Part shown: piece after piece, positions 1 to 41,614 of the stretch
Position numbering within the stretch: position 1 is the first letter of the stretch
Layout of the letters: each line of letters starts with the position of its first letter
Source of the DNA: Candidatus Desulfolinea nitratireducens
GTDB lineage: Bacteria > Chloroflexota > Anaerolineae > Anaerolineales > Villigracilaceae
Assembly: GCA_014382535.1 (NCBI GenBank)
Contig: JACNJN010000082.1
Coordinates: 1-41,614, forward strand
Direction: 5' to 3'
DNA: 41,614 bases
Translations under genes and position numbers: made by a program
Notes under the pieces: generated by a model
Seen by the model: the letters and a program-made list of their open reading frames with translations, nothing else
Databases searched by the model: none
What the model was told of the DNA's origin: nothing

Positions 1-331
1 TTACGTTATCTAATAATGCTGAGGAAAAAGCAGTGATAAGAGAAAGGAGGATGAGCACTCGAAAGGGATCCCCTTTTCCTAAGCGAACTGCTTTCAAAGC
101 AATCCACTGAAACACACCAGTTTCTTTTAGGACATTGGCGATGATCATCATGCCAGCCAAGAGGAAAATCACGTTCCAGTCAATCGAATGAAAAGCTTGC
201 TCCTGAGGCAGCACAAAGAGAATCATTGCCAACCCACCCAAAAGCGCCGAAATTGTGCGATGTATTTTTTCGCTGACGATGAAGGCGTATGTTAGTAGAA
301 AAATACTGCCTGCTAACCATAAGGGGTCCAT
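1..331 (-). CDS. ArsB/NhaD-type ion transporter, N-terminal part (cut by window edge)
   Basis: About 110 N-terminal residues are visible; the gene runs off the left edge. Reading on the minus strand from an ATG at 331 gives MDPLWLAGSIFLLTYAF and then several hydrophobic segments. The stretch around residues 53-75 (NVIFLLAGMMIIANVLKETG) and the LDNVT near the edge match the pattern of ArsB/NhaD and P-protein members of the ion transporter superfamily, integral membrane carriers for anions or Na+/H+ exchange. The start overlaps the stop of the upstream PII-like/CBS gene in a TAATG junction, so the two are probably translationally coupled and functionally linked. The substrate cannot be told from this fragment. 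Family call is fairly sure; subfamily is not. Confidence 0.7.
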   Translation of the reverse strand, partial: MDPLWLAGSIFLLTYAFIVSEKIHRTISALLGGLAMILFVLPQEQAFHSIDWNVIFLLAGMMIIANVLKETGVFQWIALKAVRLGKGDPFRVLILLSLITAFSSALLDNV

Positions 332-1212
332 TAGTTCTCCTCTGAAAGGTCAGCATCGTCGTTAATATGGATGAACAACGATAATAATTCTAACAAGTTG
401 ATATAACCAACAACCCGGTATAGGTCATCAACTATTGGTAATCCGGACAGTTTATTGTCATGCATTCGTTTGAAAGCTTCTGCAACAGTATCGTCTCGTT
501 TGACCCAAACTGGTGGCGTCATAGCATCTTGAGCTGTAAGTGTGCGCGTCTTCGTAGCATAATCCATTAATTTTTCCAAATCTGTAATCTCGCCAAGGAA
601 TTCTTCTGGCAAAATATGAAAAAACAGATCATCTGCTAATACGGCCAGCTTTAATAACCCAATTAAACGCCCATCTTTGGCAACTACTGAGGCTAAATGT
701 ACTCTGGGATGCACCAACATGGCTAGTACGACGTCTTCTAATTGGGTGTCAGCAGGCACAATAGTTGGTTCCAGACTCCAAAGAGAATCCACAGATTCTA
801 CTAGGGTATCGCGAAGAATAGACCAGTCTGATCGAAGTGATGGTGGGGACACTTCTTGCACAGGTTTGGGAGATGCCTTATACACGCCCAGCGCTTGTGA
901 TACTGGCAAGACTAATACCACTCCGCTATTGGGTCGATCAAAACCACCTACAATGCGTTCGGCTTCAGCAATTGCCTGAGCTAATAAATCTTCATCCTCA
1001 AAGACTGCCATCAGCGTTCGGGTTTCAACTTCTTTAGTTTCAAAGAGCTTATTGATTGCGCCTAAACCAACTCGACTGAGCCAGTTGCGTGAGGCATGAC
1101 CACCGGCGCTTTGCAGGATCGTGGTGCCCGGAACACCAATCTCTCGCCAAACCCCCAATAAATCTGGCAATACGCTGGTGTCATTCAAAATAACGAGTAG
1201 TAAATTTGACAT
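331..1212 (-). CDS. PII-like domain fused to a CBS-domain pair
   Basis: A 293-residue soluble protein. Residues 1 to about 105 look like a PII/GlnB-type fold: a short beta start (MSNLLLVILND), an alternating alpha/beta pattern and a late beta strand (SGVVLVLPV). Residues about 150-285 form two CBS modules; the second contains LSGLPIVDD and VVGYINLLELL. CBS pairs bind adenine nucleotides and PII domains sense nucleotides or metabolites, so a regulatory role on a membrane carrier is a reasonable inference. The stop shares one base with the start of an ArsB/NhaD-type transporter, which makes that protein the likely partner. Start ATG at 1212 is preceded by AGGAGAAAT. It is the penultimate visible gene of the minus-strand ion block. 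The ligand is unknown. Confidence 0.75.
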   Translation of the reverse strand: MSNLLLVILNDTSVLPDLLGVWREIGVPGTTILQSAGGHASRNWLSRVGLGAINKLFETKEVETRTLMAVFEDEDLLAQAIAEAERIVGGFDRPNSGVVLVLPVSQALGVYKASPKPVQEVSPPSLRSDWSILRDTLVESVDSLWSLEPTIVPADTQLEDVVLAMLVHPRVHLASVVAKDGRLIGLLKLAVLADDLFFHILPEEFLGEITDLEKLMDYATKTRTLTAQDAMTPPVWVKRDDTVAEAFKRMHDNKLSGLPIVDDLYRVVGYINLLELLSLFIHINDDADLSEEN

Positions 1213-1253
1213 ATTTCTCCTTAGATATCAAATGCATGCATAAAGCTACGCTA

Positions 1254-1305
1254 GTTACCGTCACCAAGGGTGACGGTAACTGATTTATAAAAAATTTTAT
1301 AAATC
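1254..1305. repeat. Two adjacent perfect palindromes in the gap before the PII-like/CBS gene
   Basis: Positions 1254-1265 and 1269-1280 are perfect 12-base inverted arms (GTTACCGTCACC) around a 3-base loop. Directly next to them, 1282-1292 and 1295-1305 are perfect 11-base arms (GATTTATAAAA) around AA. A third short palindrome (TAATGCATTA) follows at 1308-1317. All sit between the multi-spanning protein gene and the PII-like/CBS gene. They could be a partial terminator, an RNA processing or stability element, or protein-binding sites. Confidence 0.6.
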
Positions 1306-1330
1306 CCTAATGCATTAATAGTTGTAATTA

Positions 1331-2410
1331 TTAGGATATATTCTTTGAGTATGCCCCCTGAGGAAAATAATAGGAAAGTCCCACATGTGAAAATCCAATC
1401 ACGAAAATCGCAATACCTATTGCTACTGTAAGTTGAGCAGGATTGTGCAAAGTATCGCGGGGCCAGAGCACTAGTGATGGAAATAATAATAAGGCGATTC
1501 GTGCTCCCGCCATCCAATAAGCCTGCTCCTTATGAAAAGCGGCTATATTCCACTTACGTCCTAACCAGGTGATGATCAATCCAAGGAAGGTTCCTGCGAT
1601 TACCTCAATAAATAAAAGCGTTGATACAGGTTGGTGGGCTTGCCAACCTAACAACAGGAATAATCCCAGAACAAAGCTGAAGCCGGTCCAGGAGTTCAAT
1701 GGAGCCGGTAGTTTTTTTACACGATAGGCTAATTGGCGATTTTGATTTAGCCATACAAAAACCATTACGCTAATCAAGGCTGCCGTTACCGCTGATACCC
1801 CAATGAAATACGAGAACCAGTAAGCTATATAAACCTGCCCGATACTGATCCAGGGGTGAAGTTGGGGCGAAATCATTCGGAGCAAATATACACTGAATAA
1901 AGCGGTCCCAACTCCGATAAATGCGCCGCTGAATACCCCTCCTAGATAAAAATTGGGAGATTGGATGGCTGCCTCCGCCTCTGTTAGCAAAAAGATCAGC
2001 GTCAGCGTTCCCATCTGGCTCAAATAGCTCGCCCCAGCCTCAGGTTCGCCAGCTCTCCAGATCATGCTGGCGATAATTATGCCAAAAAGAAAAGCACCAG
2101 ACCAGTTTAAGACACCGACAAGCCAAAGGGCAAAACTAAAGATCAGCACTGTAATCCCCCAAAAGATAGTACTGCCCCAACCTCGCCAATTCGAGTTGAT
2201 AATCCTGCGGATGTTTTGCCATAAGAGCAATGGAATAACAATCCCCAAAATTATCTCCCAGGGTATGGATATCTGACGAGCCGGTGGCAAGAATACAAGC
2301 AGAACGCCAACTAGAATTACCAATGTAGCCCATCGTTGTCGCGGGGGTTTGGCGTTGAGAATTCCACTCAGTAATAAAATGATAAAGATGGTATGTTCGA
2401 ATTCGATCAT
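1331..2410 (-). CDS. Multi-spanning membrane protein of unknown function
   Basis: With the ATG at 2410 (MIEFEHTIF), preceded by AAGGATC, the protein has 359 residues. The upstream extension to 2443 lacks this spacing and overlaps the previous gene. About ten to twelve hydrophobic segments cover nearly the whole chain with short loops, for example around residues 8-20, 27-43, 53-63, 77-98, 102-117 and 133-142. No catalytic motif is evident. The size and topology resemble the membrane part of a cation/proton antiporter, but I do not recognise a signature. It lies 13 bases after a CorC/HlyC gene within a co-directional set of ion-transport genes, so transport is the best guess. It should be treated as a conserved membrane protein. 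Confidence 0.6.
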   Translation of the reverse strand: MIEFEHTIFIILLLSGILNAKPPRQRWATLVILVGVLLVFLPPARQISIPWEIILGIVIPLLLWQNIRRIINSNWRGWGSTIFWGITVLIFSFALWLVGVLNWSGAFLFGIIIASMIWRAGEPEAGASYLSQMGTLTLIFLLTEAEAAIQSPNFYLGGVFSGAFIGVGTALFSVYLLRMISPQLHPWISIGQVYIAYWFSYFIGVSAVTAALISVMVFVWLNQNRQLAYRVKKLPAPLNSWTGFSFVLGLFLLLGWQAHQPVSTLLFIEVIAGTFLGLIITWLGRKWNIAAFHKEQAYWMAGARIALLLFPSLVLWPRDTLHNPAQLTVAIGIAIFVIGFSHVGLSYYFPQGAYSKNIS

Positions 2411-2423
2411 AATTTGATCCTTT

Positions 2424-3716
2424 TTATTTTGCTGTGCCATCAACCAAGGTGGCTTTTTTTATTTCAACCTCGGCGATGCGCAGATTTTCACGTTTTCGAA
2501 CTATAAATGTATAACCGGATCTTTGAATCTGATCCCCTTCAACCGGTATGAAACCCAATTCTTTCATAATAAATCCGGCAATCGTTTTGTATTGTCCTTT
2601 TGAGTGGAATTTAACCTTTAACAAATCGCTAATTTCAAGAATCGAGGTCTGACCAGGTACGAGCCATTCACCTTCAGACTCTTGCACAGAAGAGTGAGAA
2701 ACAGGGCTATGTTCGTCTTCGATCTCCCCGACGATTTCTTCTAGCAGGTCTTCAAGAGTTAGCAATCCATGTGTCCCTCCAAATTCATCTACCACTATCG
2801 CTATTTGGCTACCTGTTTCTGTCAGGATTTCAAAGGCTCCAGGAAGTGAGGAATTGCTGGGGATGAAATGAATTGGGCGATAATATTGACCAAGATTAAC
2901 ATTATCACTTTTTAATATTATATCTTTAATATGTACAAAACCAATGACCTGATCAATATTATCCCGGTAAACAGGGAAACGAGAATAACCAATACGCTTG
3001 GCAACTTCAAGAGCAACATGCGTAGATATTTTTTCTTCAAATGCAACGATTGCCGTCCGAGGCGTCATTACATCATATAAGCGACTTGTAGTGTAATGAA
3101 AGATACTATTAATCAACCTCTCTTCTGTTGAGTGAATTACGCCCTCTGCGACTCCTTGCTTTGCAAGTAGTTCGATTTCTTCTGAGCTGGTAGACGGATT
3201 TTGTATGTCAGTGCTACCGATGAGTTTTAATACTGCCTCACTTGAGAAAGAAAGCATGCGCATGGGTAGATGGGTGAGACGAGAAAGAATTTTAAGGGGA
3301 GTGGTAATTGCCATCGCAATAGCTTCTGCATTTCGCAAGGCCAGGTGTTTGGGCACTAATTCGCCAAAAACAAGGGTTAAAAAGGTAATAGAGATGATCA
3401 CTAATCCCAATGCCAAGCTATCTGAGTATGGTGCTAGTTCTTGAACTCGGGCGATCAATGGGGAGAGCATCTGAACTAACCTGGCTCCACCAACGGCTGA
3501 AGCAGCTGTTCCCACCAGAGTAATACCAATTTGCACGGTAGCCAGAAAATCTCCTGGTTGATCTTGGATAGCCAATACTTGAGTGGCCCTGTCATCACCA
3601 TCTTCTGCCATTATTTCAAGACGTGTTCCGCGTGCAGTTACCAACGCCATTTCCATCGCAACGAAAAAACCATTTGCCAAGATTAATACACCGATAAAAA
3701 CCATTACAGATAACAT
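2424..3716 (-). CDS. CorC/HlyC (CNNM) family membrane protein
   Basis: From ATG 3716 the product has 430 residues. Residues about 1-195 are a CNNM/DUF21 membrane domain with the typical [12 protein letters not shown] opening and [19 protein letters not shown] pair follows at about 205-335, containing [19 protein letters not shown] and [28 protein letters not shown]-type elements. The last 85 residues are the CorC/HlyC-associated domain ([17 protein letters not shown]). Members are implicated in Mg2+/Co2+ efflux or other ion homeostasis. A longer reading frame begins at 3842, but its extra residues overlap the upstream kinase gene and lack family character; the chosen ATG lies 5 bases past that gene's stop with AAGTAGG just before it. 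Confidence 0.88.
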
Positions 3717-3720
3717 CAAC

Positions 3721-4758
3721 CTACTTAGAAAGTAAAGCAAAAGCCTGCAAGACCAAAGCCAACTTGTCCTGGCGTGATAGCAACCTATTGCGGGCAATTC
3801 GCAGTGTGCCGATGGCCTGGTAAAACCTGGCTCGATACGCAAAGCTCACTGTATCCCAGTTCGAAGACATCTGATTGCAATACGCGGCAGCCAAAGCATT
3901 GGAAATATCCACGCCCTCGGTAAAATTGCCTCCATATTGAATGACGCTATGAGTTACGTCAGCCATCAGGCGTCCCAAATCGGCTGCCGGGTCTGCTCTT
4001 TCACTACGTTCCCAATCAATGGCTACAACACCACCTTCGGGGGGGAAAATAAAATTGGATGTAGTCGCGTCCCCATGATTTTGGGTTGGTTGGTAATCCC
4101 ACATTATGGGATCCGTGACCCACTTTTCTATGAGATCCCCTAATCCACTTTGGACGCTGGGACAATTTTGGAGTACACCCTGTTTTGTCAGATTATCGAC
4201 CAGTTCATATGCGTAATCTGCCGCTTGCCCGAAATCAGACATAGGTTTAGGCTTGGTTCCCTTCCCATGCAGTTTCGCAAAAAAAACGGCTGTAGCTTCG
4301 ATAACACGAAGCAATTCGCCAGGTTGGCTACGCCGAACAGCTATTTTGTCTTCCAGTGTAAGACCCTCTACAAATTCTAAAAATAAAATGCCTTTCCATA
4401 ACCCCAGCGGTTGAACAGATCGGAACTCAAGATTAAATCCTAAATTTTCCCAGACTTGCTGCGTTAGTCGATGCTCACGCTCTGCGTGCCGGTTGGCATC
4501 TTTATCCTTTTTGGGCGCATGAAATTTGGCGACAATTTTCCAGTCAGTTACTCTTTCACGGTATACATACGCAGAGCGGGAAAAACGGGCTACCTGCCAA
4601 CTTTGGGAGGCAACTTCCTCTTCCAAGAAAGAAGCGGTTATATAATCCGTGATTGGGTCAGGGTTGGGCAAGGAAAGCCAGTCGCCAGCCTGATTATCGC
4701 CAGGGATTATGGGCGGGGATAAGAGAGTTGTCGGAGAATCTATCAAAATAGCATTCAC
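3721..4758 (-). CDS. APH-like phosphotransferase
   Basis: A 345-residue protein kinase-fold small-molecule kinase of the aminoglycoside/choline phosphotransferase superfamily. Visible signatures are a candidate ATP lysine at K78 (VAKF), the catalytic loop at about 228-235 (HGDATTSN) with D230 and N235, and the metal-binding aspartate D248 in VAIDWE, followed by DPAADLGRL. The natural substrate is unknown; nothing indicates antibiotic resistance. The start is GTG at 4758, within a GTGA overlap with the stop of the terC gene, which points to translational coupling. It sits between terC and corC-like genes, an unusual place for such a kinase, and may modify a small molecule linked to that ion system. 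Confidence 0.8.
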   Translation of the reverse strand: MNAILIDSPTTLLSPPIIPGDNQAGDWLSLPNPDPITDYITASFLEEEVASQSWQVARFSRSAYVYRERVTDWKIVAKFHAPKKDKDANRHAEREHRLTQQVWENLGFNLEFRSVQPLGLWKGILFLEFVEGLTLEDKIAVRRSQPGELLRVIEATAVFFAKLHGKGTKPKPMSDFGQAADYAYELVDNLTKQGVLQNCPSVQSGLGDLIEKWVTDPIMWDYQPTQNHGDATTSNFIFPPEGGVVAIDWERSERADPAADLGRLMADVTHSVIQYGGNFTEGVDISNALAAAYCNQMSSNWDTVSFAYRARFYQAIGTLRIARNRLLSRQDKLALVLQAFALLSK

Positions 4759-5522
4759 TTGGGTTCTCCAGAAATCTTTTCAGTGGAGTAAGTTTGTCTT
4801 AGTTTGATAGGGTTGGCTGCTTTTTTTGCACTGACACGCAGATTGATCATTTCCACGAAGATGGAAAAACCCATCGCAAAATAAATATAGCCTTTAGAGA
4901 TAGGCTGGTGCAGCCCCTCCATAATTAATGCCATGCCGATTAGCAAGAGAAAGCTGAGAGCCAGAATTTTTATTGTTGGTCGTCGGTTCACAAAATTACT
5001 AATCGCTTCTGCTGAAACAAGCATAATGATCACAGCAACTACTACAGCAGCGATCATCACCCCAATCTCTTCTACCATGCCAACTGCGGTGATGACGGAG
5101 TCAAGTGAAAAGACAATATCCAGTAGAAGGATTTGGATAATGACACTGCCAAAAGATGGCGAAATCCGTTTATTGGCGTGACCCTCCGCGCCCTCCAGTT
5201 TGTCGTGGATTTCACGTGTGCTCTTCGCCAGTAAGAATAAACCGCCTCCAATCAAAATAAAATCACGACCCGATACGGCTCTCCCGAAGATGGTGAAGAT
5301 GGGTGCGGTCAGCCCAATAATCCAGGCTAAAGAAAGAAGTAACGCGATACGCGTTATCAAAGCAAGAGAGAGACCGACTTGTCTTGCTCTTGCTTGCTGA
5401 TTTTCAGGCAGTTTTTCCGCCAAGATACTGATAAAAACCACATTATCAATGCCTAAAACAATTTCAAGAACAGTGAGCGTGATAAGCCCTATCCAGATTT
5501 CGGGATTTGTCAGCCATTCCAT
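4755..5522 (-). CDS. TerC family integral membrane protein
   Basis: A 255-residue protein with seven to eight membrane segments. It shows the family hallmarks of acidic residues inside membrane helices: LEIVLGIDNVVFISILAEKLP near residues 19-39 and DIVFSLDSVITAVGMV near 134-149. TerC proteins are implicated in metal (especially Mn2+) export and membrane metalation, and were named from tellurium resistance. ATG 5522 immediately follows the TAA of the carbonic anhydrase gene, and the Shine-Dalgarno (AGGAG) lies inside that gene. It is tightly packed with its neighbours and likely belongs to one transcript. Confidence 0.9.
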   Translation of the reverse strand: MEWLTNPEIWIGLITLTVLEIVLGIDNVVFISILAEKLPENQQARARQVGLSLALITRIALLLSLAWIIGLTAPIFTIFGRAVSGRDFILIGGGLFLLAKSTREIHDKLEGAEGHANKRISPSFGSVIIQILLLDIVFSLDSVITAVGMVEEIGVMIAAVVVAVIIMLVSAEAISNFVNRRPTIKILALSFLLLIGMALIMEGLHQPISKGYIYFAMGFSIFVEMINLRVSAKKAANPIKLRQTYSTEKISGEPK

Positions 5523-6074
5523 TTAACTTTTCTCCTGTTCACGAACCATATAAAGCAGATTGTCTTCCACCCTATATAATATGGGTGCCACCTGAATGCC
5601 TGGATAGAGCAAACGTAAGCGCTTTGCTTCGCTCAAAACAAAGTCAATCTCATTTCTGATTTCAAAACTGGGTGCAAAGCGCATGAAATGTTCTTCTGCC
5701 CTGCCTTTTTCCCACCCAGTTTTCTTTACAAGCCCGCTTATAAATTTTTCTTTCTTAGCAGCCAAACCAACCATGCCGCAATTATTATGTCCGACGAGCG
5801 CGATTGAACTCACTCCGCCGACAGCGATAGCATAAGAAACCTTAAATTCACTCTGGCTCAGATTACCTCCACCCGAACGAATGATATAAGCAAAATTGTC
5901 GGGTATTCGCAATCGTTTGCGGTTATCCATACACATGCCAATCAACAGATGCGCTTGCGTGTAAATGTCGAGAGGACGATTAAGATTATGGTATTCCAAC
6001 ATAAGCCCAATTGGGGTGTTTTGGTATTCTGGCGCAATATCATCTAATGTGGATACGGAAATAAGTCGGTTCAT
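5523..6074 (-). CDS. Beta-class carbonic anhydrase-like protein
   Basis: A 183-residue protein with the zinc and active-site pattern of beta carbonic anhydrases: C48-x-D50-x-R52 (CMDNR) and H96-x-x-C99 (HNNC), plus the glycine-rich RSGGGNL at 66-72. The set of Zn ligands C48, H96 and C99 and the D50/R52 dyad is complete, so it should be catalytically competent in CO2/bicarbonate interconversion. It is short for the family, lacking long terminal extensions. The start lies 3 bases after the stop of the SLC13-type permease, without a clear Shine-Dalgarno, so it is probably coupled to it. The pairing with an anion permease hints at handling of bicarbonate or pH, but this is inference. Confidence 0.85.
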   Translation of the reverse strand: MNRLISVSTLDDIAPEYQNTPIGLMLEYHNLNRPLDIYTQAHLLIGMCMDNRKRLRIPDNFAYIIRSGGGNLSQSEFKVSYAIAVGGVSSIALVGHNNCGMVGLAAKKEKFISGLVKKTGWEKGRAEEHFMRFAPSFEIRNEIDFVLSEAKRLRLLYPGIQVAPILYRVEDNLLYMVREQEKS

Positions 6075-6077
6075 AGG

Positions 6078-7868
6078 TCAGGGAAAAAGTGGGAAGAAAA
6101 TCGGTAAAGAAATCATGGTGACGATGAACAGGAAAAGAGTCAGTAATGCACCCACCCGGGCATAATCGAAGAATTTATAACCTCCAGGGCCGAAAACCAA
6201 AACGTTGGCCTTATGACCCACTGGCGTCAGGAAACTGGTTGCCGCCCCGATGACGACAGCCAGGGTAAATGTCAGGTGATTGACACCCAGGCTCATGGCC
6301 GTATCCAGCGCGATTGGAACCACCAGCACTATCGCCGCGGCATTGGACATGGGTTGGGTGATTAAAGCAGCCAGCAAATATATCCCAGCCAAGGCTGCCA
6401 GCGGACCCATGCTGCCAATGGTGTTCAACATCAGGTCGGCGATGTATTGGGCTGTTCCGGTGGTTTCCATAGCTGCCCCCAAAGGCAACATACCCGCCAC
6501 CAGAAAAACCGTACGCCAGTCGATGCTGGCGTAGGCCTCGTCCATGCTCAGGCAGCGGGAAATAACCATCCCAACCGCACCCATCACCATTGCAAGAGAG
6601 ATGTCTATGCCTGCAAATAAGACCAAGCCAATTACGAGCAGCATCAATCCAACTGCGATGGGCATCTTGCGGCGACGGTCTTCAGGGATATTGAGCGGCT
6701 CTAAGACCAAAAAATCGTTCTTCGATTGCAAAGCAGATGCGCGGCGGCGCGGACCCTGGAGTATTAAGTCGTCGCCAAATTTCAAATCTAAATCACTCAA
6801 ACGTTCAGTGATAATCTTGCCTTGCCGTCGAATCGCTAGTGCCGTAAAACCGTAGCGCTCGCGTAAATTCAACGAACGCAGACTGCGATTTTCCACAGAT
6901 GAACGCGGTGCCAGAGTTGCTTCCACAATGCCAATCTCTATTTCGCTAAGTTTGTCCAACTCAGCATGTTCTTTGTTTATATTAGCAATTTCCAGCCCTA
7001 ATTCTTTTCTTGCGCGCAATAGGTTTTCGGTGGAACCTTCGATCAATAGAATATCATCCGGTTGGATAAGCGTATCGCGCTCCAATTTCGTGATGGTTTT
7101 ACTGCCCCGCACCATAGCAATGACCGTCAAGTCGAAATCCGCGCCCAATTTAGATTCCAGCAAGGTACAGCCGGCCAGTTTTCCATCCGGTAAGACGCGC
7201 ACTTCACCAATATATTTGCGCAACTCCCCTTTTACCTGGGCATCACCTGGTGGTTGTCGGACTGGAAGAACGTGTCTTCCAATGACAATCATATAGAGAA
7301 CACCCGTGGCTAAAACAACCACTCCAATAGGCATAAAATCAAAGAAACCAAAGGTAGGCAGGCCTTTTTCAGCCAAGATGCTGGTTGCCAGAATATTGGC
7401 AGGGGTGCCGATCAGGGTGATTGTGCCCCCCAACAGGGATGAGAACGAAAGCGGGATCAAGAGCTTTGAGACCGGAATTTTGGTCTGCTTCGCCACGCTA
7501 ACAACAGCCGGTAACAACATCGCGGTGGCCCCAACATTGTTCATGAAAGCGGACATCAGGCCGCAGGTTAACATGATGACTGTGATCAGGCGGATTTCAC
7601 TATTCCCAGAGAGTCGCAAAATGAACTTTCCCAGAATATCGGCAACACCGGTCTTGAACAAGCCCCCTGAGACGATATATACTGCCCACACGGTAATGAC
7701 TGCCGAATTAGAAAACCCTGCAAAGACCTCCTTGGGACCGACCAGACCTGTCAATCCAAGGGTGATGAGCACAAGCAGGGCGACAACATCCACGCGCAAT
7801 TTTTCGGTGCCAAACACGATCAAAGCGCCAGCGATGATGGCTAAAGTGAGGGCAATTTCAGAAGTCAT
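6078..7868 (-). CDS. SLC13-type permease with internal TrkA-C-like domains
   Basis: A 596-residue carrier of the divalent anion:Na+ symporter/CitM group. The N-terminal half has membrane helices with the paired motifs NNVGATAMLLP (about 110-120) and GGTITLIGTPANI (about 147-159). A soluble central part of about 180 residues (about 205-390) holds two TrkA-C-like modules (LAGCTLLESKLGADFDLTVIAM-type, then NRSLRSLNLRERYGF-type). The C-terminal membrane half repeats the pattern with QPMSNAAAIVLVVP. Such proteins move sulfate, dicarboxylates or other anions; the substrate is not evident. Its start (ATG 7868) is preceded by AGGACAAAATCC. It is the first gene after a 435-base gap and is therefore the probable head of the ion operon. 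Confidence 0.88.
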   Translation of the reverse strand: MTSEIALTLAIIAGALIVFGTEKLRVDVVALLVLITLGLTGLVGPKEVFAGFSNSAVITVWAVYIVSGGLFKTGVADILGKFILRLSGNSEIRLITVIMLTCGLMSAFMNNVGATAMLLPAVVSVAKQTKIPVSKLLIPLSFSSLLGGTITLIGTPANILATSILAEKGLPTFGFFDFMPIGVVVLATGVLYMIVIGRHVLPVRQPPGDAQVKGELRKYIGEVRVLPDGKLAGCTLLESKLGADFDLTVIAMVRGSKTITKLERDTLIQPDDILLIEGSTENLLRARKELGLEIANINKEHAELDKLSEIEIGIVEATLAPRSSVENRSLRSLNLRERYGFTALAIRRQGKIITERLSDLDLKFGDDLILQGPRRRASALQSKNDFLVLEPLNIPEDRRRKMPIAVGLMLLVIGLVLFAGIDISLAMVMGAVGMVISRCLSMDEAYASIDWRTVFLVAGMLPLGAAMETTGTAQYIADLMLNTIGSMGPLAALAGIYLLAALITQPMSNAAAIVLVVPIALDTAMSLGVNHLTFTLAVVIGAATSFLTPVGHKANVLVFGPGGYKFFDYARVGALLTLFLFIVTMISLPIFFPLFP

Positions 7869-8069
7869 GGATTTTGTCCTATATGCGCTCTTACTAGAAT
7901 GGCTAGAATAACCAGGATGAGTGGGTTTTCTTGTGTCAAATACTTATCCCTGGGACAGATAGAACCCAATAGCGAAAAAAATGCTCCACTGCCTTGTCAT
8001 ATGACCTTATCAAAAAAATATCCATCAGAAAAGAAGAATACCTGATATGCTCCCAAGCGTCCTTATGGT

Positions 8070-8112
8070 AACCTAAAAACAACCTAAAGTTTACCTTAAG
8101 GTTATTTTTAGG
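8070..8112. promoter_or_regulatory. Candidate response-regulator binding region ahead of the SLC13 operon
   Basis: Two AACCTAA direct repeats start 11 bases apart (8070-8076 and 8081-8087), followed by the palindrome ACCTTAAGGT (8093-8102). The outer arms 8072-8085 and 8099-8112 pair with one mismatch in 14. The same AACCTAA box occurs as a perfect inverted repeat at the promoter of the adjacent OmpR-type regulator. Direct repeats with about one helical turn of spacing are typical of this regulator family. The site lies about 200 bases upstream of the permease start. Confidence 0.55.
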
Positions 8113-8120
8113 ACTTGGAT

Positions 8121-8198
8121 TCAACTTGTAAGAGCAACAGATTGATGTTCAAAGAATACCTCATAAGGCGTCCTAAAATCAAGGCATTTTCGCGGGCG
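8121..8198 (-). pseudogene. IS30-family transposase, C-terminal scar
   Basis: Read on the minus strand, the frame ending at the TGA at 8121-8123 spells RPRKCLDFRTPYEVFFEHQS followed by VALTS and stop. This matches the usual end of IS30-family transposases (NxRPRKxLxFxTPxEVF...VAL). Upstream the frame is closed by a stop and no further transposase sequence follows, so only about 26 codons remain. The scar separates the kinase gene from the SLC13 operon and directly abuts the candidate operator at 8070-8112. Confidence 0.6.
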
Positions 8199-8303
8199 TA
8201 GACATCTCCCTGTTCAGGATGCGAATCTGTTTGGGTGTGGCACTCAAGCCTAAATCACACCCTCCGCTCCGCTGCGAACGCAGGGGTGCGACACGGTTTT
8301 TTA
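8199..8303. other. Gap after the histidine kinase gene
   Basis: No gene is visible. The stretch is richer in G+C than its surroundings and holds partly complementary pieces (GGGTGTG at about 8235 against CACACCC at about 8259, and GCTGCG-AACGCAG at about 8271-8283), so it may fold and help end transcription of the kinase gene. It lacks a clear U-run on the minus strand. It could also be the flank of the IS30 scar. Confidence 0.35.
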
Positions 8304-9722
8304 TCACTCCATCAACTCTTTGGATAAAATTGGTAAGCAGATTGTGAAGGAGCTTCCCTCTCCCGGAACACTTTCAAATTCTAAGCGACCTTGATGAGCT
8401 GCTACTAAATCATGGGCAATGCTCAATCCCAGGCCCATCCCTTGAGGAAATCGAGTTTCCCTGCGTCCATGAAAAAATGGGGTAAACACAAAGCCCTGAT
8501 CTTCAGTTGGAATACCAAAACCTGTATCCTCTACTTGGATCCAGACTTCATTAGCCTGGACACCAGCCCCTACGATAATCGTGCCTCCCGGTGATGTAAA
8601 TTTAATGGCATTATTTACAAGGTTTCCAATAGCCTGCGCTAGTCGTTCAGGGTCTATCTTCATCATGGGTAACTCATCTGAAATATTGCTCTGCCAATGT
8701 AATCCTTTGGCACGGGCGACCTCACGTTGCGTATGAAAGAGATTGGGTAGCCATTTACTTAGGTCTATCAGCCGATATTCCAGCACAAATGAGCCAACAG
8801 ATTGATCGTATAAGCCGGTTAAATCGTCCAGTAATCGACGAAGAATGCCAAGTTCATCCTCCATCCCAGCCAATAAATCCTGACGCAAAACCTTGTTTTC
8901 AATCGCACCTGCTTCCAATGCCTGGACGGCTGGTAATAACGCACCCAAAGGACGACCAATCTCATGCACCAGATTGGCGAGCAACTTTCGGCGGGTGGTT
9001 TCAAGGGTGTGCAGACGGGTGACAAGTGCTTTTATTGTTTGAATTAGATCACGAACTTCTTCTGGCCCTTGTTCTTCGGGCAAGTCAACTTCTTTTCCGG
9101 CAGCCAGTTGGTGAATTGACTCTGTAATTTCTCGCAATGCACGGCTCATATTCACAGCCAGGAAAAGCGCCAATCCTATCCCGAGAAAGATACCGACTGT
9201 CAAAACACCAATAATCACACGTCTGAGTGCTATAAACTGGCCGTATACATCTTTCAAATGATAGGTCATCTGGATCACACCTAGAAGAGAATCAGAATCG
9301 TCATGAACAGGGACAAAGACATCCACCACGCTGGCTTCCAGATCACGACTATATGCTGTCTGAATAAGAATACCTTCGGAAAGTAGTTTTTCAAATTTTT
9401 GCAAAAATATATCAGTGGGTTTTAGAGAGGGCGCGGTTGAGCCCAAGAAATTTCCCTGCACATCAAAGAGGGAGACATTGGGTCTTAGGATCGGTTCAAG
9501 CTTGATAAGATAGTTTTGTGCCTCTTGAGCTTCATCCCAGATATTTGACTGGTGTGCAGTTAGCTCGGCTAATATCTTCGCTTCGTTGGTCAACTCATCG
9601 GCAAAACTGTGCAATAGGATGCGCGTTTCCACAACATAATCCAAAGCAAAACCAGTTAGAAAGATAATAATTAGAAGCGGCAGGCTGTGAGTGATGAGTA
9701 AACGAGTTCGTAAGGAGCGCAT
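8304..9722 (-). CDS. Membrane sensor histidine kinase
   Basis: A 472-residue sensor from ATG 9722 (a TTG two codons earlier is possible). It has a membrane segment at about 8-30, an extracytoplasmic sensor region at about 31-165, a second membrane segment at about 168-190, a HAMP linker at 190-240, and a HisKA domain with the phospho-accepting histidine in NLVHEIGRPLGAL (about H253). The ATPase domain shows N box (GNLVNNAIKFT), G1 (VEDTGFGIP) and G2 (GMGLGLSIAHDL). HEIGRP in place of the common HElRTP is a modest variant. The start lies 2 bases after the stop of the response regulator gene, so they form one operon. The signal is unknown; the neighbouring ion operon is the obvious candidate target. 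Confidence 0.9.
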   Translation of the reverse strand: MRSLRTRLLITHSLPLLIIIFLTGFALDYVVETRILLHSFADELTNEAKILAELTAHQSNIWDEAQEAQNYLIKLEPILRPNVSLFDVQGNFLGSTAPSLKPTDIFLQKFEKLLSEGILIQTAYSRDLEASVVDVFVPVHDDSDSLLGVIQMTYHLKDVYGQFIALRRVIIGVLTVGIFLGIGLALFLAVNMSRALREITESIHQLAAGKEVDLPEEQGPEEVRDLIQTIKALVTRLHTLETTRRKLLANLVHEIGRPLGALLPAVQALEAGAIENKVLRQDLLAGMEDELGILRRLLDDLTGLYDQSVGSFVLEYRLIDLSKWLPNLFHTQREVARAKGLHWQSNISDELPMMKIDPERLAQAIGNLVNNAIKFTSPGGTIIVGAGVQANEVWIQVEDTGFGIPTEDQGFVFTPFFHGRRETRFPQGMGLGLSIAHDLVAAHQGRLEFESVPGEGSSFTICLPILSKELME

Positions 9723-9724
9723 GA

Positions 9725-10423
9725 TCAAACCTCTTGAGGTACAAGCTTGTACCCAACTCCCCGAACTGTCAAAACCCGCTGAGGTCTGTTTGGATTTTTT
9801 TCAAGTTTGGTACGCAATGCACGAATATGAACGTAAACCACCTGAGGCTGTCCTACATATTCTATTCCCCAAACTTTTCTCAACAAATCATCCGCAGAAA
9901 AAACATGCCCAGGCTGTTGGGCGAGCGTATTGAGCAATTTGAATTCAGTGGGTGTTAGCTCTATGGGTATTCCTTTCAATTTGACTGTATGGGAGCGAGG
10001 ATCGATATCAATATCGCCGGCTGAAAATGCTTCAGGAGTAGTTATTACTTGTTGCTTTTTGTGCGATCGGCGCAACACAGCTTTGACCCGCGCCAAAAGA
10101 ACGCTTGTCTCAAAAGGCTTGGTGATGTAATCATCAGCCCCCAGTTCCAAGCCTAATATCTCGTCCAATTCTCGTCGTCGGGCGGTGAGAAAGATTACTG
10201 GCACACCAACCTGATCGTTAAAATGGCGTAATGCCTCCAATCCATCCATGCCAGGAAGCCCAATATCCAGCAAAATCAAATCAACAGGTTCTTCACGAGT
10301 GAAGATTAGACCATCTTCAGCACTGGCAGCTGTTTGCACATCATAACCTGCTTGCGCTAAATGGAAACTTAAGCTGCGCCGAAATAGGGCATCATCGTCA
10401 ATAAGTATAATTTTTCCTGGCAT
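9725..10423 (-). CDS. OmpR/PhoB-family response regulator
   Basis: A 232-residue regulator. The receiver domain (residues 3-115) has the acidic pocket D9/D10, phospho-acceptor D53 (LLDIGLPGMDG), T80 and K102 (ITKPF). A winged-helix DNA-binding domain follows at about 130-230 with ELTPTEFKLLNTLAQQPGHVF and the closing RTVRGVGYKL-type element (LTVRGVGYKLVP). Start ATG 10423 has AAGGAATAAC upstream. It is transcribed with the kinase. A promoter with an AACCTAA inverted repeat precedes it, consistent with autoregulation. Phosphorylation by the adjacent kinase would be expected to promote binding to such repeats. Confidence 0.93.
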   Translation of the reverse strand: MPGKIILIDDDALFRRSLSFHLAQAGYDVQTAASAEDGLIFTREEPVDLILLDIGLPGMDGLEALRHFNDQVGVPVIFLTARRRELDEILGLELGADDYITKPFETSVLLARVKAVLRRSHKKQQVITTPEAFSAGDIDIDPRSHTVKLKGIPIELTPTEFKLLNTLAQQPGHVFSADDLLRKVWGIEYVGQPQVVYVHIRALRTKLEKNPNRPQRVLTVRGVGYKLVPQEV

Positions 10424-10513
10424 TAGTTATTCCTTGAGTGGTTTTCTTGATATTTGTACATCCTCGAAACATTTGAGGCAAAAGTAGCGATTTTATAAAA
10501 GACACTTTTCAGA

Positions 10514-10566
10514 ATTATACACTTTGCAATTGTAATTAAATTAACAAAACCTAACGAGCTTAGGTT
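10514..10566 (-). promoter_or_regulatory. Promoter and AACCTAA inverted repeat of the two-component operon
   Basis: On the minus strand a perfect TATAAT occupies 10514-10519 but has no good -35 at 16-18 bases. Centred about 40 bases upstream is AACCTAA (10548-10554), a 5-base spacer and TTAGGTT (10560-10566), a perfect 7-base inverted repeat. A strong -10 without a -35 and a site at this distance fits an activator-dependent promoter. The box is shared with 8070-8087. Confidence 0.6.
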
Positions 10567-10606
10567 CATAGAAACGCCAATTTCTCATAAAATAGGAGCT
10601 AAAAAG

Positions 10607-10636
10607 GAAAAAAGCACCTTTTCAGGTGCTTTTTTG
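10607..10636 (-). terminator. Intrinsic terminator after the initiator tRNA (also works on the other strand)
   Basis: GCACC (10614-10618), loop TTTTCA and GGTGC (10625-10629), extended by an A-run on one side and a T-run on the other, gives a hairpin followed by U residues on either strand. It directly follows the tRNA in its direction of transcription. Confidence 0.8.
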
Positions 10637-10638
10637 AG

Positions 10639-10710
10639 TAGCGGGGGCAGGACTCGAACCTGCGACCTCCGGGTTATGAGCCCGACGAGCTGCCACTGCT
10701 CTACCCCGCA
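10639..10710 (-). tRNA. Initiator tRNA-fMet (anticodon CAU)
   Basis: The minus strand folds as a cloverleaf with acceptor GCGGGG/CCCCGC, anticodon loop CTCATAA and T arm GCAGG-TTCGAGT-CCTGC. Two initiator hallmarks are seen: three consecutive G-C pairs in the anticodon stem next to the loop (GGG/CCC) and no pair at position 1:72 (U opposite U; usually C-A in bacteria). The CCA end is not encoded. It is a single tRNA with its own promoter and terminator. Confidence 0.93.
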
Positions 10711-10725
10711 TCGCTTAGCCCGCCA

Positions 10726-10754
10726 ATACTACCAGAGTTGAATATCTGTGTCAA
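10726..10754 (-). promoter_or_regulatory. Sigma-70-type promoter of tRNA-fMet
   Basis: On the minus strand a perfect TTGACA (10749-10754) and TAGTAT (10726-10731) are separated by 17 bases. Transcription would start about 8 bases ahead of the tRNA 5' end. Confidence 0.8.
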
Positions 10755-10784
10755 GAAAATGTGTTAGCGTGTTAGCGATAAGTA

Positions 10785-11040
10785 GTAATGTCCTATTTCC
10801 GACAAGTTAAAATGTCCCCTTTTGAAAAGGAGATCTTGTTGGATGGAGTTACTAACGATGAGCAAAAAAGAGTTGAGCCGCGTGGAAGTAATGGAGCGGA
10901 TAAAGGCGAAAAAGATGACCCAGAAAAACGCCTCTGAAGCATTGGGGCTTAGTGTTCGTCATGTTAGGCGTCTGTGGAAAAACTACCAAGCAGAGGGAGC
11001 AGTTGGATTGGTGAGCAAAAGACGCGGCATTATTCAACCT
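10785..11040 (+). mobile_element. Transposon remnant with truncated transposase (ISNCY-like N-terminus)
   Basis: From ATG 10843 or 10858 (AAAGGAG upstream) the frame encodes a basic N-terminal helix-turn-helix: ELSRVEVMERIKAKKMTQKN, then SEALGLSVRHVRRLWKNY and GLVSKRRG. This is the usual opening of ISNCY-type transposases. After about residue 60 of this start the similarity stops abruptly and the frame runs antisense into the end of the next gene, so the remaining catalytic part is gone. The stretch at 10785-10823 with repeated ATGTCC words looks like the element's left end. A tandem 8-base duplication, TGTTAGCG twice, lies just outside at 10762-10777. No right end was found. Confidence 0.7.
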
Positions 11041-11049
11041 GGAGCCAGA

Positions 11050-11649
11050 TCATTCTTCTTGCGGATTGATAAAACGAAAATCGCAATATGCATCACCACG
11101 ACCAAGCGTCCCGGTGCGCTGCCAGCGAAGGTGGGGAGAAACGCCATCGTAAATTAAATCGTCCAGCCCACAGAAAACGGGGGTTAGTTCAGGTACGCCA
11201 TATTTGGTCAGAGAATCCAGATAAAAGCAGGCGTGCATATTAAAGACAACTTGCTTTTTACTCACTTCCAGCCATTCGATATCAAATCCTTCTTTTGGAA
11301 AGGCACTCTTCATCATTTGCGGCGTTAATTTTTGGATCACCCGGTAGAAAAATGGGAACTGCCCAATAAAGGCCATCCGCTTTCGCCCGATGGTATACAT
11401 CTCTTCGGTGACCTTACGGGTTAACTCCAGCACATCTTCTGGTGAACTGTGATCCTCTTTCAAAACCAAATACAAAGCCAAGATCGGCAATATATTTTCG
11501 CCAAAATGTTTCTCCAAAGCCTTTTGAGGGTATTTTTCACGTTCTCTCTCGATCTTCTTAATTCGGGCGATCACACGCTGATTTACTTCCTCGGCCAGAT
11601 CAACCGGAAGATTTTTTATCAAGGCAACCTGCATTGCTCTTTGGTTCAT
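11050..11649 (-). CDS. L-2-amino-thiazoline-4-carboxylic acid hydrolase-like protein
   Basis: A 199-residue soluble protein. The second half carries the conserved pattern of this family: FNMHACFYLDSLTKYGVPEL, then PVFCGLDDLIYDG and RTGTLGRGDAYCDFRF at the end. Characterised relatives open the thiazoline ring to give N-carbamoyl cysteine; whether this member does so is unknown, since the family is broad and often annotated only by similarity. It starts 2 bases after the stop of the ADP-forming acyl-CoA synthetase, so they form an operon. Its stop codon lies only about 10 bases from the truncated transposon, yet the reading frame appears complete. Confidence 0.72.
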   Translation of the reverse strand: MNQRAMQVALIKNLPVDLAEEVNQRVIARIKKIEREREKYPQKALEKHFGENILPILALYLVLKEDHSSPEDVLELTRKVTEEMYTIGRKRMAFIGQFPFFYRVIQKLTPQMMKSAFPKEGFDIEWLEVSKKQVVFNMHACFYLDSLTKYGVPELTPVFCGLDDLIYDGVSPHLRWQRTGTLGRGDAYCDFRFINPQEE

Positions 11650-11651
11650 AT

Positions 11652-13748
11652 TTATGCCATCTTCACACGTACATCAACTGCAACCACGCCATCTTCCAGT
11701 ACAGTCAGCGGATTGATTTCGATCTCAGCAATTTCGGGCAGATCATGCGCCAACTGTCCCAGCCGACGGAGCGCATCCACTACTCCAACACGATCAGCAG
11801 GGGCAAGATTTCGATAACCCGCCAGCTTGCGTCCCGCCCATGTTTTCCCAAGCATTTTTTCAGCTTCACGTACTGAGAGAGGAGCCAGGGCGAAAGCGAC
11901 ATCTTTCAACCCTTCGACTTCGACACCACCGGAGCCAAACATCATCAGGGCACCGAATTGGGGATCACGGACCGCACCCAGGATGACCTCCTGCCCACCC
12001 GAAATCATGCGCTGGATCAGGACGCCCTCCAGGTTCGCGTCTGGACGTTGGGCCTGCACCCGCGCCATGAGCATCTCAAAGTCCTCTGCAATTTCTGCCG
12101 CAGAACCGAGATTGAGCAGGATTCCGTTCACGTCCGATTTGTGAGGGATGTCGGGCGAGGCGATCTTCATCACAACCGGAAAACCTAGCTCTTTACCCAG
12201 GCGAGCCGCTGATTCTGCGTCAGGCGCAAGTTTAATGGGCGTTGTAGGGATCCCATAGATATTCATTAATCGATCAGCAAATTCCGCCTCCAGCCATGTG
12301 CCGGGTTCAGCATCTGCCAAAACCGCCCGTGCTGATGGGGTATCCACATCAGTCAGAAGGGCAACAGATTCATCCATCTCCCTTAAGAATTCTGCCCGTT
12401 CAGCCAGTCGGGCCAATGCAGACGCCGCCCTTTCAGGGAAGCGATAATCGGGGATCTTCGCATTCTGAAAAAGTTCTGAAGCCTCTTCGATTTGGGTGCT
12501 GCCCATCAGCACCACCAGGACAGGTTTCTCGCTGGCCTGAATGATGGGAATCAGAATTTCAGCAGCCTCACGAGCGGGATACATCGGCGGGGGCGGCAGA
12601 ATGACAAGGGCGCCATCCACATTATGATCGACAAGGATCACCCGCAGGCACTCTCCATAAATCTCGGCGGAGGCTGAGGCAAGCATATCAACCGGATTAT
12701 GAACGCTGGCCGCAGAGGGGAGAGTCTCCCCGAGGGCCGCGAGAGTTTTCTTATTGAATTCAGCAAGTTCCAGGCCATTTTGTTCAAGGGCATCCGCTGC
12801 GATCACCCCGGGGCCGCCCGCATTCGTCAGAATGGCTATGCGACGCCCTTGCAGAACAGGAGCCCAGGCAAGGGCACGCGCCCAATCAAAGATCTCTTCA
12901 GTCGTATCCGCGCGAAAAACGCCCGCTTTTTCAAAGGCGGCATCGAAAGCGGATTCGGCACCCGCCAGGGCACCCGTATGGGATGCAGCTGCACGCTGAC
13001 CGCTCGCCGATCGACCCACCTTGAGGGCGATGACCGGTTTTACCTTGACAACGCGGCGCGCTTCTTCAATGAAGCGGGCTCCATTGCTGATATTTTCAAG
13101 ATAAAGGGTAATTACCCTGGTATATTCGTCTTCTGCGACGAGGGGCAAAATATCCGTCTCAGTGACATCCGCCTGATTGCCCAGACTGATCAGACGGGAA
13201 AAGGAAAATCCCTCCTCTTTTGACCAATCGATCAACGCGGCGCAAATTGCCCCGGAATGGGAGATAAACGCTATCTCGCCGGGGAGAGGAAAGGGCGGTT
13301 GGAGGAAGGTTGTATCCAAAGGCAAATGGGTATCGAGCAAGCCAATGCAATTCGGTCCGATCATCCGGATTCCGTATTCCTTTGCCACCTGCAAAGTTTC
13401 GGTTTCGAGGACTGCACCGTCTTCCCCTGTCTCGCGGAAACCGCCCGAAACAAGGATGACCGCCTTAATGCCTCGTTCTCCACAGGCACGCATGGATTCG
13501 GACGCATATTTCGCCGGAACGACAACCACAGCGAGGTCAACCGGGTCCGGGACCTCAGCGATTGAAGCGAAAATTTGACGGCTAAAAAGATCGCCTCCTT
13601 TTGGGGAAACAAAATAAATCGGGCCAGCGTACCCGCTCTGGGTCAGGTTTCGGGCCACGCCATATCCCAGCTTTTGAGGATGTGAGGAGGCACCGACGAC
13701 GACGATCCCATTTGGGTTGAAAAAAGGAGTCAGAGAACTATCTGTCAT
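11652..13748 (-). CDS. ADP-forming acyl-CoA synthetase (acetate-CoA ligase type), fused subunits
   Basis: A 698-residue protein. The N-terminal CoA-binding Rossmann part (VVVGASSHPQKLGYGVARNL) is followed by succinyl-CoA-synthetase-like domains with the phospho-histidine region AAASHTGALAGAESAFDAAF, then a C-terminal ATP-grasp domain from about 475 (YGIPTTPIKLAPDAESAARL, GFPVVMKIASPDIPHKSD, EINPLTVLEDG). Alpha and beta parts are in one chain, as in many bacterial and archaeal enzymes. It interconverts acyl-CoA + ADP + Pi with acid + CoA + ATP and typically yields ATP in fermentative metabolism. The Shine-Dalgarno is weak. A TATAAT on the minus strand at 13793-13798 may be its promoter. Acyl specificity is not evident. 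Confidence 0.9.
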   Translation of the reverse strand: MTDSSLTPFFNPNGIVVVGASSHPQKLGYGVARNLTQSGYAGPIYFVSPKGGDLFSRQIFASIAEVPDPVDLAVVVVPAKYASESMRACGERGIKAVILVSGGFRETGEDGAVLETETLQVAKEYGIRMIGPNCIGLLDTHLPLDTTFLQPPFPLPGEIAFISHSGAICAALIDWSKEEGFSFSRLISLGNQADVTETDILPLVAEDEYTRVITLYLENISNGARFIEEARRVVKVKPVIALKVGRSASGQRAAASHTGALAGAESAFDAAFEKAGVFRADTTEEIFDWARALAWAPVLQGRRIAILTNAGGPGVIAADALEQNGLELAEFNKKTLAALGETLPSAASVHNPVDMLASASAEIYGECLRVILVDHNVDGALVILPPPPMYPAREAAEILIPIIQASEKPVLVVLMGSTQIEEASELFQNAKIPDYRFPERAASALARLAERAEFLREMDESVALLTDVDTPSARAVLADAEPGTWLEAEFADRLMNIYGIPTTPIKLAPDAESAARLGKELGFPVVMKIASPDIPHKSDVNGILLNLGSAAEIAEDFEMLMARVQAQRPDANLEGVLIQRMISGGQEVILGAVRDPQFGALMMFGSGGVEVEGLKDVAFALAPLSVREAEKMLGKTWAGRKLAGYRNLAPADRVGVVDALRRLGQLAHDLPEIAEIEINPLTVLEDGVVAVDVRVKMA

Positions 13749-14068
13749 TGGTCAAATTTCAATTTTATACTTTCTAGGTAGAGAGTTTCTAAATTATAAC
13801 CGCACGGGTGTATTGGAGCACTACAATTTCTACGAGAGTGACTATATTGATGGGTATAGAATAAAAATTCGGGAATTGAAAACCTGTTCCGCAAGGGAAT
13901 CAATCCCCTTGCTAATTGGCGAAACCCGACTATAGTCGGCTTCAGGAACCCATCCTTTCATTAACATGTCCGCTTAAGCGGCCCACCCTCCCTGCGGTAT
14001 AATTCCCTCATAAAAAAACAATCGTGTAATTCGTGTTTAAAAATATCTGCCGAACTGGGTAATAAATA
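13749..14068. repeat. Divergent intergenic region with three palindromes
   Basis: No gene is visible between two divergent genes. It contains perfect palindromes CCGACTATAGTCGG (13926-13939) and CCGCTTAAGCGG (13970-13981), and a hairpin GCAAGGG/CCCTTGC at about 13892-13913. TATAAT elements are present on the plus strand (13998-14003) and the minus strand (13793-13798), neither with a good -35. The perfect twofold sites are candidate binding sites for dimeric regulators acting on one or both genes. Confidence 0.5.
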
Positions 14069-14467
14069 ATGAAACCAATTTTTCGCCCCTTCCTCGTCCC
14101 CACCCTGATCATGTTCACCCTTGGCTGGGGCGGTTTATATCTCATCATCAATTTCACCCTGCCTACCCTCTGGCCTCGCTGGGCATTCTTTTTCCTGACC
14201 ACTCTCGCCCTGACCGGCACTGCATTACCGATTGTCTATTTTTTCAATCAACGTTTCAATCAAGCCAATTTCCCATCCACAAATATTATTCAGCGACAGG
14301 CGCTTTGGGCAGGCGTTTACGGGGCAACCCTGGCCTGGTTACAGCTTGGGCAGGTTGCCAATATCTCTATCGCTATTGGGTTGGCTTTGGGCATAATCGC
14401 CATCGAAGCACTCATCCGTTTGCGCGAAAAAAGCCAATGGACTCCCCCTGAAGTCGATTATGACTGA
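14069..14467 (+). CDS. Small four-helix membrane protein, unknown function
   Basis: A 132-residue hydrophobic protein with four predicted membrane segments at about 8-29, 38-60, 76-93 and 97-113, and a charged C-terminal tail (REKSQWTPPEVDYD). No family is recognised. It overlaps the start of selA by 8 bases, so translation is probably coupled; a link with selenocysteine synthesis would be unexpected and the overlap may only reflect compaction. The start is ATG 14069; the Shine-Dalgarno is weak. Good hydrophobic periodicity and the coupling support a real gene. Confidence 0.65.
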   Translation: MKPIFRPFLVPTLIMFTLGWGGLYLIINFTLPTLWPRWAFFFLTTLALTGTALPIVYFFNQRFNQANFPSTNIIQRQALWAGVYGATLAWLQLGQVANISIAIGLALGIIAIEALIRLREKSQWTPPEVDYD

Positions 14468-15818
14468 TCTGCGCTCCCTCCCCTCTGTAGATAAATTGCT
14501 TTCAACGCATACCGCTGCAGAATTGATTGCAGAATATGGGAGACCGCTGGTGCTGGATGCCCTCCGAGCAATATTGGGGGAGATCCGGGCAGCTTATACT
14601 GCCGACAACACCAAGCCAATCCCACCAGCCAAAACGCTCCTGAGTTTGGCTGGCTCCCGTTTAACGACCTGGACTGAACCCACACTTTATCCCGTGATCA
14701 ACGCCACCGGGGTTATCCTGCACACCAATCTGGGGCGCGCACCCCTTAGCTCTGCCACCATCAAAGCGATGGATTCGGTCGCACGCAGCTATTCCACCCT
14801 TGAATTTAATATGCAAAACGGGAAACGGGGTTCGCGCCTGATCCATGCTGAATCTGTGATTACACGCATAACCGGAGCCGAAGCGGCGATGGTCGTCAAT
14901 AATAATGCCTCCGCCGTATTGTTGATCCTCTCTGCCCTCGCCAATCGTCGAAGGGTGGTCATCGCCCGTTCGCAGTTAATCGAAATCGGCGGCGGATTCC
15001 GCATCCCCGATGTGATGAAACAATCCGGCGCAAAACTGGTCGAAGTGGGCACAACCAATAAAGTCCATCTCGCTGATTACGAAAATGCGATTAATGAAGA
15101 ACCGATCAAGTTGGTTATGCTAGCCCATCGCTCCAACTTCAAGATCAGTGGATTTACCGAAGAACCCTCGTTAGATGAAATCACCCGCGTCGCCCATGCA
15201 GCCGATCTCCCCGTTGTGGATGATCTTGGCTCCGGAACCTTACTCGACACTGAGCGATTTGGCCTGATCCACGAGCGGACAGTTCAGGAATCCCTCGCCG
15301 CAGGCGCAGATATCGTCTGCTTTTCCGGTGATAAATTGCTCGGAGGGCCGCAGGCAGGCATTATCGTTGGGCGTGCTGATCTGATGAATAAGATCAAGAA
15401 ACATCCCCTGGCCCGCGCCGTGAGGGCAGATAAGGTTGCTCTGGCAGGAATTTCTGCCACATTGACACATTATCTAAAAGACGAAGCTGAGCGTGAGATT
15501 CCGATCTGGCGGATGATTTCCAAGCCGCCCAAACAGATCAAAGCCCGCGCTCAAGCTTGGGCGAATCATCTGGGACAAGGCAAAGTCATTCCCGGAGAAT
15601 CGACCATTGGCGGAGGCAGCTTACCCGGGGAGGTTCTGCCGACCTGGCTCCTGGCCCTCGACGTTCCCAAAGCAGATAATTTCCTCGCAAAATTACGGAA
15701 ACAAAATCCGCCCGTTATCGCACGCACCGAAAATGATCTCATCCTGCTCGATCCCCGTACCGTGCTGCAAGAGCAGGAAGGGGCCCTGTTGGTGGCATTG
15801 AAAAATTCATTAAAGTGA
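14460..15818 (+). CDS. selA: L-seryl-tRNA(Sec) selenium transferase
   Basis: A 452-residue PLP enzyme that converts seryl-tRNA(Sec) to selenocysteyl-tRNA(Sec) using selenophosphate. The PLP lysine is K292 in VCFSGDKLLGGPQAG. Other family features are the N-terminal LPSVDKLL, NATGVILHTNLGRAPL at 81-96, VVNNNASAVLL at 145-155, DDLGSGTL at 254-261, and a C-terminal GGGSLPGEVLPTW. Length matches bacterial SelA. Its substrate tRNA is encoded 9 kb away on the other strand (24586-24679). The elongation factor selB and selenophosphate synthetase selD are not in the window. Translation is likely coupled to the preceding small membrane protein, because the Shine-Dalgarno is poor and the genes overlap. 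Confidence 0.96.
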   Translation: MTDLRSLPSVDKLLSTHTAAELIAEYGRPLVLDALRAILGEIRAAYTADNTKPIPPAKTLLSLAGSRLTTWTEPTLYPVINATGVILHTNLGRAPLSSATIKAMDSVARSYSTLEFNMQNGKRGSRLIHAESVITRITGAEAAMVVNNNASAVLLILSALANRRRVVIARSQLIEIGGGFRIPDVMKQSGAKLVEVGTTNKVHLADYENAINEEPIKLVMLAHRSNFKISGFTEEPSLDEITRVAHAADLPVVDDLGSGTLLDTERFGLIHERTVQESLAAGADIVCFSGDKLLGGPQAGIIVGRADLMNKIKKHPLARAVRADKVALAGISATLTHYLKDEAEREIPIWRMISKPPKQIKARAQAWANHLGQGKVIPGESTIGGGSLPGEVLPTWLLALDVPKADNFLAKLRKQNPPVIARTENDLILLDPRTVLQEQEGALLVALKNSLK

Positions 15819-15820
15819 CG

Positions 15821-15867
15821 AGTGAAGAGTGAAGGGTGATTTCTTTTTTCACTTTTCACTTCTCACT
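15821..15867. repeat. Imperfect hairpin repeat built of GTGAA units
   Basis: Arms 15821-15839 and 15849-15867 (AGTGAAGAGTGAAGGGTGA against TCACTTTTCACTTCTCACT) pair at 15 of 19 positions, two more as wobble. It lies 2 bases after the selA stop and probably acts as a transcript-end or stability hairpin. It differs in sequence from the C/G-rich hairpin family. Confidence 0.6.
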
Positions 15868-15904
15868 TACCCCTATTCATCTTATTATCTAACTCTGGAG
15901 ATTC

Positions 15905-17146
15905 ATGAAGTCAAACCTCGACAGTCTCATGCAAGACCGCAATCTCGACACCCTGCTTGTTTTGGGAAATACCCAGCATAATAGCCCCATGTATTACCTG
16001 ACTGGCGGCCACCACGTGGGGGGAGCAACCTTGATCAAGAAAAAGGGAGAGAAACCGATTCTCTTTTACCGCGATATGGAACGCGATGAAGCAGCCAAGA
16101 CTGGTTTGAAAACTATTTCATACAGCAAATACCCCGAAAAAGAATTGCTGAAAAATTCGGGTGGAGATATGATCAAGTTCTCAGCGTTGCGTTTGCAAAA
16201 GATCTTCGCAGACCTCGGCGTGGACTCTGGTCGTGTGGGCGTTTATGGGCATACTGATCTGAGTCATAGCTTCGCGATGTTGTCCCTGATGCAAAAGTAC
16301 CTGCCTGAGATCACCTTCATTGGGGAATCGGGCACAGATTCAGTATTCCTGAATGCGATGGAAACCAAGGAAGAGGAAGAAGTTGCCCGCATCCGCGAAA
16401 TGGGACGGATCACGATCGAGGTGGTCGGCATGGTGAAGGAATTCCTGACGAGTCATGCCGTGAGCGAGGATGAAATTCTTTTGCGGACAGATGGCAAGCC
16501 GCTTATGATCGGGGAGGTCAAAGGCAAGATCAATCTCTGGCTGGCGGAGCGCGGCGTCGAAAATCCCGAAGGGACGATCTTCGCCATCGGCAGCGATGCA
16601 GGTGTCCCCCACTCTGTCGGCAATGCATCCGATCCGATCCGCCTCGGTAGAACGATCATCTTCGATATTTTTCCCTGCGAAGCGGGCGGCGGTTATTTTT
16701 ACGATTTTACCCGCACCTGGTGCCTCGGCTACGCGCCTGAAGAGGAGCAAAAACTCTACGACCAGGTCCGTGATGTTTACGAAAAGATTATCGACGAGAT
16801 GGAGATCAATATGCCTTTCAGAGAATTGCAACGCATGACTTGCAAACTCTTTGAAGCCAAGGGGCATCCCTCCCCACTCAACACGGAGGCGCCGCTGGAA
16901 GGCTATGTTCACAGTCTGGGGCATGGAGTGGGGGTCAATATTCACGAACGACCCTGGTCAAGCTTGCAATTTAAAGAGGATAACCTGCTCCAAAGAGGCG
17001 TGGTTTTCACGATTGAGCCGGGGCTTTACTATCCATCCAAAGGGATGGGCGTCCGCATTGAGAATACCTACTATGCCCGCCCGGACGGCACTTTTGAACG
17101 GATTGCGGAGTTCCCCTTTGACCTTGTCCTGGAAATGAAGAGGTAG
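15905..17146 (+). CDS. M24 family aminopeptidase (Xaa-Pro type)
   Basis: A 413-residue protein. An N-terminal creatinase-like domain (1 to about 155) precedes the pita-bread metallopeptidase domain. All five dinuclear metal ligands are visible: D254 (IFDIFP), D267 (FYDFTRTW), H340 (HSLGHGVGVNIHE), E371 (FTIEPGLYY) and E386 (VRIENTY). It should remove N-terminal residues preceding proline or act as a related dipeptidase; exact specificity cannot be told. ATG 15905 is preceded by TGGAG. It follows selA with a hairpin between and a 55-base dispersed repeat after it. Confidence 0.9.
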   Translation: MKSNLDSLMQDRNLDTLLVLGNTQHNSPMYYLTGGHHVGGATLIKKKGEKPILFYRDMERDEAAKTGLKTISYSKYPEKELLKNSGGDMIKFSALRLQKIFADLGVDSGRVGVYGHTDLSHSFAMLSLMQKYLPEITFIGESGTDSVFLNAMETKEEEEVARIREMGRITIEVVGMVKEFLTSHAVSEDEILLRTDGKPLMIGEVKGKINLWLAERGVENPEGTIFAIGSDAGVPHSVGNASDPIRLGRTIIFDIFPCEAGGGYFYDFTRTWCLGYAPEEEQKLYDQVRDVYEKIIDEMEINMPFRELQRMTCKLFEAKGHPSPLNTEAPLEGYVHSLGHGVGVNIHERPWSSLQFKEDNLLQRGVVFTIEPGLYYPSKGMGVRIENTYYARPDGTFERIAEFPFDLVLEMKR

Positions 17147-17150
17147 GATT

Positions 17151-17205
17151 TCACTGCGAGCAAAGCGTGGCAGTCTTCTTTCACACGATGGAGATTGCTC
17201 CACCC
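17151..17205. repeat. Dispersed GCGAGC...GGAGATTGCTC repeat, copy 1
   Basis: It begins TCACTGCGAGCAAAGCGTGG and ends with GGAGATTGCTCCACC, and resembles a second copy at 24872-24953. This word pair is familiar from short intergenic repeats in many bacterial genomes. It lies between the M24 peptidase gene and the tsaD remnant. Confidence 0.55.
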
Positions 17206-17238
17206 TTTTTATTCGGACTGACTTTAGAATGTTCTCTT

Positions 17239-17286
17239 ATGACCATACGAATCCTTGCTATAAAATCTTCCTGCGCCAATGATACA
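17239..17286 (+). pseudogene. Decayed copy of the tsaD 5' end
   Basis: ATG 17239 opens a frame reading MTIRILAIKSSC, against MTIRILAIETSC at the start of the intact tsaD at 18141. At the nucleotide level the first 36 bases agree at 29 positions, and four of the seven differences are silent. After codon 12 the match decays (ANDTM against DETAA) and the frame closes before long. It lies just ahead of mntA. The simplest reading is that the MntA/HepT module was inserted at the start of tsaD and left, or brought along, a partial duplicate. The shared length is short, but the identical start codon and reading frame make chance unlikely. Confidence 0.65.
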
Positions 17287-17309
17287 ATGGACATTGCAGA
17301 GGTAATATC

Positions 17310-17720
17310 ATGAGCGAAAAAGACAAAATCGTCCACATAATTTTAGAACACCATCCTGACGCGCAAGCGATCTATCTCTTTGGCTCCCACGGTACAGCAG
17401 AGGAGCGCAAAGACAGTGATGTGGATATTGCTATCCTTCTCCCTCCGCAACAAAAAAATGAGAACGATTCTTTAATATTCAATGATTTGTGTTATGAACT
17501 GGAAACTTTGCTCGCTAAAGATGTCGACTTGTCAAATTTACGCCAAGCCCCGACCGTTCTGCAAAAAGAAATCATCGCTGCCGAACGTCGCATCTACTGT
17601 GCGGATCAATATGCAGCCGATGAATTTGAAATGCTGACCATCTCTTATTATCAAAGATTGAATGAGGAGAGAGCCGGGATCATCAAGGATGTGTTGGAAG
17701 TCGGAAGGATCATTGTCTGA
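17310..17720 (+). CDS. mntA: MntA-type nucleotidyltransferase antitoxin
   Basis: A 136-residue minimal nucleotidyltransferase. The signature G25-S26 with D37-x-D39 (LFGSHGTAEERKDSDVDIAI) is complete, and D74 in DVDLSNL is a likely third acidic residue. In characterised type VII systems MntA transfers AMP to a tyrosine of its HEPN partner and so silences the toxin. Start ATG 17310 is preceded by AGAGGTAATATC. The stop overlaps the start of the HEPN gene by one base (TGATG). Here the nucleotidyltransferase comes first, opposite to some well-studied examples. Presence of all catalytic residues suggests an active antitoxin. Confidence 0.88.
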   Translation: MSEKDKIVHIILEHHPDAQAIYLFGSHGTAEERKDSDVDIAILLPPQQKNENDSLIFNDLCYELETLLAKDVDLSNLRQAPTVLQKEIIAAERRIYCADQYAADEFEMLTISYYQRLNEERAGIIKDVLEVGRIIV

Positions 17721-18136
17721 TGAACGACATTGTATTGAATAAAAAAGAAAGTATCGAGCGGTGCATTAAACAAATCCAAACGTATTACGCGTTGCCGAGC
17801 GAACTCCCCTTTGAAGAAAATCACCTGAAGCAGGATGCAATTGCCATAAATTTACAGCGTGCCTGTGAACAATCAATTGACCTGGCAAACCACACCATCA
17901 AAAAACGAAAACTTGGTCTCCCAAAAGAAACCCGTGAGAGTTTTCGTCTGTTGGCGCAAAATGGGATCATTCCCCGAGACCTTGCCAAAAAACTCGAAAA
18001 TATGGTCGGCTTTCGCAATACACTTGTCCATCAATATCAAGAACTTGATATCCAATTGATGAAGGATGTGATTGAAAAACGCCTGGACGATCTGATTGAC
18101 TTCACAAACTTTATCATCAAAGAATTCACCTCCTAA
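17720..18136 (+). CDS. hepT: HepT-type HEPN RNase toxin
   Basis: A 138-residue alpha-helical HEPN-domain protein. The catalytic motif R99-x4-H104-x-Y106 (RNTLVHQY) is intact and includes the tyrosine that MntA AMPylates in characterised pairs. HepT proteins act as RNA-cleaving toxins, in some cases on tRNA. It starts within the mntA stop codon, so the two are produced together. Its own stop lies 4 bases before tsaD, which places an essential tRNA-modification gene directly downstream in the same transcript. The pair is probably functional as a toxin-antitoxin module, by motif completeness. Confidence 0.88.
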   Translation: MNDIVLNKKESIERCIKQIQTYYALPSELPFEENHLKQDAIAINLQRACEQSIDLANHTIKKRKLGLPKETRESFRLLAQNGIIPRDLAKKLENMVGFRNTLVHQYQELDIQLMKDVIEKRLDDLIDFTNFIIKEFTS

Positions 18137-18140
18137 CACC

Positions 18141-19172
18141 ATGACCATCCGAATCCTCGCCATTGAAACCTCCTGCGATGAGACAGCCGCTGCCGTCCTC
18201 GAAGATGGACGCGCGCTTTTGGCCTCCACCGTCGCTTCGCAAATGGAGATGCACGCCCGTTTTGGGGGCGTCTTCCCCGAAGTGGCCTCACGCCAGCATG
18301 TGCTCAGCATTACTCCAGTTATTGAGCAAACATTGGCAAAGGCGCATCTCACGCTCAAAGATATAGATGCCATCGCGGTGACGCGCGGCCCCGGGTTGGC
18401 TGGCTCGTTGGTTGTCGGCGTAAATGCAGCCAAAGGCCTGGCCCTCGGCAGCGACCGTCCACTCATCGGAGTCAATCACCTTGAGGGACATCTCTATTCA
18501 GCTTGGGTACATAAAGCTGAAGATGAGGCACCACCTGAACCAGAATTCCCCCTGATGGCAATCCTCGTTTCAGGCGGACATTCCGAACTCAATCTGATGA
18601 GCGATCATTTGCAATATGAACGGCTCGGCGGGACGCTTGATGATGCAGCTGGTGAGGCCTTCGACAAGGTCGCCCGCATGTTGGGATTACCCTATCCCGG
18701 CGGGCCGACAATACAGGAGGCCGCAAAGAACGGCGACCCGACCTCCTTCAACTTTCCGCGTTCGTGGCTGGGCAAAAACTGGGATTTCTCATTCAGTGGG
18801 CTTAAAACCGCTGTTTTACGTGAGGTCCAAAAGCTATCAAAGGAAGGGAATCTCCCGGTCGCAAATCTGGCTGCCAGTTTCCAGGCCGCCGTTGTGGATG
18901 TGGTCTTCACCAAAACGATCAATGCCGCACGGGAATTTGGGGCAAAAGAGATCCTGGTCGCAGGCGGGGTTTCAGCAAATGCCGCCCTGCGCGAGGCATT
19001 CCTGGGGCAGGATGAATTCCCGGTCAACATCCCTCCGCTTTCCCTGTGCACCGATAACGCGGCCATGATCGCTGCGGCGGGCTATCAACGCTTTATCAAC
19101 GGGCAGCGCGATGAGCTTGATCTGGATATTTTACCGACCTGGCCGCTCTCGCAAGTAAGATCCATTGTCTAA
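18141..19172 (+). CDS. tsaD: tRNA N6-adenosine threonylcarbamoyltransferase
   Basis: A 343-residue ASKHA-fold protein that transfers the threonylcarbamoyl group to A37 of ANN-decoding tRNAs, together with TsaB, TsaE and TsaC. It starts MTIRILAIETSCDET; metal ligands H113 and H117 are in NHLEGHLYS. Further motifs are VSGGHSEL, GGTLDDAAGEAFDKVARMLG, FSFSGLKTAVL, VAGGVSANAALR and CTDNAAMIAAAG, all typical and in order. ATG 18141 lies only 4 bases after hepT, with no recognisable Shine-Dalgarno; a longer upstream frame from 18096 would overlap hepT and adds nothing conserved. A partial duplicate of its first codons lies upstream of mntA, suggesting the ancestral promoter was separated from the gene. 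Confidence 0.96.
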   Translation: MTIRILAIETSCDETAAAVLEDGRALLASTVASQMEMHARFGGVFPEVASRQHVLSITPVIEQTLAKAHLTLKDIDAIAVTRGPGLAGSLVVGVNAAKGLALGSDRPLIGVNHLEGHLYSAWVHKAEDEAPPEPEFPLMAILVSGGHSELNLMSDHLQYERLGGTLDDAAGEAFDKVARMLGLPYPGGPTIQEAAKNGDPTSFNFPRSWLGKNWDFSFSGLKTAVLREVQKLSKEGNLPVANLAASFQAAVVDVVFTKTINAAREFGAKEILVAGGVSANAALREAFLGQDEFPVNIPPLSLCTDNAAMIAAAGYQRFINGQRDELDLDILPTWPLSQVRSIV

Positions 19173-19956
19173 TTCAAACCACTTTTCACGCAGGGATTTT
19201 CTTAAGCTCAGCAGTGCATCTTTTGCCGCCGGGCTGCTTGGGGTTTACACACCTGGCGTCCTGGCAAGGGAAACGGAACCCGAATCTTTCCAGGCCTTTT
19301 TTCATGGCAGGCGGGATCAAGCCCAGGTCGCGTTGAGTTACGATGATTGCCATCTGGTGCATATTCTGCAAAACCTGGAAAAACTGCTCAGAGACTATCC
19401 GGAAGTCAGAGTCACATTCTTTCCCACCGGTGAGGCTTTGCTCACGACCAACGATAAAGATGCCGGAATTTGGCAACGCTTCCTTGAAGGTGGGCATGAG
19501 ATCGGCAGCCATACCTTTGACCATGTCAACCCGGATGTGCGCTCAACAGAAAATTTGATGGAAGATCAAGCCAAATGGGTGGGGGCGCTTCACCAGGTGA
19601 CAGAGAGCCGACCTCCCGTCCGCTTTGCGAGGCCGCCTTATGGTTCATCCAGCCCGACCTATGGCAGGATGTGTGCATCGAAAGGGTTGGTATCAACGAT
19701 GTGGTCAGCGAGCTGGGGCGGAGAATTGGAACTGGCAAGGAAAAATATGGAGGCGGTCGAAAACGGGGATGTGATCCTGATGCACACCAGCACACAGGAT
19801 GTTGAAACCAATACGCCCTTTGGTCTGGATTTATTAACAGAACGCGGAATCCGCGCGGTGACACTTTCTGAACTTTATTTTGCCACCGTTAAAGAAACGA
19901 TCGGCGGAGGGAGTTGTGATACCACTTCATACCACTCCCAAAGTTGCCCTGAGTGA
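19165..19956 (+). CDS. Tat-exported polysaccharide deacetylase family protein
   Basis: A 263-residue protein with a twin-arginine signal (SRRDFLKLSSASFAAGLLG, residues 8-26), so it is folded before export. The NodB-type catalytic domain shows motif 1 as LSYDDC (D60, D61), motif 2 as GSHTFDH (H116, H120) and motif 3 as RPPYGSSSP near 156-164. These correspond to the catalytic base and metal-binding triad of carbohydrate esterase family 4, which deacetylate peptidoglycan or other N-acetyl sugars. The start is probably TTG 19165, overlapping tsaD by 8 bases; no ATG precedes the twin arginines. The C-terminus (GGGSCDTTSYHSQSCPE) is low in complexity and may be a recently altered end. Confidence 0.82.
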   Translation: MSNSNHFSRRDFLKLSSASFAAGLLGVYTPGVLARETEPESFQAFFHGRRDQAQVALSYDDCHLVHILQNLEKLLRDYPEVRVTFFPTGEALLTTNDKDAGIWQRFLEGGHEIGSHTFDHVNPDVRSTENLMEDQAKWVGALHQVTESRPPVRFARPPYGSSSPTYGRMCASKGLVSTMWSASWGGELELARKNMEAVENGDVILMHTSTQDVETNTPFGLDLLTERGIRAVTLSELYFATVKETIGGGSCDTTSYHSQSCPE

Positions 19957-19982
19957 AATGAATAGGATGGGAATTCTCTCAT

Positions 19983-20011
19983 TTGACATTCCCTTCAATT
20001 TATGCCATACT
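19983..20011 (+). promoter_or_regulatory. Promoter of a small transcript
   Basis: A perfect TTGACA (19983-19988) is followed 17 bases later by CATACT (20006-20011, four of six consensus). It drives the small ORF at 20071, with transcription expected from about 20018. Confidence 0.6.
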
Positions 20012-20070
20012 TTCCATACGCAGGGAGACCTGCCCAAAATTACCATCCCACAGAAGAGGAGGTGGTGCCC

Positions 20071-20124
20071 ATGAATGACAGTACCAAACTTAGTGCGGCG
20101 GCATCCCTCCTCGGTCTTCGATAA
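20071..20124 (+). CDS. Candidate 17-residue small protein
   Basis: ATG 20071 to TAA 20124 encodes MNDSTKLSAAASLLGLR. A near-perfect Shine-Dalgarno (GAGGAGG, 20056-20062) lies 8 bases ahead of the ATG, a consensus-like promoter 60-90 bases upstream, and an intrinsic terminator 23 bases after the stop. This would give a self-contained transcript of about 160 bases. No downstream gene is on this strand for 8 kb, so it is not an attenuator for a neighbour as it stands. Other frames stay open past the stop (REAAARKRKAVQKW in one), so a frameshifted longer small protein is an alternative. Function is unknown; it could also be a dual-function small RNA. Confidence 0.5.
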   Translation: MNDSTKLSAAASLLGLR

Positions 20125-20146
20125 GGGAAGCCGCCGCACGCAAAAG

Positions 20147-20176
20147 AAAAGCCGTCCAGAAATGGGCGGCTTTTCG
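20147..20176 (+). terminator. Intrinsic terminator of the small transcript
   Basis: AAAAGCCGTCC (20147-20157) pairs with GGGCGGCTTTT (20164-20174) around a short loop and ends in TTTT followed by C. Confidence 0.7.
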
Positions 20177-20185
20177 CTGTTTATT

Positions 20186-20216
20186 AGAACCCGTTCCTTT
20201 GGAAAGAACGGGTTCT
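20186..20216. terminator. Strong hairpin, probably terminating pfkA from the other strand
   Basis: Arms AGAACCCGTTC (20186-20196) and GAACGGGTTCT (20206-20216) are perfectly complementary over 11 bases around a 9-base loop. It lies about 100 bases beyond the pfkA stop on the minus strand and just after the small-transcript terminator on the plus strand. It may serve both converging units. Confidence 0.6.
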
Positions 20217-20245
20217 TTGTTGGCAAAGATTCTTCCCCCCTCTGG

Positions 20246-20297
20246 CTCCCCCGTAAGACAGGGGGAGAACCATTCCCCTCCCTGCTGGCGGGGGAGG
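20246..20297. repeat. Two C/G-rich hairpins of the dispersed family
   Basis: CTCCCCC (20246-20252) pairs with GGGGGAG (20261-20267); then a run of CCCCTCCC pairs imperfectly with GGGGGAGG ending at 20297. This is one of at least seven intergenic hairpins of this type in the window. Confidence 0.6.
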
Positions 20298-20313
20298 ATA
20301 GGTGGGGGTATAT

Positions 20314-21402
20314 TTATTCTTCATCCCCAAAAGAAATGCCCATATCCCGGGCAGTGCGAACGCCATCGCCATATACATCTACACGTTTGGGCACCGCCAA
20401 AGCCTCCTCCAGGCTAATATCTCCAACCTCCCCGTTTGACAGAGAAACCATTCGGCCAAAGCCGCCTTTGGCAGCCAGACGGGTTGCAGCTGCGCCATAG
20501 CGAGTGGCCAGCCAGCGGTCGAAGGGAGTCGGCGTTCCACCACGCTGGATATGTCCAAGCACAGTGACGCGTGTTTCCTGCTCGGTATTATTTTCGATAT
20601 AACTCCCAACCAAATGACCGACACCACCAAGCCGGGGAAGGTAAACTGCATCGCCGGAACGAGAAAAAACCTGCTCCCCTTCCTGGGATTTTGCTCCCTC
20701 TGAAACAGCCAGAATACTGAAATGACGACCACCTTCAATCCGGCGCATTATTTTCCTGACAACCGCATCATAGTGGAATGGAATCTCCGGGATCAAGATC
20801 ACATCTGCGCCGCCAGCGACACCGGCGTGCAGGGCGATGAAACCCGCGTCGCGGCCCATCAGCTCGAGAACCATCACCCGATGATGGGATTCTGCAGTCG
20901 TATGCAATTTATCTATCGCCTCGGTAGCTGTATCCAGCGCGGTATCAAAACCAAAGGTGACCTCGGTTCCGCCAACATCGTTATCGATCGTTTTGGGCAC
21001 GCCAATTACAGGAACGCCTTTTGCAAATAATTCCTGTGAGATCTTCAACGTGCCATCACCACCAATTACGATCAAAGCATCCAGTTTGATTTTCTTGATC
21101 GCAGCAACGATCTCATCCGAAATATCTTCAACGATCATCACGCCATTGCGAAGAACTTCCCGCGCAAATGGGTTCCCACGATTTGCCGTCCCCAGGATCG
21201 TACCCCCTCGCGGGAGGATCCCACGTACCTCATCGCGTCCAAGAGGCAGCAGCCCTTTGGGATTCAAAAAACCGTCGTAACCATCGCGAATTCCAACAAC
21301 TTGACAATCATAGCTACGGACGGCCGTTTTAACGACTGCTCGAATTACTGCATTCAGCCCTGGCGCATCTCCACCACCTGTCAGCACGCCAATCTTCTTC
21401 AT
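20314..21402 (-). CDS. pfkA: 6-phosphofructokinase, G/K-type
   Basis: A 362-residue PfkA-family enzyme for fructose 6-phosphate phosphorylation. It has GGGDAPGLNAVIRAVVK at residues 9-25, GGDGT at 114-118, PKTIDND at 136-142 and MGRDAGFIA at 182-190. The key residues equivalent to E. coli 104 and 124 are G and K. The pyrophosphate-dependent enzymes typically have D and K and the classic ATP enzymes G and G, so this mixed G/K group is usually read as ATP-dependent, but the phosphoryl donor should be called provisional. ATG 21402 has AGGAGTC upstream. It follows rnhA by 14 bases and is in the same operon. A strong hairpin lies beyond its end. Confidence 0.92.
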   Translation of the reverse strand: MKKIGVLTGGGDAPGLNAVIRAVVKTAVRSYDCQVVGIRDGYDGFLNPKGLLPLGRDEVRGILPRGGTILGTANRGNPFAREVLRNGVMIVEDISDEIVAAIKKIKLDALIVIGGDGTLKISQELFAKGVPVIGVPKTIDNDVGGTEVTFGFDTALDTATEAIDKLHTTAESHHRVMVLELMGRDAGFIALHAGVAGGADVILIPEIPFHYDAVVRKIMRRIEGGRHFSILAVSEGAKSQEGEQVFSRSGDAVYLPRLGGVGHLVGSYIENNTEQETRVTVLGHIQRGGTPTPFDRWLATRYGAAATRLAAKGGFGRMVSLSNGEVGDISLEEALAVPKRVDVYGDGVRTARDMGISFGDEE

Positions 21403-21416
21403 CCTGACTCCTATAG

Positions 21417-21836
21417 CTACCTTTTCATTGCCCTCCGCGCCAACCGATCAGCGCGTTCATTACCGGGATGTCCGGCATGTCCCTTCACCCACATCCATTC
21501 TACTGTATGTTTTCCCAGGGCAGCATCAAGCGCCTTCCACAAATCCACATTTGCCAACTTTCCCTTTTTTCGTTTCCAATTACGCGCTTTCCAGGTGGGC
21601 ATCCACTCGGTGATGCCCCGTTTTAAATATTCAGAATCAGTAAATAGCTCAATTGTAGAGGAGGGTTCAACGGTCAAGAGCGCCTCCAGTGCAGCTTTCA
21701 ACTCCATGCGATTATTGGTTGTCTCCATTTCGCTTCCCGTGATGACCTTCTCATCCAGCCCCAAATATATGACCGCCGCCCAACCACCTGGGCCGGGATT
21801 TGGTTCACAGGAGCCATCAGTATAAATTCTAATCAT
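21417..21836 (-). CDS. rnhA: Ribonuclease HI
   Basis: A 139-residue single-domain enzyme that removes the RNA strand of RNA:DNA hybrids. The catalytic residues are D7 (IYTDGSC), E45 (NRMELKAAL), D67 (LFTDSEY) and D130 (GNERADRLA), with the active-site loop histidine in KGHAGHPGN. It includes the basic protrusion region (WMPTWKARNWKRKKGK). Size and motifs are those of standard bacterial RNase HI. ATG 21836 has AGGAATAATAA upstream. A C/G-rich hairpin repeat separates it from the upstream lipoprotein gene. Confidence 0.95.
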   Translation of the reverse strand: MIRIYTDGSCEPNPGPGGWAAVIYLGLDEKVITGSEMETTNNRMELKAALEALLTVEPSSTIELFTDSEYLKRGITEWMPTWKARNWKRKKGKLANVDLWKALDAALGKHTVEWMWVKGHAGHPGNERADRLARRAMKR

Positions 21837-21876
21837 TTATTATTCCTATTTTTTCAAAACTTCCCCTCACCCTCCG

Positions 21877-21899
21877 CCCTCTCCCAAAACGGGAGAGGG
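21877..21899. repeat. Perfect 9-base C/G-rich hairpin
   Basis: CCCTCTCCC (21877-21885), loop AAAAC and GGGAGAGGG (21891-21899). The same core recurs at 33826-33848 and 38923-38947. It sits 6 bases after the end of the solute-binding gene and before rnhA. Confidence 0.7.
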
Positions 21900-21905
21900 G
21901 ACCTT

Positions 21906-23294
21906 TTAGTCACTTAATGCTCGCGCGGCTTCATTCATCTGTGCCAAAATTGCTGCCACTGAACCTGCCTGCGCATCAACCCGAAAAATATACTCAAACC
22001 CATCGCCCAAAAGATAGCGGACTCGATGCCATGAAGGCAGTTTCGGCTGAATTTCGGCCTGTGAGATCAGGTCGACAGCTTCTGCCCATTGGGGATGCCC
22101 TTTTTTATATTCGGCCAGCTCATCCAGGGAGGATGCGCGCAGAGGGAAAAGGGCGGTACTCTTCACCCAGCGGGTTTGATTATGGGGCTCAAGCATCCAC
22201 TTGACGAAAAGCCAGGAGGCCAAGGCCTCAGCATCATCTGTTTCGAGAATGGCGAAGGAAGACCCATACACCACCAGCGCCCCTTTCTTTTCTCCAGGAA
22301 AAGGAATCACCGTCCATTCATCGTGGCTGCCCAGGGTCAGAAAGCTCCTTGATATTTCATCAAATTCCTCCATACTGGCGGTGATGAAGAGTGCCGAGCG
22401 CCCGGCAAATTGTTCGTAGGGAGTCTCTGCGGTGGATAGCCAGGCACATTGATTGTCATAAAGCTTTTTCAATCCACTAAAGGCATTAATATTTTGGCTG
22501 CTGATAAATTGATATTCTTCATTGACAAATGGGCCGCCTTCAAATCCAACCATCCACGAGAGAACACCGCTTGAATCAAAATCTACTATCCAGCCACCTT
22601 TGCCATCATTATCAAGGTCATCGTCTGAGCGCATAAATTGATTTGCGGCACAAGCCTGTTCTTCAAATTCTTCAAACTTTAGAGGGGGCGCATCAAAGCC
22701 AAGTTCTTCACCCCAGGATTGGTTATAGATGAGAAATTGTGACGTCCGTTGAGCGGGGAGTGCCAGCCATGTTGTTTCGCGTTGATCTTGTTCAATGAAG
22801 ATACGAGGGAAATCGGCTTGCTCGATAACGGTCATCCCCCAAATTGGATCGGTAATATAGGGAGCCAGATCGGTAATGGAATCCGCCTCGTCCCAAACCG
22901 AAATTTGTTCGGAGAGTGCCACAACCACATCCGGGCCTTGCGGCGTATCAAGCGCATCCGTCACCATGTTGAAAAGCATATTATAGCTACCCTGATAGGC
23001 CGCGCTAACAGTGATTCCCCAAGGGTTCTCTTTGTTGAACTCCTCAACTTGCAAATCAAAAAGCGCGGCTGGTGCACCAAACCAGGGATGCCAGACCTCG
23101 ATCTCGATCCCCTTAAGATCATCTTCTTCCACATCCAGGGTGCTGATCGGGATCGGTGTCGCGGTGGGACGAGGTCTGCTGATCGCCGTGATTGGGATCG
23201 CTGAAGGAGTTAAACCAGGCGTTGAGGGCTGGCAAGCTGAAATAAGAAGGATACCCATCAGTAAGGGTATATAAGAGAATGGAGTTTTAGCCAT
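21906..23294 (-). CDS. Extracellular solute-binding lipoprotein (ABC family 1 type)
   Basis: A 462-residue protein with a lipoprotein signal ending in LISAC (C21), followed by a Thr/Pro/Ser-rich linker. The mature part has the layout of sugar-type binding proteins: EIEVWHPWFGAPAALFDLQV near the start, then VEEFNKENPWG, and a C-terminal region with LASWLFVKWMLEPHNQTRWV. An acidic loop DDDLDNDGKGG at about 207-217 looks like a calcium-binding insertion. No ABC permease or ATPase is adjacent. Instead it overlaps the preceding M50 protease gene by 8 bases, so the two are coupled. The ligand is unknown. Confidence 0.85.
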   Translation of the reverse strand: MAKTPFSYIPLLMGILLISACQPSTPGLTPSAIPITAISRPRPTATPIPISTLDVEEDDLKGIEIEVWHPWFGAPAALFDLQVEEFNKENPWGITVSAAYQGSYNMLFNMVTDALDTPQGPDVVVALSEQISVWDEADSITDLAPYITDPIWGMTVIEQADFPRIFIEQDQRETTWLALPAQRTSQFLIYNQSWGEELGFDAPPLKFEEFEEQACAANQFMRSDDDLDNDGKGGWIVDFDSSGVLSWMVGFEGGPFVNEEYQFISSQNINAFSGLKKLYDNQCAWLSTAETPYEQFAGRSALFITASMEEFDEISRSFLTLGSHDEWTVIPFPGEKKGALVVYGSSFAILETDDAEALASWLFVKWMLEPHNQTRWVKSTALFPLRASSLDELAEYKKGHPQWAEAVDLISQAEIQPKLPSWHRVRYLLGDGFEYIFRVDAQAGSVAAILAQMNEAARALSD

Positions 23295-24477
23295 AGGCTA
23301 CCAGAGGCACAGGAATAAAGACCAGAATAAAAATAATTAAGGCAAAGAAAGCCATTTTGCGCCGACGAGGGTCAAGCTCGGTAATTTGGTCAAGGGGTTC
23401 CGCGTGAACACGTCCCAGAAAATAAAGCATAAATGCCCACAGCCACCATCCTTCCCAGGCAAAGCCGAGAACGATTAATACAGCAAATATAAAGGGAGCA
23501 GCTTTGCTCGCCTTCCTGCCAAAGACTGCATAGAGCAGATGTCCGCCATCCAGCGTGCCCATGGGAATTAAATTCAATGCAGTGACAAGGAGCCCTGCCC
23601 AACCGGCCCAGGCGACGTTATGCACCTGCACATCAAGTCCGCCCAAGGGAAATGGTCGACTGGTAAATAGATAACGAAGCCAGTAAATAAAAGGTGATAC
23701 ACCACCATAACTGACTGGTTCAGGCAGCCACTGCCCGAAAATGGCATATTTTGAAAATAGATAAAGCAGGGAATTGCCCTCGATAATCCCTGATCCTGTT
23801 ATTGGGCTAATCTCAGAAAGGGAGAGACCCAGCAAAAGAACCGGTATGGCGACAACTAACCCCGCGAGAGGTCCTGCGATCCCAATATCAAAAAGAACAC
23901 GTTTGTTTTTCGGGCGTTCCTTCATTTGGATAAAGGCACCCAGTGTACCCAGAATACTTAAGGGATAAGGCAGGGGTAAAAAGAAAGGCAGGGAGACGTT
24001 GGTTTTATGATAACGCCCCATCAGATAATGTCCAAACTCATGGGCAAGGAGGATTCCCAATAAACTGGCAGCAAAGGGCCATCCCCGCCAAAGGTGAAGG
24101 AGGGCATCCTGCGCCAAAATGGTAAAAGAGACGCTCTCAGGGAGAGTTGACTCAAAAATCGCACCTGTAAAGAGAACGCTGAAGAGTGTTGCAAGAAAAA
24201 AGAGGATATTTTTTGAGAATCCAGTGGCTTCAGGAGTTACTGCGCTATGAACAAGGATAATGACCTGTTTGCCATCCTCAATCTGAAAAAGGGGCGTGAT
24301 GGAATAATGCGCTAGTCTTTCTTTTAGTTGGTCATAGGCAGCAGCAGAGTCAGTTCCCCTCAGGCGGCCCTGATAGCGGATGAGATATCCACGCCTGGTA
24401 TCACCCAACATAATACTTTCAGATTGAAATATTTTATCAACGAGATTATTCAGGGTTTCTGCTTCAGGGATGGGCAT
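23287..24477 (-). CDS. M50 (site-2 protease type) membrane metalloprotease
   Basis: A 396-residue protein. A soluble N-terminal domain of about 85 residues precedes some seven membrane segments. The zinc site is H146-E147-x-x-H150 (AHEFGHYLMG), and the third ligand motif is in NLIPMGTLDGGHLLYA near 305-320, where the usual NPxPxLDGG is altered to xxIPMGTLDGGH. It is likely an intramembrane protease, or a homolog with a membrane-stress or quality-control role. It is coupled to a solute-binding lipoprotein gene. ATG 24477 has a weak Shine-Dalgarno. Confidence 0.87.
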   Translation of the reverse strand: MPIPEAETLNNLVDKIFQSESIMLGDTRRGYLIRYQGRLRGTDSAAAYDQLKERLAHYSITPLFQIEDGKQVIILVHSAVTPEATGFSKNILFFLATLFSVLFTGAIFESTLPESVSFTILAQDALLHLWRGWPFAASLLGILLAHEFGHYLMGRYHKTNVSLPFFLPLPYPLSILGTLGAFIQMKERPKNKRVLFDIGIAGPLAGLVVAIPVLLLGLSLSEISPITGSGIIEGNSLLYLFSKYAIFGQWLPEPVSYGGVSPFIYWLRYLFTSRPFPLGGLDVQVHNVAWAGWAGLLVTALNLIPMGTLDGGHLLYAVFGRKASKAAPFIFAVLIVLGFAWEGWWLWAFMLYFLGRVHAEPLDQITELDPRRRKMAFFALIIFILVFIPVPLVAYG

Positions 24478-24550
24478 TGGATTATTCCACTTCGATTATC
24501 TTACTGAGACCACTGATCTTCACTGTCCATGCTTTTCCCGTATGGGGCAA

Positions 24551-24568
24551 CCCCCCGCAAGCGGGGGG
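24551..24568. repeat. C/G hairpin after tRNA-Sec
   Basis: CCCCCCGC (24551-24558), AA, GCGGGGGG (24561-24568). It follows tRNA-Sec in its direction of transcription and may act as its 3' end signal, though there is no U-run. Confidence 0.6.
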
Positions 24569-24585
24569 TATTGAGGAATATTAGG

Positions 24586-24679
24586 CGGGAGTGCATGGGA
24601 GTCGAACCCACCACGGCCCGCAACGCGACCCGTCACCGATGTTGAAGACCGGGAAGCCCACCGGGACTTAACCACTCCC
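24586..24679 (-). tRNA. selC: Selenocysteine tRNA (anticodon UCA)
   Basis: The minus strand gives a 94-base tRNA with acceptor GGGAGTG/CACTCCC, an extended D stem, anticodon stem CCGGT/ATCGG around loop CTTCAAC (anticodon TCA), a very long variable arm (about 9 pairs around GTT, bounded by ACGGG and CCGT), and T loop TTCGACT. Discriminator G73; CCA is not encoded in full (CCT follows). The long acceptor and variable arm with UCA anticodon are diagnostic for tRNA-Sec. An eighth acceptor pair would be G opposite G. SelA at 14460 is its enzyme. Confidence 0.95.
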
Positions 24680-24686
24680 AGCAACA

Positions 24687-24715
24687 AGGATAATCGAAGG
24701 CGGAATCTTTTGCAA
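24687..24715 (-). promoter_or_regulatory. Promoter of tRNA-Sec
   Basis: On the minus strand TTGCAA (24710-24715) and TATCCT (24687-24692) are separated by 17 bases, with the expected start about 8 bases beyond, next to the tRNA 5' end. Confidence 0.7.
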
Positions 24716-25037
24716 GAGATGCTTATGAGTAAACCCTTAAAGGGATTATTGCAGAATTTCTCTCAACATATACTCCAACACATAAATAATGATCCGCGTG
24801 CAATTTTAGTGGATGGAGTTCCGTTGCAGATAATCTTCCTTGATGGGAGTGCCTAATTTGCTGAGTATTTGTCATAGCAAACGAGCGGAGCGAGCATGGC
24901 AATCCTCTTGTTTGTCGGCGAGATTGCTCACCTGCACTGCAAAGCACGCAGTGCGGCGCATGTGTCGTCGGGTGAAACTCTCCAGAAGCGTCTTCTTGAT
25001 TGCCGTTTTTTTAATAAACTTTTCCAATCTAACCAGT
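24716..25037. other. Gene-free stretch with a dispersed repeat (copy 2)
   Basis: No convincing gene on either strand. At 24872-24953 lies a copy of the GCGAGC...GAGATTGCTC repeat (GAGCGGAGCGAGCATGGC, then GCGAGATTGCTCACC), followed by an inverted CACTGC/GCAGTG pair around 24934-24953. The short open frames here are shadows of this repeat. The stretch separates tRNA-Sec from the MetVF gene, whose stop is at 25038. Confidence 0.5.
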
Positions 25038-26492
25038 TCAACTACTGCTAGCTACCACTTTAGCACCATCTAGTTCTTGGACAATCCGCGGAACGACTTG
25101 CTCCCATCCTACCGGCATCAAGTGAATACCGTTTACACCTTCTTTATTACGGATTGCTTCAATGATTTCCAAAGCAATGATTACCGCTTCTTCTTCTACA
25201 CCATCCCCTGCATCCTCTAGGCGCTTCAATAGTTGATCCGGAATTCTTACGCCGGGGACCTGATTGTGCATATACTGCGCCATTTTCAGGCTACGTAAGG
25301 GTGTTATCCCAATAAGAATATAAACCTTGTCAAGGATATTTCGTTTTGCCAGCTCATTCAACCATAGTTCCAATCCATCAGGATCAAAAACCAGATTAGT
25401 TTGGAAAAACTGAGCGCCAGCGTTCACTTTTTTATGCTCCCTAATCGCTTGAATTCTTGGATTAGAAGCAAAGGGGGCAGCGGCTGCACCCAAAAAGATT
25501 TGAGGTGGATTTTTTATCTCTCTGCCACCCAAATATATCCCTTCATCCCGCATCCGCCGCAATATCCAGAGCATTTGTACCGAGTCTATATCCAGGATAT
25601 CCGTTCGCGACATCGGTTTTGGTCCAAGCCTGGCACTATCTCCTGATACAACCAGCACATTTCTGATACCTCGGGCACTTGCCCCGATTACATGACCTTG
25701 TAGACCCGTTCTGGTTTGATCCCTCGCAGCAATTTGCAATACTGGCTCCGCCCCAGCCTCAAGCGCAAACTCGCAACATGCCAAACTGGACATCCTTGGT
25801 GTTGCTGAAGCCGCATCAGTAAAATTTATTGATGTTGCATATTGTTTGATCAACTCAATATCACGTAGTAATTTTCCTGTGGCAGTGCTTGCAGGAGGAG
25901 ATATCTCTGCTGCAACGACAAATTTCCCTGAACGTAGCTGCCGTTCTAGCTCAGAGACTGGCTCTTCATATCCAGGTGGATGATATTGGTCATCTCCCTG
26001 CCACCAATCGGGTTGGCGGATTGATTTAAAAACAGAATCCCATATTTGCTTGCGCTCGCCAGCATCTTTTTTAAAAAAGCTTCCAAAAAAGGTTTTTGTA
26101 CCTGTTTCTTTTACTTTTCTTACAACCTCTCCCCATGTTTCTTCACCAACAATATCCCAATCTAATGGAGGTAGTACTTCTAATAGCATTTCTTCGCGAT
26201 CCATTTTTTTAGCGCGATCAAAGATTTCATACCAAATACAGGGATAGCTCGGATCAATATAACAATGCTCGCTAGTGGAACCCCCACAAGGTCCATTTCG
26301 TAGTCCTTTTGGGCAAGCCATCGGGCAGACGAAGGCGGTTTCTTGGAGTAGGCAATTACCACACATCCGACATGCAAACAGTGGCCCCTTGATCATTCGT
26401 TCGATCGGTTCAAGAATATATGATTGTCCCGATTTTTTCTTTGATGGTAAGTATGGTAATTGGTATCTTCGTCCTGGAGTAAATAGTGGCAT
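25038..26492 (-). CDS. MetV-MetF fusion, methylenetetrahydrofolate reductase
   Basis: From ATG 26492 (MPLFTPG), preceded by GGAAGGATTAGAG, the protein has 484 residues. The N-terminal third is a MetV-like domain with a cysteine cluster, C41, C44, C47, C56, C60 and C69 (CRMCGNC, CPMACPKGL, GPCGGS), that should bind an iron-sulfur or zinc centre. The C-terminal part, from about 190, is a MetF barrel: FVVAAEISPP, NFTDAASATPRMSSL, LQIAARDQTRTGLQGHVIGA, VSGDSARLG and AQFFQTNLVFD. Acetogens carry MetV and MetF as partner subunits; here they are one chain. It would interconvert methylene- and methyl-tetrahydrofolate. An adjacent methyltransferase gene supports a role in the methyl branch of one-carbon metabolism. 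Confidence 0.85.
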   Translation of the reverse strand: MPLFTPGRRYQLPYLPSKKKSGQSYILEPIERMIKGPLFACRMCGNCLLQETAFVCPMACPKGLRNGPCGGSTSEHCYIDPSYPCIWYEIFDRAKKMDREEMLLEVLPPLDWDIVGEETWGEVVRKVKETGTKTFFGSFFKKDAGERKQIWDSVFKSIRQPDWWQGDDQYHPPGYEEPVSELERQLRSGKFVVAAEISPPASTATGKLLRDIELIKQYATSINFTDAASATPRMSSLACCEFALEAGAEPVLQIAARDQTRTGLQGHVIGASARGIRNVLVVSGDSARLGPKPMSRTDILDIDSVQMLWILRRMRDEGIYLGGREIKNPPQIFLGAAAAPFASNPRIQAIREHKKVNAGAQFFQTNLVFDPDGLELWLNELAKRNILDKVYILIGITPLRSLKMAQYMHNQVPGVRIPDQLLKRLEDAGDGVEEEAVIIALEIIEAIRNKEGVNGIHLMPVGWEQVVPRIVQELDGAKVVASSS

Positions 26493-26606
26493 CTCTAATC
26501 CTTCCATTCTACAATAAAATTATCTTAGTTTGGCTAATTCGCGAAAAAATTTCCGGAATTTAAGATTTCTGCCATTTTCCATAGAGATATTCTTAAATCA
26601 TATTAT

Positions 26607-27196
26607 CTAACGCACATCATGCCAAGTGGTCAGCACTTCCGTTGCTCCGGCTTTGATCGCTCGAAGTAAGGCATCCTGATCTACAGGGGTGCTGTATACA
26701 CGTACGCCTGTTGCATTATAAATCGCATTGCAAATTGCAGGTGCCGTGCCAATTGGGGCCAATCACCAACGCCTTTTGCACCATATGGTCCGAAAGAAAC
26801 CGGATCCTCAACAATATGAGAGATAATCTCTGGCAAATGCTTTATGCTCGGGATTTTATACCGGGCAAACATAACTGACCAGGGAACACACTTTTCAGTA
26901 ATATATTCCTCCGTCAGACAGTTTCCTAATCCCATCATAATCCCGCCTTCGATCTGTCCTTGTACAGAGCGGGGGTTTATAGCTCGGCCTACATCAGCAC
27001 CTGAAATAATTCTTTTTGCTTTGACCTCCCCAGTTTCCAGGTCCACTTCCACCAAGGCAGATAACAAATCCGTACGACTGACAACCAATAGATGGATCAG
27101 TTCACTGATAAGCAATTTGAATCCAACGGGACGCAAGCGCAGCCTCACTCTGGAACCGAGATCGCCCCAGTCACGAACATGCATATAGGCAGGCAC
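26607..27196 (-). pseudogene. Remnant of a xanthine-dehydrogenase-type molybdopterin subunit
   Basis: The frame contains family motifs VEVDLETGEVKAKRI, VGRAINPRSVQGQIEGGIM and FGPYGAKGVGD. After GVGDWP the frame shifts: the other frame continues PIGTAPAICNAIYNATG, then VRVYSTPVDQDALLRAIKAG and TWHDVR and stops at 26607. This is the normal end of the large subunit. Only the last 190 or so residues remain and upstream sequence is not recognisable, so the gene is both truncated and frameshifted. Together with the amidohydrolase remnant at 28168 it points to a former purine or selenium-dependent molybdenum hydroxylase cluster. Confidence 0.8.
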
Positions 27197-27231
27197 AGAT
27201 TATTTCAATATGCGGTTTTCAAATCAGCATC

Positions 27232-28086
27232 CTATGCAGCCTCTTTGGGCTTATGCTCACGCCAATAGCCAATATAGCGCATACCATGGTTATCACGCCC
27301 CATCAAAAGATCAGTGGCCCGAATTGTGTTAGTCAACTTGATCGGGTCTGTGATCGCACATGTTGCTCCCATCCCTATGGCCAATGATAGAAACGCCTGA
27401 TTGATGATGTGGCGATCTGGCAGACCAAATGACACATTGCTGGCTCCCAGGTTGATATTTACGCCAAATTCTTGTTTCAACATCTGGATCGTCTGCAAGG
27501 TAACTGCTCCAGCATTGCTATCCGCACCCACAGTGAGTACCAACGGATCTATGACGATATCTTCAATACCAATACCCAGTTTAGCAGCGCGCTCGATAAT
27601 TCTTGCAGCGATAGCAACCCGGGTTTCAGCATCATTGGGAATGCCATTATCATCCATGGTAAGACCGATGACCGCTGCACCATATTCCTTGACCACAGGT
27701 AGCACGGCTGCCAGAGACTTTTCTTCTCCATTGACAGAGTTCACCAGTGGCTTTCCCGGTAACACAGCCAGCGCAGCCGCCAATGCAGCATGGTTGGCAG
27801 AGTCCAAGCACACTGGCACATCAACTGATTCAGTTACGATCCGGGCTACTTCCGGCAAGACGGCTACTTCATCGATGCCCGGCACGCCAACGTTGACATC
27901 CAGAATATCTGCACCTGCCTCAACTTGCTTGATGGCCAGGCCGCGGATATATTCATAATCACCTTCTTTTATTTTCCCGGCCAATATCTTCCGCCCAGTG
28001 GGATTGATCTTCTCCCCAATAATTACAAAGGGTGAATCTATGCTGATCTTTACCTCTTGTTTTTCGCTTTTCAAAACAGTTTCCAT
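27232..28086 (-). CDS. AcsE/MtrH-type methyltetrahydrofolate methyltransferase
   Basis: A 284-residue pterin-binding TIM barrel. After an N-terminal strand it has IGEKINPTGRK at about 22-32, EAGADILDVNVGVPG at 56-70, VCLDSANHAALAAAL at 91-105, NSVNGEEKSLA at 116-126, the central GLTMDDNGIPND and VIDPLVLTVG, and NINLGASNVSFGLPDR near 223-238. These match methyltransferases that pass the methyl group of methyl-tetrahydrofolate to a corrinoid protein. The gene is intact, with AAAAGGAACTCACC ahead of the ATG. It neighbours MetVF, which makes its methyl donor, though a degraded gene separates them. No corrinoid protein gene is in the window. Confidence 0.88.
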   Translation of the reverse strand: METVLKSEKQEVKISIDSPFVIIGEKINPTGRKILAGKIKEGDYEYIRGLAIKQVEAGADILDVNVGVPGIDEVAVLPEVARIVTESVDVPVCLDSANHAALAAALAVLPGKPLVNSVNGEEKSLAAVLPVVKEYGAAVIGLTMDDNGIPNDAETRVAIAARIIERAAKLGIGIEDIVIDPLVLTVGADSNAGAVTLQTIQMLKQEFGVNINLGASNVSFGLPDRHIINQAFLSLAIGMGATCAITDPIKLTNTIRATDLLMGRDNHGMRYIGYWREHKPKEAA

Positions 28087-28167
28087 GGTGAGTTCCTTTT
28101 AGTTTAGTGAATTAGTTATTTTTCCAAGGTGAATACCTTGACAAATCCATATCGAATATTGATAGCA

Positions 28168-28389
28168 TTAAATCTTTGTAAAGCACTCATGTACAACATT
28201 GACATGAAGTTTTCCTGAAACACGTGTCTCTTCAAACCGATCACCAAATTGAGTTACACGCTCGCTGACCCTGGCTATGATTGCTTCTTCATCAATTGTT
28301 CCAAATTGACCATCTCGACGGATAAGATTCCCCGCGATCATTGAATCAGAAACTTCAACATGATTCGTATTTGTTGCCAGGAAGCGCAT
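28168..28389 (-). pseudogene. C-terminal remnant of an amidohydrolase (SsnA or deaminase type)
   Basis: A 73-codon frame reads HVEVSDSMIAGNLIRRDGQF, then GTIDEEAIIARVSERVTQF. This matches the usual end of amidohydrolases of the SsnA/guanine-deaminase group (HVxxVxVxGxxVxxDGxxxTVDEEAI). The metal-binding barrel is missing and no start signal is seen. Genes of this family are common in purine-degradation and selenium-dependent hydroxylase clusters, in line with the hydroxylase remnant nearby. The identification rests on one short stretch. Confidence 0.45.
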
Positions 28390-28608
28390 CAGAGTTTCTT
28401 TATGTGTGAGGAAATAAGTATTATATCCATTTAAAACAATGGTTATAATATCCGCTTATTTTCTAACTTCCAAGTTACCTATTTTATCTTCAATTCCGTA
28501 GACTTTGGCACTCCCGTCTTTTGGGCGATTTGAAGAGAAAGAAATATTAATTGCGAGATAGAATTATAATATCATTTTAATTCTACCATCAGAGAAAAAG
28601 GATTACTT
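28390..28608 (+). promoter_or_regulatory. Upstream region of the aminotransferase gene
   Basis: No gene. A perfect TATAAT lies at 28565-28570 without a good -35. Overlapping it, arms AGAATTA (28560-28566) and TAATTCT (28578-28584) form a perfect inverted repeat around 11 bases, a possible operator between the -10 and the ATG at 28609. The stretch is A/T-rich. Confidence 0.4.
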
Positions 28609-29772
28609 ATGTCCCTAAAAACACAATTTCTCCTAGATCCAAATGTAATCTTCCTCAACCACGGTTCATTTGGAGCCACCCCACAACCAGTATTTGAATC
28701 ATATAAACACTGGCAATACAGGCTAGAGAAGCAACCGGTTAAATTCATAGGTCGGGAAATACACAGCTATCTGAAAAACGCTCGACAGAAACTAGGGGAG
28801 TATCTCCATATTCAGCCAGATGATCTAGTGTTCATTCCAAATGCTACTTTTGGGGTCAACATCCTTGCTCGTTCAATCAAACTAAAAGAAGGGGATGAAA
28901 TTCTGACATCTGACCATGAGTATGGTGCTTGTGAAAATGCTTGGATTTTTAGTTGCCGAAAAACAGGGGCATCTCTTGTCCGTCAGCCTATTTCCTTACC
29001 AATAACATCCTTTGCTCAAATCGTTGAGCAGTTCTGGCAAGGCGTTACTCCACGCACAAAGGTCATATACATAAGTCATATCACGTCGCCCACCGCTCTT
29101 TGTATGCCGGTAAGCGAAATTTGTAAACGAGCAAGGGCAGCAGGGATCATCACGATTATTGATGGTGCCCACGCCCCTGGCCAAATGAATATTGATCTTG
29201 AAGATTTAGGTGCAGATTTCTACGTTGGAAATTGTCATAAATGGATGCTCGGAGCGAAGGGGGCTGGCTTCCTTTATGCGAGTAAGGAGATGCAAAAAAT
29301 AGTCGAGCCTCTTGTTGTAAGCTGGGGATGGGGAGATAATTCACCATACACTACTGGTTCGGATTTCCTGGATAATCTTGAATGGTGGGGAACAAAGGAT
29401 CCCGCTGCTTATTTATCCATTCCAGCAGCAATCCATTTTCAGGAAGAACATGACTGGCCGTCTGTGCGCCGAGAGTGTAATCAAATACTTCGGGAAACTT
29501 TGCGACGAATTAGCGAGCTTACGGGTATTCCCCCAATCTATCCAGATGCGAATGGTTACTACTACCAGATGGCAACAGCCCCTTTGCCTGCGATTGATAA
29601 TCTTATTGAATTTAAAACCCAATTATACGCACAATATCAGGTTGAAGTACCTTGCCTCGAATGGAACGAGGACCCATACATCCGCATTTCTATTCAGGCA
29701 TATAATTCTCTTGAGGATATCAATATTCTACTAGATGCTTTAGAACAGATGTTGCCAAACTATCAATTATGA
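28609..29772 (+). CDS. Class V PLP aminotransferase (isopenicillin-N-epimerase-like)
   Basis: A 387-residue fold-type I PLP enzyme. N-terminal LNHGSFGATPQPVFE (residues 16-30) is typical; PLP contacts include D185-G-A-H188 and the Schiff-base lysine K211 in YVGNCHKWMLGAKG. Relatives are annotated as isopenicillin N epimerase-like or cysteine desulfurase-like aminotransferases; the true substrate is unknown, and no beta-lactam genes are nearby. ATG 28609 is preceded by AAGGATTACTT. A degraded relative of the same family lies 60 bases downstream on the opposite strand, followed by an FAD oxidoreductase gene. Confidence 0.85.
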   Translation: MSLKTQFLLDPNVIFLNHGSFGATPQPVFESYKHWQYRLEKQPVKFIGREIHSYLKNARQKLGEYLHIQPDDLVFIPNATFGVNILARSIKLKEGDEILTSDHEYGACENAWIFSCRKTGASLVRQPISLPITSFAQIVEQFWQGVTPRTKVIYISHITSPTALCMPVSEICKRARAAGIITIIDGAHAPGQMNIDLEDLGADFYVGNCHKWMLGAKGAGFLYASKEMQKIVEPLVVSWGWGDNSPYTTGSDFLDNLEWWGTKDPAAYLSIPAAIHFQEEHDWPSVRRECNQILRETLRRISELTGIPPIYPDANGYYYQMATAPLPAIDNLIEFKTQLYAQYQVEVPCLEWNEDPYIRISIQAYNSLEDINILLDALEQMLPNYQL

Positions 29773-29834
29773 GAAAACTTATTAGGTCTAGGCAAAAATT
29801 GAGCGGATAGAATGAGACATATTTGTGGTTCTGA

Positions 29835-30128
29835 TCACTGCCATTTATAACAGGCGCCAATGTAAATATCGGCAACATGTAAAAAAACGCTGTTACGCTG
29901 GTGATCTGGCTCAGGAAAATACCCCGCGTTTGTGTTGAGATAGATTGCCAATTTTTCGCGGGCTGCTGCCATCAAAGAAGTCACACGCCTGCCAAGAAAT
30001 TCAACCGGCTGACGTTCCAGTTCTCGCTGCCAGGCCTGATAGACATCAAAGACCGGTTTTGGACAGGCGCAAAAAGAGCCGTGATTGAGAAAGGTGATTT
30101 CCGGGTCGAGAAGAAAGTGTTTTTTCAT
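29835..30128 (-). pseudogene. Broken relative of the class V aminotransferase
   Basis: From ATG 30128 the frame reads MKKHFLLDPEITFLNHGSF, then PKPVFDVYQAWQRELERQPV and EFLGRR, closely like the N-terminus of the intact neighbour (LLDPNVIFLNHGSF, EKQPVKFIGRE). After about residue 75 the match stops, then a short piece, IYIGACYKW, resembles the region around the catalytic lysine (FYVGNCHKW) and ends in a stop. So most of the central part has been deleted and the C-terminal half is lost. It is in inverted orientation to the intact copy. Confidence 0.8.
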
Positions 30129-30302
30129 GCAGATATGATCTCCAAACCGTAGTGTTATGAAGGATTTTACCGCGATTTCTTTGGCGAGAAGAAATCTCCA
30201 TATATCTGAGGTGAAAGTCTCTCGCAGCAACGTTATGCATTTCGGGTTATCTGAAAAACCGCAACGCCGAGCATTGGGACAAGGGCTTAATTGACCGTTC
30301 TT

Positions 30303-31658
30303 CTATAATTGGCCCGTATCATAACGCGTTAAAATATCTTCCAAATAACCGGGGCGATCATAGCGCTCTAAAGAAAACTCTCGCGCATAAGCATGACGCA
30401 TTTGGCCAGTAATTTGGGCGGCCAATAAATCCCCGGCCCCACAGGCGGCCATGATCCCGTAACCTGAGAGCGCCCCGATCAAATATGCGCCTTCAACAGG
30501 AGTCTCACCGATCAAGGGTCGGTTCTCCGGTGTTTTTGTATAATAGCCGCCATCAAGGATCGGTCGAGGCATATGATCAAAATATTTACTCAGTCCAGGG
30601 AGCATCTTAGAGAGTCCGCGCAAGGTGATCTCGGGGTATTTTTCATCCAGCGGTAAGGGCCAGATTGGAGCGATCTGTTTTTTCTGATACTCCCAGAGCA
30701 TCAATATCATCTGGCTTGCACTTCCACCTTCTGGCCGGATATGTACCCCTGAAGGAAAATTATCCAGCATCCAGTCCAAACCCTCTTCCAGAAGAAATTC
30801 ACGTTCTTCATCTGTCCACTCAAGCTCCTGGGCGTCATCCCAGATCAATAAGGGTGCCTCACGCCCTACTGTATCGAGTTTGTCATTGAAGGCGGCTTTG
30901 AGATGCAACTCGGTAAACACAGGTAGATCGAGCCCGATCATTTTTCCGACTTCCTTGAACATGGGACCGGCAGCGTTGATAAAGATATCCGTGCTGATGC
31001 GGCGACCATCTGCCAGCTCAACAGCGCGGACTTTCTCATTATTGATAGCCACACCGATGACTCGGGCCGATTCATACCTGACCTCCAGCTTGCGTGCGCC
31101 TTCGAGCAGCGTCATCCCCAGTTGTTGGGCGGAAAGCCACCCAGCGCGGCGGACATGCAATGCCGCAACTACCTCTTCCGTCAGATAAGGGAAATGCTCA
31201 CGGATGAGTGCAGGATCAAGGATCAGGTCTGCGCCATCAGCCTGATCGTGGAATCCTTCTGGGGCCGCGGGTTGGTAATCTCCTCCTCCAGAGCGATGAA
31301 TTCTCAATTGGCCGGCTCCCAGACTTGAAATCCGCGTGGCGCGTTCGGTTATTTCCGGAATCTTGCTTTCATCCCCGGTCAGATATAAATAGCCCCGTCG
31401 ATTCATATGGATGGGATTACCTGTCGCATTGGCGAGTTCTTCCATCAAATCTATACTATGGTTCATCAGCGCAAGCATGGCCGGATCAGGCCACCAATTT
31501 CGATAGCATTCACTCGAGTGATCACTGGTCAGGCTGAGCGGGGGGCGTTCGTCGATCAATAAAATATTGTTGACGCCTGATTTGGCAAGGTAATAGGCTG
31601 CACTGACACCAGCGATCCCGGCGCCACAAATGAGTATATCCGCTTGATTTTTTGGCAT
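30303..31658 (-). CDS. FAD-dependent oxidoreductase (DAO family)
   Basis: From ATG 31658 (MPKNQADILICGAG), preceded by CAGGAATATTT, the protein has 451 residues; an upstream extension to 31706 is not supported. The N-terminal dinucleotide fold is GAGIAGVSAAYYL, and the second part of the FAD site is ADGRRISTDIFINAAGPM near 213-230. C-terminal RPLIGETPVEGAYLIGALSG and GYGIMAACGAGDLLAAQITG are typical of DAO-family amine or amino-acid oxidases and dehydrogenases such as sarcosine or dimethylglycine oxidase relatives. Substrate is not evident. Its minus-strand TATAAT lies at 31710-31715. It is divergent from the ilv leader. Confidence 0.85.
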   Translation of the reverse strand: MPKNQADILICGAGIAGVSAAYYLAKSGVNNILLIDERPPLSLTSDHSSECYRNWWPDPAMLALMNHSIDLMEELANATGNPIHMNRRGYLYLTGDESKIPEITERATRISSLGAGQLRIHRSGGGDYQPAAPEGFHDQADGADLILDPALIREHFPYLTEEVVAALHVRRAGWLSAQQLGMTLLEGARKLEVRYESARVIGVAINNEKVRAVELADGRRISTDIFINAAGPMFKEVGKMIGLDLPVFTELHLKAAFNDKLDTVGREAPLLIWDDAQELEWTDEEREFLLEEGLDWMLDNFPSGVHIRPEGGSASQMILMLWEYQKKQIAPIWPLPLDEKYPEITLRGLSKMLPGLSKYFDHMPRPILDGGYYTKTPENRPLIGETPVEGAYLIGALSGYGIMAACGAGDLLAAQITGQMRHAYAREFSLERYDRPGYLEDILTRYDTGQL

Positions 31659-31816
31659 AAATATTCCTGAGATTGAGATGGTCTTTTTCAAAGTTTGAAA
31701 TTTCAATAAATTATAGAACAGAGATCTATTTTAGGATATGAATCTTTCAGATCTAATATCGGGGGAATAAGTTATGGTTGGATATGAATATACGCAGGAT
31801 TGAATATATTTCATGG

Positions 31817-31845
31817 TTGACAGTTCACCCATGCTTGGGTAGAAT
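31817..31845 (+). promoter_or_regulatory. Promoter of the ilv-leu operon
   Basis: A perfect TTGACA (31817-31822), 17-base spacer and TAGAAT (31840-31845). Expected start of transcription is about 31852, giving a leader of about 290 bases before ilvD. Confidence 0.85.
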
Positions 31846-31886
31846 TGCGCCCAATATCACAGTCAGGAAATGACTGACAGGAAAAT

Positions 31887-32006
31887 ATGATAAATACTTT
31901 CGCTCTCTACCTTCTTAGCCTTATTATTATTTTGGTTCTTATCCTTGGGATTACGAACCTATTTACGTTTGGGCCAGCTAGAAAGGTGAGAGTGAAGAGC
32001 AGATAA
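31887..32006 (+). CDS. Leu/Ile/Val-rich leader peptide of the ilv-leu attenuator
   Basis: A 39-residue ORF starting at ATG 31887 with CAGGAAAAT upstream. It begins MINTFALYLLSLIII and ends in ARKVRVKSR. In residues 7-22, 13 of 16 codons specify Leu, Ile or Val, the end products of the operon it precedes. It lies 36 bases from the likely transcription start and ends 30 bases before an intrinsic terminator. The sequence could in principle be a small membrane protein, since such proteins are also rich in these residues, but the location, the promoter, the terminator and the alternative pairing make a regulatory leader the better reading. No length-conserved homolog is claimed. Confidence 0.8.
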   Translation: MINTFALYLLSLIIILVLILGITNLFTFGPARKVRVKSR

Positions 32007-32066
32007 TCAGCAAAACACATACCTGAAGCTAAAGCAAAGGGCTGCCCAAACGGGCAGCCCTTTTTT
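31966..32066 (+). promoter_or_regulatory. Transcription attenuator: antiterminator arm and terminator
   Basis: Terminator: GGGCTGCCC (32039-32047) pairs with GGGCAGCCC (32052-32060), extended by AAA/TTT to 12 pairs, then a U-run to 32066. Antiterminator: CGTTTGGGC (31966-31974), inside the leader ORF, is perfectly complementary to GCCCAAACG (32044-32052), and AGC (31976-31978) to GCT (32041-32043) after one bulged C. The two structures exclude each other. A ribosome stalled in codons 7-22 would reach to about 31965 and leave the antiterminator arm free, allowing read-through into ilvD when Leu, Ile or Val is scarce. A moving ribosome would cover the arm and favour termination. Confidence 0.78.
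32036..32066 (+). terminator. Intrinsic terminator in the ilv leader
   Basis: A 12-pair stem (nine core pairs plus three A-U) with loop AAAC, followed by six T residues. It lies 75 bases before the ilvD start codon, within the transcribed leader. It is the terminator arm of the attenuator. Confidence 0.88.
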
Positions 32067-32140
32067 GTTATCTATTTTCCCCCACCTAGCCTCCCCCGTT
32101 TCAAAAATCGGAAACAAGGGAGGAAGAAGGAACAGGAATA

Positions 32141-33805
32141 ATGAGATCAGATACCATCAAAAAAGGATACGAACGCGCTCCACATCGCTCGCTTCTCAAA
32201 GCGACGGGCGTCAAGGATGAAGATTTCGCAAAACCTTTTATTGCGATTGTCAATTCTTATATCGATATTATCCCCGGACATGTTCATTTGCAGGAATTTG
32301 GACGCAAGGTCAAAGAGAGGGTTCGTGCTGTGGGCGGCGTTCCATTTGAGTTCAACACCATCGGTGTGGATGACGGAATCGCGATGGGGCATGCAGGGAT
32401 GAAATTCAGCCTGCCCTCCCGGGAGTTGATCGCTGACAGCGTTGAAACGATGATCCAGGCCCACCAATTTGACGGGATGGTCTGCATCACCAATTGCGAC
32501 AAGATCGTCCCCGGCATGACCATGGCTGCGCTGCGGGTGGATATTCCCACGATCATCATTTCCGGCGGCCCCATGGCGGCAGGCCTGACACCCGACGGTG
32601 AAGTGGTCGATCTGATCTCAGTCTTTGAAGGCGTTGGTGCATTCAAAGCGGGGAAGATCGACGCTGCTCGTTTGAAAACGCTCGAGGATTTCGGCTGCCC
32701 GACCTGTGGCTCCTGTTCTGGAATGTTCACCGCCAATTCGATGAATTGTCTGCTCGAGGTATTAGGACTGGCACTTCCATTCAATGGTTCAGCATTGGCG
32801 CTGAGTGAAGAACGCGAAGCGCTGGCTCAAAAAGCTGCCAGTCAAATAGTAAATCTGGTCGAAAAAAATCTGACACCACGTCAGATCGTCACCGCCGAGG
32901 CCTTTGATGATGCCTTTGCCCTCGATATGGCCATGGGTGGCAGCACCAATACAGTTTTGCATACCCTGGCTTTGGCACATGAGGCCGGGATCGAATACAG
33001 TCTTGAAAGAATCAATAAGGTCGCCGATAAAACACCCCATTTATGCAAAGTCAGCCCGTCCGGAACGTGGCATATGGAAGATGTGCATCGCGCAGGAGGC
33101 ATCCCTGCCATTTTGAACGAGTTGGAAAAATCCGAAGGTTTGCTGCATCTTGACCGGCCAACGGTATCAGGCCAAAGTTTGCGTGAGTCCATCGCCGGGA
33201 TTGAGATCAAGGAACATGATGTGATCCGTCCACTGGAGAATCCCCATTCTTCCACCGGCGGTCTCTCGATCCTCTTTGGCAATCTCGCACCCAAAGGTTC
33301 AGTAGTGAAAACAGGCGGGGTTGACCCCTCCATGCACCAACACACTGGGCCGGCGCGAATTTATGAGAGTCAGGATGATGCCATGCGCGGCATTCTCAAT
33401 CAGGAAGTCCAGGAAGGCGATGTGGTCGTCATCCGTTATGAGGGGCCAAGTGGCGGACCCGGGATGCAGGAAATGCTCTCACCGACCTCTGCCATCATGG
33501 GGATGGGGCTTGGAGAAAAAGTGGCCTTGATCACGGATGGACGATTTTCCGGCGGCACACGCGGCGCTTGTATTGGTCATATCAGCCCTGAGGCCGCGGC
33601 ACGCGGCCCCATCGCAGCATTGCAAGATGGCGATTTGATCGAGATCGATTTGAAGGCACGCACACTAAATGTAAAGCTCAGCGATGAAGAAATAGAAGCC
33701 CGTCTAAAGGCATTACCCGTATTTTCAGTAGAAACCCAGAGCTCATGGCTGCGCCGCTACGCCCGCATGGTAACCAGCGCAGACCAGGGGGCGGTGTTGG
33801 TCTGA
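32141..33805 (+). CDS. ilvD: Dihydroxy-acid dehydratase
   Basis: A 554-residue iron-sulfur enzyme for the third common step of valine and isoleucine synthesis. Cluster-region cysteines are seen in [12 protein letters not shown] (C119) and [11 protein letters not shown] (C185, C188, C191). The first ligand position shows PGHVHL as in the E. coli type, not PCNxHL as in many [2Fe-2S] enzymes, so the E. coli-like [4Fe-4S] form is a reasonable guess. [14 protein letters not shown] and [12 protein letters not shown] are also present. ATG 32141 follows AACAGGAATA. It is the first structural gene after the attenuator. Confidence 0.96.
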
Positions 33806-33825
33806 TCCTTGCCCTTACCCTTCAC

Positions 33826-33848
33826 CCTCTCCCGCAAGCAGGAGAGGA
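33826..33848. repeat. C/G hairpin between ilvD and ilvB
   Basis: CTCTCC (33827-33832), loop, GGAGAG (33841-33846), flanked by CCCTTACCCTTCACC. Same core as 21877-21899 and 38923-38947. It lies in the 84-base gap of the operon and might affect mRNA decay. Confidence 0.6.
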
Positions 33849-33889
33849 GACTAATTGAAATCTGAAATTATTTTTAGGAGAAAGAAATT

Positions 33890-35575
33890 ATGAAAAAAAC
33901 TGGTGCAGATATTTTGATGGAATGCCTGATCCGCGAGGGCGTGGATACGATTTTTGGATATCCCGGTGGGGCAATCATGCCCGTTCACGACGCAATGCTG
34001 AGATATCCGGTGCATCATATCCTGACTCGCCATGAACAGGGAGCCGCTCACGCTGCGGACGGATACGCGCGTGCCTCAGGCAAGGTCGGCGTTGCCGTGG
34101 CAACTTCCGGGCCCGGAGCGACGAATCTTGTGACTGGCATCGTCACCGCAAATATGGATTCGGTACCGATCGTTTTCATCACCGGCCAGGTTGCTGCTGA
34201 TCTGATCGGAGGAGATGCCTTTCAGGAGACAGATGTAACCGGTATTACCCTGCCAGTCACGAAACATAATTATCTGGTCACCCGTGCTGATGAGATCGCT
34301 CAAGTTGTGCGGGAAGCCTTTCATATCGCACGTAGCGGACGCCCCGGCCCGGTCTTGATCGATATTTGCAAAAATGCCCAGATCGAAGAAACTGAATTTA
34401 TCTACCCTGAAACAATTTCTCTGCCCGGTTATCATCCGCCAGAGCACGCGCCCATGGAGGGTCTGGAAAAAGCCGTAGAGCTGATCAAAAAAGCAGAGCG
34501 TCCGGTGATATTGGCAGGGAACGGAGTGCTCATGTCCGGGGCGATGGATGAGCTCCAAATCTTTGCCGCCAAAACCAATACGCCTGTTGCAATGACCCTC
34601 CTCGGGCTGGGAGCGATTCCCGCATCCAGTCCGCTCAGCCTGGGAATGATGGGGATGCACGGCGAGGCCTATTGCAACTCAGCCATCCAGGAATCCGATC
34701 TAATTCTCGCATTTGGGATGCGCTTTGATGATCGGGTAACCGGTATGCTCAGTACCTATGCCCCCAAGGCCAAAAAAATTCACATTGAGATCGATCCCTC
34801 CGAAGTCCATAAAAATGTCTTCGCAGATGTGCCTTTGATCGGCGATCTAAAAACCGTCCTGACCGATTTGATCCCCATGCTGGATGAATACGATCACGAA
34901 AAATGGATGCAGCAGATCGACGTGTGGAAAACTGAAACGAAAGAACGCAGTGTTATGGCCTGGCCCGATGATGACAAGCTCTACACTCCGCATGTCATCC
35001 GTGCACTTTGGAAAGCAACCAGTGGTGACGCTCTCGTGGTGACTGGTGTCGGGCAACATCAAATGTGGGCGGCGCAATATTACGAATTTGAAAAACCCTA
35101 CCGGCTGCTCACCTCTGGCGGCGCTGGCACAATGGGATATGGGCTGCCCGCCGCGCTTGGCGCCTGGTTCGCTCATAAAGATCGCGAGGTCTGGCTGATC
35201 GATGGCGATGGCAGTTTCCAGATGACCGCGGCGGAGTTATCCACCCTGGTACAGGAAGGTGCGAATGTCAAAATCGCAATAATGAATAACAGCTTCCTCG
35301 GCATGGTCCGCCAATGGCAGGAATTTTTTTATGATAAACGCTATGCTGCCACCCCGATCACAGGTCCTGATTTTATAAAACTCGCTGATGCGCATGGCAT
35401 CCCTGGTCAACGGGCGACCACCCCTGATGAAGTATTTGACGCGATCGAATTCGCCCATAAAACACCGGGACCGGTTTTGCTTGAATTCGTGGTTGAAAAA
35501 GAAGAGTCCGTATATCCGATGGTTCCCGCCGGAGCAGCTTTGCATGAAATGCTGCGACGTCCGATCCGCAAATAA
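33890..35575 (+). CDS. ilvB: Acetolactate synthase, large subunit
   Basis: A 561-residue thiamine diphosphate enzyme that condenses two pyruvates, or pyruvate and 2-oxobutyrate. Catalytic glutamate E49 is in TRHEQGAAHAADGYARA. The ThDP/Mg motif is GDGSFQMTAAELSTLVQEG followed by NN near 445-466. The middle FAD-binding domain contains GNGVLMSG and FGMRFDDRVTG. ATG 33890 has AGGAGAAAGAAATT upstream. The small subunit gene follows after 12 bases. Confidence 0.96.
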   Translation: MKKTGADILMECLIREGVDTIFGYPGGAIMPVHDAMLRYPVHHILTRHEQGAAHAADGYARASGKVGVAVATSGPGATNLVTGIVTANMDSVPIVFITGQVAADLIGGDAFQETDVTGITLPVTKHNYLVTRADEIAQVVREAFHIARSGRPGPVLIDICKNAQIEETEFIYPETISLPGYHPPEHAPMEGLEKAVELIKKAERPVILAGNGVLMSGAMDELQIFAAKTNTPVAMTLLGLGAIPASSPLSLGMMGMHGEAYCNSAIQESDLILAFGMRFDDRVTGMLSTYAPKAKKIHIEIDPSEVHKNVFADVPLIGDLKTVLTDLIPMLDEYDHEKWMQQIDVWKTETKERSVMAWPDDDKLYTPHVIRALWKATSGDALVVTGVGQHQMWAAQYYEFEKPYRLLTSGGAGTMGYGLPAALGAWFAHKDREVWLIDGDGSFQMTAAELSTLVQEGANVKIAIMNNSFLGMVRQWQEFFYDKRYAATPITGPDFIKLADAHGIPGQRATTPDEVFDAIEFAHKTPGPVLLEFVVEKEESVYPMVPAGAALHEMLRRPIRK

Positions 35576-35587
35576 GGAGATTTTGAA

Positions 35588-36115
35588 ATGCATAACACAC
35601 TGATCGCTTTAGTTGAAGATAAACCAGGTGTGCTCAACCGGGTCGCCTCGCTCTTTCGCCGCCGCAATTTTAATATCGAATCGTTGAATGTAGGTCGCAC
35701 CGATAAAGCAAATATTTCCAGGATGACGATCGTCGTGAACAGCGAAGGCGTGGATGCCCGCAAAGTGGAAGCCAATCTATATAAGCTTGTCAACGTGATT
35801 GACGTCCAGGATGTCACCAATCAGCCAGCTGTGATCCGGGATCTGGCACTGATCAAGGTCAAGGCAAAACCTGATCAACGCGCAGAGGTCTCCAGCCTGG
35901 CAGCCATCTTTCGCGGCAATATCATCGATGTTGCGCCTGATTCCGTTATCGTGGAACTTACCGGAACCGAAGACAAGATCGAGAGTCTGGTCGAGTTACT
36001 TCGTCCTCTCGGTATTCTCGAAATGGTCCGGACCGGAAACGTCGCCATGATGCGTGGTGATATGAGCGGAAAACGCTATACACCCGGCACAAATGGCAAT
36101 GGCCATGTGGAATAA
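35588..36115 (+). CDS. ilvN: Acetolactate synthase, regulatory small subunit
   Basis: A 175-residue protein with an N-terminal ACT domain (ALVEDKPGVLNRVASLFRRR, then FNIESLNVG) and a C-terminal small-subunit domain (IRDLALIKVKA, then FRGNIIDVAPDSVIVELTG). The ACT domain binds valine in homologs and gives feedback inhibition. AAGGAGATTTTGAA precedes the ATG. It is a full-length subunit (ilvH-like in size). Confidence 0.95.
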   Translation: MHNTLIALVEDKPGVLNRVASLFRRRNFNIESLNVGRTDKANISRMTIVVNSEGVDARKVEANLYKLVNVIDVQDVTNQPAVIRDLALIKVKAKPDQRAEVSSLAAIFRGNIIDVAPDSVIVELTGTEDKIESLVELLRPLGILEMVRTGNVAMMRGDMSGKRYTPGTNGNGHVE

Positions 36116-36141
36116 ATAAAAATATCAAAAGGAAAAACAAA

Positions 36142-37194
36142 ATGGCAAATATACTGTTCGGCAATGTAGAAGAGAGAGTCGTCACCAGAGATGAATTTCC
36201 GCTTGAAAAAGCGCGCGAAGTTCTAAAGGACGAAATCGTCGCGGTTTTGGGATATGGCGTGCAAGGACCTGCCCAGGCTCTGAATATGAAAGAAAACGGG
36301 ATCAACGTGATCGTGGGGCAACGAAAACCCTCCCCAAATTGGGATAAGGCTCTCGCCGATGGCTGGGAAGAGGGCGTCAATCTCTTCTCCATCGAAGAAG
36401 CTGCCGAACGAGGTACCGTACTTCAATATCTGCTCTCGGACGCGGGACAAAAATCACAGTGGCCGAAGATCATTGAAATGCTAAACGAAGGTGACATGCT
36501 CTACTTCTCCCACGGATTTGGGATCACCTACAAAGATCAGACTGGTATCGTCCCACAGGATAATGTCGATGTGGCCCTGGTCGCCCCCAAGGGTTCTGGC
36601 ACCAGCGTCCGGCGGAATTTTCTCGATGGTTCCGGGATCAATGCCAGCTTCGCCGTTCACCAGGATTTCACCGGTCGTGCCGAAGAACGGGCAATTGCGC
36701 TTGGCATTGCAATTGGCGCTGGCTATTTATTCCCCACCACCTTCCAAAATGAAGTCTACAGCGATCTGACTGGTGAACGTGGGATCCTGATCGGTGCGCT
36801 TTCAGGCGTAATGGAAGCCCAATATAACGTCTTGCGCAAGCATGGGCATTCCCCCAGTGAAGCTTTCAATGAGACCGTTGAAGAATTGACCCAATCCCTC
36901 ATCCGGCTGGTGGCTGAGAACGGCATGGATTGGATGTATGCGAATTGTTCCACCACCGCGCAACGGGGCGCATTGGATTGGCATCCCCGTTTCCGAGATG
37001 CGGTTGCTCCGGTCTTTGATGACCTTTACGAAAGCGTTGTCTCCGGAGAAGAAACCCGCATCGTGCTGGACAAGAACAGTGATCCAAATTACCGCGAAAA
37101 TCTGGCCAAAGAGCTCAAGGTTATGCATGATTCAGAGATGTGGCAAGCCGGCGCAGCCGTACGTTCTCTGCGACCGGAAAACTGGAAAGAGTAA
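36142..37194 (+). CDS. ilvC: Ketol-acid reductoisomerase
   Basis: A 350-residue enzyme. The nucleotide site is GYGVQGPAQALNMKENG, followed by a specificity loop GQRKPSPNWDKA of medium length. The C-terminal domain has GEERAIALG-type and FQNEVYSDLTGERGIL, and a late NGMDWMYANCSTTAQRGALDW. This is a somewhat longer single-domain (class I) layout than the common 330-residue form. The loop with no Asp/Ser triplet leaves NADPH or NADH preference open. It lies 26 bases after ilvN, with AAAGGAAAAACAAA before the ATG. Confidence 0.95.
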   Translation: MANILFGNVEERVVTRDEFPLEKAREVLKDEIVAVLGYGVQGPAQALNMKENGINVIVGQRKPSPNWDKALADGWEEGVNLFSIEEAAERGTVLQYLLSDAGQKSQWPKIIEMLNEGDMLYFSHGFGITYKDQTGIVPQDNVDVALVAPKGSGTSVRRNFLDGSGINASFAVHQDFTGRAEERAIALGIAIGAGYLFPTTFQNEVYSDLTGERGILIGALSGVMEAQYNVLRKHGHSPSEAFNETVEELTQSLIRLVAENGMDWMYANCSTTAQRGALDWHPRFRDAVAPVFDDLYESVVSGEETRIVLDKNSDPNYRENLAKELKVMHDSEMWQAGAAVRSLRPENWKE

Positions 37195-37200
37195 GTGATA

Positions 37201-37239
37201 GAAAGTAGATAGAGGAGCAATCTCCCCCCTTCTACTTTC
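37201..37239. repeat. Inverted repeat between ilvC and leuA
   Basis: GAAAGTAGA (37201-37209) and TCTACTTTC (37231-37239) are perfect 9-base arms around a purine/pyrimidine-rich loop (GAGGAG / CTCCCC). It lies 6 bases after the ilvC stop and just ahead of the leuA start. Confidence 0.6.
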
Positions 37240-37259
37240 CACGCTCAAAGGACGATCTT

Positions 37260-38885
37260 ATGAGTAAAGATAATTACATCCGTATTTTTGATACCACCCT
37301 GCGAGATGGCGAACAATCCCCTGGGGCCTCGCTAACCTCCAACGAAAAACTGGAGATCGCGCGCGGGCTGGCAAAACTCGGCGTGGACGTGATCGAAGCT
37401 GGCTTTCCCGCTGCTTCGCCCGACGATCTCGAAGGGGTCCGCCGAATCGCTAAAGAGGTGGGGAACAGTACCGAATCCGAGCCGCCGATCATCTGTGGGC
37501 TGGCCCGCACGATCAAATCCGATATTGACGCGGCCTGGGAAGCGATCCAGTATGCGGCAAAACCGCGCATCCACACATTCCTCGCCACCTCCCCCATCCA
37601 TATGGAACATAAATTACGGATGACTCCTGAAGAGGTCGTTGTGAAGATGCGTGAGATGGTCAGCTATGCCAAAACGCTCTGTCAGGATGTCGAGTTTTCT
37701 CCTGAAGATGCCGGGCGGAGCGAACCAGAATTTCTCTATCATATTCTTGGCGAGGCCATCAAAGCCGGGGCAACCACCCTCAATATTCCCGACACCGTTG
37801 GCTATACGACCCCGAAAGAATTTGGTGATCTGATTGCCGGGATTATCGCCAATACACACGGGATCGAAAATGCTATTGTTTCTGTCCACTGCCACGACGA
37901 TCTGGGTCTCGCAACAGCCAATAGCCTTGCCGGACTTCAGGCAGGTGCGCGGCAAGCCGAAGTGACCATGAATGGGATCGGCGAGCGTGCGGGCAATACC
38001 TCTCTCGAAGAAGTAGTCATGGCGCTCTACACCCGTCGTCCTATTTACGGTCTTGAAACCGGCATTGATACCACCCAGATCATCCGCATCAGCCGCACGG
38101 TTTCCAACTATACCGGGATGATTGTCCAGCCAAACAAAGCGATTGTCGGTGCAAATGCCTTCGCCCATGAAGCGGGCATCCATCAGGATGGGATGCTTAA
38201 AAATAAATCCACCTACGAGATCATGCTCCCTGAAACTGTAGGGTTGCATCGTTCCCGTTTGGTATTGGGCAAACACTCCGGGCGGCATGCACTAAAAGTT
38301 CGTTTGGCTGAATTGGATTTTGAAGTGGATGACGAGGAACTGAAAGTGATCTTCAAACGCTTCAAAGATCTGGCTGATAAAAAGAAAATTGTATCGGATG
38401 CAGATCTTGAAGCACTTGTCGAAGATCAGCTTTATCAGGCACAGGAGATCTATAAACTGGATGGATTGCAGGTCGCCTGCGGGACGATAGGCTTGCCCAC
38501 TGCGACCGTACGTTTGGTTGGTCCCAATGGGAATCTCCATATTCAAGCCGCCCTGGGCACTGGTCCGGTGGACGCTGCCTATAAGGCGATCGATGAGGTC
38601 GTAAAAATGCCCAATACCCTGCTTGAGTTCCACATCCATGCAGTCACCGAAGGCATTGACGCCATCGGTGAAGTGACCGTACGGCTTGAGCCAGAAAATG
38701 GAAGCATCCCCGAGCGCACCTCCCCCCAAAGCGGAGAGGTGCATAAACGCACCTTTGGCGGGTATGGCGCACATACCGATATCATCGTGGCTGGTGCAAA
38801 AGCGTATCTCGCCGCATTGAATAAATTGCTCGTCGCCAGTGGTCGTTATGGTGAAGTTGAAACCGCGACAGAGGTTGGCGCATAA
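37260..38885 (+). CDS. leuA: 2-isopropylmalate synthase
   Basis: A 541-residue enzyme for the first step of leucine synthesis. The HMGL-type barrel has [17 protein letters not shown] (residues 9-25), metal-binding [12 protein letters not shown], and [14 protein letters not shown]. The C-terminal regulatory LeuA dimer domain holds [13 protein letters not shown] and [19 protein letters not shown]. Residues about 483-496 ([16 protein letters not shown]) form an insertion not expected in the family and coincide with a hairpin-forming, C/G-rich piece of DNA at 38716-38742, as described separately. The Shine-Dalgarno is weak (AAAGGACGATCTT). The gene is otherwise intact. Confidence 0.95.
38716..38742. 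repeat. Hairpin repeat inside the leuA coding region
   Basis: Arms GCACCTC (38716-38722) and GAGGTGC (38736-38742) enclose CCCCCAAAGCGGA. The composition resembles the C/G-rich intergenic hairpins, here translated in frame as part of leuA's regulatory domain. Confidence 0.55.
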
Positions 38886-38889
38886 AACT

Positions 38890-38980
38890 CTGCCCTCACC
38901 CCCGCGTCGCTACGCTTGCTCCCCCTCTCCCGCGTTGCGGGAGAGGGAAGTTCGAGCAAAGCAAGAACGGGTGAGGGCAG
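38890..38980. repeat. Nested palindromic element between leuA and the small gene
   Basis: Outer perfect 12-base arms CTGCCCTCACCC (38890-38901) and GGGTGAGGGCAG (38969-38980) enclose an inner perfect 11-base hairpin CCCTCTCCCGC (38923-38933) / GCGGGAGAGGG (38937-38947). The whole is 91 bases and symmetrical, like a full-length copy of the dispersed hairpin family of which other sites show only the core. It lies in a polycistronic transcript 5 bases after the leuA stop. Confidence 0.8.
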
Positions 38981-39009
38981 GTTCTCATCACTTAATCAAG
39001 GAGAATAAA

Positions 39010-39306
39010 ATGAGCAAGAAAACAAAAATACGCACAAAAGAAGACCAAAAAACAGAAGAAGAACATATGATGGAAACATTCCCGGAGCCCCGAGGCATGC
39101 CCAACGAATGGAGCCTGTCTGATTTGGCAGACGCCAAAACAAAGAGGGATCTGCTGGATGATAAAAAGGTAGTCTCCTTGCAAAAGAGCGCAAAGGAAAG
39201 TAATGGAGACTCTCCAGAAATGAAAAAAGACGAAGAGCATCTGATCGAAACTTTCCCCAAACCGCGCACCATGCCTTCTGAGTGGCATTGCAATAATTGC
39301 GACTAA
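39010..39306 (+). CDS. Small protein with a duplicated ETFP-PR-MP-EW motif, unknown function
   Basis: A 98-residue hydrophilic protein, ATG 39010, with AAGGAGAATAAA directly ahead. Residues 17-34 (EEHMMETFPEPRGMPNEW) and 75-92 (EEHLIETFPKPRTMPSEW) are the same motif, 13 of 18 identical. Between them is a charged linker (SLSDLADAKTKRDLLDDKK then VVSLQKSAKESNGDSPE). The C-terminus HCNNCD has two cysteines three apart. No membrane segment or signal. It sits between leuA and leuC, in the same transcript, 6 bases before leuC. I do not recognise the family. Two copies suggest a repeated binding interface; metal or cluster binding by the C-terminal cysteines is possible, and would fit the iron-sulfur isomerase downstream, but that is speculation. 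Confidence 0.75.
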   Translation: MSKKTKIRTKEDQKTEEEHMMETFPEPRGMPNEWSLSDLADAKTKRDLLDDKKVVSLQKSAKESNGDSPEMKKDEEHLIETFPKPRTMPSEWHCNNCD

Positions 39307-39312
39307 ACATCG

Positions 39313-40725
39313 ATGATGCATAAAAAACCAAAAAATCTCTTTCAAAAAGTATGGGATGCGCATCTTGTTGCTGAAAATGATGACGCACCCTCCATTCTTT
39401 ATATTGATCTTCATCTCATCCACGAGGTGACCTCACCCCAGGCCTTTAGTGGACTGCGGGATAAAGGGCTAAAAGTTCGCCGCCCGGAGCGCACTATCGG
39501 GACCATGGATCATTCCATCCCCACCCTCTCTCTTGATCTTGAGACTGCCGACGATATGGCCGTCAAGCAGTTGGCACAATTTGAAAAGAATTGTACCGAT
39601 TTTGGGATCCAGTTTTACGGCATGGATAGCCCGAATCGCGGCATCGTCCATGTGATCGGGCCGGAGCAGGGATTTACCCAACCCGGACAAACCATCGTCT
39701 GTGGCGATAGTCATACCTCTACACATGGCGCTTTTGGCGCACTTGCTTTTGGGATCGGCACCAGCGAAGTGGAACATGTTCTCGCTACACAAGCTTTGCT
39801 TCAAAATCGCCCCAAAACCTGCCTCGTCAAATTTGAAGGAAAACTTCAGAGGGGCGTGACTGCCAAAGATATGATCCTTGCCCTGATCGCCAGGATCGGC
39901 ATTGGCGGTGGGACAGGCCATGTCTTTGAGTATGCAGGCGAGGCCATCCGTACATTGAATATGGAAGAGCGGATGACCCTCTGCAATATGTCCATCGAAG
40001 CGGGTGCGCGTGCCGGAATGATCGCCCCAGACAACGTCACATTTGAGTATTTGGCTGGGCGTCCCTACGCCCCGAGCGGAGAAGCATGGAAAGCTGCCCT
40101 CAAAAAATGGCGTCAACTTCCCTCAGACAAGGGCGCTGAATACGATCAGACCATCACGATCGATGTATCCAAACTTGAGCCAATGGTCACTTTCGGAACC
40201 AACCCGGGGATGGGCACAGAGATCAATTCAAGTGTCCCAAGCCCAATTCACGAGAGCGATCCTGCGAAAAAATCCGCCCTTGAAAAAGCCCTTGCTTATA
40301 TGGATTTGGCCCCGGCCAGCGCGCTAAAGGGGCATCCCGTCGATGTGGTGTTTATCGGAAGCTGCACCAACTCCCGAATGAGCGATCTGCGTGCCGCCGC
40401 ATCTATCCTGAAAGGTCGCAAAGTCGCCGAGGGGATCCGCCTGCTGGTTGTGCCTGGCTCTGAGAATATCCGCTTAGAAGCAGAGGCCGAGGGGATCGAT
40501 GAGATCGTCCGCGAAGCAGGCGGTGAATGGCGCTTTGCCGGATGCAGCATGTGCATCGCGATGAACGGCGATAATCTCGAACCTGGTCAATACGCTGTCA
40601 GCACGAGCAATCGAAATTTTGAAGGCCGGCAAGGCAAAGGTGGGCGCACATTTCTCGCCAGCCCCCTGACCGCCGCCGCCAGCGCGATCACTGGCAAAAT
40701 TACCGACCCCAGAGAGTTCATCTAA
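39313..40725 (+). CDS. leuC: 3-isopropylmalate dehydratase, large subunit
   Basis: A 470-residue aconitase-family protein. Cluster cysteines are C351 ([11 protein letters not shown]), C411 and C414 ([12 protein letters not shown]). Substrate and family motifs include DHSIPT (66-71), [23 protein letters not shown] (130-152) and [21 protein letters not shown] near the end. It isomerises 2- to 3-isopropylmalate together with LeuD. The start ATG 39313 has no clear Shine-Dalgarno and lies 6 bases after the small gene, so its translation probably depends on that gene. The stop overlaps leuD (TAATG). Confidence 0.96.
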
Positions 40726-41315
40726 TGAAATCTTTTACCAAACTAACTTCCAAAATCATTCCCCTGCCTCATACAGACGTGGATACCGACCAGATCATCC
40801 CGGCCCGTTATCTGAAAGTGATCGATAAATCGGGGTTGGCAGAAGGTCTCTTTGATAGCTGGAGACGCCTTGAAGATGGCAGCCAAAATCCCGAATTCCC
40901 GCTTAATCAGGATGAATACCAGGATGCTCAAATTTTGCTTGCCGGTGATAATTTCGGTTGCGGATCATCCCGTGAACATGCCCCCTGGGCGTTAATGGGA
41001 TGGGGAATTAGCGTCGTGATCAGCACCTCCTTCGCAGACATATTTCGAAATAACGCGCTAAAGAATGGCTTGCTTCCGATTGTCGTCAGTGAGGAGATCC
41101 AGAAATCTCTCTTCGACCTCAGCGAGGAAGCACCTGCCGCAACCATCGACATTGACCTGGAAGCCCAACATTTCTCACTCCCCAATGGAGATATGGTCTC
41201 GTTTGAGATCGATACTTTTAGCAAAACCTGTTTACTGGAGGGGATTGATCAGCTTGGCTATTTGATGAAGCACGAGAATCAGATCGCGGCGTTTGAAGCG
41301 ATGCGTAACGAGTAA
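40725..41315 (+). CDS. leuD: 3-isopropylmalate dehydratase, small subunit
   Basis: A 196-residue swivel-domain subunit. It has TDQIIPARYLK near 21-31, LAGDNFGCGSSREHAPWAL near 71-89 and SFADIFRNNALKNGLLPIVV near 105-124, as in standard LeuD. It begins in the leuC stop codon (shared A) so expression of the two is coupled. It is the last visible gene of the ilv-leu operon; leuB is not in the window. Confidence 0.96.
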   Translation: MKSFTKLTSKIIPLPHTDVDTDQIIPARYLKVIDKSGLAEGLFDSWRRLEDGSQNPEFPLNQDEYQDAQILLAGDNFGCGSSREHAPWALMGWGISVVISTSFADIFRNNALKNGLLPIVVSEEIQKSLFDLSEEAPAATIDIDLEAQHFSLPNGDMVSFEIDTFSKTCLLEGIDQLGYLMKHENQIAAFEAMRNE

Positions 41316-41614
41316 CAAGTATTGCGTATCGTATACCAGTGCCTGAGCGGAAGGCTAACGAAGGGAGCCGATAGTCGAAGGACGGCGATTACGAACACCG
41401 CTCTCCACTCTGTCGAGTACAGGCGACTACATATCTTGCATCACTCGATATTCCGCTCAAAGACTTTGTCTGTTATTGGAAAAAAAAATTATGATAAATA
41501 AAAAGAAGGTGAACTGGGCGTGGAAATTATTCCTCGCCCAGCGTATTGAGAAGCTCTGGTACAGCGATTCTCCCCCCGCAATCGGGGGGAGTTAGAGGGG
41601 GGCAATAAAACCCC
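41316..41614. other. Gene-free end of window with structured repeats
   Basis: No supported gene. TGAGCGGAA (41344-41352) and TTCCGCTCA (41451-41459) are perfect 9-base inverted ends 116 bases apart overall, with short repeated GAAGG/GTCGA words inside, like a small non-coding mobile or folded repeat. At 41570-41578 and 41583-41591 CTCCCCCCG/CGGGGGGAG form a perfect hairpin around CAAT, another member of the C/G-rich family. Confidence 0.5.

Follow-up and report, generated by a model that had tools for sequence, protein, structure and literature searches.

A predicted ribosome-mediated attenuator ahead of the ilv-leu operon of an Anaerolineae bacterium, with relatives across the class

The enterobacterial ilvGMEDA, ilvBN and leu attenuators (in Rfam, Leu_leader and similar families) use the same mechanism and respond to the same amino acids as the element that we propose here for a member of the Anaerolineae (Chloroflexota), whose leader has no recognised sequence relation to them. 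All three are named in the accessible part of PMC1183508. The Corynebacterium ilvBNC leader (ilvB-II motif) is also similar: in the available parts of PMC10272879 and PMC11857589 it is described as an upstream ORF (uORF) rich in branched-chain amino acid (BCAA) codons before the ilv genes, with antiantiterminator, antiterminator and terminator hairpins. The Anaerolineae element differs from it in phylum, in its first gene, which is ilvD or ilvB, and in the absence of an Rfam match. It also differs in layout, as most of the ORF goes into forming the antiantiterminator, and the ORF usually contains the antiterminator arm as well. The ilvB-OMG motif (41 representatives in various phyla) and the Leptospira ilvB motif likewise have a BCAA uORF before ilvB, for which attenuation is suggested in the accessible portion of PMC10272879. 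Our comparison with these two is by description only, and the lack of an Rfam match in the 49 sources that we scanned has to be read with the caveat that the library may lack ilvB-OMG. The string “Chloroflex” is absent from the main text of PMC10272879. For Staphylococcus aureus, the available part of PMC5794164 describes a leucine-rich attenuator peptide in the leader of the BCAA operon ilv. Our leader-plus-terminator detector did not flag the one Staphylococcus locus included, ilvD of S. rostri, and so may miss other designs. A full-text search, with most subscription papers and the 2004 and 2010 attenuation surveys beyond its reach, found no description of a BCAA attenuator in Chloroflexota. 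This agrees with the original prediction, which knew of none in such organisms, and is not proof of absence. The mechanism is already known; the RNA family, its lineage and its transporter targets appear to be new.

The window, by which we mean the whole stretch of 41,614 nucleotides analysed, belongs to a 3.65 Mb genome, that of Candidatus Desulfolinea nitratireducens. The best matches to its ilvD among named records are Anaerolineae/Chloroflexi MAGs at 74%, and still nearer genomes may be missing from those records. The leader and the operon that follows it contain the following features, all on the forward strand:

31817 to 31845, +: sigma-70-type promoter TTGACA-17-TAGAAT (TTGACA at 31817-31822, TAGAAT at 31840-31845), 11 of 12 matches
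31887 to 32006, +: leader peptide ORF of 39 codons, MINTFALYLLSLIIILVLILGITNLFTFGPARKVRVKSR (ORF list)
31898 to 31923, +: segment 1, the anti-antiterminator 5' arm, within the leader ORF (folding, covariation)
31905 to 31952, +: control codons 7-22, 13 of 16 for Leu, Ile or Val (codon count)
31934 to 31959, +: apical hairpin within the control codons, usual family form GGTCCTTA-TTAT-TAAGGACC (folding, alignment)
31966 to 31979, +: segment 2, the antiterminator 5' arm; the part from 31970 onward, with 31980-31997, pairs with segment 1 (covariation, folding)
32036 to 32066, +: intrinsic terminator, a 12-pair stem at 32036-32063 and a T run to 32066 (sequence, covariation)
32040 to 32052, +: segment 3, the terminator 5' arm and loop, reaching one base into the 3' arm, the alternative partner of segment 2 (covariation, folding)
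32141 to 41315, +: controlled operon of ilvD, ilvB, ilvN, ilvC, leuA, a small ORF, leuC and leuD (ORF list and family matches)

All sequence parts of a classical ribosome-mediated attenuator thus stand in the leader of the window. The 39-codon ORF with its 13 Leu/Ile/Val codons among codons 7-22, the 12-pair terminator and the consensus promoter had each been claimed from the letters alone, and direct counting and pairing bear them out. Eight of the 12 terminator pairs are G-C and the T's follow directly. CGTTTGGGC (31966-31974) is an exact 9-base complement of GCCCAAACG (32044-32052). When the 500 bases upstream of ilvD were dinucleotide-shuffled, an ORF with Leu, Ile or Val at 10 or more of 16 codons plus a terminator appeared in 0 of 400 shuffles. 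The first operon gene, ilvD, begins at 32141, and the amino acids of the leader's product, Leu, Ile and Val, are the operon's own. We read the leader, with a probability of about 0.93, as a ribosome-mediated transcription attenuator that would sense charged Leu, Ile and Val tRNA.

The promoter is a family feature as well: 97 of 101 family leader loci have a match of 11 or 12 of 12 upstream of the leader ATG, and the best match in shuffled controls (108 segments) is 10 of 12. Transcription would start a few bases past the -10 box, near 31852. No conserved Shine-Dalgarno sequence is visible by eye ahead of the aligned family leaders. Elsewhere in the window, the small ORF separating leuA and leuC (38839-39306) contains the motif ETFPxPRxMPxEW twice (by eye), a selenocysteine tRNA gene lies at 24587-24679 on the minus strand (Rfam RF01852, 65 bits), and an aminotransferase-like ORF at 28609-29772 adjoins a shorter, apparently truncated paralogue on the opposite strand (29835-30230, by eye).

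Folding of the leader reveals a part absent from the original account. Within the ORF, 24 pairs join 31898-31923 to 31970-31997 and enclose the apical hairpin at 31934-31959. This ORF hairpin buries much of segment 2, the antiterminator arm, and thereby completes the classical 1:2 / 2:3 / 3:4 set. The computed energies are –34.4 kcal/mol for 1:2 (as a hairpin), –18.8 kcal/mol for 2:3 (12 pairs with one bulge allowed) and –23.5 kcal/mol for 3:4. Prediction and covariation agree that segment 1 hides segment 2, and a stalled ribosome with the assumed footprint can cover it. When the transcript is folded at increasing length without a ribosome, 1:2 is present and 2:3 appears at no length. With a stalled ribosome, whose footprint we assumed to extend 15 nt past the P site, and the A site at codon 7, 10, 13, 16, 19, 20 or 22 (the codons tried), 2:3 forms with 12 pairs in transcripts ending at 32051-32055. 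Once the transcript reaches 32059, and with it most of the 3' arm of the terminator, the terminator replaces 2:3. With the A site at codon 25, 2:3 is reduced to 4-7 pairs.

These states suggest the following mechanism. A ribosome would begin translation of the leader at 31887. When BCAA are plentiful it would pass the control codons, segment 1 would pair with segment 2, and the terminator at 32036-32063 would form. When they are scarce the ribosome would stall within codons 7-22 and cover segment 1, leaving segment 2 to pair with segment 3 (32040-32052) once that is made; 2:3 would then pre-empt the terminator, and ilvD-ilvB-ilvN-ilvC-leuA-leuC-leuD would be transcribed. Because the terminator outweighs 2:3 in stability, we infer that antitermination would have to be won kinetically rather than thermodynamically. 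A ribosome on the stop codon leaves part of segment 2 uncovered, and termination after full translation would therefore need segment 1 to re-pair. The ORF, its codons, the three stems with their conservation and the controlled genes are read from the sequence and its comparison; stalling, termination and read-through are what this arrangement would produce.

Two other roles could be imagined for such an arrangement: the leader might chiefly boost ilvD translation by re-initiation, which the accessible part of PMC4833913 proposes as a general role of leader genes, or the terminator might insulate the operon from upstream transcription. The terminator, however, separates the leader from ilvD, a promoter of its own precedes the leader, the preceding ORF lies on the opposite strand, and neither idea predicts mutually exclusive stems. 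We regard both as extremely unlikely.

T-boxes occur on BCAA genes, and a further alternative is a leader that binds a tRNA, as a T-box does, or a ligand, as a riboswitch for ppGpp or another effector does, and in which the ORF arose by chance. It has a precedent in the ppGpp riboswitches that control ilvB in some bacteria, according to the portion of PMC10272879 at hand. Yet none of the families in Rfam 15 reached its gathering threshold in the 49 sources (the window leader, 8 relatives and 40 further loci), and no T-box match was obtained in the window leader. The best score for that leader was 24.9 bits for Phe_leader against a threshold of 55, with 24.6 bits for a minus-strand stretch. The conserved structure, moreover, is built from the codons of the ORF itself, and we give this alternative hardly any weight.

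Conservation of the attenuator was followed in the family Villigracilaceae. A search for IlvD in 152 family genomes gave matches in 109 (127 listed rows) and none in 43. Upstream sequence was taken for 108 rows, the 19 omitted being C-terminal or second fragments or distant paralogues. A leader ORF (at least 10 of 16 codons for Leu, Ile or Val) and a terminator are present at 94 of the 95 close ilvD loci; at the sole exception the contig ends one base upstream. Run on 500 upstream bases, the detector picks up 93 of the 94 loci whose sequence is long enough and none of 470 shuffles. Among 13 paralogous dehydratase loci, seven have the leader, five have none and one offers only 52 upstream bases. 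The same leader thus precedes a different dehydratase, with 42-45% identity to the IlvD of the window, at seven loci, apparently through an exchange of the first gene beneath a conserved switch. This comparison of related upstream regions had been proposed with the original prediction, and it finds the Leu/Ile/Val density, the terminator and both stems kept, with compensatory changes. Relatives that keep the peptide and lose the stems, the pattern named as refuting, were looked for and not seen, although 2:3 is weak in several members of the genus to which the window belongs.

Tandem leader-terminator units occur at seven of the 101 family leader loci, and paired model matches are found in two genomes outside the family. 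All seven proximal copies encode LLL and then KER or a near variant of it, and the distal copies encode VLI[IL]K[DN] in four cases and VLLGxxLE in three (genus g22). The two copies may weigh Leu and Ile differently. The term “tandem attenuators” is used, in the accessible part of PMC3641672, for Salmonella mgtCBR, a different system.

Covariation was scored in 60 family leaders with less than 80% identity to each other. In the ORF hairpin and terminator, two-sided changes are found at 23 of 35 pairs compared to 17.2 in shuffles (3 of 500 as high), and the covariation score is 0.247 compared to 0.197 (0 of 500 as high). In these stems 82.7% of cells are paired, against 38-55% with slid partners, a percentage inflated by the fact that this alignment had also supplied the structure. 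The terminator stem is paired in 97.3% of cells and the outer ORF stem in only 68-73%. Further pair types only slightly exceed the shuffles (63 compared to 58.2, 30 of 500 as high). RNAalifold returns only the terminator for the whole alignment; folding the ORF columns separately brings out the ORF hairpin, whose scored form comes from softer settings. For the 2:3 stem in a single register, two-sided changes at 7 of 10 pairs compare with 2.6 in shuffles, a count that is too low, as the pairing of the GGTTAGG group is offset by one base from that of the GGTTGGG group. The stem slid by +1 scores well too, since this second register exists. The compensatory sets were therefore taken from a register-free comparison in place of the fixed-register count and include GGTTAGG/CCTAACC, GGTTGGG/CCCAACC, GATTGGG/CCCAATC and GTTTGGG/CCCAAAC. 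The longest complementary run overlaps one and the same [GA]TTnGG-type motif in 59 of the 60 leaders (by eye), G066 being the exception.

As a control at synonymous sites, each leader was recoded 200 times with its peptide unchanged. The native ORF fold lies within the best 5% of recodings in 44 of 60 leaders (mean z –2.7) and the 2:3 duplex in 42 of 60 (mean z –2.6). For the window's own leader the ORF fold reaches z –3.3 against the recodings, and its 2:3 duplex is marginal. The predicted 9-base complementarity (12 with a bulge) is present, but the window alone does not decide its significance, as 16 of 200 recodings equal it. Of the eight leaders among the 60 that are weakest on 2:3, four (G037, G036, G040 and G034) belong to the genus of the window, and the duplex of G037 does not exceed its recodings (141 of 200). 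Exclusivity of antiterminator and terminator is likewise found across the leaders and is marginal in the window alone. When possible partners are ranked, a leader's own terminator comes within the top 10% for only 31 of 60 family leaders and 19 of 59 in the wider set described below, because the arms resemble each other between species. Codon use is skewed as well: CTT makes up 50% of Leu codons in the 60 leaders compared to 4% in ilvD of 30 family loci and 17% in 23 larger ORFs of the window, and ATT makes up 76% of Ile codons compared to 41% in the same ilvD genes. Part of this bias serves the hairpin, and another part may reflect control-codon choice, which theory predicts for E. coli attenuators (PMC1183508, accessible part).

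These results bear on the possibility that the leader encodes a functional small hydrophobic membrane peptide, co-transcribed with the operon, and that the terminator is incidental. The core is indeed hydrophobic and the peptide is recognisably alike within the family. A functional peptide would not, however, account for structural constraint at synonymous sites, for the extreme CTT use among Leu codons, or for a stop codon that wanders, relative to the end of the longest complementary run, between 46 nt downstream and 16 nt upstream (59 loci of the wider set, leaving aside one whose 4-base run is spurious). The core is 76% Leu/Ile/Val and only 4% Phe/Met/Trp/Tyr, a composition that is partly circular as the 16-residue window was picked for Leu/Ile/Val, and there is no NCBIfam match at E ≤ 0.001. 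The constraint, the CTT bias and the wandering stop codon make a membrane peptide very unlikely and leave attenuation as the preferred reading.

A covariance model of 173 positions, which scores the window leader at 93 bits, was used to follow the attenuator family further. In the genome of the window it finds no further BCAA copy; the remaining matches there are the palindromic minus strand (36 bits) and others of at most 30.3 bits. Six of these weak matches were inspected; five lack an amino-acid-biased leader and the sixth, L193, is Met-rich. Across the order, matches at E ≤ 0.1 turn up in 201 of 301 genomes, a generous tally because the noise floor is near 1e-3, and the stricter limit of E ≤ 1e-5 is reached in 11 or more families besides that of the window. 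At E ≤ 1e-5 the class gives 95 matching genomes out of 396: 20 from the window's family (its own genome included), 5 from the order and 70 others. Of 400 genomes from the phylum 30 match, and just three of these lie outside the class. The element spans the order and the class and is rarely found beyond.

Sixty match loci outside the first data set were inspected, picked for strength, spread and second matches rather than at random. Forty-five stand ahead of ilvD or a paralogue (31) or ilvB (14), and the other 15 lack a match to the operon of the window. In distant members the arms have changed together, as in GGTTGGGAGG/CCTCCCAACC and GTTTGAGGCGGC/GCCGCCTCAAAC, and the ORF stops before, within or after the complementary run. 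This run averages 8.1 Watson-Crick pairs with a leader's own terminator compared to 6.0 with those of others (59 loci). The locus dropped, L258, is a false model match with no leader, and L254 has a weak one. Among 79 named ilvD loci across phyla the detector passes five: two from Chloroflexota that are family members (G036 and G044), two from Gemmatimonadetes and one from an unclassified bacterium. At two further named Chloroflexota loci (L033 and L035) it detects no leader with terminator. The Gemmatimonadetes loci (L072 and L087) have a Leu/Ile/Val-rich ORF and a terminator, and no Rfam match.

Some of the 15 other loci point to possible additional target genes. One precedes ilvE (TIGR01122, above cut-off), and another precedes a 106-residue ORF that looks ilvE-like by eye but has no Pfam match, with prephenate dehydratase (PF00800) next in line. 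A LivK-type binding protein, each time above the PF13458 cut-off, comes after four of the leaders; these are rich in Ile, Leu, Met, Tyr, Trp, Phe and His and are followed by a terminator, with leader-terminator runs of 6-8 bases. Two (L247 and L249) precede an ECF transporter, whose PF12822-like S-components score 28.0 and 26.5 bits, just under the Pfam cut-off of 30.7, and whose ATPase (one scanned) matches ECF ATPase models under their cut-offs. Their leader-terminator runs are only 5 and 4 bases. An Ile/Leu-rich leader ORF and terminator recur at seven of nine S-component orthologues at 79% or more. The transporter leaders are Ile/Leu-rich and also contain Met, Tyr, Phe and Trp. Of the remaining loci, one ends at a contig end and six, L258 among them, have no gene assignment. 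In the window's own genome no leader precedes the sole Peripla_BP_6 gene, and no Trp leader is recognisable ahead of trpE there or in relatives (9 loci).

The Met-rich match, L193, lies in the same genome on the minus strand (G000:C155:2486-2655). It comprises a 31-codon ORF, MREIMIASSLNIAKPAMSMMMVMFVYPAEAE, a terminator and a PLP enzyme of Cys/Met metabolism, of the cystathionine gamma-synthase / methionine gamma-lyase type with no model over cut-off. The covariance model matches it weakly (E 0.018), and AGGCAGA in the ORF can pair with the terminator arm (–9.6 kcal/mol). Homologues of the enzyme occur in 9 of 150 family genomes at E ≤ 1e-100, this one included, and no Met-rich leader stands before the other eight (52-58% identity). 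The sequence hints at a candidate Met attenuator in which the design has been re-coded for another amino acid, in a single case.

Taken further, attenuation gained early, or kept, in the Anaerolineae may serve a small BCAA regulon, in which one RNA family with freely drifting leaders controls ilvD and ilvB operons, ilvE, and uptake by a LivK-type binding protein and an uncharacterised ECF transporter. The tandem units would be two switches in series, the second tuned to leucine. On this view the leader codons would mark branched-chain or other hydrophobic amino acids as the substrates that the ECF S-component takes up. We offer the regulon tentatively, at somewhat short of even odds, an estimate that leaves the Met-rich L193 out of account.

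According to one survey, amino acid attenuators may have arisen in gamma-Proteobacteria, with few transfers (PMC3766115, accessible part). A family that is spread through a class of Chloroflexota and has a few members elsewhere points to a deeper or repeated origin of attenuation. The leader family provides a ready Rfam candidate, a means to predict transporter substrates from leader codons and, for bacteria that are largely uncultured, a regulatory handle on their amino acid supply.
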